DNA of 46,286 nucleotides from a virus. The stretch is taken from positions 1 to 46,286 of IMG/VR virus record IMGVR_UViG_3300035698_017463; one strand, written 5' to 3'. How positions within the stretch are numbered: the first letter of the stretch is position 1; the number at the start of each line of letters is the position of its first letter. A program made the translations under genes and the position numbers. Shown here piece by piece: positions 1 through 46,286 of this stretch. Under the pieces are notes generated by a model. The model was given only the letters and a program-made list of their open reading frames with translations, ran no database searches and was not told the origin of the DNA.

Positions 1-60
1 CTCAGTATTGTGTTTGCTTCTTCTTTTTCCATATTCTGATAATTTTATTTTCTTATTCAT
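1..60 (-). CDS. 5' end of a leftward gene running off the window
   Basis: On the minus strand an open frame begins with ATG at 60 and continues to the window edge (first residues MNKKIKLSEYGKRRSK). A second ATG at 32 opens another frame (MEKEEANTIL). An extended -10 box lies at 77-69, so a transcript from it would leave the ATG at 60 almost leaderless and would favour the start at 32. Neither start has a clear Shine-Dalgarno sequence. Too little is present to suggest a function. Confidence 0.4.
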   Translation of the reverse strand, partial: MNKKIKLSEYGKRRSKHNTE

Positions 61-68
61 ACAATGTA

Positions 69-77
69 ATTATACCA
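69..77 (-). promoter_or_regulatory. Extended -10 promoter, leftward
   Basis: Reads TGGTATAAT on the minus strand, a perfect TGn-extended -10 box, just upstream of the leftward partial gene. No good -35 is visible, as expected for extended -10 promoters. Confidence 0.55.
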
Positions 78-109
78 CATATTTCATTATTTTCCAACTA
101 TTTTTATTT

Positions 110-181
110 ACTAATATAATACCATTTCGCCTCTAGGCTACTTTTGGTTTCTATCGCTTTTACGATTAACTTATTATACCA
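110..181 (-). promoter_or_regulatory. Second leftward promoter and structured leader
   Basis: A second TGGTATAAT box is at 181-173 on the minus strand. The RNA that would follow contains a short hairpin (ATCG/CGAT, about 166-153). It is followed by a stem ACCA/TGGT enclosing GCC/GGC (about 146-119), whose internal loop has AGTA opposite GAA, the bulged-G (sarcin-ricin type) pattern. No ORF of useful length is present, so this looks like a leader or small RNA. The structure is read by eye and not tested. Confidence 0.3.
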
Positions 182-206
182 AAAAACCCCCTTGGTATTA
201 TAAATA
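176..206 (+). promoter_or_regulatory. Late promoter beside a small inverted repeat
   Basis: The T4-type late box TATAAATA is at 199-206, 27 bp before the ATG at 233. Directly upstream is an inverted repeat, ATACCAA (176-182) and TTGGTAT (192-198), with loop AAAACCCCC. Confidence 0.6.
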
Positions 207-232
207 CCTTTTAGAACTCTAGGAGCAAGATT

Positions 233-1633
233 ATGGATAAAATCAAGTCCCTCATTAATTATAATTTATATGGGAACAGTACTTCACTTTTAGAAAATTT
301 TTCATTCGATAATAATGACTTTAAAAAATTAGCAGAAGAATTCGATTCTTTATGTGAAAGTACTAAAATTGTTATGGAGGGACCACTTTCTAAATTCTTC
401 GGAAAGATTGAAAATTTCAAAAATAATAGACTCGTTAAGAGTGCTGATAACCAACTTGCAAAAGCAGTTGCAAAGGATCAAGGTAAATTAAATGCCGCAA
501 TGGGTGTTATGGCTTCGGCTCTTGCTCGTCGTATTAACAGACTGGGTGAATTAGGTAAACAACTTATAGTTAAAACCAAAAACGCTGATGAAGTTACTGC
601 TAATAAAATTCAATCAGCGGTAGATTCTCGTATTAAAGATACCCAAGAGTTTCTTTCTCGTGTAATGGCAGCTAAAAATAACTTACTCGCTGATGCTACT
701 ACTGATCCTAAAAAAGCTGATGAGTTTATAAAACAGGCTGAGAAAGCAGAACAAAAAGCAGAATTTCAATCTCAAAAAGCAGATGCAGCAGATGCAGCAG
801 AACAGCAGGCATCTTCTACTACTACTGGGGATAGCGTGGCACCTGAAGCTGAGAATACCGACCCGATAGTTGACCAAATTAAAAATGCTGATGGTAATAT
901 TAAATCGCAGGCTAATAAAGAAATTCAAAACATCCTTAGAACTAAAGGAAGAGAATATCTTGTTAACATTCTTAAAAAGGCTGGAATTGGTGAAAACAAG
1001 GGAGTATTAGGCGAAGCTGTTGAGATTCAAGAAAGAACTGCTAGAGGTATCATAAACCCTAAATCAATAGCTCAACTTCTTTCATCAAACGCTTCAGATA
1101 AATCTCTTCTTAAAGCATTTAATAAACTAAGCAGAGGTAAACAAAATCAAATAGCTCATCAACTTGAGAAATCAGTTATGAGAGATTTTGTAAATACTGA
1201 AGTAGGACAGAGTTTATCTAATACAACCACACCAAACGATAATGTTGGATCAGGAACTGGAGATCAGCTTAATACTCCTGATGAAGGGGGCGAAGAAGAA
1301 ACCAATAATAGTATTGATGCTCAAGAAGTAAGTAAGAGAAACCTCGAAGGAGTTGCTAGTATTATAGCAAAGGTTACTGGAAAAAATAACCCTGGGGCGA
1401 ATGGAGCAACAGCTAATAAAATTATTAGATTAGTGGTAAACGATTACAATGAAACAGGAAGTGCAACTCAAGCAATTAACAACTTTGCGACTTCTGAATA
1501 TGGTGCTAAGTTTGGTAATGATGCTAAACAATTAGCTATTCAAGCTATTGATGGTTTTGTTGATTTAAATAAAGAATCAGTAGAAAGACCCATAGTTGAA
1601 GAGATTAGACGAAGATTACGTAAAAATATATAA
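233..1633 (+). CDS. Unknown protein, probable virion or head-internal protein
   Basis: 466 residues with AGGAG at 221-225 and a late promoter just upstream, so it is probably made late. The protein is highly charged and mostly helical in appearance. It has an Ala/Lys/Glu-rich coiled-coil-like stretch (about residues 160-195), an acidic low-complexity linker (about 345-360) and a basic C-terminus (RRRLRKN). I recognise no catalytic motif. Near residue 50 the sequence VME-GPL resembles a gp21 prohead-protease cleavage site, which would fit a packaged internal protein. That is inference. The gene stands alone, converging on the leftward polymerase cluster across a terminator. Confidence 0.8.
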   Translation: MDKIKSLINYNLYGNSTSLLENFSFDNNDFKKLAEEFDSLCESTKIVMEGPLSKFFGKIENFKNNRLVKSADNQLAKAVAKDQGKLNAAMGVMASALARRINRLGELGKQLIVKTKNADEVTANKIQSAVDSRIKDTQEFLSRVMAAKNNLLADATTDPKKADEFIKQAEKAEQKAEFQSQKADAADAAEQQASSTTTGDSVAPEAENTDPIVDQIKNADGNIKSQANKEIQNILRTKGREYLVNILKKAGIGENKGVLGEAVEIQERTARGIINPKSIAQLLSSNASDKSLLKAFNKLSRGKQNQIAHQLEKSVMRDFVNTEVGQSLSNTTTPNDNVGSGTGDQLNTPDEGGEEETNNSIDAQEVSKRNLEGVASIIAKVTGKNNPGANGATANKIIRLVVNDYNETGSATQAINNFATSEYGAKFGNDAKQLAIQAIDGFVDLNKESVERPIVEEIRRRLRKNI

Positions 1634-1638
1634 AAGAA

Positions 1639-1666
1639 AAAAGGCTCTAAGTGAGCCTTTTCTTTT
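1639..1666. terminator. Bidirectional intrinsic terminator
   Basis: Hairpin GGCTC (1643-1647) / GAGCC (1653-1657) with loop TAAGT, flanked by an A run on the left and T runs on the right, so it can serve both strands. It separates the convergent genes ending at 1633 and 1667. Confidence 0.8.
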
Positions 1667-2008
1667 TTAATTCTCGCCTAGAACTTTTCTCCAGTCTGGG
1701 GTATCGAGGTTAGGTGGTCTTTCTTTTTTACCTGTTCTATAATTTAATTCATCGGCAAGTAAGGGTCTAATCTTTTCTAAGTCTTCCTTATGAAATTTCA
1801 TAGTTCCTTTTTTATCCATCATCTTATTAAAAATAGGAACATTTATAATCTTATGATTAGTTTCACTAGCCTTTTTAATTTGTCGAAAAAAAGCTACAGC
1901 GTTATCTAAAGTTAAAATAAAATAATGATATCCTTTTTCTTTTTCAGTATAAAAATAAACTGATATATCCTCATTAATAGATTTAACTTCTGGCGGATTG
2001 TGTTTCAT
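1667..2008 (-). CDS. Small unknown protein downstream of DNA polymerase
   Basis: 113 residues from the ATG at 2008. A TTG at 2020 would add four residues, but GGAG inside the last codons of gp43 (about 2016-2013) fits the ATG at 2008. The gene begins one base after the gp43 stop, so the two are probably translationally coupled. It is charged and soluble and ends TPDWRKVLGEN. In T4 the neighbour of gene 43 is regA, but I see no RegA similarity. No function is assigned. Confidence 0.7.
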   Translation of the reverse strand: MKHNPPEVKSINEDISVYFYTEKEKGYHYFILTLDNAVAFFRQIKKASETNHKIINVPIFNKMMDKKGTMKFHKEDLEKIRPLLADELNYRTGKKERPPNLDTPDWRKVLGEN

Positions 2009-2009
2009 T

Positions 2010-4637
2010 TTAGTCTCCAAAACTAAATAATTGTGAAAGATCGTTAGTGGTTAAACTAGGAACATCCCAATTCATAAGTTGAAAGAATTTCTTAAGTGGG
2101 TTAAAAAAAGCTCTTTCATACTGTCTTTCGCGGTCAATATAATTGTCAATTTTTAATTCATCTACCCATTGGTCTTTATAAGATAAAATATCATATCTCC
2201 AAAGTCGTCCTGGTTTCATTAACACAAGTTTTATCTTATCTCCTTCATAAATCAAGTCATATTTTGTAGCCAGCTCAGGTCGGTCCCTAATAGCTTGGTT
2301 ATAAAGAATACTTCCTTTAATGTGCTGCGGTGTAGATTTAAACCTACCTTCTAGTTCTCGGCGTTCTAACCAATCTTTAATGTTGTTAGCAGTCGATGGA
2401 AAGGCAATATCAGCAACACTAGCAGTTAAAAATTCATTCCTTACCTCTCTAATACGCGATACAAATAATTCACGGTCAACATTTTTAAGCAACTCAAACA
2501 CATACTGCTTCATATATTTTTTAGCCAATGGAGGGGTTGAGCTACGAACTAGATCAACTCCAGTTGCTTTTAGTTTGTCTACCTTAACATCACCTTCACC
2601 GTTGACTTCCCACATTACATATTTTTTCTTTTCGATAAAGAAGGAGCGCCTTGCAATAGATTCACGCTTAAAGAAAATCATATTCTCATTACAGTTATAC
2701 GATTTTATAGAAAGGTGATTCATTGAATCTTGAATATAATCAGAAATGAAAGGTGCTAAAGTGTTATTAATAAAACCGATAACTTTATCCATTTCATTAT
2801 CATCTATAGAATTACGATATTTAACACGCAAAGTATCTAGAATTTGACCAACATCAACATAAATTGAGTCAGTGTCGCAATAAATAGAAGCACCCTCAAA
2901 ATTCTTAGCTTCGCGTTTAACGGCTAACGGATGTGAATCCCATTTAGTTGAGAAATATTCATCAACAACTTCCGATACTCTCTTAGTAATTGACTGCCCA
3001 GTAAGAGTAACTGCCATTGCGTTATCAAGGTCATAAAAACGAGAATATTTAGTTGAAAGATATCCATAAACAGAGTTAATTAGGATTTTATAGTTCAACT
3101 GAAGGTTGTCGTATGTTTGTTCAGCTTCTTTATCACCTGAAGATTTAGCTGCGAGCATTTGATTTTTATAAATTTTACGTTTATTAAACCACTCTTTTAC
3201 AAATCTAGGAACAACCCCAACTTTATCCTGTAAATAAAGAGCACCATTACCCGCCATACAATAATTACCATCTTTAATAAGCTCAACTACTTCTTGAAGT
3301 TCCATTTCTTCATCTTCTTCAGTATATACCACACCATTAGGTATGATACCAGAACCCAAAGCTTCTCTAATTTTAGATACTGATTCTTCCTTAAGTTTTC
3401 CTATTTTAGTTTCAGGTGAAATATTCCATCCCATCATAATTGAAGGATAAAGAGAAGTAGCATCAAAACTAACGGTCCATTCATGAAGACCTTGAATTGG
3501 GTCTTTAACAAAACCACCTGGGAATTTACTACCCTCATCGGCTCGGTTGACATCAGGCAATACAATACATTCCTTAGCGAGTTCGGAAAGGAATGCACCA
3601 TCAAGTACTCTAACAGTCTTTTGATAAAAGTCAAATGGGACATGACAGCCATAACAGAAAGCTGTAAGAATATTAAGAAATCCTTTTTTATCTTCTAGTT
3701 TTCTTAAAAGCCTAACGTCCTGCACGTTATATTCACAATATTTTTGCCAATCATTGTTATAAAGATCAGCAAGAGTACCATCATATTCTATTTTCTTTTC
3801 GCCTAACTCATCTTCAGCAACAGAATCAAGCTTCCAACTTGAGCGTTGAGAAAATGTGTAATTCTGAAAAACTTCAAGCATATCAATTGTTGAAATACCA
3901 CCAATCATAAAACGTTGTTGTGTCCTACCACTCTTAAGAGTAATCTCTCTTTCACGAACAACACCAATAGGGCTAATCTTTTTGGATTCATCTTTTCCTA
4001 AAATTTTCTCGGCTCTATTTAGGATATACGGTATGTCATAACCGTTAGAATTCCAACCAGATAAGAAATCAGGGTGCTTACGACGAGTCCACTGAAGATA
4101 ATTACTCAAAAGCTTTTCTTCACTATCGAAAATATACTTTTGAACTTCTTCACCTTTCTGTGTAATAAAATCAACATTGAAGTTCTTTTCGGCAAACACG
4201 TAGAATTTTTCATCTTTAGTAGACCAAACCGTAATAATAGTGATTGGAAAATCAGCATGTTCTGGTTTCGGAAACCCTTCTTCTGAATGAACCTCAATAT
4301 CAAGATAGTGAATATCAAATTTAGGTGGGGTGAGATTTGAATTCATATAATTTTCAATTATAAACTTAGTCTCAATAGGAACATCAGACTCATAAAGGTC
4401 TCTTCCCATATCCTTATAACGTGCTGACGTGTCTTTGAATTCTCGCCACTTTTCACATTGAATACGCTTAGCTGGTTCACCGTAAATTGTTCTATAACCT
4501 GTACTCTCATTTGAGTCGGGTTGTGCAACATAGAAAAACAACGGGGCAGGTGCTGTTTTGTGCTCCTTGACCCCGTTATTATATTCCCAGTAATGTATTT
4601 CGCTCCTGCGATGATCAAAGTAAACGTTACTATACAT
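2010..4637 (-). CDS. 43: DNA polymerase, family B, T4 gp43 type
   Basis: 875 residues (T4 gp43 has 898). The 3'-5' exonuclease motifs are present: Exo I FDIHYLDIEVHS with D113 and E115, Exo II WNSNGYDIPY with D201, and Exo III YNVQDVRLL with D307. The polymerase motifs are motif A DATSLYPS with D392, motif B KILINSVYGYLSTKYSRFYD and motif C YCDTDSIY with D588 and D590. The C-terminus LSQLFSFGD resembles the clamp-binding tail by which T4 gp43 contacts gp45. It is the replicative polymerase. It is transcribed leftward from a palindromic extended -10 promoter at 4648-4663 and has an AAGGGG ribosome site. No intein or split was seen in it. Confidence 0.97.
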   Translation of the reverse strand: MYSNVYFDHRRSEIHYWEYNNGVKEHKTAPAPLFFYVAQPDSNESTGYRTIYGEPAKRIQCEKWREFKDTSARYKDMGRDLYESDVPIETKFIIENYMNSNLTPPKFDIHYLDIEVHSEEGFPKPEHADFPITIITVWSTKDEKFYVFAEKNFNVDFITQKGEEVQKYIFDSEEKLLSNYLQWTRRKHPDFLSGWNSNGYDIPYILNRAEKILGKDESKKISPIGVVREREITLKSGRTQQRFMIGGISTIDMLEVFQNYTFSQRSSWKLDSVAEDELGEKKIEYDGTLADLYNNDWQKYCEYNVQDVRLLRKLEDKKGFLNILTAFCYGCHVPFDFYQKTVRVLDGAFLSELAKECIVLPDVNRADEGSKFPGGFVKDPIQGLHEWTVSFDATSLYPSIMMGWNISPETKIGKLKEESVSKIREALGSGIIPNGVVYTEEDEEMELQEVVELIKDGNYCMAGNGALYLQDKVGVVPRFVKEWFNKRKIYKNQMLAAKSSGDKEAEQTYDNLQLNYKILINSVYGYLSTKYSRFYDLDNAMAVTLTGQSITKRVSEVVDEYFSTKWDSHPLAVKREAKNFEGASIYCDTDSIYVDVGQILDTLRVKYRNSIDDNEMDKVIGFINNTLAPFISDYIQDSMNHLSIKSYNCNENMIFFKRESIARRSFFIEKKKYVMWEVNGEGDVKVDKLKATGVDLVRSSTPPLAKKYMKQYVFELLKNVDRELFVSRIREVRNEFLTASVADIAFPSTANNIKDWLERRELEGRFKSTPQHIKGSILYNQAIRDRPELATKYDLIYEGDKIKLVLMKPGRLWRYDILSYKDQWVDELKIDNYIDRERQYERAFFNPLKKFFQLMNWDVPSLTTNDLSQLFSFGD

Positions 4638-4647
4638 TAAATCCCCT

Positions 4648-4663
4648 TGGTATAATTATACCA
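4648..4663 (-). promoter_or_regulatory. Perfectly palindromic extended -10 promoter of gp43
   Basis: TGGTATAATTATACCA is a perfect 16-bp palindrome that carries TGGTATAAT on both strands. On the minus strand it lies 11 bp before the gp43 start codon. The palindrome could be bidirectional or a binding site for a dimeric regulator. Confidence 0.55.
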
Positions 4664-4691
4664 TTCAATTCACTCCAACTAAAACACACTT

Positions 4692-5072
4692 TTATTCAAA
4701 AAGTACTTCAGTCTCAGCCTCATCAATAACTTCTTCTAAATCAACTACCTCTTGTTTAGGTGGTTCTTCAATAGAAGGAGGTTGAACGTTAAGAACGGAT
4801 CGAGCAAATTTTTGTGGATCAATTCCCATTTGCTTTAAAACTATACAACCAACAAATTCTGGTTTCTCGCAAATTTCGCGTTCAACAGCCTCTTTAAAAT
4901 CAAGAGGTGTGTTACATGTCTGTTGTTTCCAACGACCTGTTTCATCGTTCTCAAAACGCTCAAAAAGCGTACTGTCAATAACTCCATTATCAAAAATTTG
5001 GAAGTTCATTTTAAAAAGTACCTTTGGTTTTGGCATTTTTTCATCTGCTTCATCTTTAGCTTTTTTTGGCAT
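4692..5072 (-). CDS. Unknown acidic-tailed protein
   Basis: 126 residues with a good AAGGAG upstream of the ATG. Its start overlaps the end of the dehydrogenase-like gene by 17 bp. The N-terminus is Lys-rich, the centre carries FKMNFQIFDNGVIDSTLFERF, and the last 40 residues are Pro/Glu-rich and very acidic. No motif is recognised. Its place between sugar enzymes and gp43, in one leftward run, suggests early or middle expression. No function is assigned. Confidence 0.7.
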   Translation of the reverse strand: MPKKAKDEADEKMPKPKVLFKMNFQIFDNGVIDSTLFERFENDETGRWKQQTCNTPLDFKEAVEREICEKPEFVGCIVLKQMGIDPQKFARSVLNVQPPSIEEPPKQEVVDLEEVIDEAETEVLFE

Positions 5073-5922
5073 TGTTTTCTCCTTTAGTAACAGCCCAAGG
5101 AATATCTAACCAATCCTTGTTTTCTCTAATTCTTAGGTTTACTTCCCAAGCAGTCTTCATTATATCCATAGATACTCCCATGTCATCAGCCAAATTTATC
5201 AATGCGTTGATATCTTTAGGAAAACATTTTCCGCCCCAGCCCTTAAACCCATCAAATCCTGGTACATCAGCATGACTATTACCACAACGAGAGTCTTCAT
5301 GAAACACATTAATAAAGTTTTGCCAATCATCCTGTTCTAATGATGTATATAAATCGTACATTTCATTCATAAAACTTACTTTGAGAGCTAAAAATGAATT
5401 TCGTGTATATTTTAAAAGAGCAGCGGAGACAGGAGACATTTTATGAAATTTTGTAATCTTACATTTACTTTTTCTTTTAAAGATATCTTCTATTTCTTTT
5501 TTAATATATAATTTATTAGTACCAACTATCATATAATCTTGGTTAACAAAATCAGAGTCTGCGTTTCTCTGAGTTAAAAACTCTGGTGAAAAAGCAAAAT
5601 CTATGTTTGAAATTCGTGAATATTCATCTACTTTTTGAGGAATACACGTACTTTTCAGAATGACTATAGGTTTTGTAATTTTAGATTTGGTTCTTTTTTT
5701 AAGAGAAACAAAAACAAAATCACATATAGAAGAATCAAAAGATAAATCTTCATTCATAGGTGTCGGTACACATACAAATATAAGTTCGCACTGTTCAGCC
5801 ATATCATCAATACTTACTGTGTGTTCATATTGCGGATCGTTAATAAGTATTTCACATTTATCACAGAAAGCTGCTGCATGAGCACGACCAACGAAACCAT
5901 TTCCAATTATTCCAATTTTCAT
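5056..5922 (-). CDS. Short UDP-glucose/GDP-mannose dehydrogenase-like enzyme
   Basis: 288 residues. The N-terminal NAD-binding Rossmann motif GIIGNGFVGRA is at residues 4-14. The central helix KYTRNSFLALKVSFMNE carries the conserved Thr/Asn/Lys positions. The catalytic loop GWGGKCFPKD has the thiohemiacetal-forming cysteine at C233. Family members normally have 390-450 residues. This one stops about 55 residues after the cysteine and so lacks the C-terminal nucleotide-sugar-binding domain. In the family the reaction oxidises UDP-glucose to UDP-glucuronate with two NAD+; the substrate here is unproven. It overlaps the upstream glycosyltransferase as TAATG, so the pair is coupled. Confidence 0.85.
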   Translation of the reverse strand: MKIGIIGNGFVGRAHAAAFCDKCEILINDPQYEHTVSIDDMAEQCELIFVCVPTPMNEDLSFDSSICDFVFVSLKKRTKSKITKPIVILKSTCIPQKVDEYSRISNIDFAFSPEFLTQRNADSDFVNQDYMIVGTNKLYIKKEIEDIFKRKSKCKITKFHKMSPVSAALLKYTRNSFLALKVSFMNEMYDLYTSLEQDDWQNFINVFHEDSRCGNSHADVPGFDGFKGWGGKCFPKDINALINLADDMGVSMDIMKTAWEVNLRIRENKDWLDIPWAVTKGENNAKKS

Positions 5923-7016
5923 TAAGCGTTCCTTGTGTATGATTCTGTATAAAATTGGGTATTGTCCTCAAGCCAACGATTTGCAAGTTCGGCACGACCA
6001 GCATCAAGAGCAGCCTGCCACATTGTCTCGTCTTTCTCAAGTTGTTTTAAAACGTCATACCATGAACCAACTTTATTTTCTACGGTTAATGCATTAGGTA
6101 CTAAATCATATGGACCAATTCCGTCTTTAGTTGCAGAACATATACATGGTAACCCAATAGCAGAAGCTTCAAGCAACTTAAGATCAGACTTGCCATAATT
6201 AAAAATACTATCTTTAATTGGCGCTATAAAAACATCAGCGTCTATTGCATCCAAAGCATTTGGGAATGCATAGAAATCACTCCAATCATAAAACTCAACC
6301 TTACCTAATAATGAAGGTGGACATACACCCAAGAAAACCCATTCAAACTCGTCAATAGTTTTATCAATAAGAGGAAGTAAGAAATCAAAATCGCCACCTT
6401 TGGCTATATGACTTGCTGATCCTGACCAAAGAATTCGAAGTTTTCCATCCTTAGACTTACGATATTTGTCTCTTTTTCCGCAGTGACCCCATAAGTAACG
6501 AGGTAAAAAGTTAGGAATAACCGTTGAGTTTGTTATGTTAAATCTATCTTCATAGTAGTCCTGTAGAAATTGAGTACTGAACGTTACCATGTCTGACATC
6601 TTCATTATTTCTATGGTTGTGTCTTTTCGTGATTGGGTGTAATACTGATAAGCAAGAATGTTATGTGGTTCTACTTCATGAAGTAAATCATCTAACTCAT
6701 ATGATATTTTACACTTAGATGTAGTTTTTGCTAACATCCTGCGATATTCAGCAATAATAGCTTTATGAGAAGCAGTTGAGTTTCGCTGAAATCTCAACCA
6801 ATCTGCTCTGGCTAAAAAGTTCATATCAAAGTTAAAATTATATAGAAAAGGACAATCATATTCTTTTTCAGAAACTAGGTAATTAAAAGGTATAATAGTT
6901 CTATAAAAACCGCACCCTGCGCGGTCGGAAGGAAAACTGATGATTGTACGTGATGGTTCTTTTTGTCTACCTCTAAACATTTTAGGGATATTTTTATTTA
7001 CGTTTGTTTGTGACAT
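5922..7016 (-). CDS. Glycosyltransferase, GT-B type (group 1-like)
   Basis: 364 residues. Near the N-terminus is FPSDRAGCGFYRTIIPFNYL. The C-terminal half has LRILWSGSASHIAKGGDFDF followed by the sugar-nucleotide-binding region SDLKLLEASAIGLPCI, as in group 1 glycosyltransferases. It is soluble with no membrane segment. It is the first gene of a leftward unit with the dehydrogenase-like gene, so the two may supply and use an oxidised sugar nucleotide. The acceptor could be phage DNA, a virion protein or a host surface glycan; nothing here decides which. Its promoter is the TGTTATAAT box at 7051-7043. Confidence 0.8.
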   Translation of the reverse strand: MSQTNVNKNIPKMFRGRQKEPSRTIISFPSDRAGCGFYRTIIPFNYLVSEKEYDCPFLYNFNFDMNFLARADWLRFQRNSTASHKAIIAEYRRMLAKTTSKCKISYELDDLLHEVEPHNILAYQYYTQSRKDTTIEIMKMSDMVTFSTQFLQDYYEDRFNITNSTVIPNFLPRYLWGHCGKRDKYRKSKDGKLRILWSGSASHIAKGGDFDFLLPLIDKTIDEFEWVFLGVCPPSLLGKVEFYDWSDFYAFPNALDAIDADVFIAPIKDSIFNYGKSDLKLLEASAIGLPCICSATKDGIGPYDLVPNALTVENKVGSWYDVLKQLEKDETMWQAALDAGRAELANRWLEDNTQFYTESYTRNA

Positions 7017-7034
7017 TTTTTATTCTTTCTGTAG

Positions 7035-7051
7035 TATAATGTATTATAACA
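7035..7051. promoter_or_regulatory. Divergent pair of -10 boxes
   Basis: TATAAT on the plus strand at 7035-7040 faces the late sigma gene. TGTTATAAT on the minus strand at 7051-7043 faces the glycosyltransferase. The two boxes are back to back in a 53-bp intergenic gap, so both units are probably driven by host-type RNA polymerase. Confidence 0.6.
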
Positions 7052-7069
7052 AATTAAAAGGAGATTCTT

Positions 7070-7534
7070 ATGGATGATTCTACACAGGATAATTCCAAGA
7101 TAAAGCCAAAAAAGAAAAGAGCAAAACGTCGATTGATTTCAGATGAATCACGTTATTACATTGATAAAGATGAATACTCAAAAGAATTAAGCTCATACCG
7201 TGAAACTGGTAAATGTACTGAACGTTTAGGTGAGCTTTATAAAACTCATGTAGACCGATATGCTTCTGCTGCAAACTTTAAAGGTTATACTTTTCTTGAT
7301 GAAATGAAAGGACAAGCTTTATTGTTCTTGATGAAATATTCGCATAATAATTTTAATGGTAACAACGCATTCTCGTATTGTACTACTATTATTCACAACG
7401 CATTTCTTCAGGTTATCGCAAAAGAAAAGAAACATTCAGAATTAAAGGATAGACTTATTAAAGCACAGGATCGTATTGATCCAGAGAGAAGTCGTTTCTC
7501 AGTGCTAGATAAAATTATCCTTGATGAAGAATAA
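7070..7534 (+). CDS. 55: Late-transcription sigma factor, T4 gp55 type
   Basis: 154 residues (T4 gp55 has 185). A very basic N-terminus (KPKKKRAKRR) is followed by a region like gp55 sigma region 2: NFKGYTFLDEMKGQALLFLM, NFNGNNAFSYCTTIIHNAF and IAKEKKHSE. In T4, gp55 directs the host core polymerase to TATAAATA late promoters. The abundance of TATAAATA before structural genes in this window supports the assignment. T4 gp55 ends in a clamp-binding motif; here the tail FSVLDKIILDEE could play that part but is diverged. AAGGAG precedes the start. Confidence 0.88.
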   Translation: MDDSTQDNSKIKPKKKRAKRRLISDESRYYIDKDEYSKELSSYRETGKCTERLGELYKTHVDRYASAANFKGYTFLDEMKGQALLFLMKYSHNNFNGNNAFSYCTTIIHNAFLQVIAKEKKHSELKDRLIKAQDRIDPERSRFSVLDKIILDEE

Positions 7535-7569
7535 TTTGGATTTATCATTATCTTAAAGGAGTCTATTAA

Positions 7570-8661
7570 ATGAGTAACAACTCTAAAATGGCTTTTATTA
7601 GTGATATCCATTTCGGTGTTCGCAATAATAGCGAAATTTATCTTGGAATAATGGAAGATTTTTTTCTAAAAACATTACCTAAGGTTCTTAATGATCATAA
7701 CATACGTGATTTAAGAATTTTGGGTGATCTTGTAGAGTATCGTAATACTATTAATATTAGAACTTTAAATTATGTTCTAAAGATTTTTAGATGGTACGCA
7801 ACTGAAATGCCTCAAGTGTCTATTAAGATTCTTGCTGGTAATCATGATATCTATTATCATAATCGACTTGATATCAACATGTTAGAAGCACTTCGTGACT
7901 TAAACAATATTGAAATAATTGATAAAGTTACTGAAGAGAATATAAACGGCAAAAAGATAATAACTTATCCTTGGCTTATAGATGGAAGCGAAGCTGATAT
8001 CAAATTTAAGTCTGTTCAAGATTCAAAAGAAAAATATGATTTATGTTTAGGTCATTTTGAAATTAATGGTTTTGAAATGCAACGTGGTATTTCTTGTGAA
8101 GATGGTGTTGAGAGTGGTGCTTTTAAAAACTACAAGAGGGTGTTTACTGGACATTTTCATATTCGCAATACCTCTAAAGACGGTAAGATAACTTATTTAG
8201 GTTGTCCTTATCAAATGGATTGGGGTGATTATGGAAATGAAAAGGGAATTCATATATTTGATGTAGACACTGGAGAAACCACGCTAGTAATGAACGAGGA
8301 TTCTCCTAAGTTTGTCAAAATAACTATTGATGATATCCAGAAAAAGCGCAAAGCTAAATTTCAACAAATTCGTGGTAACTTTGCTAGATTAGTAATTGAA
8401 AAGAAAGTAAACGAATCAGCACTTATAAAAGTCCAAGCTAAACTTGAAGCAATGGGTCCTATTAAGTTTGATGTTGATAATCAATACATTGAGGATTTTG
8501 AAGGAATAGTAGATGATGTTGAACTTGAAAACATTAATGATCCGATATCCTTCATGAGTGAATATGTTGAAGCTTTTGAATTTGAAGAAGAAGAAAAAAT
8601 AGAAAAGAATGAAATTAATAAGTTAATGAAGGAACTTTATGCTGCCGCAATAAAAGACTAA
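7570..8661 (+). CDS. 47: Recombination endonuclease subunit, gp47 (Mre11/SbcD-like)
   Basis: 363 residues (T4 gp47 has 339). The calcineurin-like phosphoesterase motifs are in order: SDIHFG with D12 and H14, GDLVEYRN with D53, AGNHD with N91-H92-D93, GHFE with H162 and TGHFH with H195 and H197. With gp46 it forms the Mre11-Rad50-type nuclease that resects DNA ends for recombination-dependent replication. The charged C-terminus (about 300-363) is the likely contact with the gp46 coiled coil. AAGGAG lies upstream. Gene order 47-46 is the same as in T4. Confidence 0.95.
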   Translation: MSNNSKMAFISDIHFGVRNNSEIYLGIMEDFFLKTLPKVLNDHNIRDLRILGDLVEYRNTINIRTLNYVLKIFRWYATEMPQVSIKILAGNHDIYYHNRLDINMLEALRDLNNIEIIDKVTEENINGKKIITYPWLIDGSEADIKFKSVQDSKEKYDLCLGHFEINGFEMQRGISCEDGVESGAFKNYKRVFTGHFHIRNTSKDGKITYLGCPYQMDWGDYGNEKGIHIFDVDTGETTLVMNEDSPKFVKITIDDIQKKRKAKFQQIRGNFARLVIEKKVNESALIKVQAKLEAMGPIKFDVDNQYIEDFEGIVDDVELENINDPISFMSEYVEAFEFEEEEKIEKNEINKLMKELYAAAIKD

Positions 8662-8684
8662 CTTATTATAAATTTGGATTAGCT

Positions 8685-8729
8685 AAACCCCCTTAACGTG
8701 ATATAATATGTATCATGATAAGGGGGTTT
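8685..8729 (+). promoter_or_regulatory. Inverted repeat with a promoter in its loop and the gp46 ribosome site in its arm
   Basis: The arms AAACCCCCTTA (8685-8695) and TAAGGGGGTTT (8719-8729) are perfectly complementary over 11 bp. The loop holds TGATATAAT (8699-8707), an extended -10 box. The right arm contains the AAGGGGG ribosome site of gp46, whose ATG is at 8731. In a read-through transcript from gp47 the site would be paired. A transcript starting inside the loop (about 8714) would lack the left arm and leave it free. Confidence 0.65.
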
Positions 8730-8730
8730 T

Positions 8731-10533
8731 ATGCCTAAGATAAATCTTTTAGATGTAACATTAAAGAATTTCTGTTCTTTTGGAAATAACGAGACGACCT
8801 TTAAATACCAGACTGGAATTAATGCAGTAACTGGTCATATAGCCAATAGTACACGTAGAAACGGTATTGGTAAATCAACTCTTTTAGTTGATTCGGCATC
8901 TTTTGCTATATACGGTAAACCTCTCCGTGGTGGAAAAGTAAAACTAGATGAATTAGTTAATAATGTAAATAAAAAAGGATGTGAAGTTACTTTACGTCTT
9001 GAGGTTGATTCTGATGTTCTTAAAATAGTTCGTAAAATGAAACCAGGGTCGCTTGAGGTATTTGTTAATGATAGCGATTCACCAAAACAGTTTGACTCCA
9101 AAGCTCATACCCAAGAATGGCTAGAAGATAAAATAGGTATTAGTCATACTTGCTTTTCTAATATTCTAGTTTTAAACATTAATTCGAGTACCCCTTTCCT
9201 CGACATGGATAAGGCTAGGAAGCGCGAAGTAATGGAAGACATACTTACACTAGGCGTATATGGAAAGATGGCTGAGAAGGCAAAGACACGCCATCTAAAC
9301 GCTAAGGATAACATGAAGGACTTTGAAGGTGATTTCAGGTCGGCTGTTAGTGCTTTTAATCTTGCAAAAGAAAGCCGTGAAAGTATTGATGAAAAACTTA
9401 AACATTTTAAAGAAGAGAAAAAGAATCATATCAATGAACTTAACGAAGAAATTAATCAACTTCGTACTGAAGATGAAAATATTAGAAAAAATACCCGCTG
9501 GGGTGATTATACAAAGAAGGTTGATGACTTTCATACAAACGTAATGGATTGTATTAAACGTTTAGCTGAACTCAATTCTGAAATTTCTGATCATAAAAAA
9601 CAAATCAGAGATACAAACGATGTTCTAGAAAGACTCGATAGTAAACCACATTGCCCTCTATGCAAATCAAAAATTGATGAGAAAAACGAAATAGCTCTCA
9701 ATTATATTACGGAATGCCGAAAGAAAGTAGAAGACAATAATAATCTTTTAAAACAAAAACAAAAAGAACATAAAGAACAATTTGAATTAAAAGATAAAAA
9801 TGAACGTAATGAATCAAAAGCAAAAAAGATTATGGCTTCTCAAGAACAAGCTAATCGTCGCTTAGATGTAATCGCGTCCCTTATTGAAAGTCGTACTTCG
9901 CAGCTTGAAGAAGCAGAGAATAGGAAATTCGATGCTGATGGGATTATATCTGATGATCGACTTAAGGACCTTGAATCAGAAGTAAAGAAAACTGAGAAAG
10001 AATACGAAAAAACCGAAAAGGAATTCAACTACTTCAAAGTAATTCGTAAGTTACTCGGTGAAGAAGGTATGAGAAAATTTGTAGTATCGAAAATTCTACC
10101 GTATCTTAATACAAAAGTAAATGAATACTTAAAAGTAATGGGTTCTGATTATACTCTTGTGTTTGATGCTAACCTTGAAGCTTCGATTAATACGAAAACT
10201 AGAGATAATAGAAGTTATCCTAGTCTCTCTGCTGGTGAACGTAAGAGAGTTGATGTAGCTGTTTTACTTGCTCTAATGGCTGTATCTAAAATGCAAAACT
10301 CAGTAGATACAAATATTTTAGTACTTGATGAAGTTCTTGATACTTCTATGGATAATGAAGGTGTAGAATCATTCTTAGATTATTTGAAAAATCAGTTTAA
10401 AATTAAGTATCCTGAGAAATGCATTTATATCATTACACACCGTAAAGAAATTGCTGATGATAATTTTGATCGTTTAGTAAATCTTGTTAATAAAAATGGG
10501 TTTACTTACATTGATTCTATTATCGACTTCTAA
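8731..10533 (+). CDS. 46: Recombination endonuclease subunit, gp46 (Rad50/SbcC-like)
   Basis: 600 residues (T4 gp46 has 560). The Walker A is RRNGIGKST at residues 42-50, preceded by a seven-residue expansion relative to T4. Long coiled coils flank a zinc-hook motif CPLC (C308, C311). The C-terminal lobe has the ABC signature LSAGERKRVDVA and Walker B ILVLDEVLD. The protein is the ATPase that clamps DNA and controls the gp47 nuclease. Its start is set by AAGGGGG directly upstream, which lies inside an inverted repeat. Its 3' end overlaps the convergent gene by 14 bp, with no terminator between them. Confidence 0.96.
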   Translation: MPKINLLDVTLKNFCSFGNNETTFKYQTGINAVTGHIANSTRRNGIGKSTLLVDSASFAIYGKPLRGGKVKLDELVNNVNKKGCEVTLRLEVDSDVLKIVRKMKPGSLEVFVNDSDSPKQFDSKAHTQEWLEDKIGISHTCFSNILVLNINSSTPFLDMDKARKREVMEDILTLGVYGKMAEKAKTRHLNAKDNMKDFEGDFRSAVSAFNLAKESRESIDEKLKHFKEEKKNHINELNEEINQLRTEDENIRKNTRWGDYTKKVDDFHTNVMDCIKRLAELNSEISDHKKQIRDTNDVLERLDSKPHCPLCKSKIDEKNEIALNYITECRKKVEDNNNLLKQKQKEHKEQFELKDKNERNESKAKKIMASQEQANRRLDVIASLIESRTSQLEEAENRKFDADGIISDDRLKDLESEVKKTEKEYEKTEKEFNYFKVIRKLLGEEGMRKFVVSKILPYLNTKVNEYLKVMGSDYTLVFDANLEASINTKTRDNRSYPSLSAGERKRVDVAVLLALMAVSKMQNSVDTNILVLDEVLDTSMDNEGVESFLDYLKNQFKIKYPEKCIYIITHRKEIADDNFDRLVNLVNKNGFTYIDSIIDF

Positions 10534-11530
10534 AAGCACCACGAAGAGTAGATTGAATTTTTTCTCTAAAAGAGTCTACTGAAAGAGGCTCATCTTCTTC
10601 TTCAATTGGTTCTTCTTCATCTCTTTTGCCTTTTACTACGAATTCATAAGCAGAATTAATGAAGTCATCGGTAACAGGATGATTTGAACTAGCCATTTTA
10701 TCTAGGTCATCAGAAGCTTTAGTAATAAATTCATTAAGAGAAGTCATGAAATCTTCAGCTTTAACTCTATAATTTTGAAGGTTTTGTCCTTTTTGATTAA
10801 TAACAATACTTACTAAATCAAATAATTTTTCACGAACTAAATCAGAGTAACCTTTATAAATGCTGTAGATTCTCTTTTTATATGTAGGATCAAAAAATCT
10901 AAATGGTGTAGTCAAAAATTTCATTTCGATTTCTTTTTTTCTACTTTCAGCAGCTTTGAATAATGTCACTAAAAGTTTTTTGACATTTTGATCAAGTGAA
11001 TCTAACTTTGGCATTTGTTGTTTAATCATAGCAAGAGAACCGTGATTTTTAACTTTATTAAGAATATCATTACGAGCTTTTGTAACTTGATTATATTTTT
11101 TACTAAGAGCTTCACCAATTGTGTTTTCATCATAATTATTAAGAATTTCTTCTACTCTAGCTCTAGATTGTGAATGTACATTATTTAAACTCATTCTTTC
11201 AGCAGATACCATTAGAGCTTGACTAAGACCAACAATACTATACGTGTTTAAAATATTCTCAATATTAGGACCTGTAGCAGAGCTTGGTACGTCTACTCTT
11301 TTGGATTTAGGACCTGCTTCTTTATTTCTACGATCAATTGCTTTTTTTGCTGAACTAATAACTCTTTTATCTTGATCATCAAGAAGAGTAGTATCACCAG
11401 AATCAATAACGTAACTAACTAAATCTAGAGCATCAGCGATGTCTGTTTTTTCATTACCAGAAAAACCTCTAAGCTTTATAGCAGATTCTAGATTATTTTT
11501 AAGATCGTTATAATAATTCATACTAGGCAT
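10520..11530 (-). CDS. Unknown late protein
   Basis: 336 residues, with GGAG before the ATG and a minus-strand late box TATAAATA at 11560-11553. It is charged and largely helical in appearance, has an acidic patch EEEPIEEEDEPLS near residue 305 and ends in a basic tail RGAFRSR. The size, late promoter, helical content and Arg-rich end recall the protein at 233-1633, but I see no clear sequence identity. A structural or DNA-packaged role is plausible and unproven. The 3' end overlaps gp46 tail to tail. Confidence 0.75.
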   Translation of the reverse strand: MPSMNYYNDLKNNLESAIKLRGFSGNEKTDIADALDLVSYVIDSGDTTLLDDQDKRVISSAKKAIDRRNKEAGPKSKRVDVPSSATGPNIENILNTYSIVGLSQALMVSAERMSLNNVHSQSRARVEEILNNYDENTIGEALSKKYNQVTKARNDILNKVKNHGSLAMIKQQMPKLDSLDQNVKKLLVTLFKAAESRKKEIEMKFLTTPFRFFDPTYKKRIYSIYKGYSDLVREKLFDLVSIVINQKGQNLQNYRVKAEDFMTSLNEFITKASDDLDKMASSNHPVTDDFINSAYEFVVKGKRDEEEPIEEEDEPLSVDSFREKIQSTLRGAFRSR

Positions 11531-11552
11531 AATATTACTCCATATTCTTCAT

Positions 11553-11560
11553 TATTTATA
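11553..11560 (-). promoter_or_regulatory. Late promoter, leftward
   Basis: TATAAATA on the minus strand, 23 bp before the ATG at 11530. It lies downstream of the structured RNA, so the RNA and the protein gene can be transcribed separately. Confidence 0.65.
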
Positions 11561-11649
11561 TGAAGACATACTTCTAGGCTCAGAATAACTTTAAGTTACT
11601 CAGTTACTTTTAAATCTATTTTTATTAAGTTATTTTTATTAAGTATAGA

Positions 11650-11926
11650 ATCGAGAGCTTTGTAGCCTCTTATTCTGTGGCTATTTTATTATAATCGCAT
11701 AGTCGTCCTCACTGCACTTTGATGAGAGCAGGAAACAATGACTCTATGTGACCATTCTGCGCAGACACCAACTTACGGCATGGCTGTCTTAATATATCCG
11801 CACTGTTTTGCCTCTTCCCTCGCAGTTACCATTGAGAGCCGACTAAAGGTGTCAAACAGAGAACCTTCCTTTAGCCGTATTCTGCTGTCTTTTGTTTTAA
11901 GAGCTAGACTAACTTAGATGCTCTGA
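11650..11926 (-). ncRNA. rnpB-like: RNase P RNA-like structured RNA (M1-type ribozyme)
   Basis: A gap of about 440 bp without an ORF. Read on the minus strand it follows bacterial RNase P RNA in order. P1 pairs AGAGC (11924-11920) with GCTCT (11658-11654). P2 pairs TAGTC (11911-11907) with GACTA (11704-11700). P3 is closed by TAGC/GCTA (11906-11903, 11875-11872). CR-I AGGAAGGTTC is at 11870-11861 (M1: AGGAAAGUCC). GGTAACTGC is at 11830-11822. CR-IV-like GCCGTAAG (11779-11772) and GCGCAGAATGGTCACATAG (11762-11744) compare with CGGUAAA and GGAGCAAGGCCAAAUAG in M1. CR-V ACAGAA..AGAGGCTACA is at 11678-11661, and its AGAGG can pair with TCTCT (11862-11858) as P4. At about 275 nt it is shorter than the usual 350-400. 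I recalled M1 and B. subtilis RNAs from memory; no covariance search was run. Confidence 0.75.
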
Positions 11927-11931
11927 ATTAC

Positions 11932-11940
11932 AGTATAACA
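11932..11940 (-). promoter_or_regulatory. Extended -10 promoter of the RNase P-like RNA
   Basis: TGTTATACT on the minus strand. A start about 7 nt downstream of the box falls at about 11925, at the first base pair of the proposed P1 helix, as expected if the RNA has its own transcription unit. Confidence 0.6.
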
Positions 11941-11968
11941 AACAAATATCAAATATACAAAACCAATT

Positions 11969-13081
11969 TTATTTAACTATTACTTTTAAAGGGTGTTTTT
12001 TATCATATTTTTGATTTACTGCTGACATTATTAATGGATTCCAGTAACCTTCTTTAAAATAAAACGAAGCAGTAGTTGATCTTAGGTAAGTAAAATCATC
12101 TTTCCATTTCTTAAATAAACGACTTCCGTGGTGAATATAACTTTTAGCGTGTTCTTCTTTAGCTAGGTTTATTTGTCCATCAGAAAGATGTTCACAGTCG
12201 GCATCAATTGCGTAATTTTTATAACCTTTACTTAAAGCTTGTATACAAATATCAGCACCGTACCAATGGTAATGGTCAAATGTTTTTTCGTCATATTTAA
12301 TACCAAGATCAGCACGACAGAACATTGCACATTCATCTAACGTTTGAACTTCTTTAAAACGACCCCAACGTTTGCGGTTTAAATCAGCAATAGTAGTTCC
12401 CTTCTTTATACCAGGACCTAATTCGCTTGCGTCATTGCTAAGGTAAAGTGCTCCATATTCAGCAGCTTGTGACTGCCCATTTTTTGAAGTACCAGCTACA
12501 CCAAGAAATGCATATTTTAATGCACTTTTATCAAAGTAGTCAAAATGCTCACGAATACTACTTATCCATTTTGGTCCACAACGAATATCTTGATGTGTTA
12601 AAGCATAGTATTCAGAGTTAGCGACTGACATACCAAAATTAAGAGCTTCCGCTGGTGACTTAAACTCATTTTGAGCGTTTCTAAGCCAGATGATTTCAAA
12701 CGTTTGGTTAGTGTCTTGGATACGAAGATCATATAAAAAATCAATAAATTGTTCTTTTGTATGTGAAAGAGTGATAATAGAAAAATTCTTCTTCTTATCA
12801 GATTTCTTATAGTTGTTTCTGTCATATGGTTTAGTAAAATCATGAACTTCAAGCTCAGAAATAATTTTATCCACTTCTTTTATGTTTTCATCCAATGCGT
12901 TTGGTTTATTGACAATAATCTTCTTATAAGGATTTGATCCCTCATCAAGTGATGCTAACCCAGAATAATATTTCAAATGAGAAGGACCATCTATGGTATC
13001 GTTTGGTTTAATAACAATACGTTCGCCTTTTAACACTATTGCAATATTCTTTTTTGTTATATTTTTAAATAACATCGACAT
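11969..13081 (-). CDS. Glycosyltransferase, GT-A-like fold
   Basis: 370 residues. After an N-terminal region of about 95 residues comes a GT-A-like start, FSIITLSHTKEQFIDFLYDL, then EIIWLRN, an internal ALNFGMSVANSEYYALTHQD with HQD in the usual DXD place, and later YHWYGADICIQALSKGY. The layout fits family 2-type glycosyltransferases; donor and acceptor are unknown. The start overlaps the end of the uvsW C-half by 17 bp (an ATG at 13075 is also possible), so it belongs to the recombination operon. With the gene pair at 5056-7016 it gives two glycosyltransferases and one sugar dehydrogenase in 8 kb. Confidence 0.7.
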   Translation of the reverse strand: MSMLFKNITKKNIAIVLKGERIVIKPNDTIDGPSHLKYYSGLASLDEGSNPYKKIIVNKPNALDENIKEVDKIISELEVHDFTKPYDRNNYKKSDKKKNFSIITLSHTKEQFIDFLYDLRIQDTNQTFEIIWLRNAQNEFKSPAEALNFGMSVANSEYYALTHQDIRCGPKWISSIREHFDYFDKSALKYAFLGVAGTSKNGQSQAAEYGALYLSNDASELGPGIKKGTTIADLNRKRWGRFKEVQTLDECAMFCRADLGIKYDEKTFDHYHWYGADICIQALSKGYKNYAIDADCEHLSDGQINLAKEEHAKSYIHHGSRLFKKWKDDFTYLRSTTASFYFKEGYWNPLIMSAVNQKYDKKHPLKVIVK

Positions 13082-13934
13082 CTTTCATTATAAAGGGAAA
13101 ATCATTCTTTTCATAGAATTTTACCCGTTTTTTCAAATGACTTGAAGAGAATTTTAGATTTTCTGCGAAGTCGTATAGTTGGAGTTTCTTTTTACTTTGA
13201 TGTTTACGAAGACCACGACCCACTGACTGAAGAGTTTGAATCTTTGATTTTCCAGCGGAAGCAAATATAACACAATGGAGTCTCTTAATGGAAACACCCG
13301 TTGAATATACACCAACAGTAGCAACTACCACATTCCCACCAGATTTTTCAAGTTCATATCTGACGTGATTTCTATCATCAATCTTAGTATCACCACATAC
13401 CATATGAGCTTTAATACCTTTTTCTTCAAGCATACTCATAATGGTTTTACCGTGATCAATCTTTTTAACAAGAATAAGAGTATTTTTGCCTTTCGAAGCG
13501 TACTTTTTAGCAACATTTACAATCGCTGTATTTCTATTTTCGTTAGTTTCTACAAATTGTTTTTCAGCTTCGTAAGTTGCCTGTTCATAATGTGTTACGA
13601 TTTCTTGCGGGTATTGTAAATTAATAATATTAATTTGAATATCTGAAATCTTTTTAAGTTTTATTAATTCCCCAGGCATTACACGATCAACAACAGGTCC
13701 AAGTACACCTTCAATAAGCATGTAATCACTCTTGGGGTCTGGCATAGTACCAGTAAACCCTAATCTTATATCAGCATTCGTCATATTTTCAGCAACCGAC
13801 CGAACAATATCAGCTTTAAGCCCATGACAGTTACTAACGCACACATCTTCAGCAAAATAATTGTGATTATCTTCTATATGAAGATTAAAAACTTCTTCAG
13901 TGTTTTCTATCTTAGTTATTCTTTTTATTTTCAC
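13065..13934 (-). CDS. uvsW: C-terminal half of UvsW helicase preceded by a split-intein C-fragment
   Basis: 289 residues. Residues 1-35 are an intein C-fragment: MKIKRITKIENTEEVFNLHI, then NHNYFAEDVCVSN, like the IntC of gp41-type split inteins. It ends Ser-Asn, followed by Cys36 as the +1 residue. From C36 the sequence is UvsW: CHGLKADIV, LGFTGTM, helicase motif V STGVSIKRL and motif VI LQSVGRGLRK. Joined to the N-half, the junction restores IADE-CHG, the DECH motif II that binds Mg-ATP. The helicase part is 254 residues. UvsW is a late T4 helicase that resolves R-loops and drives branch migration. The start overlaps the nuclease fragment as ATGA. Confidence 0.9.
   Translation of the reverse strand: MKIKRITKIENTEEVFNLHIEDNHNYFAEDVCVSNCHGLKADIVRSVAENMTNADIRLGFTGTMPDPKSDYMLIEGVLGPVVDRVMPGELIKLKKISDIQINIINLQYPQEIVTHYEQATYEAEKQFVETNENRNTAIVNVAKKYASKGKNTLILVKKIDHGKTIMSMLEEKGIKAHMVCGDTKIDDRNHVRYELEKSGGNVVVATVGVYSTGVSIKRLHCVIFASAGKSKIQTLQSVGRGLRKHQSKKKLQLYDFAENLKFSSSHLKKRVKFYEKNDFPFIMKDVDVI
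13830..13934 (-). other. Split intein, C-terminal fragment (IntC)
   Basis: Codes for residues 1-35 of the downstream half. It contains the block F-like stretch EVFNLHIEDNHNYFAEDV and block G VCVSN before Cys. The penultimate residue is Ser, where most inteins have His. Confidence 0.85.
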
Positions 13935-14149
13935 GGTAACCTCGTTATAGCTTTTAGTATTTTATCATTAGATGTCATGGTCTTGATTTTTTGCTTCCTG
14001 ATGCTTAAATATGATTCGTCTATGTATTTGAAAGTATAATTATGTAACTCACACCATTCCTCAGCAGCTTTTTGTTTAATGCGACATCTCGTAGACTCTT
14101 TGTTTGATATGGGTTTGACTTCATAAAGTATCTTATTTTTTTTCATCAT
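13931..14149 (-). CDS. Short PD-(D/E)XK nuclease fragment between the split-intein halves
   Basis: 72 residues from the ATG at 14149; a TTG at 14161 would add four. It begins MMKKNKILYEVKPISNKES and continues with KQKAAEEWCELHNYTFKYI. The EVKP strand followed by a helix and strand matches the C-terminal half of the gp4 nuclease in this window (IEVKP ... WDAAKSYCKERDWTFKV). The first catalytic Glu and the PDF aspartate of that family are absent, so the protein looks truncated. Published fractured genes with split inteins carry a small endonuclease gene in exactly this place. It overlaps the IntC ORF by 4 bp. Activity is doubtful. Confidence 0.7.
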   Translation of the reverse strand: MMKKNKILYEVKPISNKESTRCRIKQKAAEEWCELHNYTFKYIDESYLSIRKQKIKTMTSNDKILKAITRLP

Positions 14150-14154
14150 GAAAA

Positions 14155-15162
14155 TCAACAATATATATCACCTGTTAAACCGTGCCACTCTAAATCCTCA
14201 TCACCATTGAGTTCATCTACTTTCTTCCACGAACCGTCACTGAGCATTACTTTATGGTTTCCTGTAATTTTCAATTTTTTACCGTTTTCAAATTCCAATT
14301 CATACATCTGTTGGTCTAAAGACATATTATGGTAAACCTCTTTTACTGGTTTAATTTCTATTTCACCTGTATTTTCATTCTTTGTTATAACCATTTCACC
14401 TTCATTTATATCTTTTATTTTCTTTTTAGTACCATTAGACATACTAATAAGAGAATCTGGATGTAAACATTCATCAGCGATAAAAACCGTAAAATCTTTT
14501 AGAAATTTCTTTTGTTTGTGCATGGATTGCCACGTCGATACTATAATAGGTTGTTCGGTGTCTTTTTGAAAACCACAGAACTTACCAACCAAATCAGGTG
14601 GCATACCAAAATCAATAAGATTCTCAGTAATTTGTTCAACAAGATCAAGTTTAGGTACTAAAATAAGAAACTTCATGTCTGGGTTATATTTCAATAAGTA
14701 GTTAACTACTAAGAAAATAGTAAGAGACTTACCAGATGACGTACAATGTTCCATGATTGCGCGGCGATGGTATAGACTTTTTAGAGCAGCACGAGTTTGG
14801 TAAACATAAGGAACATACTGAGGATTCAAACGTTCTTCGTTTGCTAACATGTAATTAGAAACAAGCTCATTTTTTTCAATCTTTTCAGGAAGTAGCCCAG
14901 GATCAATTTCTATTTCATACTCTCCAGTATTAACATAATTATAGATTAACTTAAAAGTACCAATATAGAACATACCATTTCTTTGTACGAAATGAATTTT
15001 ACCGTCCCAACATCCAGCACGATACGCAGGCATAAACCAATAGTTATCTACTGGTACTGCGAATTTCTTAAAGACTGCCTCAAGGATACTGATATTATCA
15101 GTTACCAATCTTCCATAGGTATTATCAATTTTGACGAATGTTAATTTATTAGTATCAGTCAT
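14155..15162 (-). CDS. uvsW: N-terminal half of UvsW helicase followed by a split-intein N-fragment
   Basis: 335 residues. Residues 1-231 are the UvsW N-terminal domain and the first RecA-like lobe: CTSSGKSL P-loop with K145-S146, ILVPKLDLVEQ (motif Ia) and IIVSTWQSM, ending in IADE (228-231), the first half of the DECH box. Residues 232-335 are an intein N-fragment starting CLHPDSLISMSNGTKKKIKD, with a block B-like TGNHKVMLSDGS. The full helicase would be 231 + 254 = 485 residues (T4 UvsW about 500). It overlaps the upstream uvsY gene by 4 bp (ATGA). Trans-splicing is inferred from the motif layout. Confidence 0.92.
   Translation of the reverse strand: MTDTNKLTFVKIDNTYGRLVTDNISILEAVFKKFAVPVDNYWFMPAYRAGCWDGKIHFVQRNGMFYIGTFKLIYNYVNTGEYEIEIDPGLLPEKIEKNELVSNYMLANEERLNPQYVPYVYQTRAALKSLYHRRAIMEHCTSSGKSLTIFLVVNYLLKYNPDMKFLILVPKLDLVEQITENLIDFGMPPDLVGKFCGFQKDTEQPIIVSTWQSMHKQKKFLKDFTVFIADECLHPDSLISMSNGTKKKIKDINEGEMVITKNENTGEIEIKPVKEVYHNMSLDQQMYELEFENGKKLKITGNHKVMLSDGSWKKVDELNGDEDLEWHGLTGDIYC
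14158..14469 (-). other. Split intein, N-terminal fragment (IntN)
   Basis: 104 codons beginning with the nucleophile Cys (CLHPDSLI, block A), with block B around GNHKVML, and ending in a normal stop. It interrupts UvsW between Glu and Cys of DECH, the most conserved point of helicase motif II. Confidence 0.88.
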
Positions 15163-15602
15163 GCGCTCTCTAATCTTTTAATCTCTATTATATCTTTTAT
15201 GTTAAAAGTTTGGTTTTTAATTGCTTTCATTCTCATTTCAATATGTTCACAAATCAAATTTTGACTAAAAACCATTCCATCATATTTTTGCCAATCAGAA
15301 GAATTTTCAATCATTGAGTCAATTCTATCTAAATCTCTAATTGCTCCGTATTTATATTTAACGAGTAATTTTTCCTTAATATATGAAAAACAGTTTCTAT
15401 AATAACTAAGAAGCATTTTTTCTTTGTATAGTCTTTCTGTTAGTTCACCAAAAGTTTCAACTATGTTTATGAGACTCACATCTAATTCATCTGGATCAAT
15501 AGTAAAAGCTCTACGAATACTATCATCAATTTCCTTGATGATATTCTGAGTGTACTCTTCAATATCAAAAGAATCCATTTCTTCTAAATTGAGCTTTTTC
15601 AT
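15159..15602 (-). CDS. uvsY: UvsY-like recombination mediator
   Basis: 147 residues (T4 UvsY has 137). The C-terminal part, SQNLICEHIEMRMKAIKNQT followed by FNIKDIIEIKRLESA, lines up with the T4 UvsY tail (YWGILLDFCSGALDAIKSRG, then FAIKHIQDMRAFEAGK). UvsY loads UvsX recombinase on gp32-coated ssDNA. In T4 uvsY lies beside uvsW, as here, which supports the call. The similarity is low and read by eye. The N-terminus is acidic. It is tightly packed between the paralogue at 15604 and uvsW. Confidence 0.7.
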   Translation of the reverse strand: MKKLNLEEMDSFDIEEYTQNIIKEIDDSIRRAFTIDPDELDVSLINIVETFGELTERLYKEKMLLSYYRNCFSYIKEKLLVKYKYGAIRDLDRIDSMIENSSDWQKYDGMVFSQNLICEHIEMRMKAIKNQTFNIKDIIEIKRLESA

Positions 15603-15603
15603 G

Positions 15604-16071
15604 TTAATCCTTTAATCTATGAACTGAGTTAAGATATCTTACTACATAATTTTTATTTTTACAACATTCCATAAGTGTTTTAATATGATCAACAATAAGT
15701 TGGAAATAGTCAATTCTAGCTTCAGCGATTATGTATTTTGGATGCGCTTTAATCCAAGTATCTTTTTCTTTTTGATTAGTGAATATTCTTTTCTTACCAT
15801 CTGGTCTTGTTACTTCACCATTGTTTATTTTTTCAAGTAACTCATGTTGGGTACGATGACGATGACGAAAAGCACCTTTAACTTTTGCTTTATAAAAAGA
15901 AAGATTCTCTACTAATCTTTGGTTCTGTGAAATATTAGCAATAAGTTCACCATTTAATTTAGCTCTATTAACTCTGAAAACAGATTTTACGTCATCTGTA
16001 ATATCTTGAATTATCTCAAGAGTACGTTCTTCCATCTTCTGAATTTTCTCATCAACTTTTTCTGGCAACAT
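15604..16071 (-). CDS. Second UvsY-like protein
   Basis: 155 residues. It shares with its neighbour an acidic N-terminal helix, a basic middle and the UvsY-type C-terminus (IDYFQLIVDHIKTLMECCKN followed by KNYVVRYLNSVHRLKD). The middle is very basic (KAKVKGAFRHRHRTQHE), unlike the neighbour. This suggests a tandem duplication whose copies have diverged, perhaps into a hetero-oligomer. The similarity to UvsY is weak. It is the first gene of the leftward recombination operon, with GGAGG just before the ATG and a TGGTATAAT box at 16111-16103. Confidence 0.6.
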   Translation of the reverse strand: MLPEKVDEKIQKMEERTLEIIQDITDDVKSVFRVNRAKLNGELIANISQNQRLVENLSFYKAKVKGAFRHRHRTQHELLEKINNGEVTRPDGKKRIFTNQKEKDTWIKAHPKYIIAEARIDYFQLIVDHIKTLMECCKNKNYVVRYLNSVHRLKD

Positions 16072-16093
16072 TTGACCTCCTTTTGGTAAAATG

Positions 16094-16111
16094 TATAAAT
16101 AGATTATACCA
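16094..16111. promoter_or_regulatory. Divergent promoters: late rightward, extended -10 leftward
   Basis: TATAAATA on the plus strand (16094-16101) faces the gene at 16130. TGGTATAAT on the minus strand (16111-16103) faces the UvsY-like operon. The two boxes touch, so early leftward and late rightward transcription may exclude each other. Confidence 0.65.
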
Positions 16112-16129
16112 TATTTTTAAGGGGTTTAC

Positions 16130-16486
16130 ATGAATATACGTAATAAAATGGAACGTGAGTTAGAAAAGATAGAGGTTGATAAGATAACACCTATAGCTGA
16201 TGAACAGATTATTGAGATTATTGATAGTCTGAAATATCTTGATAGTGATCTTAAGCCATTACTCGATACCATTACTCGATTAATAGAAGCAGTTGACGAT
16301 CCTTCTTTTAAAACTCATATACTCAGAAGGATTCTTAAATTCTATGGTTTTGGTAATGGTGATATATTATCAACCCGTCAAAAGTTTGTTATTATGGAAG
16401 GTCAATTGGTTAAGCGCCCGTTTTTAAAGCAAAATCAGAAAGATTGTATAAATATCCTTTTAGATGACTTAGATATTAATCTTTAG
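16130..16486 (+). CDS. Unknown small late protein
   Basis: 118 residues, with AAGGGG upstream and a late promoter at 16094-16101. It has an amphipathic helical N-terminal half (IIEIIDSLKYLDSDLKPLLD), then HILRRILKFYGFGNG and a basic, Gln-rich stretch before an acidic end. No known family is recognised. It is followed after 9 bp by the nucleotidyltransferase-like gene, whose late promoter lies inside this gene at 16447-16454. Confidence 0.75.
   Translation: MNIRNKMERELEKIEVDKITPIADEQIIEIIDSLKYLDSDLKPLLDTITRLIEAVDDPSFKTHILRRILKFYGFGNGDILSTRQKFVIMEGQLVKRPFLKQNQKDCINILLDDLDINL
16447..16454 (+). promoter_or_regulatory. Late promoter inside the upstream gene
   Basis: TATAAATA, 42 bp before the ATG at 16496, inside the last codons of the preceding gene. 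Confidence 0.5.
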
Positions 16487-16495
16487 GAGAACCTG

Positions 16496-17344
16496 ATGAG
16501 TTTCAAGAAGTTTTTAACTGAAGAGTGTGGTAACCCAGATATGGTTAAATGGGATGTCGTACTCTTTTTTGGTGATTACTCACCTATAACAAAAAAAGAA
16601 TACGAAAGAGTTGATCAGTTTGTTGAAACTGTAATTAAGAATCCCCAATGGGTGGCGCGTTTTGCTGACCGTGTTGATGTTGGTCTTGTAGCTGATGCTA
16701 GTCATGAAGAAGATCATTTGGAACTTGAATCTAATTTCCAATTAACATTTGAAGAAAAGAACTTTATCACCTCTAAATTATTTGGTTTAAAAATGATAAA
16801 CGCTGATATAACAAACCTTTACGAGACTGCTAAGATTCCTGCAAGAGAAGAAGAGTTTGTAAAGACTGCGAGAGAAGTAGTAGATAAATTGTATAGTAGA
16901 TTTCATAAAGCTAATATTTTGTTAGTACTACGTCCATCTGATCGTGATAACATTAAAGAATTCATGAAAATTAAACCGTATCTTCAAGATGAAAACATAA
17001 AAGTCGGCTTTATTGTTTTCCATGAAGAACCAGAAGTTGATATGGGATATCTAAGAGGTATTCCTTGTAATGGCGATACTATTAAGATAATTACACTTCT
17101 TAACGCAGAACGTCCTGATCCAGAAGAATTGCGAGGATTTGCTAGTAAGTTCCGAATTCATAATAGAATAAATGATATAAGAAAAATACATTTTAAAACA
17201 GGTGGGGATAATTATTACTTAGCTTTTGAGCAATTTTTCCCTGATCTAAAAATCTACGATGTAAAAGATCAAGAGTCAATCAAAGCAAACTATGAAGTTG
17301 TTTTGGATATGATAAAAGAAATGTATTTAAAGTTTGTGCAGTAA
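16496..17344 (+). CDS. Nucleotidyltransferase-fold-like probable head-internal protein
   Basis: 282 residues. It opens MSFKKFLTEE, like the capsid-targeting tags of T4 internal proteins (short Lys/Phe-rich helix ending in LTE, a gp21-type cleavage site). Then comes WDVVLFFGDYSPITKKEYER, which resembles the GRFxPxxxGH start of nucleotidyltransferases, but the histidine positions are replaced by Thr/Lys/Glu. Later segments alternate strand and helix (ANILLVLRPSDRDNIKEFMK, IKVGFIVFHEE), as in such folds. Tagged cytidylyltransferase-like proteins are known in T4-like phages. Without the catalytic histidines a structural role is more likely. The fold call is inference. Confidence 0.65.
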   Translation: MSFKKFLTEECGNPDMVKWDVVLFFGDYSPITKKEYERVDQFVETVIKNPQWVARFADRVDVGLVADASHEEDHLELESNFQLTFEEKNFITSKLFGLKMINADITNLYETAKIPAREEEFVKTAREVVDKLYSRFHKANILLVLRPSDRDNIKEFMKIKPYLQDENIKVGFIVFHEEPEVDMGYLRGIPCNGDTIKIITLLNAERPDPEELRGFASKFRIHNRINDIRKIHFKTGGDNYYLAFEQFFPDLKIYDVKDQESIKANYEVVLDMIKEMYLKFVQ

Positions 17345-17345
17345 T

Positions 17346-17353
17346 TATAAATA
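17346..17353 (+). promoter_or_regulatory. Late promoter
   Basis: TATAAATA 26 bp before the ATG at 17379, directly after the stop of the preceding gene. Confidence 0.65.
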
Positions 17354-17378
17354 ATAGCAAAGATTTAGGAGAATAGCT

Positions 17379-18641
17379 ATGCAATGTCCTTATTGTGGCT
17401 CAACACACCTTACAGAAACCTTTAATTTCAATGAACATTCATGTGATCGTTGTGGGTGCGAATTTAAACATGACGATAATCAATATCGTATATTCGAAGA
17501 AGGTAAATATGAGAAGTTCTGCGAGTCAGTACTTCTTGAAATGACTAACACTACAAACGTTCAGGTAGGTAATGTACTTGTACAGGTTATCCGTGAATGT
17601 AAACGTTATGGTCCAAGTCAGCTTGATGTTATGCTTGAACATCTTAAGAACGTTGCTGAGACTATTCTTAGTGAAACTCAGATCGGTAGAAGAGATAACT
17701 ATGACTTCGGTGCTCTTGTAGAAGGTGTCGATGCATTTGAAACTCTTGGTAAAACTCTTGTTGAAAGAAAAGACCTTGAGCTTGATTTACATAGTTTTAG
17801 TCGTTATATCGAAAATAATAACTTCCGTGATGAATTTAATTTACAAGACGCTTCTAATCAAGAGGAAGATAGTATAACTGAACGTAATAAAATTGACCCA
17901 AATATAGAAGACCCAAAGGATGATCTTTATAATAATAAGGCAGCTAAGGCTAAATCTGAAAAAAGTCATAAGAAAACTGATAAGAAATATACTAAACGCG
18001 GTGCTCGTAAAGGTGATAAGCCTATGAGTAAAACTAAAAACGTTAAAGAATCTGATATGAATGATAAGAGTACTAAAGGTAAACCAGACTGGGATGGTTC
18101 TGAACTTCCTGGTGTTGGTGTTAAAACTAATCATGCAACAACTAATAGTAAACCACATCTTGAAGAAGAGGAAGAATTTGAAGATCAAGAAGTAACTGAT
18201 GAAGTATTTGAATCTGTTGATCTTAATACTCTTGTTAAGTCCCTTCTTGAAACTAAAACTCTTAGACAAATTGCCAGAGAAACTGATATTGATGAACAAT
18301 TAGTAATTGAAGCTGCTGCTCTTGGTAAAACGATTGGTGATCTTTTTGAAGCTGACATGACTACTAAGAAAACAGACGGCAAAGAAGAATTCAATACTCA
18401 GAGTGATGATGAAAATGCTGATGAAAAAGGAGAAGGTGCTCGTGAAGATCGTGCAGCCCCAACCGATAAAACAGAAACGTTAGCAGAAGAACTTGAAGGT
18501 GACCAAGACGAAATTGACGCAAATGATAATGATAAAATTGACGGGGAAGATTTTGACTTACTTCGCAAGGGTAAGGAAATTGAAGAAGCCGCTGAAGAAC
18601 TTGAAGAAGCTTTAAGTGAATATGAGTTAAAGGATTTGTAA
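17379..18641 (+). CDS. Zinc-ribbon protein with long low-complexity tail
   Basis: 420 residues. The N-terminus is a four-cysteine zinc ribbon: CPYC at 3-6 and CDRC at 22-25. A helical domain follows (about 40-165, for example VLVQVIRECKRYGPSQLDVM). The rest is low-complexity, first Lys-rich (KSEKSHKKTDKKYTKRGARK), then strongly acidic, with a short helical island SLLETKTLRQIARETDIDEQ near residue 290. A late promoter and AGGAG precede it. The alternating basic and acidic tail suggests a DNA-associated internal or core protein, which is inference. The stop is immediately followed by the next ATG. Confidence 0.75.
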   Translation: MQCPYCGSTHLTETFNFNEHSCDRCGCEFKHDDNQYRIFEEGKYEKFCESVLLEMTNTTNVQVGNVLVQVIRECKRYGPSQLDVMLEHLKNVAETILSETQIGRRDNYDFGALVEGVDAFETLGKTLVERKDLELDLHSFSRYIENNNFRDEFNLQDASNQEEDSITERNKIDPNIEDPKDDLYNNKAAKAKSEKSHKKTDKKYTKRGARKGDKPMSKTKNVKESDMNDKSTKGKPDWDGSELPGVGVKTNHATTNSKPHLEEEEEFEDQEVTDEVFESVDLNTLVKSLLETKTLRQIARETDIDEQLVIEAAALGKTIGDLFEADMTTKKTDGKEEFNTQSDDENADEKGEGAREDRAAPTDKTETLAEELEGDQDEIDANDNDKIDGEDFDLLRKGKEIEEAAEELEEALSEYELKDL

Positions 18642-20096
18642 ATGAACTTTAAGGACTATTGTATCAAAGAGGGTATTGTTGGCGCAGTAGCTGGTTTGGC
18701 ATGGGATGCTGTTAAAGGTGTTGGTGCCGCCCTCCTTGCTGATATTTTCAGAGATAGTCCTATTTTAGCAGCAGGTATTTTATATGGTTATAGCTCGGTT
18801 TCAAATAGAGCTAAGCAAGCTTTTAAGAAAGATAAAAATGGGAAGGTGGTGTTAAACCCAGAAGCTTTTGAAAAATTAGAAAAAGAAACACAAAAAGAAG
18901 TTCTTGATGCTTTAAAAAAAGGCATGGATAAAATTAAACAAAAGAACCCACAAGAGTATAAAAAAGCTGCGGCTGATGCTATGTCTCAAATTGATAGAGT
19001 TGGAGACCCTAAAGCCAAACAAAAATTACAAGATATTTTTAGTCAAATATTTACGGAGTCAGATATGAAAAGTTTTAAAGAATTTATGGGCGATGCGAAT
19101 GATCAAAAGCAAAAAGCTCAAAAGCAAAAAGCCGCTGACCTAAAAGCTAAAGCAGCAGATACAAACGCTGAAGCTGAAGAAGCTGAAGCTGAGGTTGCAA
19201 AGGATGTTGCTGTTAAAGCAAAGAACAATGCCCAATATACTAATTCTATGGAAGAAGCTGCTACTTATGGTTCAAAAGATAAAAAGAAAACTAGTGGCAA
19301 AGATGTTGCTGGTGTTAAACGTGATAAAAATGGAGTTCGTATCCCAACTAAACACGCAAGTGTTTATGCTGGTGCTAATGGTAAATCTAAGCCTATTCCG
19401 TATACTCAAGACCCTGAAATGAAAAATCAAGCAGTAGGTCCTAATGTTGACGAAGAAGAAGACGGTGACGACATTGATGATGCTAACCCAAAACCAGAAG
19501 AAAAAGAAATTGCTCCAGTTTATTCTGCCCAAGGTCTTGGTGAATCAGAAGACCCAACTATCAATCAGGGTTATGATGCAATGTATGATTCTTTTATCAG
19601 AGATATGAATTCGGGTAAAAGTGACTGGCAAAAAATGGAAGAGTCACTTAAGGCTCAAAGCATGAATGAATCTTGTGGACCAGCAGGTTGTTCACTTGGT
19701 GTACCAACAGCGGGTGGTTCGGGTATGGCTAATTCAGGTATGATGTCAGTTCCTGGTATTGGTTCGGGTATTAATGGTGTACAACCAAGAATCCCCGCAG
19801 TAGTTGATAAATCTGAAATTTATAAGTTTATTAAAGACCAAAGTCTTCATCAAGGAAATCGTGAACAAGCAATGAGTTTTCTATTAAGTAAATTTGGTGC
19901 TAATCCAACAGAAGAGTTAGAAATGGTTCTAGATGATGCTATAATGTCATCTGATCCACAACAAATAGAGATGATGGATAGAAAGTATAACTATCAAGAT
20001 GTACTTAATTTTGAGCGTCCAGATACTGAACTTCCAAGTTTTTTAAGCCAAGCATGGCAGACCATGGAAAATAGTGACGATCTCAAAGACCTTTGA
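18642..20096 (+). CDS. Probable internal head protein, Ala/Lys-rich
   Basis: 484 residues. It begins MNFKDYCIKEGIVG, a short targeting-type helix ending in IKE-G, matching the gp21 protease rule (I/L)xE before Gly. A Gly/Ala-rich hydrophobic stretch (GAVAGLAWDAVKGVGAALLA) follows, then a Lys/Gln/Ala coiled-coil-like region (about 145-200). After that come an acidic stretch, a Gly/Ser/Pro-rich segment containing CGPAGCSLG, and a compact helical C-terminus. No enzyme motif is seen. It starts at the base after the preceding stop. Packaging inside the head is inference from the tag and the neighbours. Confidence 0.72.
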   Translation: MNFKDYCIKEGIVGAVAGLAWDAVKGVGAALLADIFRDSPILAAGILYGYSSVSNRAKQAFKKDKNGKVVLNPEAFEKLEKETQKEVLDALKKGMDKIKQKNPQEYKKAAADAMSQIDRVGDPKAKQKLQDIFSQIFTESDMKSFKEFMGDANDQKQKAQKQKAADLKAKAADTNAEAEEAEAEVAKDVAVKAKNNAQYTNSMEEAATYGSKDKKKTSGKDVAGVKRDKNGVRIPTKHASVYAGANGKSKPIPYTQDPEMKNQAVGPNVDEEEDGDDIDDANPKPEEKEIAPVYSAQGLGESEDPTINQGYDAMYDSFIRDMNSGKSDWQKMEESLKAQSMNESCGPAGCSLGVPTAGGSGMANSGMMSVPGIGSGINGVQPRIPAVVDKSEIYKFIKDQSLHQGNREQAMSFLLSKFGANPTEELEMVLDDAIMSSDPQQIEMMDRKYNYQDVLNFERPDTELPSFLSQAWQTMENSDDLKDL

Positions 20097-20106
20097 GGAG
20101 ATCACC

Positions 20107-20610
20107 ATGTTTTTAAACGATGAAGAAGATATTAAGAAAAAAATAACAGAAGACGAGAACTCTCCTAAATTTGAATTAGACGAGAATCGTACTGTTGATT
20201 ATATGATCATTTATTCTCTTGCTCGTCGTTTTGCACGTAAGTTTGAAGATTGGGAAGCATATAAGCTTGGTTTGATTGATAAAGAAGGTAAAGTTATTCG
20301 AAGTCCTAGTAGTCTTAAAGAAAAATCAGCTTTAACTCCTCTTGACCGTGTAATTTTACAAATCAAAAGACTAATTCCAAAAAGACTTTGGTATCTCCTC
20401 ACCGCCGCTTATATTTTTAAGGGTTTTGTAAGTTCTAGTAATTTAAAAGAGGTTTGGGATTGTAAGACTGAATCCGAAATAATTGAAGTTGAACAAAAGA
20501 AAATAAAATTAGAAGAGGCTCGTAAACGAGTTCATGGTATAATTGAAAATAATCATCATTTCACTGAGGAAGAGTTCTGGCAACATGTTATAAACAACCA
20601 GAACGACTAA
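20107..20610 (+). CDS. Conserved T4-like structural-module protein of unknown function
   Basis: 167 residues from the ATG at 20107, chosen because GAGGAG at 20095-20100 sits at the right distance; an upstream ATG at 20074 lies inside the previous gene and lacks such a site. The core RRFARKFEDWEAYKLGLIDK, TPLDRVILQIKRLIPK and LWYLLTAAYIFKGF resembles small proteins I recall from late modules of marine T4-like phages. Function is unknown. A moderately hydrophobic helix (LWYLLTAAYIF) is present but short for a membrane span. Confidence 0.72.
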   Translation: MFLNDEEDIKKKITEDENSPKFELDENRTVDYMIIYSLARRFARKFEDWEAYKLGLIDKEGKVIRSPSSLKEKSALTPLDRVILQIKRLIPKRLWYLLTAAYIFKGFVSSSNLKEVWDCKTESEIIEVEQKKIKLEEARKRVHGIIENNHHFTEEEFWQHVINNQND

Positions 20611-20620
20611 AGGAGTTATT

Positions 20621-21229
20621 ATGAACGAAAACTATTTTGACGGGATTCCTGAACACCCATTTGAGAATGAACCAATAAAAAAGAAAAGAGTTAATAGCAA
20701 AAAGAAGGGTAATCGTTGGGAATTAAAAATCGCCAAAGATTTATCTAACCGATATCATGATGAGTTTCGTCGTGTACCGCAGTCGGGTGGTTTTGTAGGT
20801 GGTAAAAATAGAACTCGTAATATGTTCTTAAGAGAAGATGCTAAGGAAATTTTTGCTGGTGATCTTATTTGTCCTCCGTGGTTTATCTTTGCAATTGAAT
20901 GTAAGGATTACGCAAATTCTCCAAAGATGCATAATCTTTTATCAATTGGCGATAAAGACTTAGATGATTGGATTAAACAAGCTAAAACAGATGCTGATTT
21001 TGCTCATAAGGATTGGATTGTAATCTTTAACATTACTAGAAAACAAGCTTTCTGTTGTATTGATAAAAAGCTTTTTGATAATAATGTTCCTGATTTATCT
21101 TACCCAAAGAATTACATTTTTTATAAAAATACTATAATAATTGATAAAGATATATTTTTTAGAGACTACTTAGAGTTATTCTTCCCAGAAGACTGGAAAG
21201 ATCAAAGAGATGCGGCAAGAAAATTTTAG
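20621..21229 (+). CDS. PD-(D/E)XK nuclease, Holliday-junction-resolvase-like
   Basis: 202 residues. KKKGNRWELKIAKDLSNRY carries the leading Glu (E34). FRRVPQSGGFVGG follows. FAGDL has D81 and FAIECKDY has E93 and K95, giving E-D-ExK in the order and spacing of Hjc-like resolvases. T4 resolves branched DNA before packaging with gp49, an unrelated endonuclease VII, so this may be the functional replacement. Activity is inferred from motifs. AAGGAG precedes the ATG. Confidence 0.75.
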   Translation: MNENYFDGIPEHPFENEPIKKKRVNSKKKGNRWELKIAKDLSNRYHDEFRRVPQSGGFVGGKNRTRNMFLREDAKEIFAGDLICPPWFIFAIECKDYANSPKMHNLLSIGDKDLDDWIKQAKTDADFAHKDWIVIFNITRKQAFCCIDKKLFDNNVPDLSYPKNYIFYKNTIIIDKDIFFRDYLELFFPEDWKDQRDAARKF

Positions 21230-21247
21230 TAAGTTAGCATCTACTCG

Positions 21248-21255
21248 TATAAATA
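21248..21255 (+). promoter_or_regulatory. Late promoter
   Basis: TATAAATA 28 bp before the ATG at 21283, driving the two Gly-rich paralogues. Confidence 0.65.
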
Positions 21256-21282
21256 AAAATGAAACAATTAAAGGAGAGGTCA

Positions 21283-21720
21283 ATGACTATACCTGATAAC
21301 AGAGAAATTATGGAAGCTTACCGAAAGATCGAAGAAGCTGAAATGACAGGCGCTGCTAAGAACAGCGGAAAAACTGGTGGTTATGGCGATGGCGCGTCAG
21401 TTGAAGTATACGGTGGTGGTACTGTAAGAAATGACAATGATCAAGGTTCTAATGATGCTCCTGCTGAATTTACAGGCAAGGGTTCTGTAGACGCTCCTGC
21501 TAAAAATGACCGCGAAGCTGGTGCTATCAATTCTCCAGATGAATTTGAAGGCAATAATAATTCTGCCAACCAATCATCAACTGAAACGAGAAAAGCTGGC
21601 GCTTCACAAGCACCTAAAGAATTTGAAACCGTTGATGCGTTTCGTAATCGTGTTCGTCAACAGTTTGGTCTTCCACTTGATGCGAAAATCAATAAAGGCA
21701 ATAAGGGCGTTCAACGCTAA
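21283..21720 (+). CDS. Gly/Asn/Ala-rich small late protein, paralogue A
   Basis: 145 residues from the ATG at 21283, preceded by GGAGAGG; an in-frame ATG at 21259 lies too near the late promoter. The N-terminal helix REIMEAYRKIEEAEMTGAAK is followed by about 80 residues rich in Gly, Asn, Ala and Asp. The C-terminus is FRNRVRQQFGLPLDAKINKG. The next gene has the same plan, with matching EAE..GA and FRNRVR..(F/L)GLPL motifs. The N-terminal helix could be a capsid-targeting tag. Abundant synthesis is suggested by the dedicated late promoter. Confidence 0.75.
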   Translation: MTIPDNREIMEAYRKIEEAEMTGAAKNSGKTGGYGDGASVEVYGGGTVRNDNDQGSNDAPAEFTGKGSVDAPAKNDREAGAINSPDEFEGNNNSANQSSTETRKAGASQAPKEFETVDAFRNRVRQQFGLPLDAKINKGNKGVQR

Positions 21721-21749
21721 TACAAAGTTAAAGTTAAGGAGTTAATACA

Positions 21750-22304
21750 ATGGCAGCAAAAAGTTTAAAACAATTAAAGCAGGATTGGGCAAATCTCAAC
21801 GAAGCTGAAGAAATTAAAGGTGCTACTTCTGGTGGTACTAGCGACTATGACGGTGTTTCTAAGAAGCATGACGGTGAAGGTGGTGCAAACGTTCCTCATG
21901 GTGGAAAGTCCGTTAAGAATGTAGATTCTCAAGGAAAGACTGACGGTGTTGGTAATAGCGCCCCTAAGAGCTTTGAACCAGCAAATGGCGAAGAGACTGC
22001 TGGTAAGGACGGTACTGGTAATTCAGTCAATCGTGAAGCAGGAGCTACATCAGGTCGTAAGGAAGTTGGTGATAAAGAAGGACAGGAAGGTGCTGTAGAT
22101 GGTGCTAACCCAGTTCATCGTCCAGAAGGCGCAGAAGGAGGTCCTAAGGACTTTGCTGGTGGTCTTGGTGGTGCTATCGGTGAATTCCGTAATCGTGTAC
22201 GCTATACCCTTGGTCTTCCACTCAACGATAAGTTAAATCAGGGTAACAGCGGTCTTAACAAAGACGGCGAACGTGATGGCGACATCAAAAAGAACCTCGG
22301 TTAA
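21750..22304 (+). CDS. Gly-rich small late protein, paralogue B
   Basis: 184 residues with AAGGAG upstream. The N-terminus AAKSLKQLKQDWANLNEAEE is followed by a long Gly/Asp/Lys/Asn-rich disordered region with PHGGKS and PKSFEPANGEE segments. The C-terminus is FRNRVRYTLGLPLNDKLNQG. It is a diverged duplicate of the preceding gene. Both lack Cys and are highly soluble in appearance. They may be packaged with DNA in the head or act as core components. It is the last gene before a strong terminator. Confidence 0.78.
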   Translation: MAAKSLKQLKQDWANLNEAEEIKGATSGGTSDYDGVSKKHDGEGGANVPHGGKSVKNVDSQGKTDGVGNSAPKSFEPANGEETAGKDGTGNSVNREAGATSGRKEVGDKEGQEGAVDGANPVHRPEGAEGGPKDFAGGLGGAIGEFRNRVRYTLGLPLNDKLNQGNSGLNKDGERDGDIKKNLG

Positions 22305-22326
22305 TTGATTTCCTCTCCTAATACTG

Positions 22327-22363
22327 AAGCAGCGTGGTGTAATAACCACGCTGCTTTCTTTTT
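22327..22363 (+). terminator. Strong intrinsic terminator
   Basis: A perfect 12-bp stem, AAGCAGCGTGGT (22327-22338) and ACCACGCTGCTT (22345-22356), with loop GTAATA, followed by a T-rich tract. It ends the late unit before RNase H. Confidence 0.92.
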
Positions 22364-22376
22364 ATAATTTTGGTAT

Positions 22377-22382
22377 TATAAT
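22377..22382 (+). promoter_or_regulatory. -10 box upstream of RNase H
   Basis: TATAAT 18 bp before the ATG at 22400 and just after the terminator, so RNase H probably has its own early or middle promoter. Confidence 0.45.
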
Positions 22383-22399
22383 TAAAGATAGGAGATAGT

Positions 22400-23260
22400 A
22401 TGAAAGACCTTTATATTGATGTAAGCCATATGGCATATCGTTTTTTATTTGCGAACGCTAGAGATATCGAAGCTGTAGGTATGAACCTTCTTCGTCATAT
22501 GCTTTTGAAAAACGGCATTTTGTTTTATTTAAATAAGTTTAAACCAGATCGTTGTTTTGTTTGTTTTGATACAAAGGGATCAAATTGGCGTTATGATGTT
22601 TTACCTACCTATAAAGGTCAACGAAAAGCAAATAGAGAAAAACATAATATTGACTGGCAAGAATTTTTCAAGCTTTTAGAAGATTTTCAAACTGAGTTAA
22701 GAGACTTCTTTCCCATTTATTCTATTAAACATGATAGTTTAGAAGCTGATGATATTATTGCCCATCTTGTTAGAAATAACCAAGATAGAAACAAAATCAT
22801 AGTAACATCAGATAGTGACTATGTACAATTGCTTAAATATAGAAACACAAAGCTATTTGATCCTATGAAAAATAAATTCAAAGTATGTGAAAGTCCTCGT
22901 TATGAACTTGAAAAGAAAATTCTAACTGGAGACAAATCAGATAATATTCCAGCTATTCGTCCTAGATGTGGCGAAAAGACTGCTGAGAAACTTATAGAAT
23001 CTGGTGAAATCAAAAAACTTCTCTTAGAGATTGATTCCGATGGTAACCCTGGTGAAATTAAAAGGAACTACGATAGAAACAAATTACTTATTAATTTGGA
23101 TGATACACCAGAAGAGTTACTAAGAGAACTTGATGATAGCTTAGATGAATATCAACTATCATCCACTTCGAAATTATTTAAGTATCTTACTAAGTATAGA
23201 TTAAGAGATTTATTTAATGAAGTTTCATCTGTGAGGCAAACGCTTTCGCTTCTTCAATAA
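22400..23260 (+). CDS. rnh: RNase H / 5'-3' exonuclease, T4 Rnh type
   Basis: 286 residues (T4 Rnh has 305). FEN-family acidic clusters are present: YIDVSH with D7, CFDTKGSNWR with D57, SLEADDII with E115, D117 and D118, TSDSDY with D138 and D140, and LTGDKSDNIP with D178 and D181. In T4 the enzyme removes the RNA primers of lagging-strand fragments. A ribosome site AGGAG lies 5 bp upstream. Its last 47 bp overlap the 3' end of gp4 on the opposite strand. Confidence 0.95.
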   Translation: MKDLYIDVSHMAYRFLFANARDIEAVGMNLLRHMLLKNGILFYLNKFKPDRCFVCFDTKGSNWRYDVLPTYKGQRKANREKHNIDWQEFFKLLEDFQTELRDFFPIYSIKHDSLEADDIIAHLVRNNQDRNKIIVTSDSDYVQLLKYRNTKLFDPMKNKFKVCESPRYELEKKILTGDKSDNIPAIRPRCGEKTAEKLIESGEIKKLLLEIDSDGNPGEIKRNYDRNKLLINLDDTPEELLRELDDSLDEYQLSSTSKLFKYLTKYRLRDLFNEVSSVRQTLSLLQ

Positions 23261-23750
23261 GCTTCTTAAGACTACCTCTTCTAATATGAGCAGCTTCTTT
23301 GAAGTTGTTATTTTCAAGATACATAACTTTAAAAGTCCAATCTCTTTCTTTACAATAAGATTTAGCTGCGTCCCATTTTGCAGTGTTCATTAACCAACGT
23401 TTAGTTTCTTCTACTAGGGTTGCTCTTCTTTTACCTTTCTTCCTTTCGGGAGGAAAGGTTTCTCTTTTTGGTTTTACTTCTATCATTTCAACTTTAAATC
23501 CATCTCCGCTTCTAATTTTAATTACGAAATCTGGATGATAATTCCAACGAGTACCTGATAATGGGTTAAAATAAGGAACTTTTGGTTCTTCGGATAACCA
23601 TTCAATAATACTAGGACTTTCGTCACACCAACTCATAAAAGTACGTTCCCACCCTGATCTATAAAATGGTAATGTTTTACCTTTATATTTATTTCTATTT
23701 TTAGGAACGAATTTACCTTGTCGAAAGCTCTTGTTTTTTTTAATTGCCAT
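23214..23750 (-). CDS. 4: Head completion nuclease, gp4 type
   Basis: 178 residues (T4 gp4 has 150). The start region GKFVPKNRNKYKGK matches T4 GKWVPKNISKYRG. The nuclease core is YRSGWERTFMSWCDESPSII with E35, YHPDFVIKI with D74 and IEVKPKRE with E91 and K93, followed by WDAAKSYCKERDWTFKV. gp4 acts on the filled head before tail joining. A minus-strand late promoter at 23806-23799 fits its timing. The convergent overlap with rnh leaves no room for a terminator. Confidence 0.92.
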   Translation of the reverse strand: MAIKKNKSFRQGKFVPKNRNKYKGKTLPFYRSGWERTFMSWCDESPSIIEWLSEEPKVPYFNPLSGTRWNYHPDFVIKIRSGDGFKVEMIEVKPKRETFPPERKKGKRRATLVEETKRWLMNTAKWDAAKSYCKERDWTFKVMYLENNNFKEAAHIRRGSLKKLIEEAKAFASQMKLH

Positions 23751-23775
23751 AAATTACTCGCTTTTAAGATATAAT

Positions 23776-23806
23776 GATAAATAACCTTTTACAGGGTTTA
23801 TTTATA
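23776..23806. promoter_or_regulatory. Divergent late promoters of gp4 and the portal operon
   Basis: On the minus strand TATAAATA lies at 23806-23799, facing gp4. On the plus strand the near-match GATAAATA lies at 23776-23783, facing the gene at 23806. A plain TATAAT-like box (about 23770-23775) is also present on the plus strand. Confidence 0.5.
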
Positions 23807-24435
23807 TGAAACTAAGAAACTTGAAAAAAACACTAGTAGTCCCACCTAATCTCGCAGATGCAATAACATCTGATTGGGGAGCTTTAATAAAAGAAAAAGA
23901 ATTCAAAGATACTTTATATGAGCATCCTGAATTTTTAAAAACATTCTTTATAGGTGATTTTATGCAGTTTAGTTACAAACCATCACAAAAAAGTATTGAT
24001 CCTAAGAAGATGTCTCAAAAGTTAATTATTGATCCTTTGATTGTGTTCTTAGGATATCATAATGATAAATTATACGGTATTAGTTTAAAGCAATTCCTAT
24101 TTGACAAACAAGTCACTAAGGGAATTAAATTTATTGAGGATTACATTAGAACATATTTTTATTATACAGACGATGAAAATGTCTTTCAAAGAAAAGATGC
24201 GTATAACAATCCTCAAGCATTATCTAGATTTTGGGAAAGCTTAGTTGAGAAAGCAAAGAATCAGAATCAACTAGCTGGTCTTGTCGGTTCTTATGTTCGT
24301 CAGTACTCTATTAAAGAATTTAAAGTGCGAAATATTCGTAAACTTATAAATATAGAGGACCTACGACAAGAAATGAGAAGAGCAAAGGTTTTCAAGCGAG
24401 ATGGTGTATCAATTGAAGATGTGTTCTACGAATAA
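23806..24435 (+). CDS. Conserved phage protein upstream of portal
   Basis: 209 residues; the ribosome site is weak (AGGG). The centre has DPLIVFLGYHNDKLYGISLK, then KGIKFIEDYIRTYFYYTDD. That type of motif recurs in small proteins of many T4-like phages, but I cannot name a function. The C-terminus is basic, with KVRNIRKLINIEDLRQEMRR. It precedes the portal gene by 11 bp, with a late box inside it at 24345-24352. A role in the virion or at DNA ends is possible; this is inference. Confidence 0.72.
   Translation: MKLRNLKKTLVVPPNLADAITSDWGALIKEKEFKDTLYEHPEFLKTFFIGDFMQFSYKPSQKSIDPKKMSQKLIIDPLIVFLGYHNDKLYGISLKQFLFDKQVTKGIKFIEDYIRTYFYYTDDENVFQRKDAYNNPQALSRFWESLVEKAKNQNQLAGLVGSYVRQYSIKEFKVRNIRKLINIEDLRQEMRRAKVFKRDGVSIEDVFYE
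24345..24352 (+). promoter_or_regulatory. Late promoter before the portal gene
   Basis: TATAAATA inside the preceding gene, 95 bp before the portal ATG. Confidence 0.4.
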
Positions 24436-24446
24436 GGAGTTTATAA

Positions 24447-26036
24447 ATGGCATTGCGTGATTACTATAGCTTTGGGAGAAACATGGGTCAGGGAAGAACT
24501 GACCATGACATGTCTTCCGAAGAAAAAGAAAAGTTAATGAAGGTACGTCAAGGTATATTCAACCAACTCCAAGGTCAAGACACCGAAAATCAAGGCAAAA
24601 ACGAAAAGACTGCTCTTACAGATATTTCAGACTTTTCTGGAATTGCCGATTTTACAGGTATGGTGAATGTTTATTCTAAGTACATTTATCAATCTGAGCA
24701 TGACAAAACTAACAGACTTGAAGTGTATCGTGAGATGGCAAAGTTCCCAGAAATAGCATTTGCTATTGATGAATATACGAACGAAGCCATTAACTTTGAT
24801 CCATCAGGTCTTGAGTTTTGTGACGTTAATATTACAAATCAAAGTATTTCTGAAAACGAACATGCTCGTAAAACACTTCTCGCAGAATGGCGATATCTTA
24901 TGTATGATATTATGGACGCAGATGATCATGTTTATTCGTGGTTTCGTGAATATATGATTGATGGAGAAGTTTATTTTGAAAAGGTTTTTGATGAAAATAA
25001 ACCTGATAAAGGTATTACTAAAGTTAAAAAACTAATGACTGCTCGTTGTTTTCCACTTTGGGAAGATATTGAATCTGATGAAATTAATTTCTTTGCTTAT
25101 AAGACAGAAGGTGAAGTTCTCTCATTACCATCTGAAGCTGTTGCTTATGCTAACTCAGGGCTTTATCAGTATAACCATGAAGAAGATGATAAAGTTGTTC
25201 TTTCTATTCTTGATCAAGCAGTGACTACTTATAAGAGACTTAAGTTGCTCGAAGATTCACTTGTTATCTATCGTTTGGTTCGCGCTCCAGAGCGTAGAGT
25301 TTTCAAAATTGATGTTGGATCACTTCCTAAAGGAAGAGCAGAACAATATATGAAAGAACTAATGCGTAGATACCGTCAGCGTAAATACTTTGATCCTTCA
25401 ACAGGTGACGTATCAGAAGGTATAGACGCTATGGCAATGACCGAGGACTTCTGGTTTCCTGTTTTTCAAGGTGGTAGAAGTTCTGATGTTACATCACTTC
25501 CTGGTGGTCAGGGTCTTGGTGAAATTGAAGATGTCGAATATTTTCTTAATAAATTATACCGTGGTTTGAAGATTCCAAAATCTCGCTTCGGTGAAGATGG
25601 TACCTTTAATATTGGTAATACTGATGATATTACTCGTGATGAAGTGAAATTTGTTAAAGAAGTTAAGCGTTATTGTAAACGTTTTTCTAAGATTTTCAAA
25701 GATATATTTATTACACATTTAAAACTCAAAGAGATTTGGGGTGAGTTAGGGTTAGAAGAAAAAGATATTAATGTTCTTATGACTAACAATAACTTATTCG
25801 ACCGTTACTTTGAGGCTAAGATTCTTGATCTTAAATTCGAGAACTTTAGTAAGTTTAGCGATCTTATTGATGCTCAGGAACCTGTGTTCTCTACTGAAAT
25901 GGTTGTTAAGAAATATCTTGAGATGACAGACGAGGAATGGGCAGATAATACTAAGAAACTTACCACTGAACAATCTTGGAAGAAAAAGAAAGAACAAGAA
26001 CAACAAGATGAAGATGGTGGAGAGGATATTCTCTAA
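24447..26036 (+). CDS. 20: Portal vertex protein, gp20
   Basis: 529 residues (T4 gp20 has 524). Typical gp20 segments are present: NVYSKYIYQSEHDKTNRLEV, YREMAKFPEIAFAIDEYTNE and a long central helix region ending PSGDV-type turns. Later come FWFPVFQGGRSSDVTSLPGG, a region strongly conserved in gp20, and PKSRFGEDGTF. The C-terminus is Gln/Glu-rich. The dodecameric portal initiates head assembly and is the DNA channel. AAGGAG precedes the ATG. The next genes are core, protease, scaffold and capsid, as in T4. Confidence 0.96.
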   Translation: MALRDYYSFGRNMGQGRTDHDMSSEEKEKLMKVRQGIFNQLQGQDTENQGKNEKTALTDISDFSGIADFTGMVNVYSKYIYQSEHDKTNRLEVYREMAKFPEIAFAIDEYTNEAINFDPSGLEFCDVNITNQSISENEHARKTLLAEWRYLMYDIMDADDHVYSWFREYMIDGEVYFEKVFDENKPDKGITKVKKLMTARCFPLWEDIESDEINFFAYKTEGEVLSLPSEAVAYANSGLYQYNHEEDDKVVLSILDQAVTTYKRLKLLEDSLVIYRLVRAPERRVFKIDVGSLPKGRAEQYMKELMRRYRQRKYFDPSTGDVSEGIDAMAMTEDFWFPVFQGGRSSDVTSLPGGQGLGEIEDVEYFLNKLYRGLKIPKSRFGEDGTFNIGNTDDITRDEVKFVKEVKRYCKRFSKIFKDIFITHLKLKEIWGELGLEEKDINVLMTNNNLFDRYFEAKILDLKFENFSKFSDLIDAQEPVFSTEMVVKKYLEMTDEEWADNTKKLTTEQSWKKKKEQEQQDEDGGEDIL

Positions 26037-26046
26037 GGAATAAACT

Positions 26047-26457
26047 ATGAAGAAAATCAATGAAAACAATAACTATGTTAGAGGTGTATCAGAAGAAACA
26101 GGTGTTTCTTATGATTACTTAAATACTCTTTGGGCAAAAGCTGAAAGCAATGTTCAACAGGGAAAAGTTGAAAAAGGAAATCCTGAATTTTGGCAAGGAG
26201 TCATAAATGAATTTGATAAACTTGTCGATCAAATAGATATAGAGGAGGCGAGATACGTTATGAGTACTAGAGAAGATTATAAAAGAGCTGGTAATGATTT
26301 TATGAATCACTTACTTGACGATGATTATGGTAAAGCAGATGAGCATTTTGGAAAAATGGTTGATGCTCGCTTAAATTTAATGATAAATAAGGAAAGAGAC
26401 AATTTCTATACAAATGTTTTAGCTAAAAGAGCTAGGGAAATTGTTTCGGGAGAATAA
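26047..26457 (+). CDS. Prohead core protein-like (position of gp67/gp68)
   Basis: 136 residues in the place of T4 genes 67 and 68, between portal and protease. The N-terminal half is YVRGVSEETGVSYDYLNTLW. The C-terminal half is MSTREDYKRAGNDFMNHLLD followed by NTNVLAKRA-type helix with basic residues. It may be a fusion of two short core proteins, since an internal Met opens the second half. I rely on synteny more than on sequence here. Confidence 0.65.
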   Translation: MKKINENNNYVRGVSEETGVSYDYLNTLWAKAESNVQQGKVEKGNPEFWQGVINEFDKLVDQIDIEEARYVMSTREDYKRAGNDFMNHLLDDDYGKADEHFGKMVDARLNLMINKERDNFYTNVLAKRAREIVSGE

Positions 26458-26462
26458 AAGAT

Positions 26463-27155
26463 ATGAAACTTATTACAGAAGGTAATTTCCCTAACTTTAA
26501 CGGCATCAAAGATGTCATTATCAAAGAAGATACTAATACTGGTCGCCACGAGACTCGTATTGAAGGTATCTTTATTCAAGCAGAAGTTCAAAATCGTAAT
26601 GGTAGAGTTTATGACCAGACAAAAATGGTCGAAGCTGTTAATCGTTACATGGATGATCGTATGCGTGAGGGTACTAAACATCGTTCTTTTGGGGAACTTG
26701 GTCACCCAGAGGGAGTAGAAATTAATCTTCATCGTGTAAGTCACTTTATTGAATCCCTTCAATGGAAGGGAAACAATGTAATCGGTGTCGCTAAAATTAT
26801 TGACACTGAATATGGACGCATTGCTGATACGATTCTTCGTGAAGGTCTTCAGCTTGGTGTGTCTAGCCGAGGTCTTGGTGAGCTTTCACAAACACCAGAT
26901 GGACAAAACCGCGTTACTGAGTTTGAACTTATCGCAGTCGATATTGTAGCAGACCCATCAGCTCCTGATGGATTTGTAGAAGGTATTCTTGAAGGAAAAG
27001 ATTACATTATCGAAGGTGGTAAGTATACTGAAATCTCATTAGCACGTTCTGTACATGCATATGGTGTTCTTGAAAAAGAGCTTAAAACAATACCGTTAAA
27101 GGAAAAAGACGAGTATCTTAGAAAAACAATCAAAAATTTCTTTGAAAACTTGTGA
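26463..27155 (+). CDS. 21: Prohead core protease, gp21
   Basis: 230 residues (T4 gp21 has 212). The family motifs are RNGRVYDQ, HRSFGELGHPEG with H81, and LGVSSRGLGEL with Ser at 134-135, the usual His/Ser pair of this protease clan. The N-terminus LITEG holds an ITE-G sequence, fitting self-cleavage by the (I/L)xE rule. The enzyme trims scaffold, internal proteins and the capsid protein during head maturation. GGAG lies upstream. Confidence 0.96.
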   Translation: MKLITEGNFPNFNGIKDVIIKEDTNTGRHETRIEGIFIQAEVQNRNGRVYDQTKMVEAVNRYMDDRMREGTKHRSFGELGHPEGVEINLHRVSHFIESLQWKGNNVIGVAKIIDTEYGRIADTILREGLQLGVSSRGLGELSQTPDGQNRVTEFELIAVDIVADPSAPDGFVEGILEGKDYIIEGGKYTEISLARSVHAYGVLEKELKTIPLKEKDEYLRKTIKNFFENL

Positions 27156-27162
27156 TTAATGA

Positions 27163-27170
27163 TATAAATA
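27163..27170 (+). promoter_or_regulatory. Late promoter before scaffold and capsid genes
   Basis: TATAAATA 25 bp before the gp22 ATG. It is the nearest late promoter for gp22 and gp23. Confidence 0.7.
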
Positions 27171-27194
27171 TTAAAAGAATGCAGGAGAATTCCT

Positions 27195-28241
27195 ATGAAG
27201 GATAAAATTCTAGCTAAGCTTTTTGAGGGGTTTGACGCTTCCCTCTTGAACGACGATCTTAAAGAACAAGTTAAATCTATGATTGACGAACTTGTTGCTG
27301 AAAAAGTTTCCGTAGCAACTACGGAGCTTGAAGCAAAAGAACACCGTCTCAAAGAGTATGCTTTAAAACTAAAAGAAGAGTTAGTCACCAAAGAGAATGT
27401 TATGAATGAAGTATGCGATGAATTCGCTAAGGAACTCGCTGCTCAGACGGCTGAGAAAGAGAAAATCATGGAAGAGGCAATTGCGGAGTACAATGCTCTC
27501 ACTGAGTCTATTCTAGCCGAAGATGTTTCAGAATTTAAAGAAACTATTCTCCAAGTAATGGAAGAAGAGAATCTTGAGATTCAAAAGCAACTCCAAGAAG
27601 TTGCAGTTCAGCAAATTGCTGAATACAAGTCACAGCAGGAAGCGGTTACTGCTAAAGAGGTTGATGCGATCAAGATGGAACTTGTTGAGAAGATGTCCGA
27701 ATTTATGGACAAATCACTCAAGGAGTCAATCCCATCTGAAATTATGGAATCCGCTGTTAAAGTTGCTGCCTATGAGCCACTTGTTGAAGGTATGATTAAG
27801 ACCTTTGGTAAGGGTTATCTTAATTTCGAAGGTACTGGTGAATCAGTTATCAGAGAAGCTAAGGAAGAAAATGTGCGCCTATCCGAATCGCTTAGTGCGA
27901 AGGTGAAGGACAATGTGAAGTTGGCAGTTAAGGTTAGAGCACTTGAGAGAAATGCTAAGCTCTCATCCCTCACTGAGGGAATGACTAGTAAGCAGAAGGC
28001 AAAAGTATCTGCTCTTCTTGAAAAACATGATCTTGGCTCACTTGAAGAAGGCTTCAATAAGTACAAGGACATGGTTATCGAGGAAAGCGTTAAGATTTCC
28101 AAGCCGCAAAAGGATGAGATGTCCAACAAGGCGCGTAGCCGTGTTGAGAAGCTTCAAGAGAATGCTTCTATCGGTGTCGATCCACGCTCTGAAATGGGTC
28201 AATGGACCAAAGCACTTCAGAGAGATTTAAATCAAGGTTAA
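27195..28241 (+). CDS. 22: Prohead scaffold protein, gp22
   Basis: 348 residues (T4 gp22 has 269). It is almost wholly helical and Glu/Lys-rich, with coiled-coil heptads from about residue 30 to 190 (for example LKEYALKLKEELVTKENVMN). The C-terminal part has LSSLTEGMTSKQKAKVSALL and PRSEMGQWTKALQRDLNQG, as in gp22 relatives. Several (L/I)xE sites, such as SLTEG, would allow destruction by gp21. It lies just upstream of the capsid gene, with AGGAG before the ATG. It is about 80 residues longer than T4 gp22. Confidence 0.93.
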   Translation: MKDKILAKLFEGFDASLLNDDLKEQVKSMIDELVAEKVSVATTELEAKEHRLKEYALKLKEELVTKENVMNEVCDEFAKELAAQTAEKEKIMEEAIAEYNALTESILAEDVSEFKETILQVMEEENLEIQKQLQEVAVQQIAEYKSQQEAVTAKEVDAIKMELVEKMSEFMDKSLKESIPSEIMESAVKVAAYEPLVEGMIKTFGKGYLNFEGTGESVIREAKEENVRLSESLSAKVKDNVKLAVKVRALERNAKLSSLTEGMTSKQKAKVSALLEKHDLGSLEEGFNKYKDMVIEESVKISKPQKDEMSNKARSRVEKLQENASIGVDPRSEMGQWTKALQRDLNQG

Positions 28242-28283
28242 CTCTAACCTAGAGCCAATTATTTACAAACAAGGAGAAAAGAA

Positions 28284-29702
28284 ATGGCTAATCAAGCAAT
28301 GGTAGAAACTCTCCTCAAGAAATGGAAACCAATGGTTTCCCACATTCGCAGCGACCGAAAGGCTTTTCATACCGCTGCAATGCTTGAGCAAGAGGACAGA
28401 TATTTTAAGGGTTCCCTAAACGAGAACCTTGGCTCACCTTTTGGTGGTGCTACCGTTTCAGGTAATACCGCTGGTGAAGCAAACTGTGACGGTACCGCAG
28501 GTATCGCACGATTTAAGGCAATCGCAATGCCACTTGTGGCTCGTGTATTCCCAGAATTGGTCGTTAACGATCTTGTAGGTGTTCAGCCGATGTTCACCCC
28601 AGTAGGTCTTGCCTATGCACTTCGTTATCGTTACCAGACTTCTCAGGGTGGCGCAACTGCTGGTCAAGAAGCTGGTTATAACACTGTTAATTCACTTTAC
28701 AGTGGTTCTAACCCAACTTCTGCAACTAGCCTTCCAACTTCTGCTGATATTGCATCAGTAGCAGAGTGGGCATCCCGTGTTGATAGTGGTAACGTTCAGG
28801 GTGGTGATCAAGTTATTGATCCACGCGCTGGTTACGAGACTCACACTGGTGAAAAACTTGGTGAATCCTACATCTGTCAAGATGATGATCCAGGTGCAAT
28901 CCGTTACATGGGTCTTTCAGTCGAAAGTCAAGAAATTGTTGCTAAGACTCGTAAGCTTGCAGCTCGTTGGACTCATGAAGCCCAGCAAGACCTTGCAAAC
29001 ATGCATCAAGTTGACATTGCACAAGAACTCAGTGACTTACTTGCTTATGAAGTAGCTGCTGAAATCGACGCAGAAGTCAAGAACCACATCATTGAGCTTT
29101 CTAAGCTTGGTGGCGTTCTTACTTGGAACTACGGCACTTCAGGCACACCAGCTTCTGGTACTGCTGACGGTCGCTGGGAACAAGAAAAGTTCCGTACTTT
29201 GTACACTGTTCTTCTTAAGGCTTCAAACGAAATTGCTGTTGCCACTCGTCGTGGTGCAGGTAACTTCGTAATTGCTTCTCCAGCAGTTGTTGCTGCTCTT
29301 GAAGCTCTTGAGTCCTTCGCTCCATCCAGCGTTGCAACTAATATGACCACTGAGGTCTCAGGTGTTGCTAAAGTTGGTCAGATCGGACGTTTCACTGTTT
29401 ATCGTGATATGTTTGCTCGTGTTGACTACGCAGTTGTCGGTTACAAAGGTCCAAGAGATAATGACTCAGGTGTTATCTACTGCCCATACGTACCACTTAT
29501 GTTCGTAAACGCAGTTGGACAGGATAGCTTCAATCCACGTATTGGTGTTATCACTCGTTACGGTATCTGTAACAACTTGTTCGGTTCCGAAAACTACTAT
29601 CGTTACATCTATGTACAGAACCTTGGTCAAAGCAGCCTTGCTCCTAGCACTCCTGCCGCCACTGGCTTCCGTGACATTACTGGTGGCACTAGCCCATTCT
29701 AA
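28284..29702 (+). CDS. 23: Major capsid protein, gp23
   Basis: 472 residues (T4 gp23 has 521). HK97-fold gp23 signatures include FKAIAMPLVARVFPELVVND, LVGVQPMFTPVGLAYALRYR and the C-terminal KGPRDNDSGVIYCPYVPLMF and QDSFNPRIGVITRYG. The first about 48 residues form a removable propeptide. AMLEQE-D or SLNE-N are the likely gp21 cut points; the second has an unusual Asn at P1'. Codon use shifts to GC-ending codons relative to neighbours, as expected for the most abundant protein. AAGGAG lies upstream and a terminator follows. Confidence 0.97.
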   Translation: MANQAMVETLLKKWKPMVSHIRSDRKAFHTAAMLEQEDRYFKGSLNENLGSPFGGATVSGNTAGEANCDGTAGIARFKAIAMPLVARVFPELVVNDLVGVQPMFTPVGLAYALRYRYQTSQGGATAGQEAGYNTVNSLYSGSNPTSATSLPTSADIASVAEWASRVDSGNVQGGDQVIDPRAGYETHTGEKLGESYICQDDDPGAIRYMGLSVESQEIVAKTRKLAARWTHEAQQDLANMHQVDIAQELSDLLAYEVAAEIDAEVKNHIIELSKLGGVLTWNYGTSGTPASGTADGRWEQEKFRTLYTVLLKASNEIAVATRRGAGNFVIASPAVVAALEALESFAPSSVATNMTTEVSGVAKVGQIGRFTVYRDMFARVDYAVVGYKGPRDNDSGVIYCPYVPLMFVNAVGQDSFNPRIGVITRYGICNNLFGSENYYRYIYVQNLGQSSLAPSTPAATGFRDITGGTSPF

Positions 29703-29721
29703 TCCAGTTAACGGTATAAAC

Positions 29722-29757
29722 AAAAAAAAGCCTCAGGTCAAACCTGGGGCTTTTTTT
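29722..29757 (+). terminator. Intrinsic terminator after the capsid gene
   Basis: Stem GCCTCAGGT (29730-29738) / ACCTGGGGC (29742-29750) with a 3-nt loop, flanked by an A run and seven T, so it can also work leftward. Confidence 0.92.
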
Positions 29758-29765
29758 GTTATAAT
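29757..29765 (+). promoter_or_regulatory. Extended -10 promoter overlapping the terminator end
   Basis: TGTTATAAT begins in the last T of the terminator. It would start transcription for the small genes before gp13. Confidence 0.5.
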
Positions 29766-29781
29766 AGAATTGGAGTGTGCT

Positions 29782-29847
29782 ATGTTTAATGGAATTGAAA
29801 ATGAATTTACTTACTCCAGAAGAAATCAAAAAATATTAAAGAATTAG
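29782..29847 (+). CDS. Possible 21-residue peptide
   Basis: MFNGIENEFTYSRRNQKILK plus one residue, with GGAG six bases before the ATG and an extended -10 box just upstream. An overlapping frame from about 29790 gives an alternative 16-residue peptide. The translation signals are good but the length gives no statistical support. It may be a leader peptide. Confidence 0.3.
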   Translation: MFNGIENEFTYSRRNQKILKN

Positions 29848-29853
29848 GAGAAA

Positions 29854-30204
29854 ATGATGAGTGAAGATTTCACTAAAGAAAAGAAGGTAAAAGTACACCT
29901 TCCTAGTAGAATCAGCCCAAAGGGTGTTCGAGAACATGAACTTCAAGATGAGAGTGTTCTTTACCAAAATAGAGAGTTTGTTAATATGCGTATTCAAAAC
30001 TTGGAAACTCAGCTTGATGAAATGGAACTTAGTATGGCACTTGCGTCTGAGCGTCATGAATATTTTGTGAAAAGTGGAACTAACGAAGAAGATCATAATC
30101 TTTTAGAAGCTACGCATGAAATGATTCTTGAAATTGATAAAGAATACGAGAGAGCTAAGGCAGAGATCACGAAACTTCGTGCCCATTTGTCAACTCTTGA
30201 GTAA
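29854..30204 (+). CDS. Small coiled-coil protein of unknown function
   Basis: 116 residues (or 115 from the second Met), with AGGAG upstream. The N-terminus is KEKKVKVHLPSRISPKGVRE. The rest is one long helical region (NMRIQNLETQLDEMELSMAL, later ILEIDKEYERAKAEITKLRA) typical of a dimeric coiled coil. It lies between capsid and neck genes. No family is recognised. Confidence 0.72.
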   Translation: MMSEDFTKEKKVKVHLPSRISPKGVREHELQDESVLYQNREFVNMRIQNLETQLDEMELSMALASERHEYFVKSGTNEEDHNLLEATHEMILEIDKEYERAKAEITKLRAHLSTLE

Positions 30205-30212
30205 AAGGATTT

Positions 30213-30220
30213 TATAAATA
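30213..30220 (+). promoter_or_regulatory. Late promoter before the neck genes
   Basis: TATAAATA 16 bp before the ATG at 30236, heading the unit that leads into gp13 and gp14. Confidence 0.6.
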
Positions 30221-30235
30221 GTAAAAGGAGACTAT

Positions 30236-30748
30236 ATGAGACTCGCAGTATATAAGAAGGTCTTTGGTGAACCTGAGGTTATGAACCTTAGTGGTAAGAT
30301 GGTTAGAGTTAGTCGTGGTGAACATATCGCCGCACCAGCTCAAGTCATGTTGGGTCGCCGTGGATTTTCATTCGTGAGGTTTGTAGACGATACACCAGAA
30401 ACGTTAACATCGCAACCAGTTCCTCAAATGAGAGGAAATACATTTGATGATCAAACCGTTAGTGTCGAAACTATGAATGCGTTTGAAGAAATAAATATTG
30501 AAGAAGTAATAATTAATGAAGAAGAAGTCACCCCCGCCAAACCTAAGGAAGAAATACCTCCAGAAGATACTGGCTTTAAACAAGATGTTATTGATAATTT
30601 AAAGTCGTATAATCATCGTCAATGGTTTACTATGAAAAAGAATGAAATCAAAAAGATTCTTTCTGATGCTCATATTGATTGTTCACATGTACCAGACGAA
30701 AAATGGGAGTTACTAAAATTTCTTAAAGGTTTAATAAATATAGACTGA
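30236..30748 (+). CDS. Unknown late protein with C-terminal helical domain
   Basis: 170 residues. There is a compact N-terminal part of about 55 residues (MVRVSRGEHIAAPAQVMLGR), then an acidic linker (about 80-120). The C-terminal domain, DVIDNLKSYNHRQWFTMKKN followed by KKILSDAHIDCSHVPDEKWE, looks like a small helical fold. The N-terminal part may be a small beta domain. No known family is recognised. It precedes gp13 by 13 bp with a good ribosome site. Confidence 0.72.
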   Translation: MRLAVYKKVFGEPEVMNLSGKMVRVSRGEHIAAPAQVMLGRRGFSFVRFVDDTPETLTSQPVPQMRGNTFDDQTVSVETMNAFEEINIEEVIINEEEVTPAKPKEEIPPEDTGFKQDVIDNLKSYNHRQWFTMKKNEIKKILSDAHIDCSHVPDEKWELLKFLKGLINID

Positions 30749-30761
30749 GGAGTTTTAGCAA

Positions 30762-31754
30762 ATGAAAGCATGTACTAGAGGAGAACTATCTAATTGGATT
30801 CGTAGACAACTAGGTGAACCTGTTGTTGACGTTATTTTAGACGCTACACAACTTGATGACAGTATCGACGAAGCTATTGAGTACTTCACAGAACATGCTG
30901 GTGGTGTTGGACATGAAGAACAATATATTGCAATTATTCAAGCACAAAGATTTGAAGAGTTACAGTCTCTTCCTACAATGGCAGCTACACTTTCAGCTAG
31001 TGATACTGGTGCTGAATATCTGATTTATAGGGCTGAGTACCAGTTACCTAGAAATGTATTAGCAATTAGTCCTCAACCACTTCAAAGTTCGCCTTTTGGA
31101 ATTGGTGGCGGTTCAACGACTTGGACATCTGGTGGTTCTATTAATAACTGCGGCGATGCCAGGGCAGCTAACCAGCAAGACCAGCATTGGTTAAGAACTG
31201 GTATGAATGTTGCTCAAACATTTGGTTCTCCGTTATTTGGTGGCACTCCTAATACATTTGGTCCTGGCGGTCTTTTCTTTCCAGGGGTAGGTTACTCAGG
31301 GTACTTCTCTGGATATAGCCTTTACGGTACTCGTGGGGGTCACCGTGCGCAAGGTGGTGGTGTTGATCTAATTACATATGAATTAGGTCTTCAGTATATG
31401 GAAATGATTAAACAGCGTTATAGTATTCAGGTCATGGCTCAGTTCCTTGAGCAACAACGTAAAGTTAGATTCTCTCCTAAACCATGTGGTGCGGGTGTAT
31501 TTGTTTTACCTGTTTGGGCTAGAGTTGAAGATGAATATCTTTATGATAACATATGGATTCGTCGTTATGCCATGGCTTTAGCACAAAGAACTATTGGTTA
31601 TAATACTAAAAAATATTCTGGCGCTCAATTCCCAGGCGGTGTTCAAATTGATGGTGATTTCTATTTTCAAGAAGGTAATCGTATGATTGAATTACTTGAA
31701 CAAGAAATTTCTGACAATAAATATAACTACCCCCCAGACTTTTTTGTAGGATAA
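30762..31754 (+). CDS. 13: Neck protein, gp13 (head-tail connector)
   Basis: 330 residues (T4 gp13 has 309). The N-terminus SNWIRRQLGEPVVDVILDAT and QLDDSIDEAIEYFTEHAGGV is the conserved gp13 start. The central part is Gly-rich, with a run of GGxxFxGxGYSGYF-type residues, and the end has PGGVQIDGDFYFQEGNRMIE. gp13 with gp14 forms the neck that closes the packaged head and receives the tail. The Gly-rich insertion (about residues 100-200) is compositionally unusual. GAGGAG precedes the ATG. Confidence 0.9.
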   Translation: MKACTRGELSNWIRRQLGEPVVDVILDATQLDDSIDEAIEYFTEHAGGVGHEEQYIAIIQAQRFEELQSLPTMAATLSASDTGAEYLIYRAEYQLPRNVLAISPQPLQSSPFGIGGGSTTWTSGGSINNCGDARAANQQDQHWLRTGMNVAQTFGSPLFGGTPNTFGPGGLFFPGVGYSGYFSGYSLYGTRGGHRAQGGGVDLITYELGLQYMEMIKQRYSIQVMAQFLEQQRKVRFSPKPCGAGVFVLPVWARVEDEYLYDNIWIRRYAMALAQRTIGYNTKKYSGAQFPGGVQIDGDFYFQEGNRMIELLEQEISDNKYNYPPDFFVG

Positions 31755-31756
31755 TT

Positions 31757-32122
31757 ATGGATAAATTAGCAGAAGCATGGAAAAAGTTAGAAGAAGCGTT
31801 TGTAACTAATAAGCAAATTGCTTATTATGGCACCCATTCTAATTTTAATGGTTTCAAGTTGAGAGATGAAAGTCAGAATATAAGTTTCTTTCTAAATGCT
31901 GAGAAAGCCGTGCAAGCAGCTAGAAATAAAAAAGGTAAATTAATTGTCGTAGAACTTACATATAAAATGATTAAAGAGGTTGGTGGTTCTCCAACATCAA
32001 ATCATAATTCCAGAGAAAGTTTAATTGAACATGGGTTTGATGCGTATGTCAATAACAGATATGGAATAATAGGAGTTGTTGATCCTAAGCAGATCAAGAT
32101 TAAGGAAGTAGAGGAACTATAA
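31757..32122 (+). CDS. Possible ADP-ribosyltransferase-fold protein
   Basis: 121 residues inserted between gp13 and gp14 and abutting both (ATG two bases after the gp13 stop, TAATG with gp14). The order of features recalls small ART-like domains: IAYYGTHSNFNGFKL, then ISFFLNAEKAVQAARNKKGK, a strand IVVELTYKMI, then IEHGFDAYVNN and the end GIIGVVDPKQIKIKEV. In that family these correspond to the YHGT strand, the F(F/L)(T/N).xxxA helix and the late GyDa..vv.dP.qIk strands. The catalytic Glu is not obvious. Alternatively it is an unrelated neck-associated protein. Confidence 0.5.
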   Translation: MDKLAEAWKKLEEAFVTNKQIAYYGTHSNFNGFKLRDESQNISFFLNAEKAVQAARNKKGKLIVVELTYKMIKEVGGSPTSNHNSRESLIEHGFDAYVNNRYGIIGVVDPKQIKIKEVEEL

Positions 32123-32901
32123 TGGCAGGTATCAACCAACCACGTAAAAAGAAACAATGGTTCCGTCAGTATTCTGGTCCTTGGGAACAACGTAATGAGA
32201 TTGAGATGTACGATAATGCTATTGCAGAGTACATGGCAATCTACGGTTTACCTATTGATTATTTTCCAGTAGAAGCTAATCCTAATAGAGATAGAATATT
32301 TGGAGAAGATGCAGCTAAGCGTTATCTTCGCAAACATGAATTAACTGCTCTTGTGAAAGACGGTGGGTTTGAAGAAAACCTTATATATGGCGGGTTTGGT
32401 GAACTTAACCAAGTTGAATTTCAAATTTATATTCATATTCCTACATTTCGCAAAATGATAAATCGTGATCCTCTACCAAGTGATCAATTCTATCTTCCGC
32501 ATTCTTCTACTATTGCGTATGAAGTTATTCATGTAGACTGGATGACTCTTGGACTTGAAGGTAACGTATTTGGATATAAATCAGTATATCTTCTCACTTG
32601 TAAACATCGTGAAGTATCTCATGATGCTCTTAATAATGTTGGTTCGCAATTCGGGGTTGTTGATGGTGAGGGCGATCTTATGGCTAATGCTCCCGCTGAT
32701 TCATTTGTTGATGATGGTAGCGGTAGAGTACGTAATAAGTATCAAGTAAGAAAACCTGTGCTTCCTGTTGGCGGTGCTGAGGCTTATGGTGATAATGATT
32801 TTGTAAGAGACGTAGTAGAAGGAGAAGTCGATGATGTCTCTAGTGAACGAGACGGCGGCTTTATTATTCAAAGAGATAGAACTCATTGGGGAGAGTGGTA
32901 A
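32122..32901 (+). CDS. 14: Neck protein, gp14
   Basis: 259 residues (T4 gp14 has 256). The start NQPRKKKQWFRQYSGPWEQR and the next YDNAIAEYMAIYGLPIDYFP are diagnostic of gp14. EVIHVDWMTLGLEGNVFGYK and YLLTCKHREVSHDALN follow. It works with gp13 at the neck. Its start overlaps the preceding stop, and its stop (TAA) overlaps the next ATG. Confidence 0.92.
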   Translation: MAGINQPRKKKQWFRQYSGPWEQRNEIEMYDNAIAEYMAIYGLPIDYFPVEANPNRDRIFGEDAAKRYLRKHELTALVKDGGFEENLIYGGFGELNQVEFQIYIHIPTFRKMINRDPLPSDQFYLPHSSTIAYEVIHVDWMTLGLEGNVFGYKSVYLLTCKHREVSHDALNNVGSQFGVVDGEGDLMANAPADSFVDDGSGRVRNKYQVRKPVLPVGGAEAYGDNDFVRDVVEGEVDDVSSERDGGFIIQRDRTHWGEW

Positions 32902-33167
32902 TGGATATTAGAAAAATGTTTAAAGAATCTAAAGTTTTACTTGAAAAGGATGAAATCCCAGGTGGTTTGGCTGATGGTAAATCCCTTGAAGATATTGCTA
33001 AACATCATGATGTTGATGTTAAAGATATAGAGAAAGAACATAAAAAAGGTATTGAGGTTGAATACGAACACACTGGTGATAAAGACAAATCGAAAGAGAT
33101 CGCGTCTGATCACCTTTGGGAAGACCCTAAATATTATACAAAGCTTATTAAGATGGAAAAAGACTAA
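32901..33167 (+). CDS. DUF5661-like small protein
   Basis: 88 residues from the ATG at 32901 (TAATG overlap with gp14); a longer start at 32886 lies inside gp14. The sequence IPGGLADGKSLEDIAKHHDV, then GIEVEYEHTGDKDKSKEIAS and DHLWEDPKYYTKLIKME, follows the pattern I know for DUF5661, common in phages and without a known role. It is the last gene before the homing endonuclease insertion. Confidence 0.72.
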   Translation: MDIRKMFKESKVLLEKDEIPGGLADGKSLEDIAKHHDVDVKDIEKEHKKGIEVEYEHTGDKDKSKEIASDHLWEDPKYYTKLIKMEKD

Positions 33168-33187
33168 CATATCTACAAAAGATGCGG

Positions 33188-33193
33188 TATAAT
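33188..33193 (+). promoter_or_regulatory. -10 box of the homing endonuclease gene
   Basis: TATAAT 24 bp before the ATG at 33218. The element thus brings its own early-type promoter into a late operon. Confidence 0.5.
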
Positions 33194-33217
33194 ACTTATA
33201 TAAGAGGTATTATTATT

Positions 33218-34507
33218 ATGGGTAGACCTGTTTTAACTAATGATGAAATAGATAAAAGATTAATTGGTAGGGATATCAAACGTATAAGTGACTATCCAAA
33301 TAAACAGTCTATTAAAATAAAATGGAAATGTTTAAAAGATGATTATGTTTGGGAAGCGAGTACACAGAACATAATTAATGGCAAAGGATGTCCTAAATGT
33401 GCTGGCAATATTCCTTTAAGTAATGAAATAATTGACAATGATTTAAAGGGTAAAGATATTTTAAGATTATCCAATTACCCAGGTAAAAATAATATAAAGA
33501 CCAAATGGAAATGCATTAAAGATGGTCACGAATGGGAAGCAACTACAAATGACATTCGTTCTGGTACAGGATGTCCTAAATGTGCTGGTAATTTACCCTT
33601 AACTAATACAGATATTGATGAAAGACTAGAAGGGCGCTTTATAAAACGTATTGGGGCTTATAAAACATATAGACAAAAAATTGAATGGGAATGTTTAAAG
33701 GACGGTCATAGATGGTTTCAATTACCTAATTATGTTTTAAGTAAGACAAATCCTACTGGATGTCCTAAATGTGCTAGTAATTTACTCTTAACTAATACAG
33801 ATATTGATGATATTTTAAAAGGTACTAACGTAAGAAGAGTAAGTGACTATTTTGACAATAACACTTATATTTTACTTAGATGTATGGATTGCGATAACGA
33901 ATTTAAAAGGTATACTCAAAGAATCAAAAAGTTAATAAAAAACAAAAAACATATTTGTCCAAATTGTTTAAATAATTCAAATAAAGAATCCATTTATAGA
34001 AGAATCAAAAATAAAATAAAATCATCTGGTATTTTATTTGACGAAGAGTACACTGGTATGAATAATATATATTCGTTTACTGATAGCTTTGGTAATAGAT
34101 GGAATGATACTATGGCTAATGTGTTAACTAAATATAATTTAAAGGACGGAGTTGACTATAATAAGACATTAAGATTTTCTCAGACTGAAAATAATATTGA
34201 ATTATTTTTAAATAGTAAAAATATAAAATTAGAAAGACAATATAAAGTAACATCAGATGAAAGATATTTTAAAATTGATTTTCGAATATTATTTGATAAC
34301 AAAGAATATTTTATAGAATTTAATGGTAAACAACATTATGAACCAATTGAATTTTTTGGTGGAGAAACTGCCTTTATAAAACAAAAAATAAGGGACAAAA
34401 AATTACGAAATCTCTGTATAATAAAAGGAATATCTTTATTGGAAATACCTTACACCAAAACAGAAAATGAGGTTTTTCAAATGATAGATGAGTTCTTATA
34501 TAAATAA
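33218..34507 (+). CDS. Free-standing homing endonuclease: zinc-binding repeats plus PD-(D/E)XK/Vsr-like nuclease
   Basis: 429 residues from the ATG at 33218, preceded by AAGAGG. The upstream ATG at 33182 precedes the -10 box and cannot be used by that transcript. Residues 1-190 hold three repeats, each with KWxC or EWxC, a Trp and GCPKCA (pairs C58/C61, C119/C122, C182/C185). A fourth zinc site is C222/C225 with C247/C250. The C-terminal nuclease has FKIDFRI (D354) and FIEFNGKQHYEP (E367, H373), as in Vsr-like homing enzymes. It is free-standing, more AT-rich than its neighbours, and inserted between gp14-linked genes and gp15. Its stop codon overlaps a late promoter. Confidence 0.85.
   Translation: MGRPVLTNDEIDKRLIGRDIKRISDYPNKQSIKIKWKCLKDDYVWEASTQNIINGKGCPKCAGNIPLSNEIIDNDLKGKDILRLSNYPGKNNIKTKWKCIKDGHEWEATTNDIRSGTGCPKCAGNLPLTNTDIDERLEGRFIKRIGAYKTYRQKIEWECLKDGHRWFQLPNYVLSKTNPTGCPKCASNLLLTNTDIDDILKGTNVRRVSDYFDNNTYILLRCMDCDNEFKRYTQRIKKLIKNKKHICPNCLNNSNKESIYRRIKNKIKSSGILFDEEYTGMNNIYSFTDSFGNRWNDTMANVLTKYNLKDGVDYNKTLRFSQTENNIELFLNSKNIKLERQYKVTSDERYFKIDFRILFDNKEYFIEFNGKQHYEPIEFFGGETAFIKQKIRDKKLRNLCIIKGISLLEIPYTKTENEVFQMIDEFLYK
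34499..34506 (+). promoter_or_regulatory. Late promoter overlapping the endonuclease stop
   Basis: TATAAATA lies across the TAA stop of the endonuclease gene and 49 bp before the gp15 GTG. It restores late transcription to gp15, gp16 and gp17 downstream of the insertion. Confidence 0.6.
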
Positions 34508-34554
34508 GGGTATCTTATAACTATTTAATATGAACGTAGTGGGGAGGTATTCTA

Positions 34555-35710
34555 GTGCGAAATTTTTATTATTTAACATAACAAAGTAATATGGCATCAT
34601 GTCGCGGCTTTCGCTGATATATTCAACGATATGCAAGTCTATGTTTATGATGTTGATGGTAGTGCTATTGGTGAAAAAACTATTCCAGTTCACCTTGCTC
34701 CAAAAGAAAAAGTAGTTGCTGCTTTACAAAAAGGCAACTGGGATACTGATGGTTCTATTGTATTTGAAAACTATCTTCCAAGCATTTCGGTTGTTTGGAA
34801 TGGTATTACTCTTGATCGTGAACGTATGAGAGGACAAAGAGACGCCCGCCGTCTTTATGTTGAATTAGATTGTGAAGAAGAACCATGTAATTCTGAGATT
34901 ATTCATACTGATTTTCAAACCGTTCCTTACAAGTTAAGTTTTGAAGTTACTCTTTGGGCTAAGTATATGGATGATATGGCTCAGATGTTAGAAAATATTC
35001 TCCCCTTCTTTCACCCAGAAGCATATACAAGTTTCTATGAGAAAGGTATTCAATCAGAAAGAAAGATTAAGATTGAACTAGAGAATACAAATCTGAATTT
35101 TGTTTATGAGTTAAACCAACCAGATCGTAGAGTTCTTCAATCTAACCTTACATTTAATGTAGAGTGTAATTTTTATAAGCCTGAAAATCCAATTACTAAA
35201 CCAATTAAACGCATCTACATAGATATTGCTGATGTACAAAGCGAAACTTCTGCTTACGGTGATACTGTTATGGTAGAGGCAAGCGGCGGTGCTTGTTTTG
35301 TGGATATTGATGATAATCTTAGATGGTTTATTAAACAGTTCAATCAAGAAAATGAAATTTACGCAGCGCAGAGATATAATGAAACTCAAGGATTGGCTCC
35401 TCAGCCACGTACTGAAGAATACCCATCGTTAACTGAACAAGAAATTGAAAATGAGTTTAAACGTGATCCTGTATTTGATCCAGAGTCAGATGAATATAAG
35501 TTTACGAAAGCTTCTGCTGGTCAAAATGTTTATACTATAGTTGATAGTTCAGTAACAGCGGGAGATTCAATTCTTGCTCAAGTTTATAATCCTTATAGAG
35601 AAAAGATTATATTTGTTCAGAGTGTATCTGTAAGTAATGGTCAGTTTACATTAACTCTTTCAGATACACCACCAGTTGAAGGATATGATATCGTGTGGAG
35701 AAAAGTATGA
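34555..35710 (+). CDS. 15: Tail sheath stabiliser, gp15, with a +1 frame break near the start
   Basis: The main frame, with ATG at 34631, gives 359 residues. The gp15 core VTLWAKYMDDMAQMLENILP, FFHPEAYTSFYEKGI and RRVLQSNLTFNVE matches T4 (IFTRYEDDMFQIVEQILPYF). The same frame extends upstream to a stop at 34574-34576 as VIWHHVAAFADIFNDM, matching T4 FRRYATLMGDLFSNI, so the ATG at 34631 is not the natural start and has no ribosome site. A perfect GGGGAGG (34541-34547) serves a GTG at 34555 reading RNFYYLT and then TAA. RNFYY fits the gp15 N-terminus, but it is in the other frame. A +1 shift at TTA-ACA-TAA (34573-34581) would join them. It is either a mutation, a sequence error or programmed frameshifting. 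Confidence 0.8.
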
Positions 35711-36249
35711 GTAACAATAAAAGAGCACATAAGCAATTATCTGATGCCCTTGAGATCGACCCAGATACAGAAACTGGAGTAGAAGAAGAGGAAGATAATG
35801 CCGCAGAACTTATGGCTAGACTTAGTAAATTTAAAGAAATGAAAGAAGACGCTAAAAAAGCTGCTGCTGAAAATGATAATGATTTTATTAAAGAAACTCT
35901 TCGTGAATTAGCTCTCATGGGACTTCATGCTGGTAGAGTATTAGAAGATGAAATTGAAGTAAATGCTAAAGGGAGAGACGTTGAATGTCTCGCTGGTATT
36001 ATGAATGCTACTAGGGATGCTTTAAAGAAACTTCAGGATGTTGATTTGGATGATAAAAAGATGACTATTGAAGAAAAGAAATTAGCTATAAGACAATCTA
36101 GTAATGGCAAACCTAATTTAACTCAAAATAATATGTTTGTTGGTTCTCATAATGATATGCTTAAAGCAATGAGAGATATTAAGAAATTAGATGAGAGTAA
36201 TGAAAATAATATTATTGATGTGGAAAGTGAGAATATAGATGCCGATTGA
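35707..36249 (+). CDS. 16: Terminase small subunit, gp16
   Basis: 180 residues from the ATG at 35707 (ATGA overlap with the gp15 stop); T4 gp16 has 164. An acidic N-terminus is followed by the central helix pair (ETLRELALMGLHAGRVLEDE and ECLAGIMNATRDALKKL) typical of oligomeric gp16. The tail NGKPNLTQNNMFVGSHNDML matches T4 MNIQNATVFMGSPTEL. gp16 forms a ring that regulates gp17 and recognises concatemers. Its end overlaps the gp17 start by 11 bp. Confidence 0.9.
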   Translation: MSNNKRAHKQLSDALEIDPDTETGVEEEEDNAAELMARLSKFKEMKEDAKKAAAENDNDFIKETLRELALMGLHAGRVLEDEIEVNAKGRDVECLAGIMNATRDALKKLQDVDLDDKKMTIEEKKLAIRQSSNGKPNLTQNNMFVGSHNDMLKAMRDIKKLDESNENNIIDVESENIDAD

Positions 36250-39184
36250 TTATTCGAAACCAGGGATGAAAAAACCAGGAGCAGTCTATGAATGGACATC
36301 TGAGGAACAAATTGAGTTTATGAGATGTGCTCAAGATGTTATCTATTTTGCTGAACATTATTTTTATATTGTCCATCCTGTTAGTGGTAGGCAGCTTATT
36401 AAATTACATGATTTTCAGAAAAACATGCTCAAAAATTTCCAAGCCAACCGATTTAATATTGTGTTGTCTAGTAGACAGATAGGAAAAACTACTTGTTCGG
36501 CTATTTACCTCCTTTGGTTTGCTATGTTTAATCCAGATAAGAAAGTAGCTATTCTTGCTAATAAACAAAACACTGCTGCTAAAATTGTTTCGGATTTAAA
36601 AATGGCATATCTAGAAATGCCAAACTTTATAAAACCAGGCATTGAAAAGTTTGATGCTCTTGGTATTACATTTGATACTGGATCAGCTATTTTTGCTTCA
36701 GCAACTTCTGAAGATGCTATTCGTGGTCATTCTATCGCTTTACTTTTTCTTGATGAATTTGCGTTCGTTCCTGAAAATGTAGCTGACTCGTTCTGGGCAA
36801 GTAACTATCCAACTATTTCTTGCTTACCTAAGGATACTATTTTATTAACCAAAAATGGGTTTGAAGAAATTGGTGATTTTATTCCACACGGTTCTAGTAA
36901 AGGTGACTATGTTCCTATAGATGGTTTAGACGTATGGGGTAAACTAGGATTAGAAACAGTCTCTCATTTTTACGTATCACCGAAATCAAACACAAAAATT
37001 ATAAGAACTCGTTATGGGTTAAAACACGAATCTACTTTAGATCATCCAATTTACACTCTTGATGATAACTCTTTAAAAATGAAACGTAGCGAAGAGATAG
37101 AACTCGGTGATTCTGTTAGAGTTGATTATGGTATGCAAGTTTTTGGTAATAAAGATGTTATCAATTACGAAGATAAAGGTAAATACACCAACGGAAAAAG
37201 TTATTCGTTAGTAGTACCTAAACTAGATAGAGAAACTGGATATTTAATTGGTGGGTACATTGGTGAGGGTTGGATGTCTCAAAATAACGTTTTTATATCT
37301 AATAGCGAAACAGGGTTTAGAGAAGCTTATATTTCATCTGATGTATTCTCATTTAAAACGACGAAATGTGATACCCAGAAACTATCTTCTAATCAAGAAA
37401 CATATAGATTTTTTAAGTATATACTTGGTGATGTGTCTGATAAAAAATGTCACGAAAAGACAATTCCTAAATCTATACTAAAAGCTTCAAAAGAAGTACA
37501 ACAGGGATTTTTGGCTGGGTTAATTGATGCTGATGGCTCAGTATTACCAAGCGGGGATGTTGTCATAACATCTACAAGTGAGGCGCTATTATTACAATCA
37601 CAAATGGTTCTTTTGAACATGGGAATAATTTCTAATTTACATAAATTGAAAATTGATAAGAAGAAAATTATCGGTAATTATGTCTTGCCTCAAGGAAAAA
37701 CTGTGAAAACCCTAAAAGATTCGTATCATTTGGTTATTTCTAGGTGCTTCGGTAAAGAAATTAAGGAGTTTGGTTTAAAATTAAGTAGAAAGAACTCTAA
37801 ACTAAGAACTGATATTGAGGATAGGTATAAAAATAAACAATTTAAAGTTCCTTTAAATAAACTAGTGAAACAAGAATTGTTAAAAATATTTAAAATATCT
37901 GGTTTAACAAAAAAGTACTTCAGAGATAATGGTTTACGGTTAGATAAAGTTTTTAGTGCTCAGTCTAGTAATACTAATATAAATTGGCTTAAAAAGTTTA
38001 TTAAAATCTCAGGAAACAGTACTGAATTATTAGATGATATATTACAAAGTAAATGTTTTTTCGATGAGGTAGTTTCTATAGAATATAACGAAACTGAAAC
38101 CTATGATTTAACTTGTCCAGAAACTCATAGTTTTTTACAAAATGGTATATTAGGAAGCAACACTGGTGGTTCATGTATTATTGTATCTACCCCAAACGGT
38201 ACTGGTGGTCTATATTATGACATATGGCGTAAATCTAACCTACCAGAGGGACATGAAGCTAAAAGTGCCTTTAAGTCATTTAAAGTGAATTGGTGGGAAG
38301 TTCCAGGCAGAGATGATAATTGGAAAAAAGAAACGATAGCTAATATTGGTAAAGTTCGTTTTGCAGCAGAGTATGGTTGTTCATTTACTGGTTCAACACA
38401 TACACTTATTGATGGTGATGCTTTAGAAAGGCTGATCGGCAAAGAACCTATATTGATTCCCGAAGATGGTTATTATATATGGAAGAAACCTGAGCAAGGT
38501 AGACTGTACATGTTTGGGGTGGATGTTGCTAAAGGTTCTAACAATGACTATCATGTAATTAATATTTTTGATGTTACACATTATGGAACTACTGGTAGAA
38601 TTGAACAGGTTGCTATGTATCGTAAAAATGATATTGATCTATTTGCTTTTATCGCAAAGATAAAAATGATAGCATCACATTGGGGTAAGCCTCCTATTAT
38701 TGTAGAAAATAACCATCTTGGTTCCGTTGTTTGTACTGATCTTTTTGAATCAGAATATGATAATCTCTTTTATGATTATGAAAAAGGAGATTATGGAATT
38801 AACGCCAATATTAAAACAAAGCCTATTGCTTGTAGTTATCTTAAGCAAGACATTGAAGAAGGAAGAATGATAATTAATTCAGAAATTTTAGTTTCTGAGT
38901 TAGGTTTCTTTGAGGAGACTCGTCGTGGTGTATTTGAGGCTCGTAAGGGTAATATGTTCCATGACGACACTATAGCTGCATCTTATTGGGTAAGTTATTG
39001 TTTACGTTCTAGATTCTTTGAAGACTTCCTTCATTACTTTAAGGATAAAGACCACGCTGCTGTTAAAGAATTAACTAATAGTAATACCGATGAATTAGCA
39101 GATGAGGATATTGCTAGTTCATTTTTCGGTGGTTTAGGGGATGATGATACCAATATGTTCCAAAACGACTTGTCAAAAATATAA
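36239..39184 (+). CDS. 17: Terminase large subunit, gp17, interrupted by an intein
   Basis: 981 residues, of which 195-641 are an intein. The helicase-like ATPase has Walker A SSRQIGKTT (77-85) and Walker B ALLFLDEFAFVPE (D172, E173). After splicing, motif III continues as TGGSCIIVSTPNGTGG. The RNase H-like nuclease has GVDVAKGSNNDYH, IIVENNHLG and MFHDDTIAASYWV with the acidic triad. The mature protein would be 534 residues (T4 gp17 has 610). gp17 is the packaging motor and cuts concatemers. The intein separates the Walker B region from the coupling motif, so splicing must occur for activity. Confidence 0.96.
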   Translation: MPIDYSKPGMKKPGAVYEWTSEEQIEFMRCAQDVIYFAEHYFYIVHPVSGRQLIKLHDFQKNMLKNFQANRFNIVLSSRQIGKTTCSAIYLLWFAMFNPDKKVAILANKQNTAAKIVSDLKMAYLEMPNFIKPGIEKFDALGITFDTGSAIFASATSEDAIRGHSIALLFLDEFAFVPENVADSFWASNYPTISCLPKDTILLTKNGFEEIGDFIPHGSSKGDYVPIDGLDVWGKLGLETVSHFYVSPKSNTKIIRTRYGLKHESTLDHPIYTLDDNSLKMKRSEEIELGDSVRVDYGMQVFGNKDVINYEDKGKYTNGKSYSLVVPKLDRETGYLIGGYIGEGWMSQNNVFISNSETGFREAYISSDVFSFKTTKCDTQKLSSNQETYRFFKYILGDVSDKKCHEKTIPKSILKASKEVQQGFLAGLIDADGSVLPSGDVVITSTSEALLLQSQMVLLNMGIISNLHKLKIDKKKIIGNYVLPQGKTVKTLKDSYHLVISRCFGKEIKEFGLKLSRKNSKLRTDIEDRYKNKQFKVPLNKLVKQELLKIFKISGLTKKYFRDNGLRLDKVFSAQSSNTNINWLKKFIKISGNSTELLDDILQSKCFFDEVVSIEYNETETYDLTCPETHSFLQNGILGSNTGGSCIIVSTPNGTGGLYYDIWRKSNLPEGHEAKSAFKSFKVNWWEVPGRDDNWKKETIANIGKVRFAAEYGCSFTGSTHTLIDGDALERLIGKEPILIPEDGYYIWKKPEQGRLYMFGVDVAKGSNNDYHVINIFDVTHYGTTGRIEQVAMYRKNDIDLFAFIAKIKMIASHWGKPPIIVENNHLGSVVCTDLFESEYDNLFYDYEKGDYGINANIKTKPIACSYLKQDIEEGRMIINSEILVSELGFFEETRRGVFEARKGNMFHDDTIAASYWVSYCLRSRFFEDFLHYFKDKDHAAVKELTNSNTDELADEDIASSFFGGLGDDDTNMFQNDLSKI
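36821..38161 (+). other. LAGLIDADG homing-endonuclease intein in gp17
   Basis: 447 codons in frame. Block A is CLPKDTILLTKNGFEEI, block B LKHESTLDHPIYTL. The two dodecapeptide motifs are GYLIGGYIGEG and LAGLIDADGSV. The end has ETYDLTCPETHSFLQNGILG followed by Ser-Asn, with Thr as the first residue after the intein. The homing domain appears intact. The penultimate Ser replaces the usual His, as in the split intein of uvsW in this window. Confidence 0.93.
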
Positions 39185-39187
39185 ATA
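39180..39187 (+). promoter_or_regulatory. Upstream late promoter of gp18
   Basis: TATAAATA across the gp17 stop, 86 bp before the gp18 ATG. Confidence 0.45.
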
Positions 39188-39238
39188 GTTTTTAATAAGC
39201 TTTAAAACACCTTTTTCTGTTAATTACAAGTATCTACG

Positions 39239-39246
39239 TATAAATA
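39239..39246 (+). promoter_or_regulatory. Main late promoter of gp18
   Basis: TATAAATA 27 bp before the gp18 ATG, at the spacing seen for other late genes here. Two late boxes fit the high demand for sheath protein. Confidence 0.7.
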
Positions 39247-39272
39247 ATAACAGAACAGATAAGGAGCTTACT

Positions 39273-41264
39273 ATGGTGCAGGTTTCCCCAGGTGTAGAGA
39301 TTATCGAAAGAGATTTCACTCTTCGAATTCCAGTTCAGACCAGTTCAACTGGCGCAATTGTAATTGCGGCTGAAAAGGGACCAATCAATACCCCAGTACT
39401 TATTAATACTGAAAAAGATTTAATTGAAACGTTCGGTGAACCAGATAATGTTAATTTTAAACATTGGTTTACCGCTCAAGCCTTCTTAGGAGGCTCAGAC
39501 CAGCTTTGGGTTGTCCGTACTGAGGACGATCAGAAAAACATTGCTGGAATTACCGTTGGTATTTCGGGTGGCGCAGACGTTGGATGCGGTACAGAAACCC
39601 CAGGTGCTTTCCCAACACCTAAGTTGGCAGAAAACTTCCCACTCACTTACGATGGCGTAGACGAGACGGAAGCAATCGAAGGTGGGTCTCCTGTATTTAA
39701 TCAGGAACTCTTTAAGATTTGGGGTGTGGGTGCTGGTCCGTACTATGAAGAGGTTCAGGTTGCTATTATTAATAATAATGACTATACTCAGCTTCTTAAC
39801 TTTGAAGAAGAACTTGCTCAGGCAACTACTTCTCCAGAGAAACAAGCAATCATCAAGAAGTTTTATACTGGTACTCCAGCCGCTTCTGCTGATGCTGTTT
39901 GGAACAATAACCCATTACCATCTACTGATGATTATTATACTGATGCTGGTGACTATCTTAGTTGCTCACTTCTTAAAGATGATATTATCACCCAGACTGT
40001 AATTTCTGGTCAGACTATTTGGTCTGTTGATCAACTTGCTCTTGCAGAATACACTGGATTTGAATTCGGACCATCTGCTTCTGATGAATTTGCTCTTCTT
40101 GTATATGATCCAAATGGTAATGTTTCTAGTTCTTATATTTCTTCAACTGACCCAGAAAAAGTAGACGATTTTGGCAACAAAATGTTTGCTCCTGATCAGG
40201 TTAACGGAAATGACTCATTGATCTACTTCTTTGTAGCTCATAGTGAATTTGCAGCATCAGGTGTTACTCCAGTTTCTACTGGTAAAATAAACCTTGCTGG
40301 AGCAGACCCACTTACTGGTTCATTCAATTCGGATGGTACTCAGAACGGTAGTCTTGCTGATCTTAATGGTGAAATTGAAACACAGTTTAGAGAATACTTT
40401 ACTAACAAAGAAACTATTGAGATTGACATTCTTCTTGATCCAGATTACCCAACTGTAATTAAACAGGCAATTGATGATATTTGTAAGAATGTTCGTAAGG
40501 ACTGTATGGCTATTCTTAACATCCCAGAAGATCAGATGGTTAATCTTCAGACTCGTAAGCAACTTAAGAATTTTGCTACTAATATGAAGGATTACATCAA
40601 TGGTTCCTTGAATATCAACTCTTCATATAGTGCTATCTATGGACAGTACATTGAAATTTTTGATCGCTTTAACGAAGTCAATAGATGGGTTCCTGTAACT
40701 GGATATGTTGCGGGTGTGATTGGTCGTGTAGACTTTAATCAGGCTCAATGGTGGGCACCAGCGGGTCTAAACCGTGGTACTCTTGATACTGTGATTAGTG
40801 TTGCTATTAATCCAACTCAACCACAGCGTGATATTCTTTACAGAAACCGTATTAACCCAATCATTAACTTTGTTGGTCAGGGTGTAGTTATCTGGGGTCA
40901 GAAAACTTTACAAGCTCGCCCAAGTGCCTTTGATAGAATTAACGTTCGTCGTTTATTCTTACACCTTGAGCGTAGCATTGAGAAATTCGCTCGCTTCTTC
41001 CTTTTCGAAATCAACGACGAGCTTACTCGTTCAAGATTCCGTGGATTGGTAAATGGTTTCCTCGCTGAAATCAAGAGTCGTAGGGGAGTAACCAACTACC
41101 GTGTGGTAGCAGATTCGAGTAACAATACTTCAGATGTCATTGACAGAAATGAGTTTGTTGCTGAAATTCTCATCCAGCCAGCTAGAGCAATTGAATACAT
41201 TCGACTTGTATTCACTGCTGTTGGTACTGGCGTAAGCTTCTCCGAAGTGGTGGGTGGAGCATGA
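39273..41264 (+). CDS. 18: Tail sheath protein, gp18
   Basis: 663 residues (T4 gp18 has 659). The start VQVSPGVEIIERDFTLRIPV and TGAIVIAAEKGPINTPVLIN is typical of gp18. The C-terminal domain, conserved in contractile sheaths, has ARPSAFDRINVRRLFLHLER, SIEKFARFFLFEINDELTRS and RGLVNGFLAEIKSRRG. The variable surface domains lie between about residues 90 and 390. It contracts during infection. AAGGAG precedes the ATG. Confidence 0.96.
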   Translation: MVQVSPGVEIIERDFTLRIPVQTSSTGAIVIAAEKGPINTPVLINTEKDLIETFGEPDNVNFKHWFTAQAFLGGSDQLWVVRTEDDQKNIAGITVGISGGADVGCGTETPGAFPTPKLAENFPLTYDGVDETEAIEGGSPVFNQELFKIWGVGAGPYYEEVQVAIINNNDYTQLLNFEEELAQATTSPEKQAIIKKFYTGTPAASADAVWNNNPLPSTDDYYTDAGDYLSCSLLKDDIITQTVISGQTIWSVDQLALAEYTGFEFGPSASDEFALLVYDPNGNVSSSYISSTDPEKVDDFGNKMFAPDQVNGNDSLIYFFVAHSEFAASGVTPVSTGKINLAGADPLTGSFNSDGTQNGSLADLNGEIETQFREYFTNKETIEIDILLDPDYPTVIKQAIDDICKNVRKDCMAILNIPEDQMVNLQTRKQLKNFATNMKDYINGSLNINSSYSAIYGQYIEIFDRFNEVNRWVPVTGYVAGVIGRVDFNQAQWWAPAGLNRGTLDTVISVAINPTQPQRDILYRNRINPIINFVGQGVVIWGQKTLQARPSAFDRINVRRLFLHLERSIEKFARFFLFEINDELTRSRFRGLVNGFLAEIKSRRGVTNYRVVADSSNNTSDVIDRNEFVAEILIQPARAIEYIRLVFTAVGTGVSFSEVVGGA

Positions 41265-41294
41265 GACAAATAAGAATAACAGGAGGTAATTAAT

Positions 41295-41966
41295 ATGCCA
41301 TTTCCAGAAGGTGTAGAACCAATGAACTTATATAGCTTTCGTCAGACTGTACGTGACGTTAGCAGACCATATTTGTTCATGGTAGAAATGCCGTTTATTG
41401 ACGGTAACAATGCAAAAGTCACTGCTTTTGCTCGCTCAACTACATTACCTAAGTACTCAGTTGGTACTATTGAGATTCCTTTTCAATCTCAGAGGCTTCG
41501 CTTCGCTGGTCCAGCTACTATTGACGGTACTTGGCAGATTGAGTTTCTTTGCGACGAACTTCATAGTCTTCGCAACCGTTTTATGCAGTGGCTCCAAATA
41601 GAATACAACCCACAGGCGCTTCTTGCAGGCGCTCCAGTTTCATATAAGTATGATAACTGTAAAGTTTATCAACTTGCTCGTAATGGTGAAGTTGTTGTAT
41701 CCTATCAGTTTGTTGGATTATTCCCAACTAACGTAGGCGAAATCGCACTTAACCATGAAGAAACTGGTTTCTCAAGATTCCCAGTTGAGTTTGCTTATGA
41801 CTACTTTACTGTAAGCAGTGATGATCCATTCGACGCTGCTCAAGATGTAGTTGCGTTTAACTACAACGATGTTGGTATAGCCAATGGTACTGATCCAGGC
41901 GCAATCGTTGAAGGCGAAGATATCAACGGTGACGTTGGTGTCGTTGGTTCAAACGCTGGAGCTTAA
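41295..41966 (+). CDS. 19: Tail tube protein, gp19
   Basis: 223 residues (T4 gp19 has 163). SRPYLFMVEMPF, TAFARSTTLPKYSVGTIEIP and FAGPATIDGTWQIEFLCDEL are gp19 signatures, and RFPVEFAYDYFTV closes the fold. The last about 55 residues form an acidic Gly/Asn/Asp-rich extension absent from T4. GGAGG lies upstream. It is directly downstream of gp18, as in T4. Confidence 0.94.
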   Translation: MPFPEGVEPMNLYSFRQTVRDVSRPYLFMVEMPFIDGNNAKVTAFARSTTLPKYSVGTIEIPFQSQRLRFAGPATIDGTWQIEFLCDELHSLRNRFMQWLQIEYNPQALLAGAPVSYKYDNCKVYQLARNGEVVVSYQFVGLFPTNVGEIALNHEETGFSRFPVEFAYDYFTVSSDDPFDAAQDVVAFNYNDVGIANGTDPGAIVEGEDINGDVGVVGSNAGA

Positions 41967-41986
41967 TATTATTTGATATCTGTATA

Positions 41987-42028
41987 GAGTGTGTGTGAGT
42001 TAATGATATAATTAACTCACACACACTC
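41987..42028 (+). repeat. Perfect 18-bp inverted repeat with promoter in the loop
   Basis: The arms GAGTGTGTGTGAGTTAAT (41987-42004) and ATTAACTCACACACACTC (42011-42028) are exact complements with loop GATATA. TGATATAAT, an extended -10 box, runs from 42004 to 42012 across the loop. No T tract follows the second arm at once, although TATTTTTAGG comes a few bases later. It may be an attenuator, an operator or an RNA processing site. Confidence 0.85.
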
Positions 42029-42050
42029 ACGGGTATTTTTAGGAGAGTGT

Positions 42051-42734
42051 ATGCCATTTCCAGCATCTGATGTATTTAACGGTGAAAATGAAATAGTAAC
42101 CCTTAAAGATTTTCGTTATTTAGTTAACGATATTTCTCGTCCTTATCTATTCGAACTTCAGATGCCAATGATTGATACTGATAGTATTAAAATGTCAGCA
42201 TATGCTAGGTCTACAACCCTTCCTGGTTATGAGTTAAATGTAGTTGATATTAAATTTCAAACTCAAACATTAAAAGTTGCAGGGGGTTCTAGTGGATCGC
42301 AGAGTTGGACTGTTGAGTTTCTTTGTGACCCAGTATTTTCTTTAAGAAGTAAATTTATTGCGTGGATGAGTTTAGCTTATGAACCATCTAGATTATTAAC
42401 TGGTTCTCCTCAGTCATATAAGAATGATGCCACCAGAATAACACAGTTAAGTAGAAAAGGCGATCCTGTCCAAGGTTATAACTTTATAGGTATATTTCCT
42501 TCAAAAGTTAGTGATATGACAGTATCTCACGAATCAACAGACTATCATAAGTTTTCGGTAGATTTTGCTTTTGACTTTTTTACTGTTGAATCATTAGGTA
42601 TAAATAGTATTAACACTAATGTTAATTTAGGGGTTACTGGTCTTAATCAGAGAACAACCAATAGCGGGGATATTAACACTCGTATTGGTAATTTTAGTGA
42701 GAGTACCCCAGCGGGTATTACTAATTTCATCTAG
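42051..42734 (+). CDS. Second tail tube-like protein (gp19 paralogue)
   Basis: 227 residues. It shares with the preceding gene the start MPFP, SRPYLFELQMP against SRPYLFMVEMP, YARSTTLPGY against FARSTTLPKY, VEFLCDPVFSLRSKF against IEFLCDELHSLRNRF, and FSVDFAFDFFTVES at the end. It has its own C-terminal tail, rich in Asn/Thr. It may be a minor tube protein for the first or last ring, comparable to gp54, which is gp19-related, or a diverged spare. AGGAG precedes the ATG. A separate promoter lies in the inverted repeat upstream. Confidence 0.85.
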   Translation: MPFPASDVFNGENEIVTLKDFRYLVNDISRPYLFELQMPMIDTDSIKMSAYARSTTLPGYELNVVDIKFQTQTLKVAGGSSGSQSWTVEFLCDPVFSLRSKFIAWMSLAYEPSRLLTGSPQSYKNDATRITQLSRKGDPVQGYNFIGIFPSKVSDMTVSHESTDYHKFSVDFAFDFFTVESLGINSINTNVNLGVTGLNQRTTNSGDINTRIGNFSESTPAGITNFI

Positions 42735-42752
42735 TTAGATTTTAAACTTATA

Positions 42753-42761
42753 TGTTATAAT
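42753..42761 (+). promoter_or_regulatory. Extended -10 promoter before the gp26-like gene
   Basis: TGTTATAAT 44 bp before the ATG at 42806. The gap of 71 bp contains no ORF. Confidence 0.5.
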
Positions 42762-42805
42762 AACTAAATCGCTTATATTATGCGATAATAAAAAGGAGTT
42801 AATTT

Positions 42806-43597
42806 ATGTCAGATCGCCCAGGTTTTGATATCAAGGATTTGAAGAAGGTATATGCTACTAAATCAAGCCCTGAAACGACCGTAAAGCTTTGTTATACACA
42901 ACGCGAGGTTTATATTCGTCCTATGAAAATTAAGGACAAGAAAGAAGTACTCAAGGCAATTGAGTCTAAGAAAGAAAACATTATCAATAAAGCCCTTGAT
43001 GAAATCATTGAGAAGTATGTAGAACCTGTTGATGGTGATGAGTTCGAGGTTAAACATTTAACTACACAAGAAAGACATCAGATTCTAGTTCATATCAGAG
43101 TAGCCGCTGCTGGCGAAACTGCAAAAATCGTTCATGAATGTCCTCATTGTGAAACTCTTAATAGGAACATCGAATATAACTTAAATGATATGTATGTCCA
43201 ATCTTATAAAGAACCAGAAACTGGTAATTTTATTGAGTTGGCAGAGGGGGCTATTAAGGTACATCTTGGTCCTATGACAAGAGACACTGAAGTTCAAATT
43301 GAGTCTTATATTAAGAAAAACAGAATCGAGACTGCTTCTGAAAAGAATTTTGCTCTTATGTCTGGGGTAATTAAGAAAATAGAAATGAATCAAGATGATA
43401 TGATTGGTGAGGTAACTATGTCCGTTCAGGATAGAGTTGAGTTCTTTGAAAATCTTTCTAATAAGGAATTCGAAATTATAACTGAATATTTTAAGTCTAT
43501 TGATTTTGGCGCTAAGATGCCTTTTGACTTTACGTGTGAAAAATGTGGTCACTCAGAAGAGCAGGAAGTGAACGTTGCCGTTTTTTTTATCAGTTGA
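42806..43597 (+). CDS. 26: gp26-like baseplate hub / tail assembly protein
   Basis: 263 residues (T4 gp26 has 208). It follows the T4 gp26 type pattern: VYIRPMKIKDKKEVLKAIES, LTTQERHQILVHIRVAAAGE, and a zinc-ribbon-like CPHC at about residues 112-115 with CEKCG near the end. It lies directly before a small overlapping ORF and the tape measure gene. The last codons GTT TTT TTT (43580-43588) form a canonical -1 slippery heptamer, so a second, longer product is likely. Name by family pattern and position; no search was run. Confidence 0.75.
   Translation: MSDRPGFDIKDLKKVYATKSSPETTVKLCYTQREVYIRPMKIKDKKEVLKAIESKKENIINKALDEIIEKYVEPVDGDEFEVKHLTTQERHQILVHIRVAAAGETAKIVHECPHCETLNRNIEYNLNDMYVQSYKEPETGNFIELAEGAIKVHLGPMTRDTEVQIESYIKKNRIETASEKNFALMSGVIKKIEMNQDDMIGEVTMSVQDRVEFFENLSNKEFEIITEYFKSIDFGAKMPFDFTCEKCGHSEEQEVNVAVFFIS
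43581..43588 (+). promoter_or_regulatory. Probable -1 programmed frameshift site
   Basis: Eight T in a row, read in the zero frame as GTT TTT TTT ATC, which contains T TTT TTT in X XXY YYZ register. The zero frame stops 7 nt later (TGA 43595-43597). A slip of -1 enters the frame of the next ORF and yields a fusion of about 356 residues. Confidence 0.6.
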
Positions 43598-43875
43598 TGT
43601 TAATGGACAGTTGCTACCAACAGGTAGTCAATGAATGTATTGAATTAGCCATTTGGAGTGCTCCTTCTATAAATATACCTCAGATAGACAATTTAGATAT
43701 TGTTGAGTTCGAAATATATCGAAAAGTCTTCAGAAACAAGTTTGAAGAGGAAGCGAAAAATAAGAACGAATTCATCAAGAATACATTTGAGTTTGCAAGA
43801 AAGGGCATTGAAGTTATTTGTAAGACGATTGCTGGGGCATTCGGGACAAAAACAAATACAAATAACTTAAAATAA
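43597..43875 (+). CDS. Small ORF before the tape measure; probable frameshift partner
   Basis: 92 residues if started at the ATG at 43597 (TGATG overlap with the preceding stop; a second ATG is at 43603). It has no good ribosome site, which favours expression by coupling or by -1 frameshift. The sequence CYQQVVNECIELAIWSAPSI, then EFEIYRKVFRNKFEEEAKNK, is helical and charged. By position it matches the second part of tail assembly chaperone pairs (lambda G-T) or T4 gene 51. I recognise no homologue with certainty. Confidence 0.65.
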   Translation: MLMDSCYQQVVNECIELAIWSAPSINIPQIDNLDIVEFEIYRKVFRNKFEEEAKNKNEFIKNTFEFARKGIEVICKTIAGAFGTKTNTNNLK

Positions 43876-43880
43876 AAATT

Positions 43881-46286
43881 ATGGCACTCGGAGCAAAAGC
43901 AGCAATAGCACTTATTCAAGCAAGACAAAAAGCAGCCGTCGAAAGAGACGAAGCTGAAAAAGTTACTATTAAGCAAATTAAAGAGAAGCTCATACAAATT
44001 GAACAGATGGTCAAAAAGGGCAACCAGTCTGATGAATCTCAAAAAGTTAAAAGAGAAGAGCTTTATAGAATTGCCACCGATCTCAAATCAGCTATACCTA
44101 AACAAACCCAGTTTATAAATGATATAAAAGTAGACGCTGCCCGTATTGAAGATTTTATAGAGGTTGGGCTTGCTAGGGTTTTTACGGGTTTAGGTAGTAT
44201 TACTAAAGGTATGGGGGTTATTACTAATTCTATTAAGAGTGGGTTTATTGGTATTAAAAATTCATTTATTAGTATTAGTAGTAATACTATTAATGCAGTT
44301 AAAGGATTTATAAGGAATACTTGGTCTAATGTTAATAGATTCCTAACACTTGATATTAGAAAACAATTAAGTAACGTAATGGGTTTGATAACTGGTGGTA
44401 TCAGACGAATTATAGGTGGTGCTATATCTTTAGCTGTTAAAGGTATTAAAATGGCTATCGGAGTAGTCACTGGTATTATTAAGACAGGATTTAGAATAGT
44501 AACTGGTGTTATACTAGGTGCTCTTAAAATGGCATGGCAAAGTATTAAATGGGCTATTGGTAAAGTTTGGAGCCTTGTTTCAAATCTTGCATCTTTTGTA
44601 GTTAATTTTGTATGGCGCAGTCTTATGAAGGTTGGTTCTTTTATATTAGGTTTTGTTTGGAATACTATTAAATGGGTTGCTGGCGCAATAGCAGGTTTTC
44701 TTTGGAAAGGCATCAAAAGTATTGTATCCACAGTAGGTAAAACATTATTATTCATGACTACCCAATTAGTTAGTATAATTGCTACAGTTGTAATGAGTGC
44801 TTTTGGTCCGTATCTAGCTATAATAGGTGGAGTATTTCTAATTGTAATGGCTCTTAGTGGTAAACTAGGTGAATGGTGGAATAGTCTTTTAGACTGGTTT
44901 GGGTTTGGTGGTGATTCGTCAACGCCAGTTGCTCAATCTGCTGATGAAAATAAACCAGGATTTTGGAAATCTATATATGATTGGATGTGGGGTGGTAATG
45001 GTGCGAATGCAGGATGGCTAAAAAAAGGATTGACTTTTGTTGGTGATACTATAGTAAAAGCTTTTGGGTTAGCGGAAAATATGGCGGCATTAACTGGCAA
45101 TGTTGTAGTTGAATGGGCTGATAAATATATTTTAACCCCTATTACTGATTTTCTTCAAAGTAATACCTTTGGTAAATGGATTTCTAGTTTATTTAATGAT
45201 TTAAGAAGGTACTTATTTGGAGAAACCACCGAAGATGTTAGTGGTGATATTGCTTCTCGTTCTAATAGGCTTAATGAAATAAAAGGTAAATTTGGTGGTA
45301 ATATCAACACTCTTACTGAAGATTTTAATTTATTGAAAGAGGCTTCTCAACTTTTAAGCCAGAATGAGGAAGACAGAGCCAGATTAAAAAGTGGTAATTT
45401 AAATCAAGGTCTAGTTAGTAGAGTAGGCAAAACTTTGTCTAAATGGTGGTTGGGTGAGGGTTTAAACTGGAAAACCCCAGATTCGGCATCTCCATTTGGC
45501 TCTATTCTTAATGCTATATTTGGAAACGAAAGCCAATGGTGGAATTGGTCATCAGAAGAAGGAGTTGTTGGTGGTGTTAATAAATTTGTTTATAATGAAG
45601 TGTATATTCCATTAGTTGAATTCTTTTCTGTTTCAATTCTTCCTTATTTACAACAAATGCTAGAATGGATAGCTATTTTAGTTGGACGTAATGACGAAGC
45701 ATCAGCAACATCAATACGAAATAAAATGGCTGATCTTTATGAAATTTCTAGACAAATGCGTAGTGATATTGGTGCTAAATCTAGTATGGGAAGTAGTGGT
45801 TTAGCTGAAAGTTTCGATAATGCTACAGGAGGTGATACAAAATCCTCTTTTTCCTCTTTTTATCATGATTTGGGTTCAGAAAGAGACAGAGTTATCGCTA
45901 ATCAGGTTTTCTCTAATGTTACTGAAGATCAAATATCAAAAGCTATACAGCAGATGATGAAAGATAATCCTAGTAGATGGTCAAATGAGAATAGAGCAAT
46001 TGATGATCTTGTTTCGAACCCTAAAATTTATGAAGAGTACATGAATGACGAATCATTTCGATACCAAGTATCTACTGGTTTAGCTGGCGGGGAATCTCTT
46101 TTTAATGCTGCAACTCCTGCTTTTCAAGAATATGTAAGTGAATTGAGAAGAATGGTAACTAGTTTGACTTTTTCTTTGAATAAAAATCATTTTCAGTTTG
46201 ATGAATCGAGCCGTCTTGCCTTCGATAATGTTGTTACTTCTGGTTGGGCGAAATATGGCATAAAATTAAATCCTGATTCGTTTGAC
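43881..46286 (+). CDS. Tape measure-like tail protein, partial
   Basis: 802 codons are present, open to the right edge. The first 100 residues are helical and charged (RQKAAVERDEAEKVTIKQIK). Residues about 100-340 are a hydrophobic, Gly/Ile/Trp-rich stretch with a repeating pattern such as IKSGFIGIKNSFISISSN and VSIIATVVMSAFGPYLAIIG. This is the membrane-active type of segment found in tape measure proteins. The rest is mixed. It directly follows the putative chaperone pair. T4 gp29 is the functional counterpart, but similarity to it was not seen by eye. The ATG has no strong ribosome site. Confidence 0.75.
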   Translation, partial: MALGAKAAIALIQARQKAAVERDEAEKVTIKQIKEKLIQIEQMVKKGNQSDESQKVKREELYRIATDLKSAIPKQTQFINDIKVDAARIEDFIEVGLARVFTGLGSITKGMGVITNSIKSGFIGIKNSFISISSNTINAVKGFIRNTWSNVNRFLTLDIRKQLSNVMGLITGGIRRIIGGAISLAVKGIKMAIGVVTGIIKTGFRIVTGVILGALKMAWQSIKWAIGKVWSLVSNLASFVVNFVWRSLMKVGSFILGFVWNTIKWVAGAIAGFLWKGIKSIVSTVGKTLLFMTTQLVSIIATVVMSAFGPYLAIIGGVFLIVMALSGKLGEWWNSLLDWFGFGGDSSTPVAQSADENKPGFWKSIYDWMWGGNGANAGWLKKGLTFVGDTIVKAFGLAENMAALTGNVVVEWADKYILTPITDFLQSNTFGKWISSLFNDLRRYLFGETTEDVSGDIASRSNRLNEIKGKFGGNINTLTEDFNLLKEASQLLSQNEEDRARLKSGNLNQGLVSRVGKTLSKWWLGEGLNWKTPDSASPFGSILNAIFGNESQWWNWSSEEGVVGGVNKFVYNEVYIPLVEFFSVSILPYLQQMLEWIAILVGRNDEASATSIRNKMADLYEISRQMRSDIGAKSSMGSSGLAESFDNATGGDTKSSFSSFYHDLGSERDRVIANQVFSNVTEDQISKAIQQMMKDNPSRWSNENRAIDDLVSNPKIYEEYMNDESFRYQVSTGLAGGESLFNAATPAFQEYVSELRRMVTSLTFSLNKNHFQFDESSRLAFDNVVTSGWAKYGIKLNPDSFD

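Follow-up and report, generated by a model that had tools for sequence, protein, structure and literature searches.

A highly probable programmed −1 ribosomal frameshift would yield short and long tail assembly chaperones in an uncultivated T4-like clade

In phage lambda, the small gene that precedes the tape measure gene gives a short and a long product, gpG and gpGT, through a −1 frameshift close to its 3' end. The lambda slippery sequence differs from U_UUU_UUU. For T4-like phages, Vladimirov et al. 2022 (PMID 34826709) reportedly name T4 genes 26 and 51 and describe frameshifting as conserved in several T4-like groups. According to a 2016 review, G-T frameshifting is a conserved trait of long-tailed phages, 'except T4' (PMC5009743). 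The PRFect article, citing Vladimirov et al. 2022, speaks of some T4-like phages with one short and one fused long tail assembly chaperone (TAC) gene and no frameshifting (PMC10885494). In a further article, which cites Vladimirov, Gautam & Davidson 2022, poly-T slippery signals in T4-like TAC-N genes are treated as known (PMC12846349). Pseudomonas phage Adele (Vandenendeviridae/Andersonviridae) is likewise a myovirus; in its TAC locus an invariant GTTTTT lies close to the end of TAC-N, and the −1 frame stays open ahead of the tape measure gene (PMC12846349).

Here we analyse the window, a whole stretch of 46,286 nucleotides from the IMG/VR virus record IMGVR_UViG_3300035698_017463. Its TAC locus, on the + strand, resembles those of T4-like phages in having a PF12322/gp26 TAC-N, a poly-T slippery site at the 3' end, a −1 TAC-C and the tape measure gene next. 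On the other hand, the clade to which it belongs is deeply divergent and uncultivated. It carries U_UUU_UUU where other T4-like TACs commonly carry U_UUU_UUC, has a TAC-C of about 95 aa rather than 54–63, and shows a hairpin under selection, whereas T4 itself uses two genes instead of a frameshift. Lambda is a siphophage, unlike this T4-like virus, and is likened to it by arrangement. Similarly, the Vandenendeviridae/Andersonviridae are different phage families from this clade and are likened to it by locus layout. As far as we found, the clade, its U7 site, the longer C-domain and the hairpin are new. A sequence-only reading of the window had proposed that such recoding may unify T4 gp26 and gp51 with tail assembly chaperones. 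The idea is right but not new, as it goes back to Vladimirov et al. 2022, cited in PMC10885494 and PMC12846349.

The ORF at 42806–43597 encodes TAC-N, a putative short tail assembly chaperone of 263 aa in the T4 gp26 family. It matches PF12322 (T4_baseplate) with E=9e-27 and 94.7 bits, where membership means a profile match above the curated cut-off (24.5), and phrog_150 'baseplate hub' with E=3e-26. T4 gp26 and gp51 match the same PF12322 model, in line with the earlier description of this ORF as gp26-like. The AF2 model of TAC-N (pLDDT 87) matches gp26-type proteins of many myophages with E down to 4e-13. These fold matches are predicted phage gp26-type proteins only; no PDB entry was matched by fold at E<=0.001, and a sequence search of the PDB was also empty. 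A Shine-Dalgarno (SD) sequence, AGGAG, precedes the gene at 42794–42798, with an anti-SD duplex of −6.6 kcal/mol.

The 3' end of this frame reads GTT TTT TTT ATC AGT TGA. Its T8 run at 43581–43588 contains an in-frame slippery heptamer, T_TTT_TTT (43582–43588), in the right register for tandem −1 slippage, and the first base of the 0-frame stop TGA (43595–43597) follows 7 nt after it. An open −1 frame extends from 43540 to the stop at 43873–43875, and its first ATG 3' of the slip site (43597–43599) shares a base with the 0-frame stop, as TGATG. A slip on the second TTT would join 261 residues to the 95 residues of TAC-C (43588–43875), giving a predicted fusion, TAC-NC, of 356 residues. The ATG has no SD, with an anti-SD duplex of +1.2 kcal/mol compared with −6.3 to −11.3 kcal/mol for the gp26, tube and sheath genes, making it a possible but poor start for a separate TAC-C. 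The sequence-only reading had described just this arrangement: a perfect X_XXY_YYZ site within T8 in the frame GTT TTT TTT, 7 nt from the stop, a next ORF in the −1 frame that overlaps the stop by TGATG and lacks a ribosome site, and a product of about 356 residues.

Of the window's 49 ORFs with 100 aa or more, this one alone combines an in-frame X_XXY_YYZ in its last six codons with a −1 extension that is 40 aa or longer. Among 2.9 million viral contigs, the TTTTTTTATCARYTRATG motif was found in 65 stretches, 18 of which are ends of gp26 homologues (0-frame ORF of 231–282 aa); the others all lie within 0-frame stretches shorter than 100 aa.

The genes follow the order tube, TAC-N, TAC-C and tape measure, with the sheath gene also upstream. 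Directly upstream of TAC-N, we notice two tandem tail tube paralogues (gp19-like, phrog_45) at 41295–41966 and 42051–42734. The tape-measure-like gene (43881–46286) begins 5 nt after the TAC-C stop, without an SD, and runs off the window. Its match to phrog_1272 'tail length tape measure' is weak (E=0.019). In a virus with 99% identity the gene is present in full; its product has 1032 aa and ends with ..LAEAGDPEMVIPL.., containing a C-terminal AEAGDPEMVIPL motif that we take to be typical of tape measure proteins. We call the gene 'tape-measure-like' from the weak profile match, the length and this motif. With phrog_45 tube genes on one side and this gene on the other, the pair stands directly 5' of the tape measure, where it had been placed from the letters.

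Relatives were collected via their sheath and gp26 proteins and by DNA pattern. They provided 15 distinct sequences, with the relatives 52–67% identical to the window in nucleotides; the sequences share descent, and counts among them are not independent trials. The codons of the heptamer are invariant in 15/15. Synonymous-codon identity is 49% overall. Among the 50 columns that can be compared, just four, GTT(or GCT)-TTT-TTT-ATC(or ATG), show full codon identity among same-residue pairs. Two other invariant Phe columns mix TTT and TTC (9:6 and 6:9). T8 is shortened to T7 in L023, by an Ala codon (GC TTTTTTT), and in L108, by a Ser codon (after AG). Judged from this alignment, it is T_TTT_TTT as a heptamer that is kept, rather than T8. 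The slip arrangement, with a stop at most three codons downstream, is always present in the 15 relatives and in cultured phage genomes. The sequence-only reading had proposed to check the T run and its frame in relatives, with a run that was not conserved counting against frameshifting. The run proved to be conserved in the 15 relatives, as heptamer, codons and frame, though T8 itself is not always retained.

The −1 ORF stays open in every relative, and its dN/dS, where computable, is 0.04–0.07, indicating strong purifying selection at a synonymous divergence near saturation. The AF2 model of TAC-C is helical (pLDDT 79). In this clade TAC-C has an added conserved tail, 'NTFEFAxKxxExICKTI', and an HMM search gave no PHROG match for it, phrog_634 included. 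Its tie to the TAC-C of other T4-like phages is weak (hhalign E=7e-4, probability 26%). Foldseek matches in BFVD all have E>=0.19 and are mostly small phage proteins; one of them, in Moogle, is named tape measure chaperone (E=1.1).

Downstream of the slip site, we located a hairpin at 43600–43643, a presumed frameshift stimulator that the sequence-only reading had not noticed. Shuffles that hold the −1 frame amino acids and codon usage fixed revealed that the 45 nt following the heptamer are more stable than expected across the clade (mean z about −3), while windows across gp26 gave z of about −0.2 in the same test. When the first four codons were also fixed, the clade mean was −14.8 vs −7.9 kcal/mol, with a group z of −10.8. 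Taken one by one, the window (z −1.6), L013 and L029 do not reach significance for the hairpin. Counted from the heptamer, it mostly starts at +11 or +12, on the final base of the ATG or the one that follows. The usual spacing between heptamer and stimulatory structure is 5–9 nt, and the hairpin of this clade usually lies farther, at 10–11 nt. RNAalifold on the 15-sequence alignment returned no consensus pairs, because the register of the hairpin shifts among sequences. Upstream of the slip site, an SD-like AGGAAG (43563–43568) is a possible weak stimulator: the clade mean anti-SD dG of this region is −7.2 vs −4.2 for synonymous shuffles. The window's own copy is no better than shuffles. Any contribution of this SD-like sequence would be weak at best, and the case for it in the window is unconvincing.

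These observations have to be weighed against other ways of reading the junction. Ribosomes might terminate at TGA and restart at TGATG, making a separate 92-residue TAC-C with no frameshift. A TRATG overlap is indeed found in every clade member, as well as in Vibrio D527/1.081 and Mendera. However, a restart leaves the frozen synonymous sites upstream (T_TTT_TTT) unexplained, the ATG is preceded by no SD, and a hairpin right after it should hinder initiation. Moreover, there are related phages without an ATG at the junction: cyanophages P-SSM7 and S-CAM22, S13, pf16, Astolliot and IC12. Ordinary initiation there therefore cannot explain the conserved −1 peptide. We consider restart very improbable as the sole explanation, and some separate initiation of TAC-C is possible because the junction ATG is invariant in this clade.

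An eight-T run is within the range where transcriptional slippage can occur. RNA polymerase might thus add or drop a U at T8, so that edited mRNA encodes the fusion, and the protein outcome would be the same or nearly so. Against this, T8 is an accident of the Val codon that becomes T7 with Ala (L023) or Ser (L108), other phages have T6C, and a selected downstream RNA structure is what ribosomal slippage leads one to expect; editing of this kind seems just as improbable as restart. Homopolymer runs are also error-prone in sequencing, and a single longer gene might have been split artificially. The same arrangement, however, recurs in cultured phage genomes and in the 15 distinct relatives, which come from different samples, and this conservation refutes a sequencing error in practice, leaving it a negligible probability.

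A programmed −1 ribosomal frameshift producing two tail assembly chaperones is thus by far the most probable explanation, in which we infer the slippage, its rate and the chaperone role. Strong support for this reading, with its short and long chaperones, comes from the conserved site and frame, from the selection acting on the −1 ORF, from RNA structure and from gene order. Most ribosomes would terminate at TGA 43595 and release the 263-residue TAC-N. In a minority, the Phe-tRNAs that occupy the P and A sites on TTT TTT would move back one base at U_UUU_UUU, and the slipped ribosomes would read on in the −1 frame to give the 356-residue TAC-NC. The hairpin about 10 nt downstream probably pauses the ribosome, perhaps aided by the SD-like sequence upstream. 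By analogy with lambda gpG/gpGT, TAC-N may coat the tape measure protein encoded downstream, and TAC-NC may recruit the tail tube subunit. The selected hairpin offers a concrete candidate stimulator.

In ten other T4-like phages, a heptamer lies a few codons from the gp26 stop and is followed by a −1 ORF of 54–63 residues. The heptamer is T_TTT_TTC in P-SSM7, S-PM2, S-CAM22, Vibrio D527, Vibrio 1.081, Astolliot, Mendera, S13 and IC12, and T_TTT_TTT at the same place in pf16. In some cyanophages, the conserved −1 peptide begins upstream of the annotated 'gp51' start, without an ATG. T4 gp26 and gp51, both in PF12322, are encoded by separate, divergently transcribed genes, and gp51 is extended at its C-terminus by a region that matches phrog_634, to which the cyanophage −1 ORF also belongs. 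On these profile matches, T4 appears to have a separate gene for each form, with TAC-N as gp26 and TAC-NC as gp51. Our findings add a deep, uncultivated branch to those in which the T4-type tail chaperone takes the frameshifting form, and support the idea that this form is the widespread one among T4-like phages, with the two-gene layout of T4 (26 plus 51) as the exception. They also correct annotation: what is annotated as a 'gp51' gene in some cyanophages is the −1 half of a single protein.

Two side observations concern annotated neighbours of gp26. The cyanophage 'gp51' genes (L003:4783-4878, L005:4738-4875) are annotated from internal ATGs. CBA120 (Ackermannviridae; L043:2783-2968) and Vibrio phage K369 (L044:2558-2758) have a −1 ORF after gp26 and no canonical X_XXY_YYZ.

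At the other end of TAC-C, we notice that the SD-less tape-measure start lies 3–6 nt after the TAC-C stop in the window (43861–43881) and in most of the clade. The start has no SD in 7 of the 10 relatives examined. An SD-less start so near the TAC-C stop suggests translational coupling to TAC-C. It is conceivable, though unlikely, that frameshifting gates not only the chaperone but also the tape measure gene. Only ribosomes that had slipped and finished TAC-C would then start the tape measure, and the hairpin that follows the unused ATG would have two effects, favouring the slip and preventing stray initiation. If gating were true, the slip rate would set the dose of tape measure and long chaperone together.

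Elsewhere in the window, the large terminase (981 aa, 36239–39184) contains an apparent intein at about residues 200–640, CLPKDTILLT...HSFLQNGILGSN, with terminase matches on both sides of it and phrog_9666 inside.
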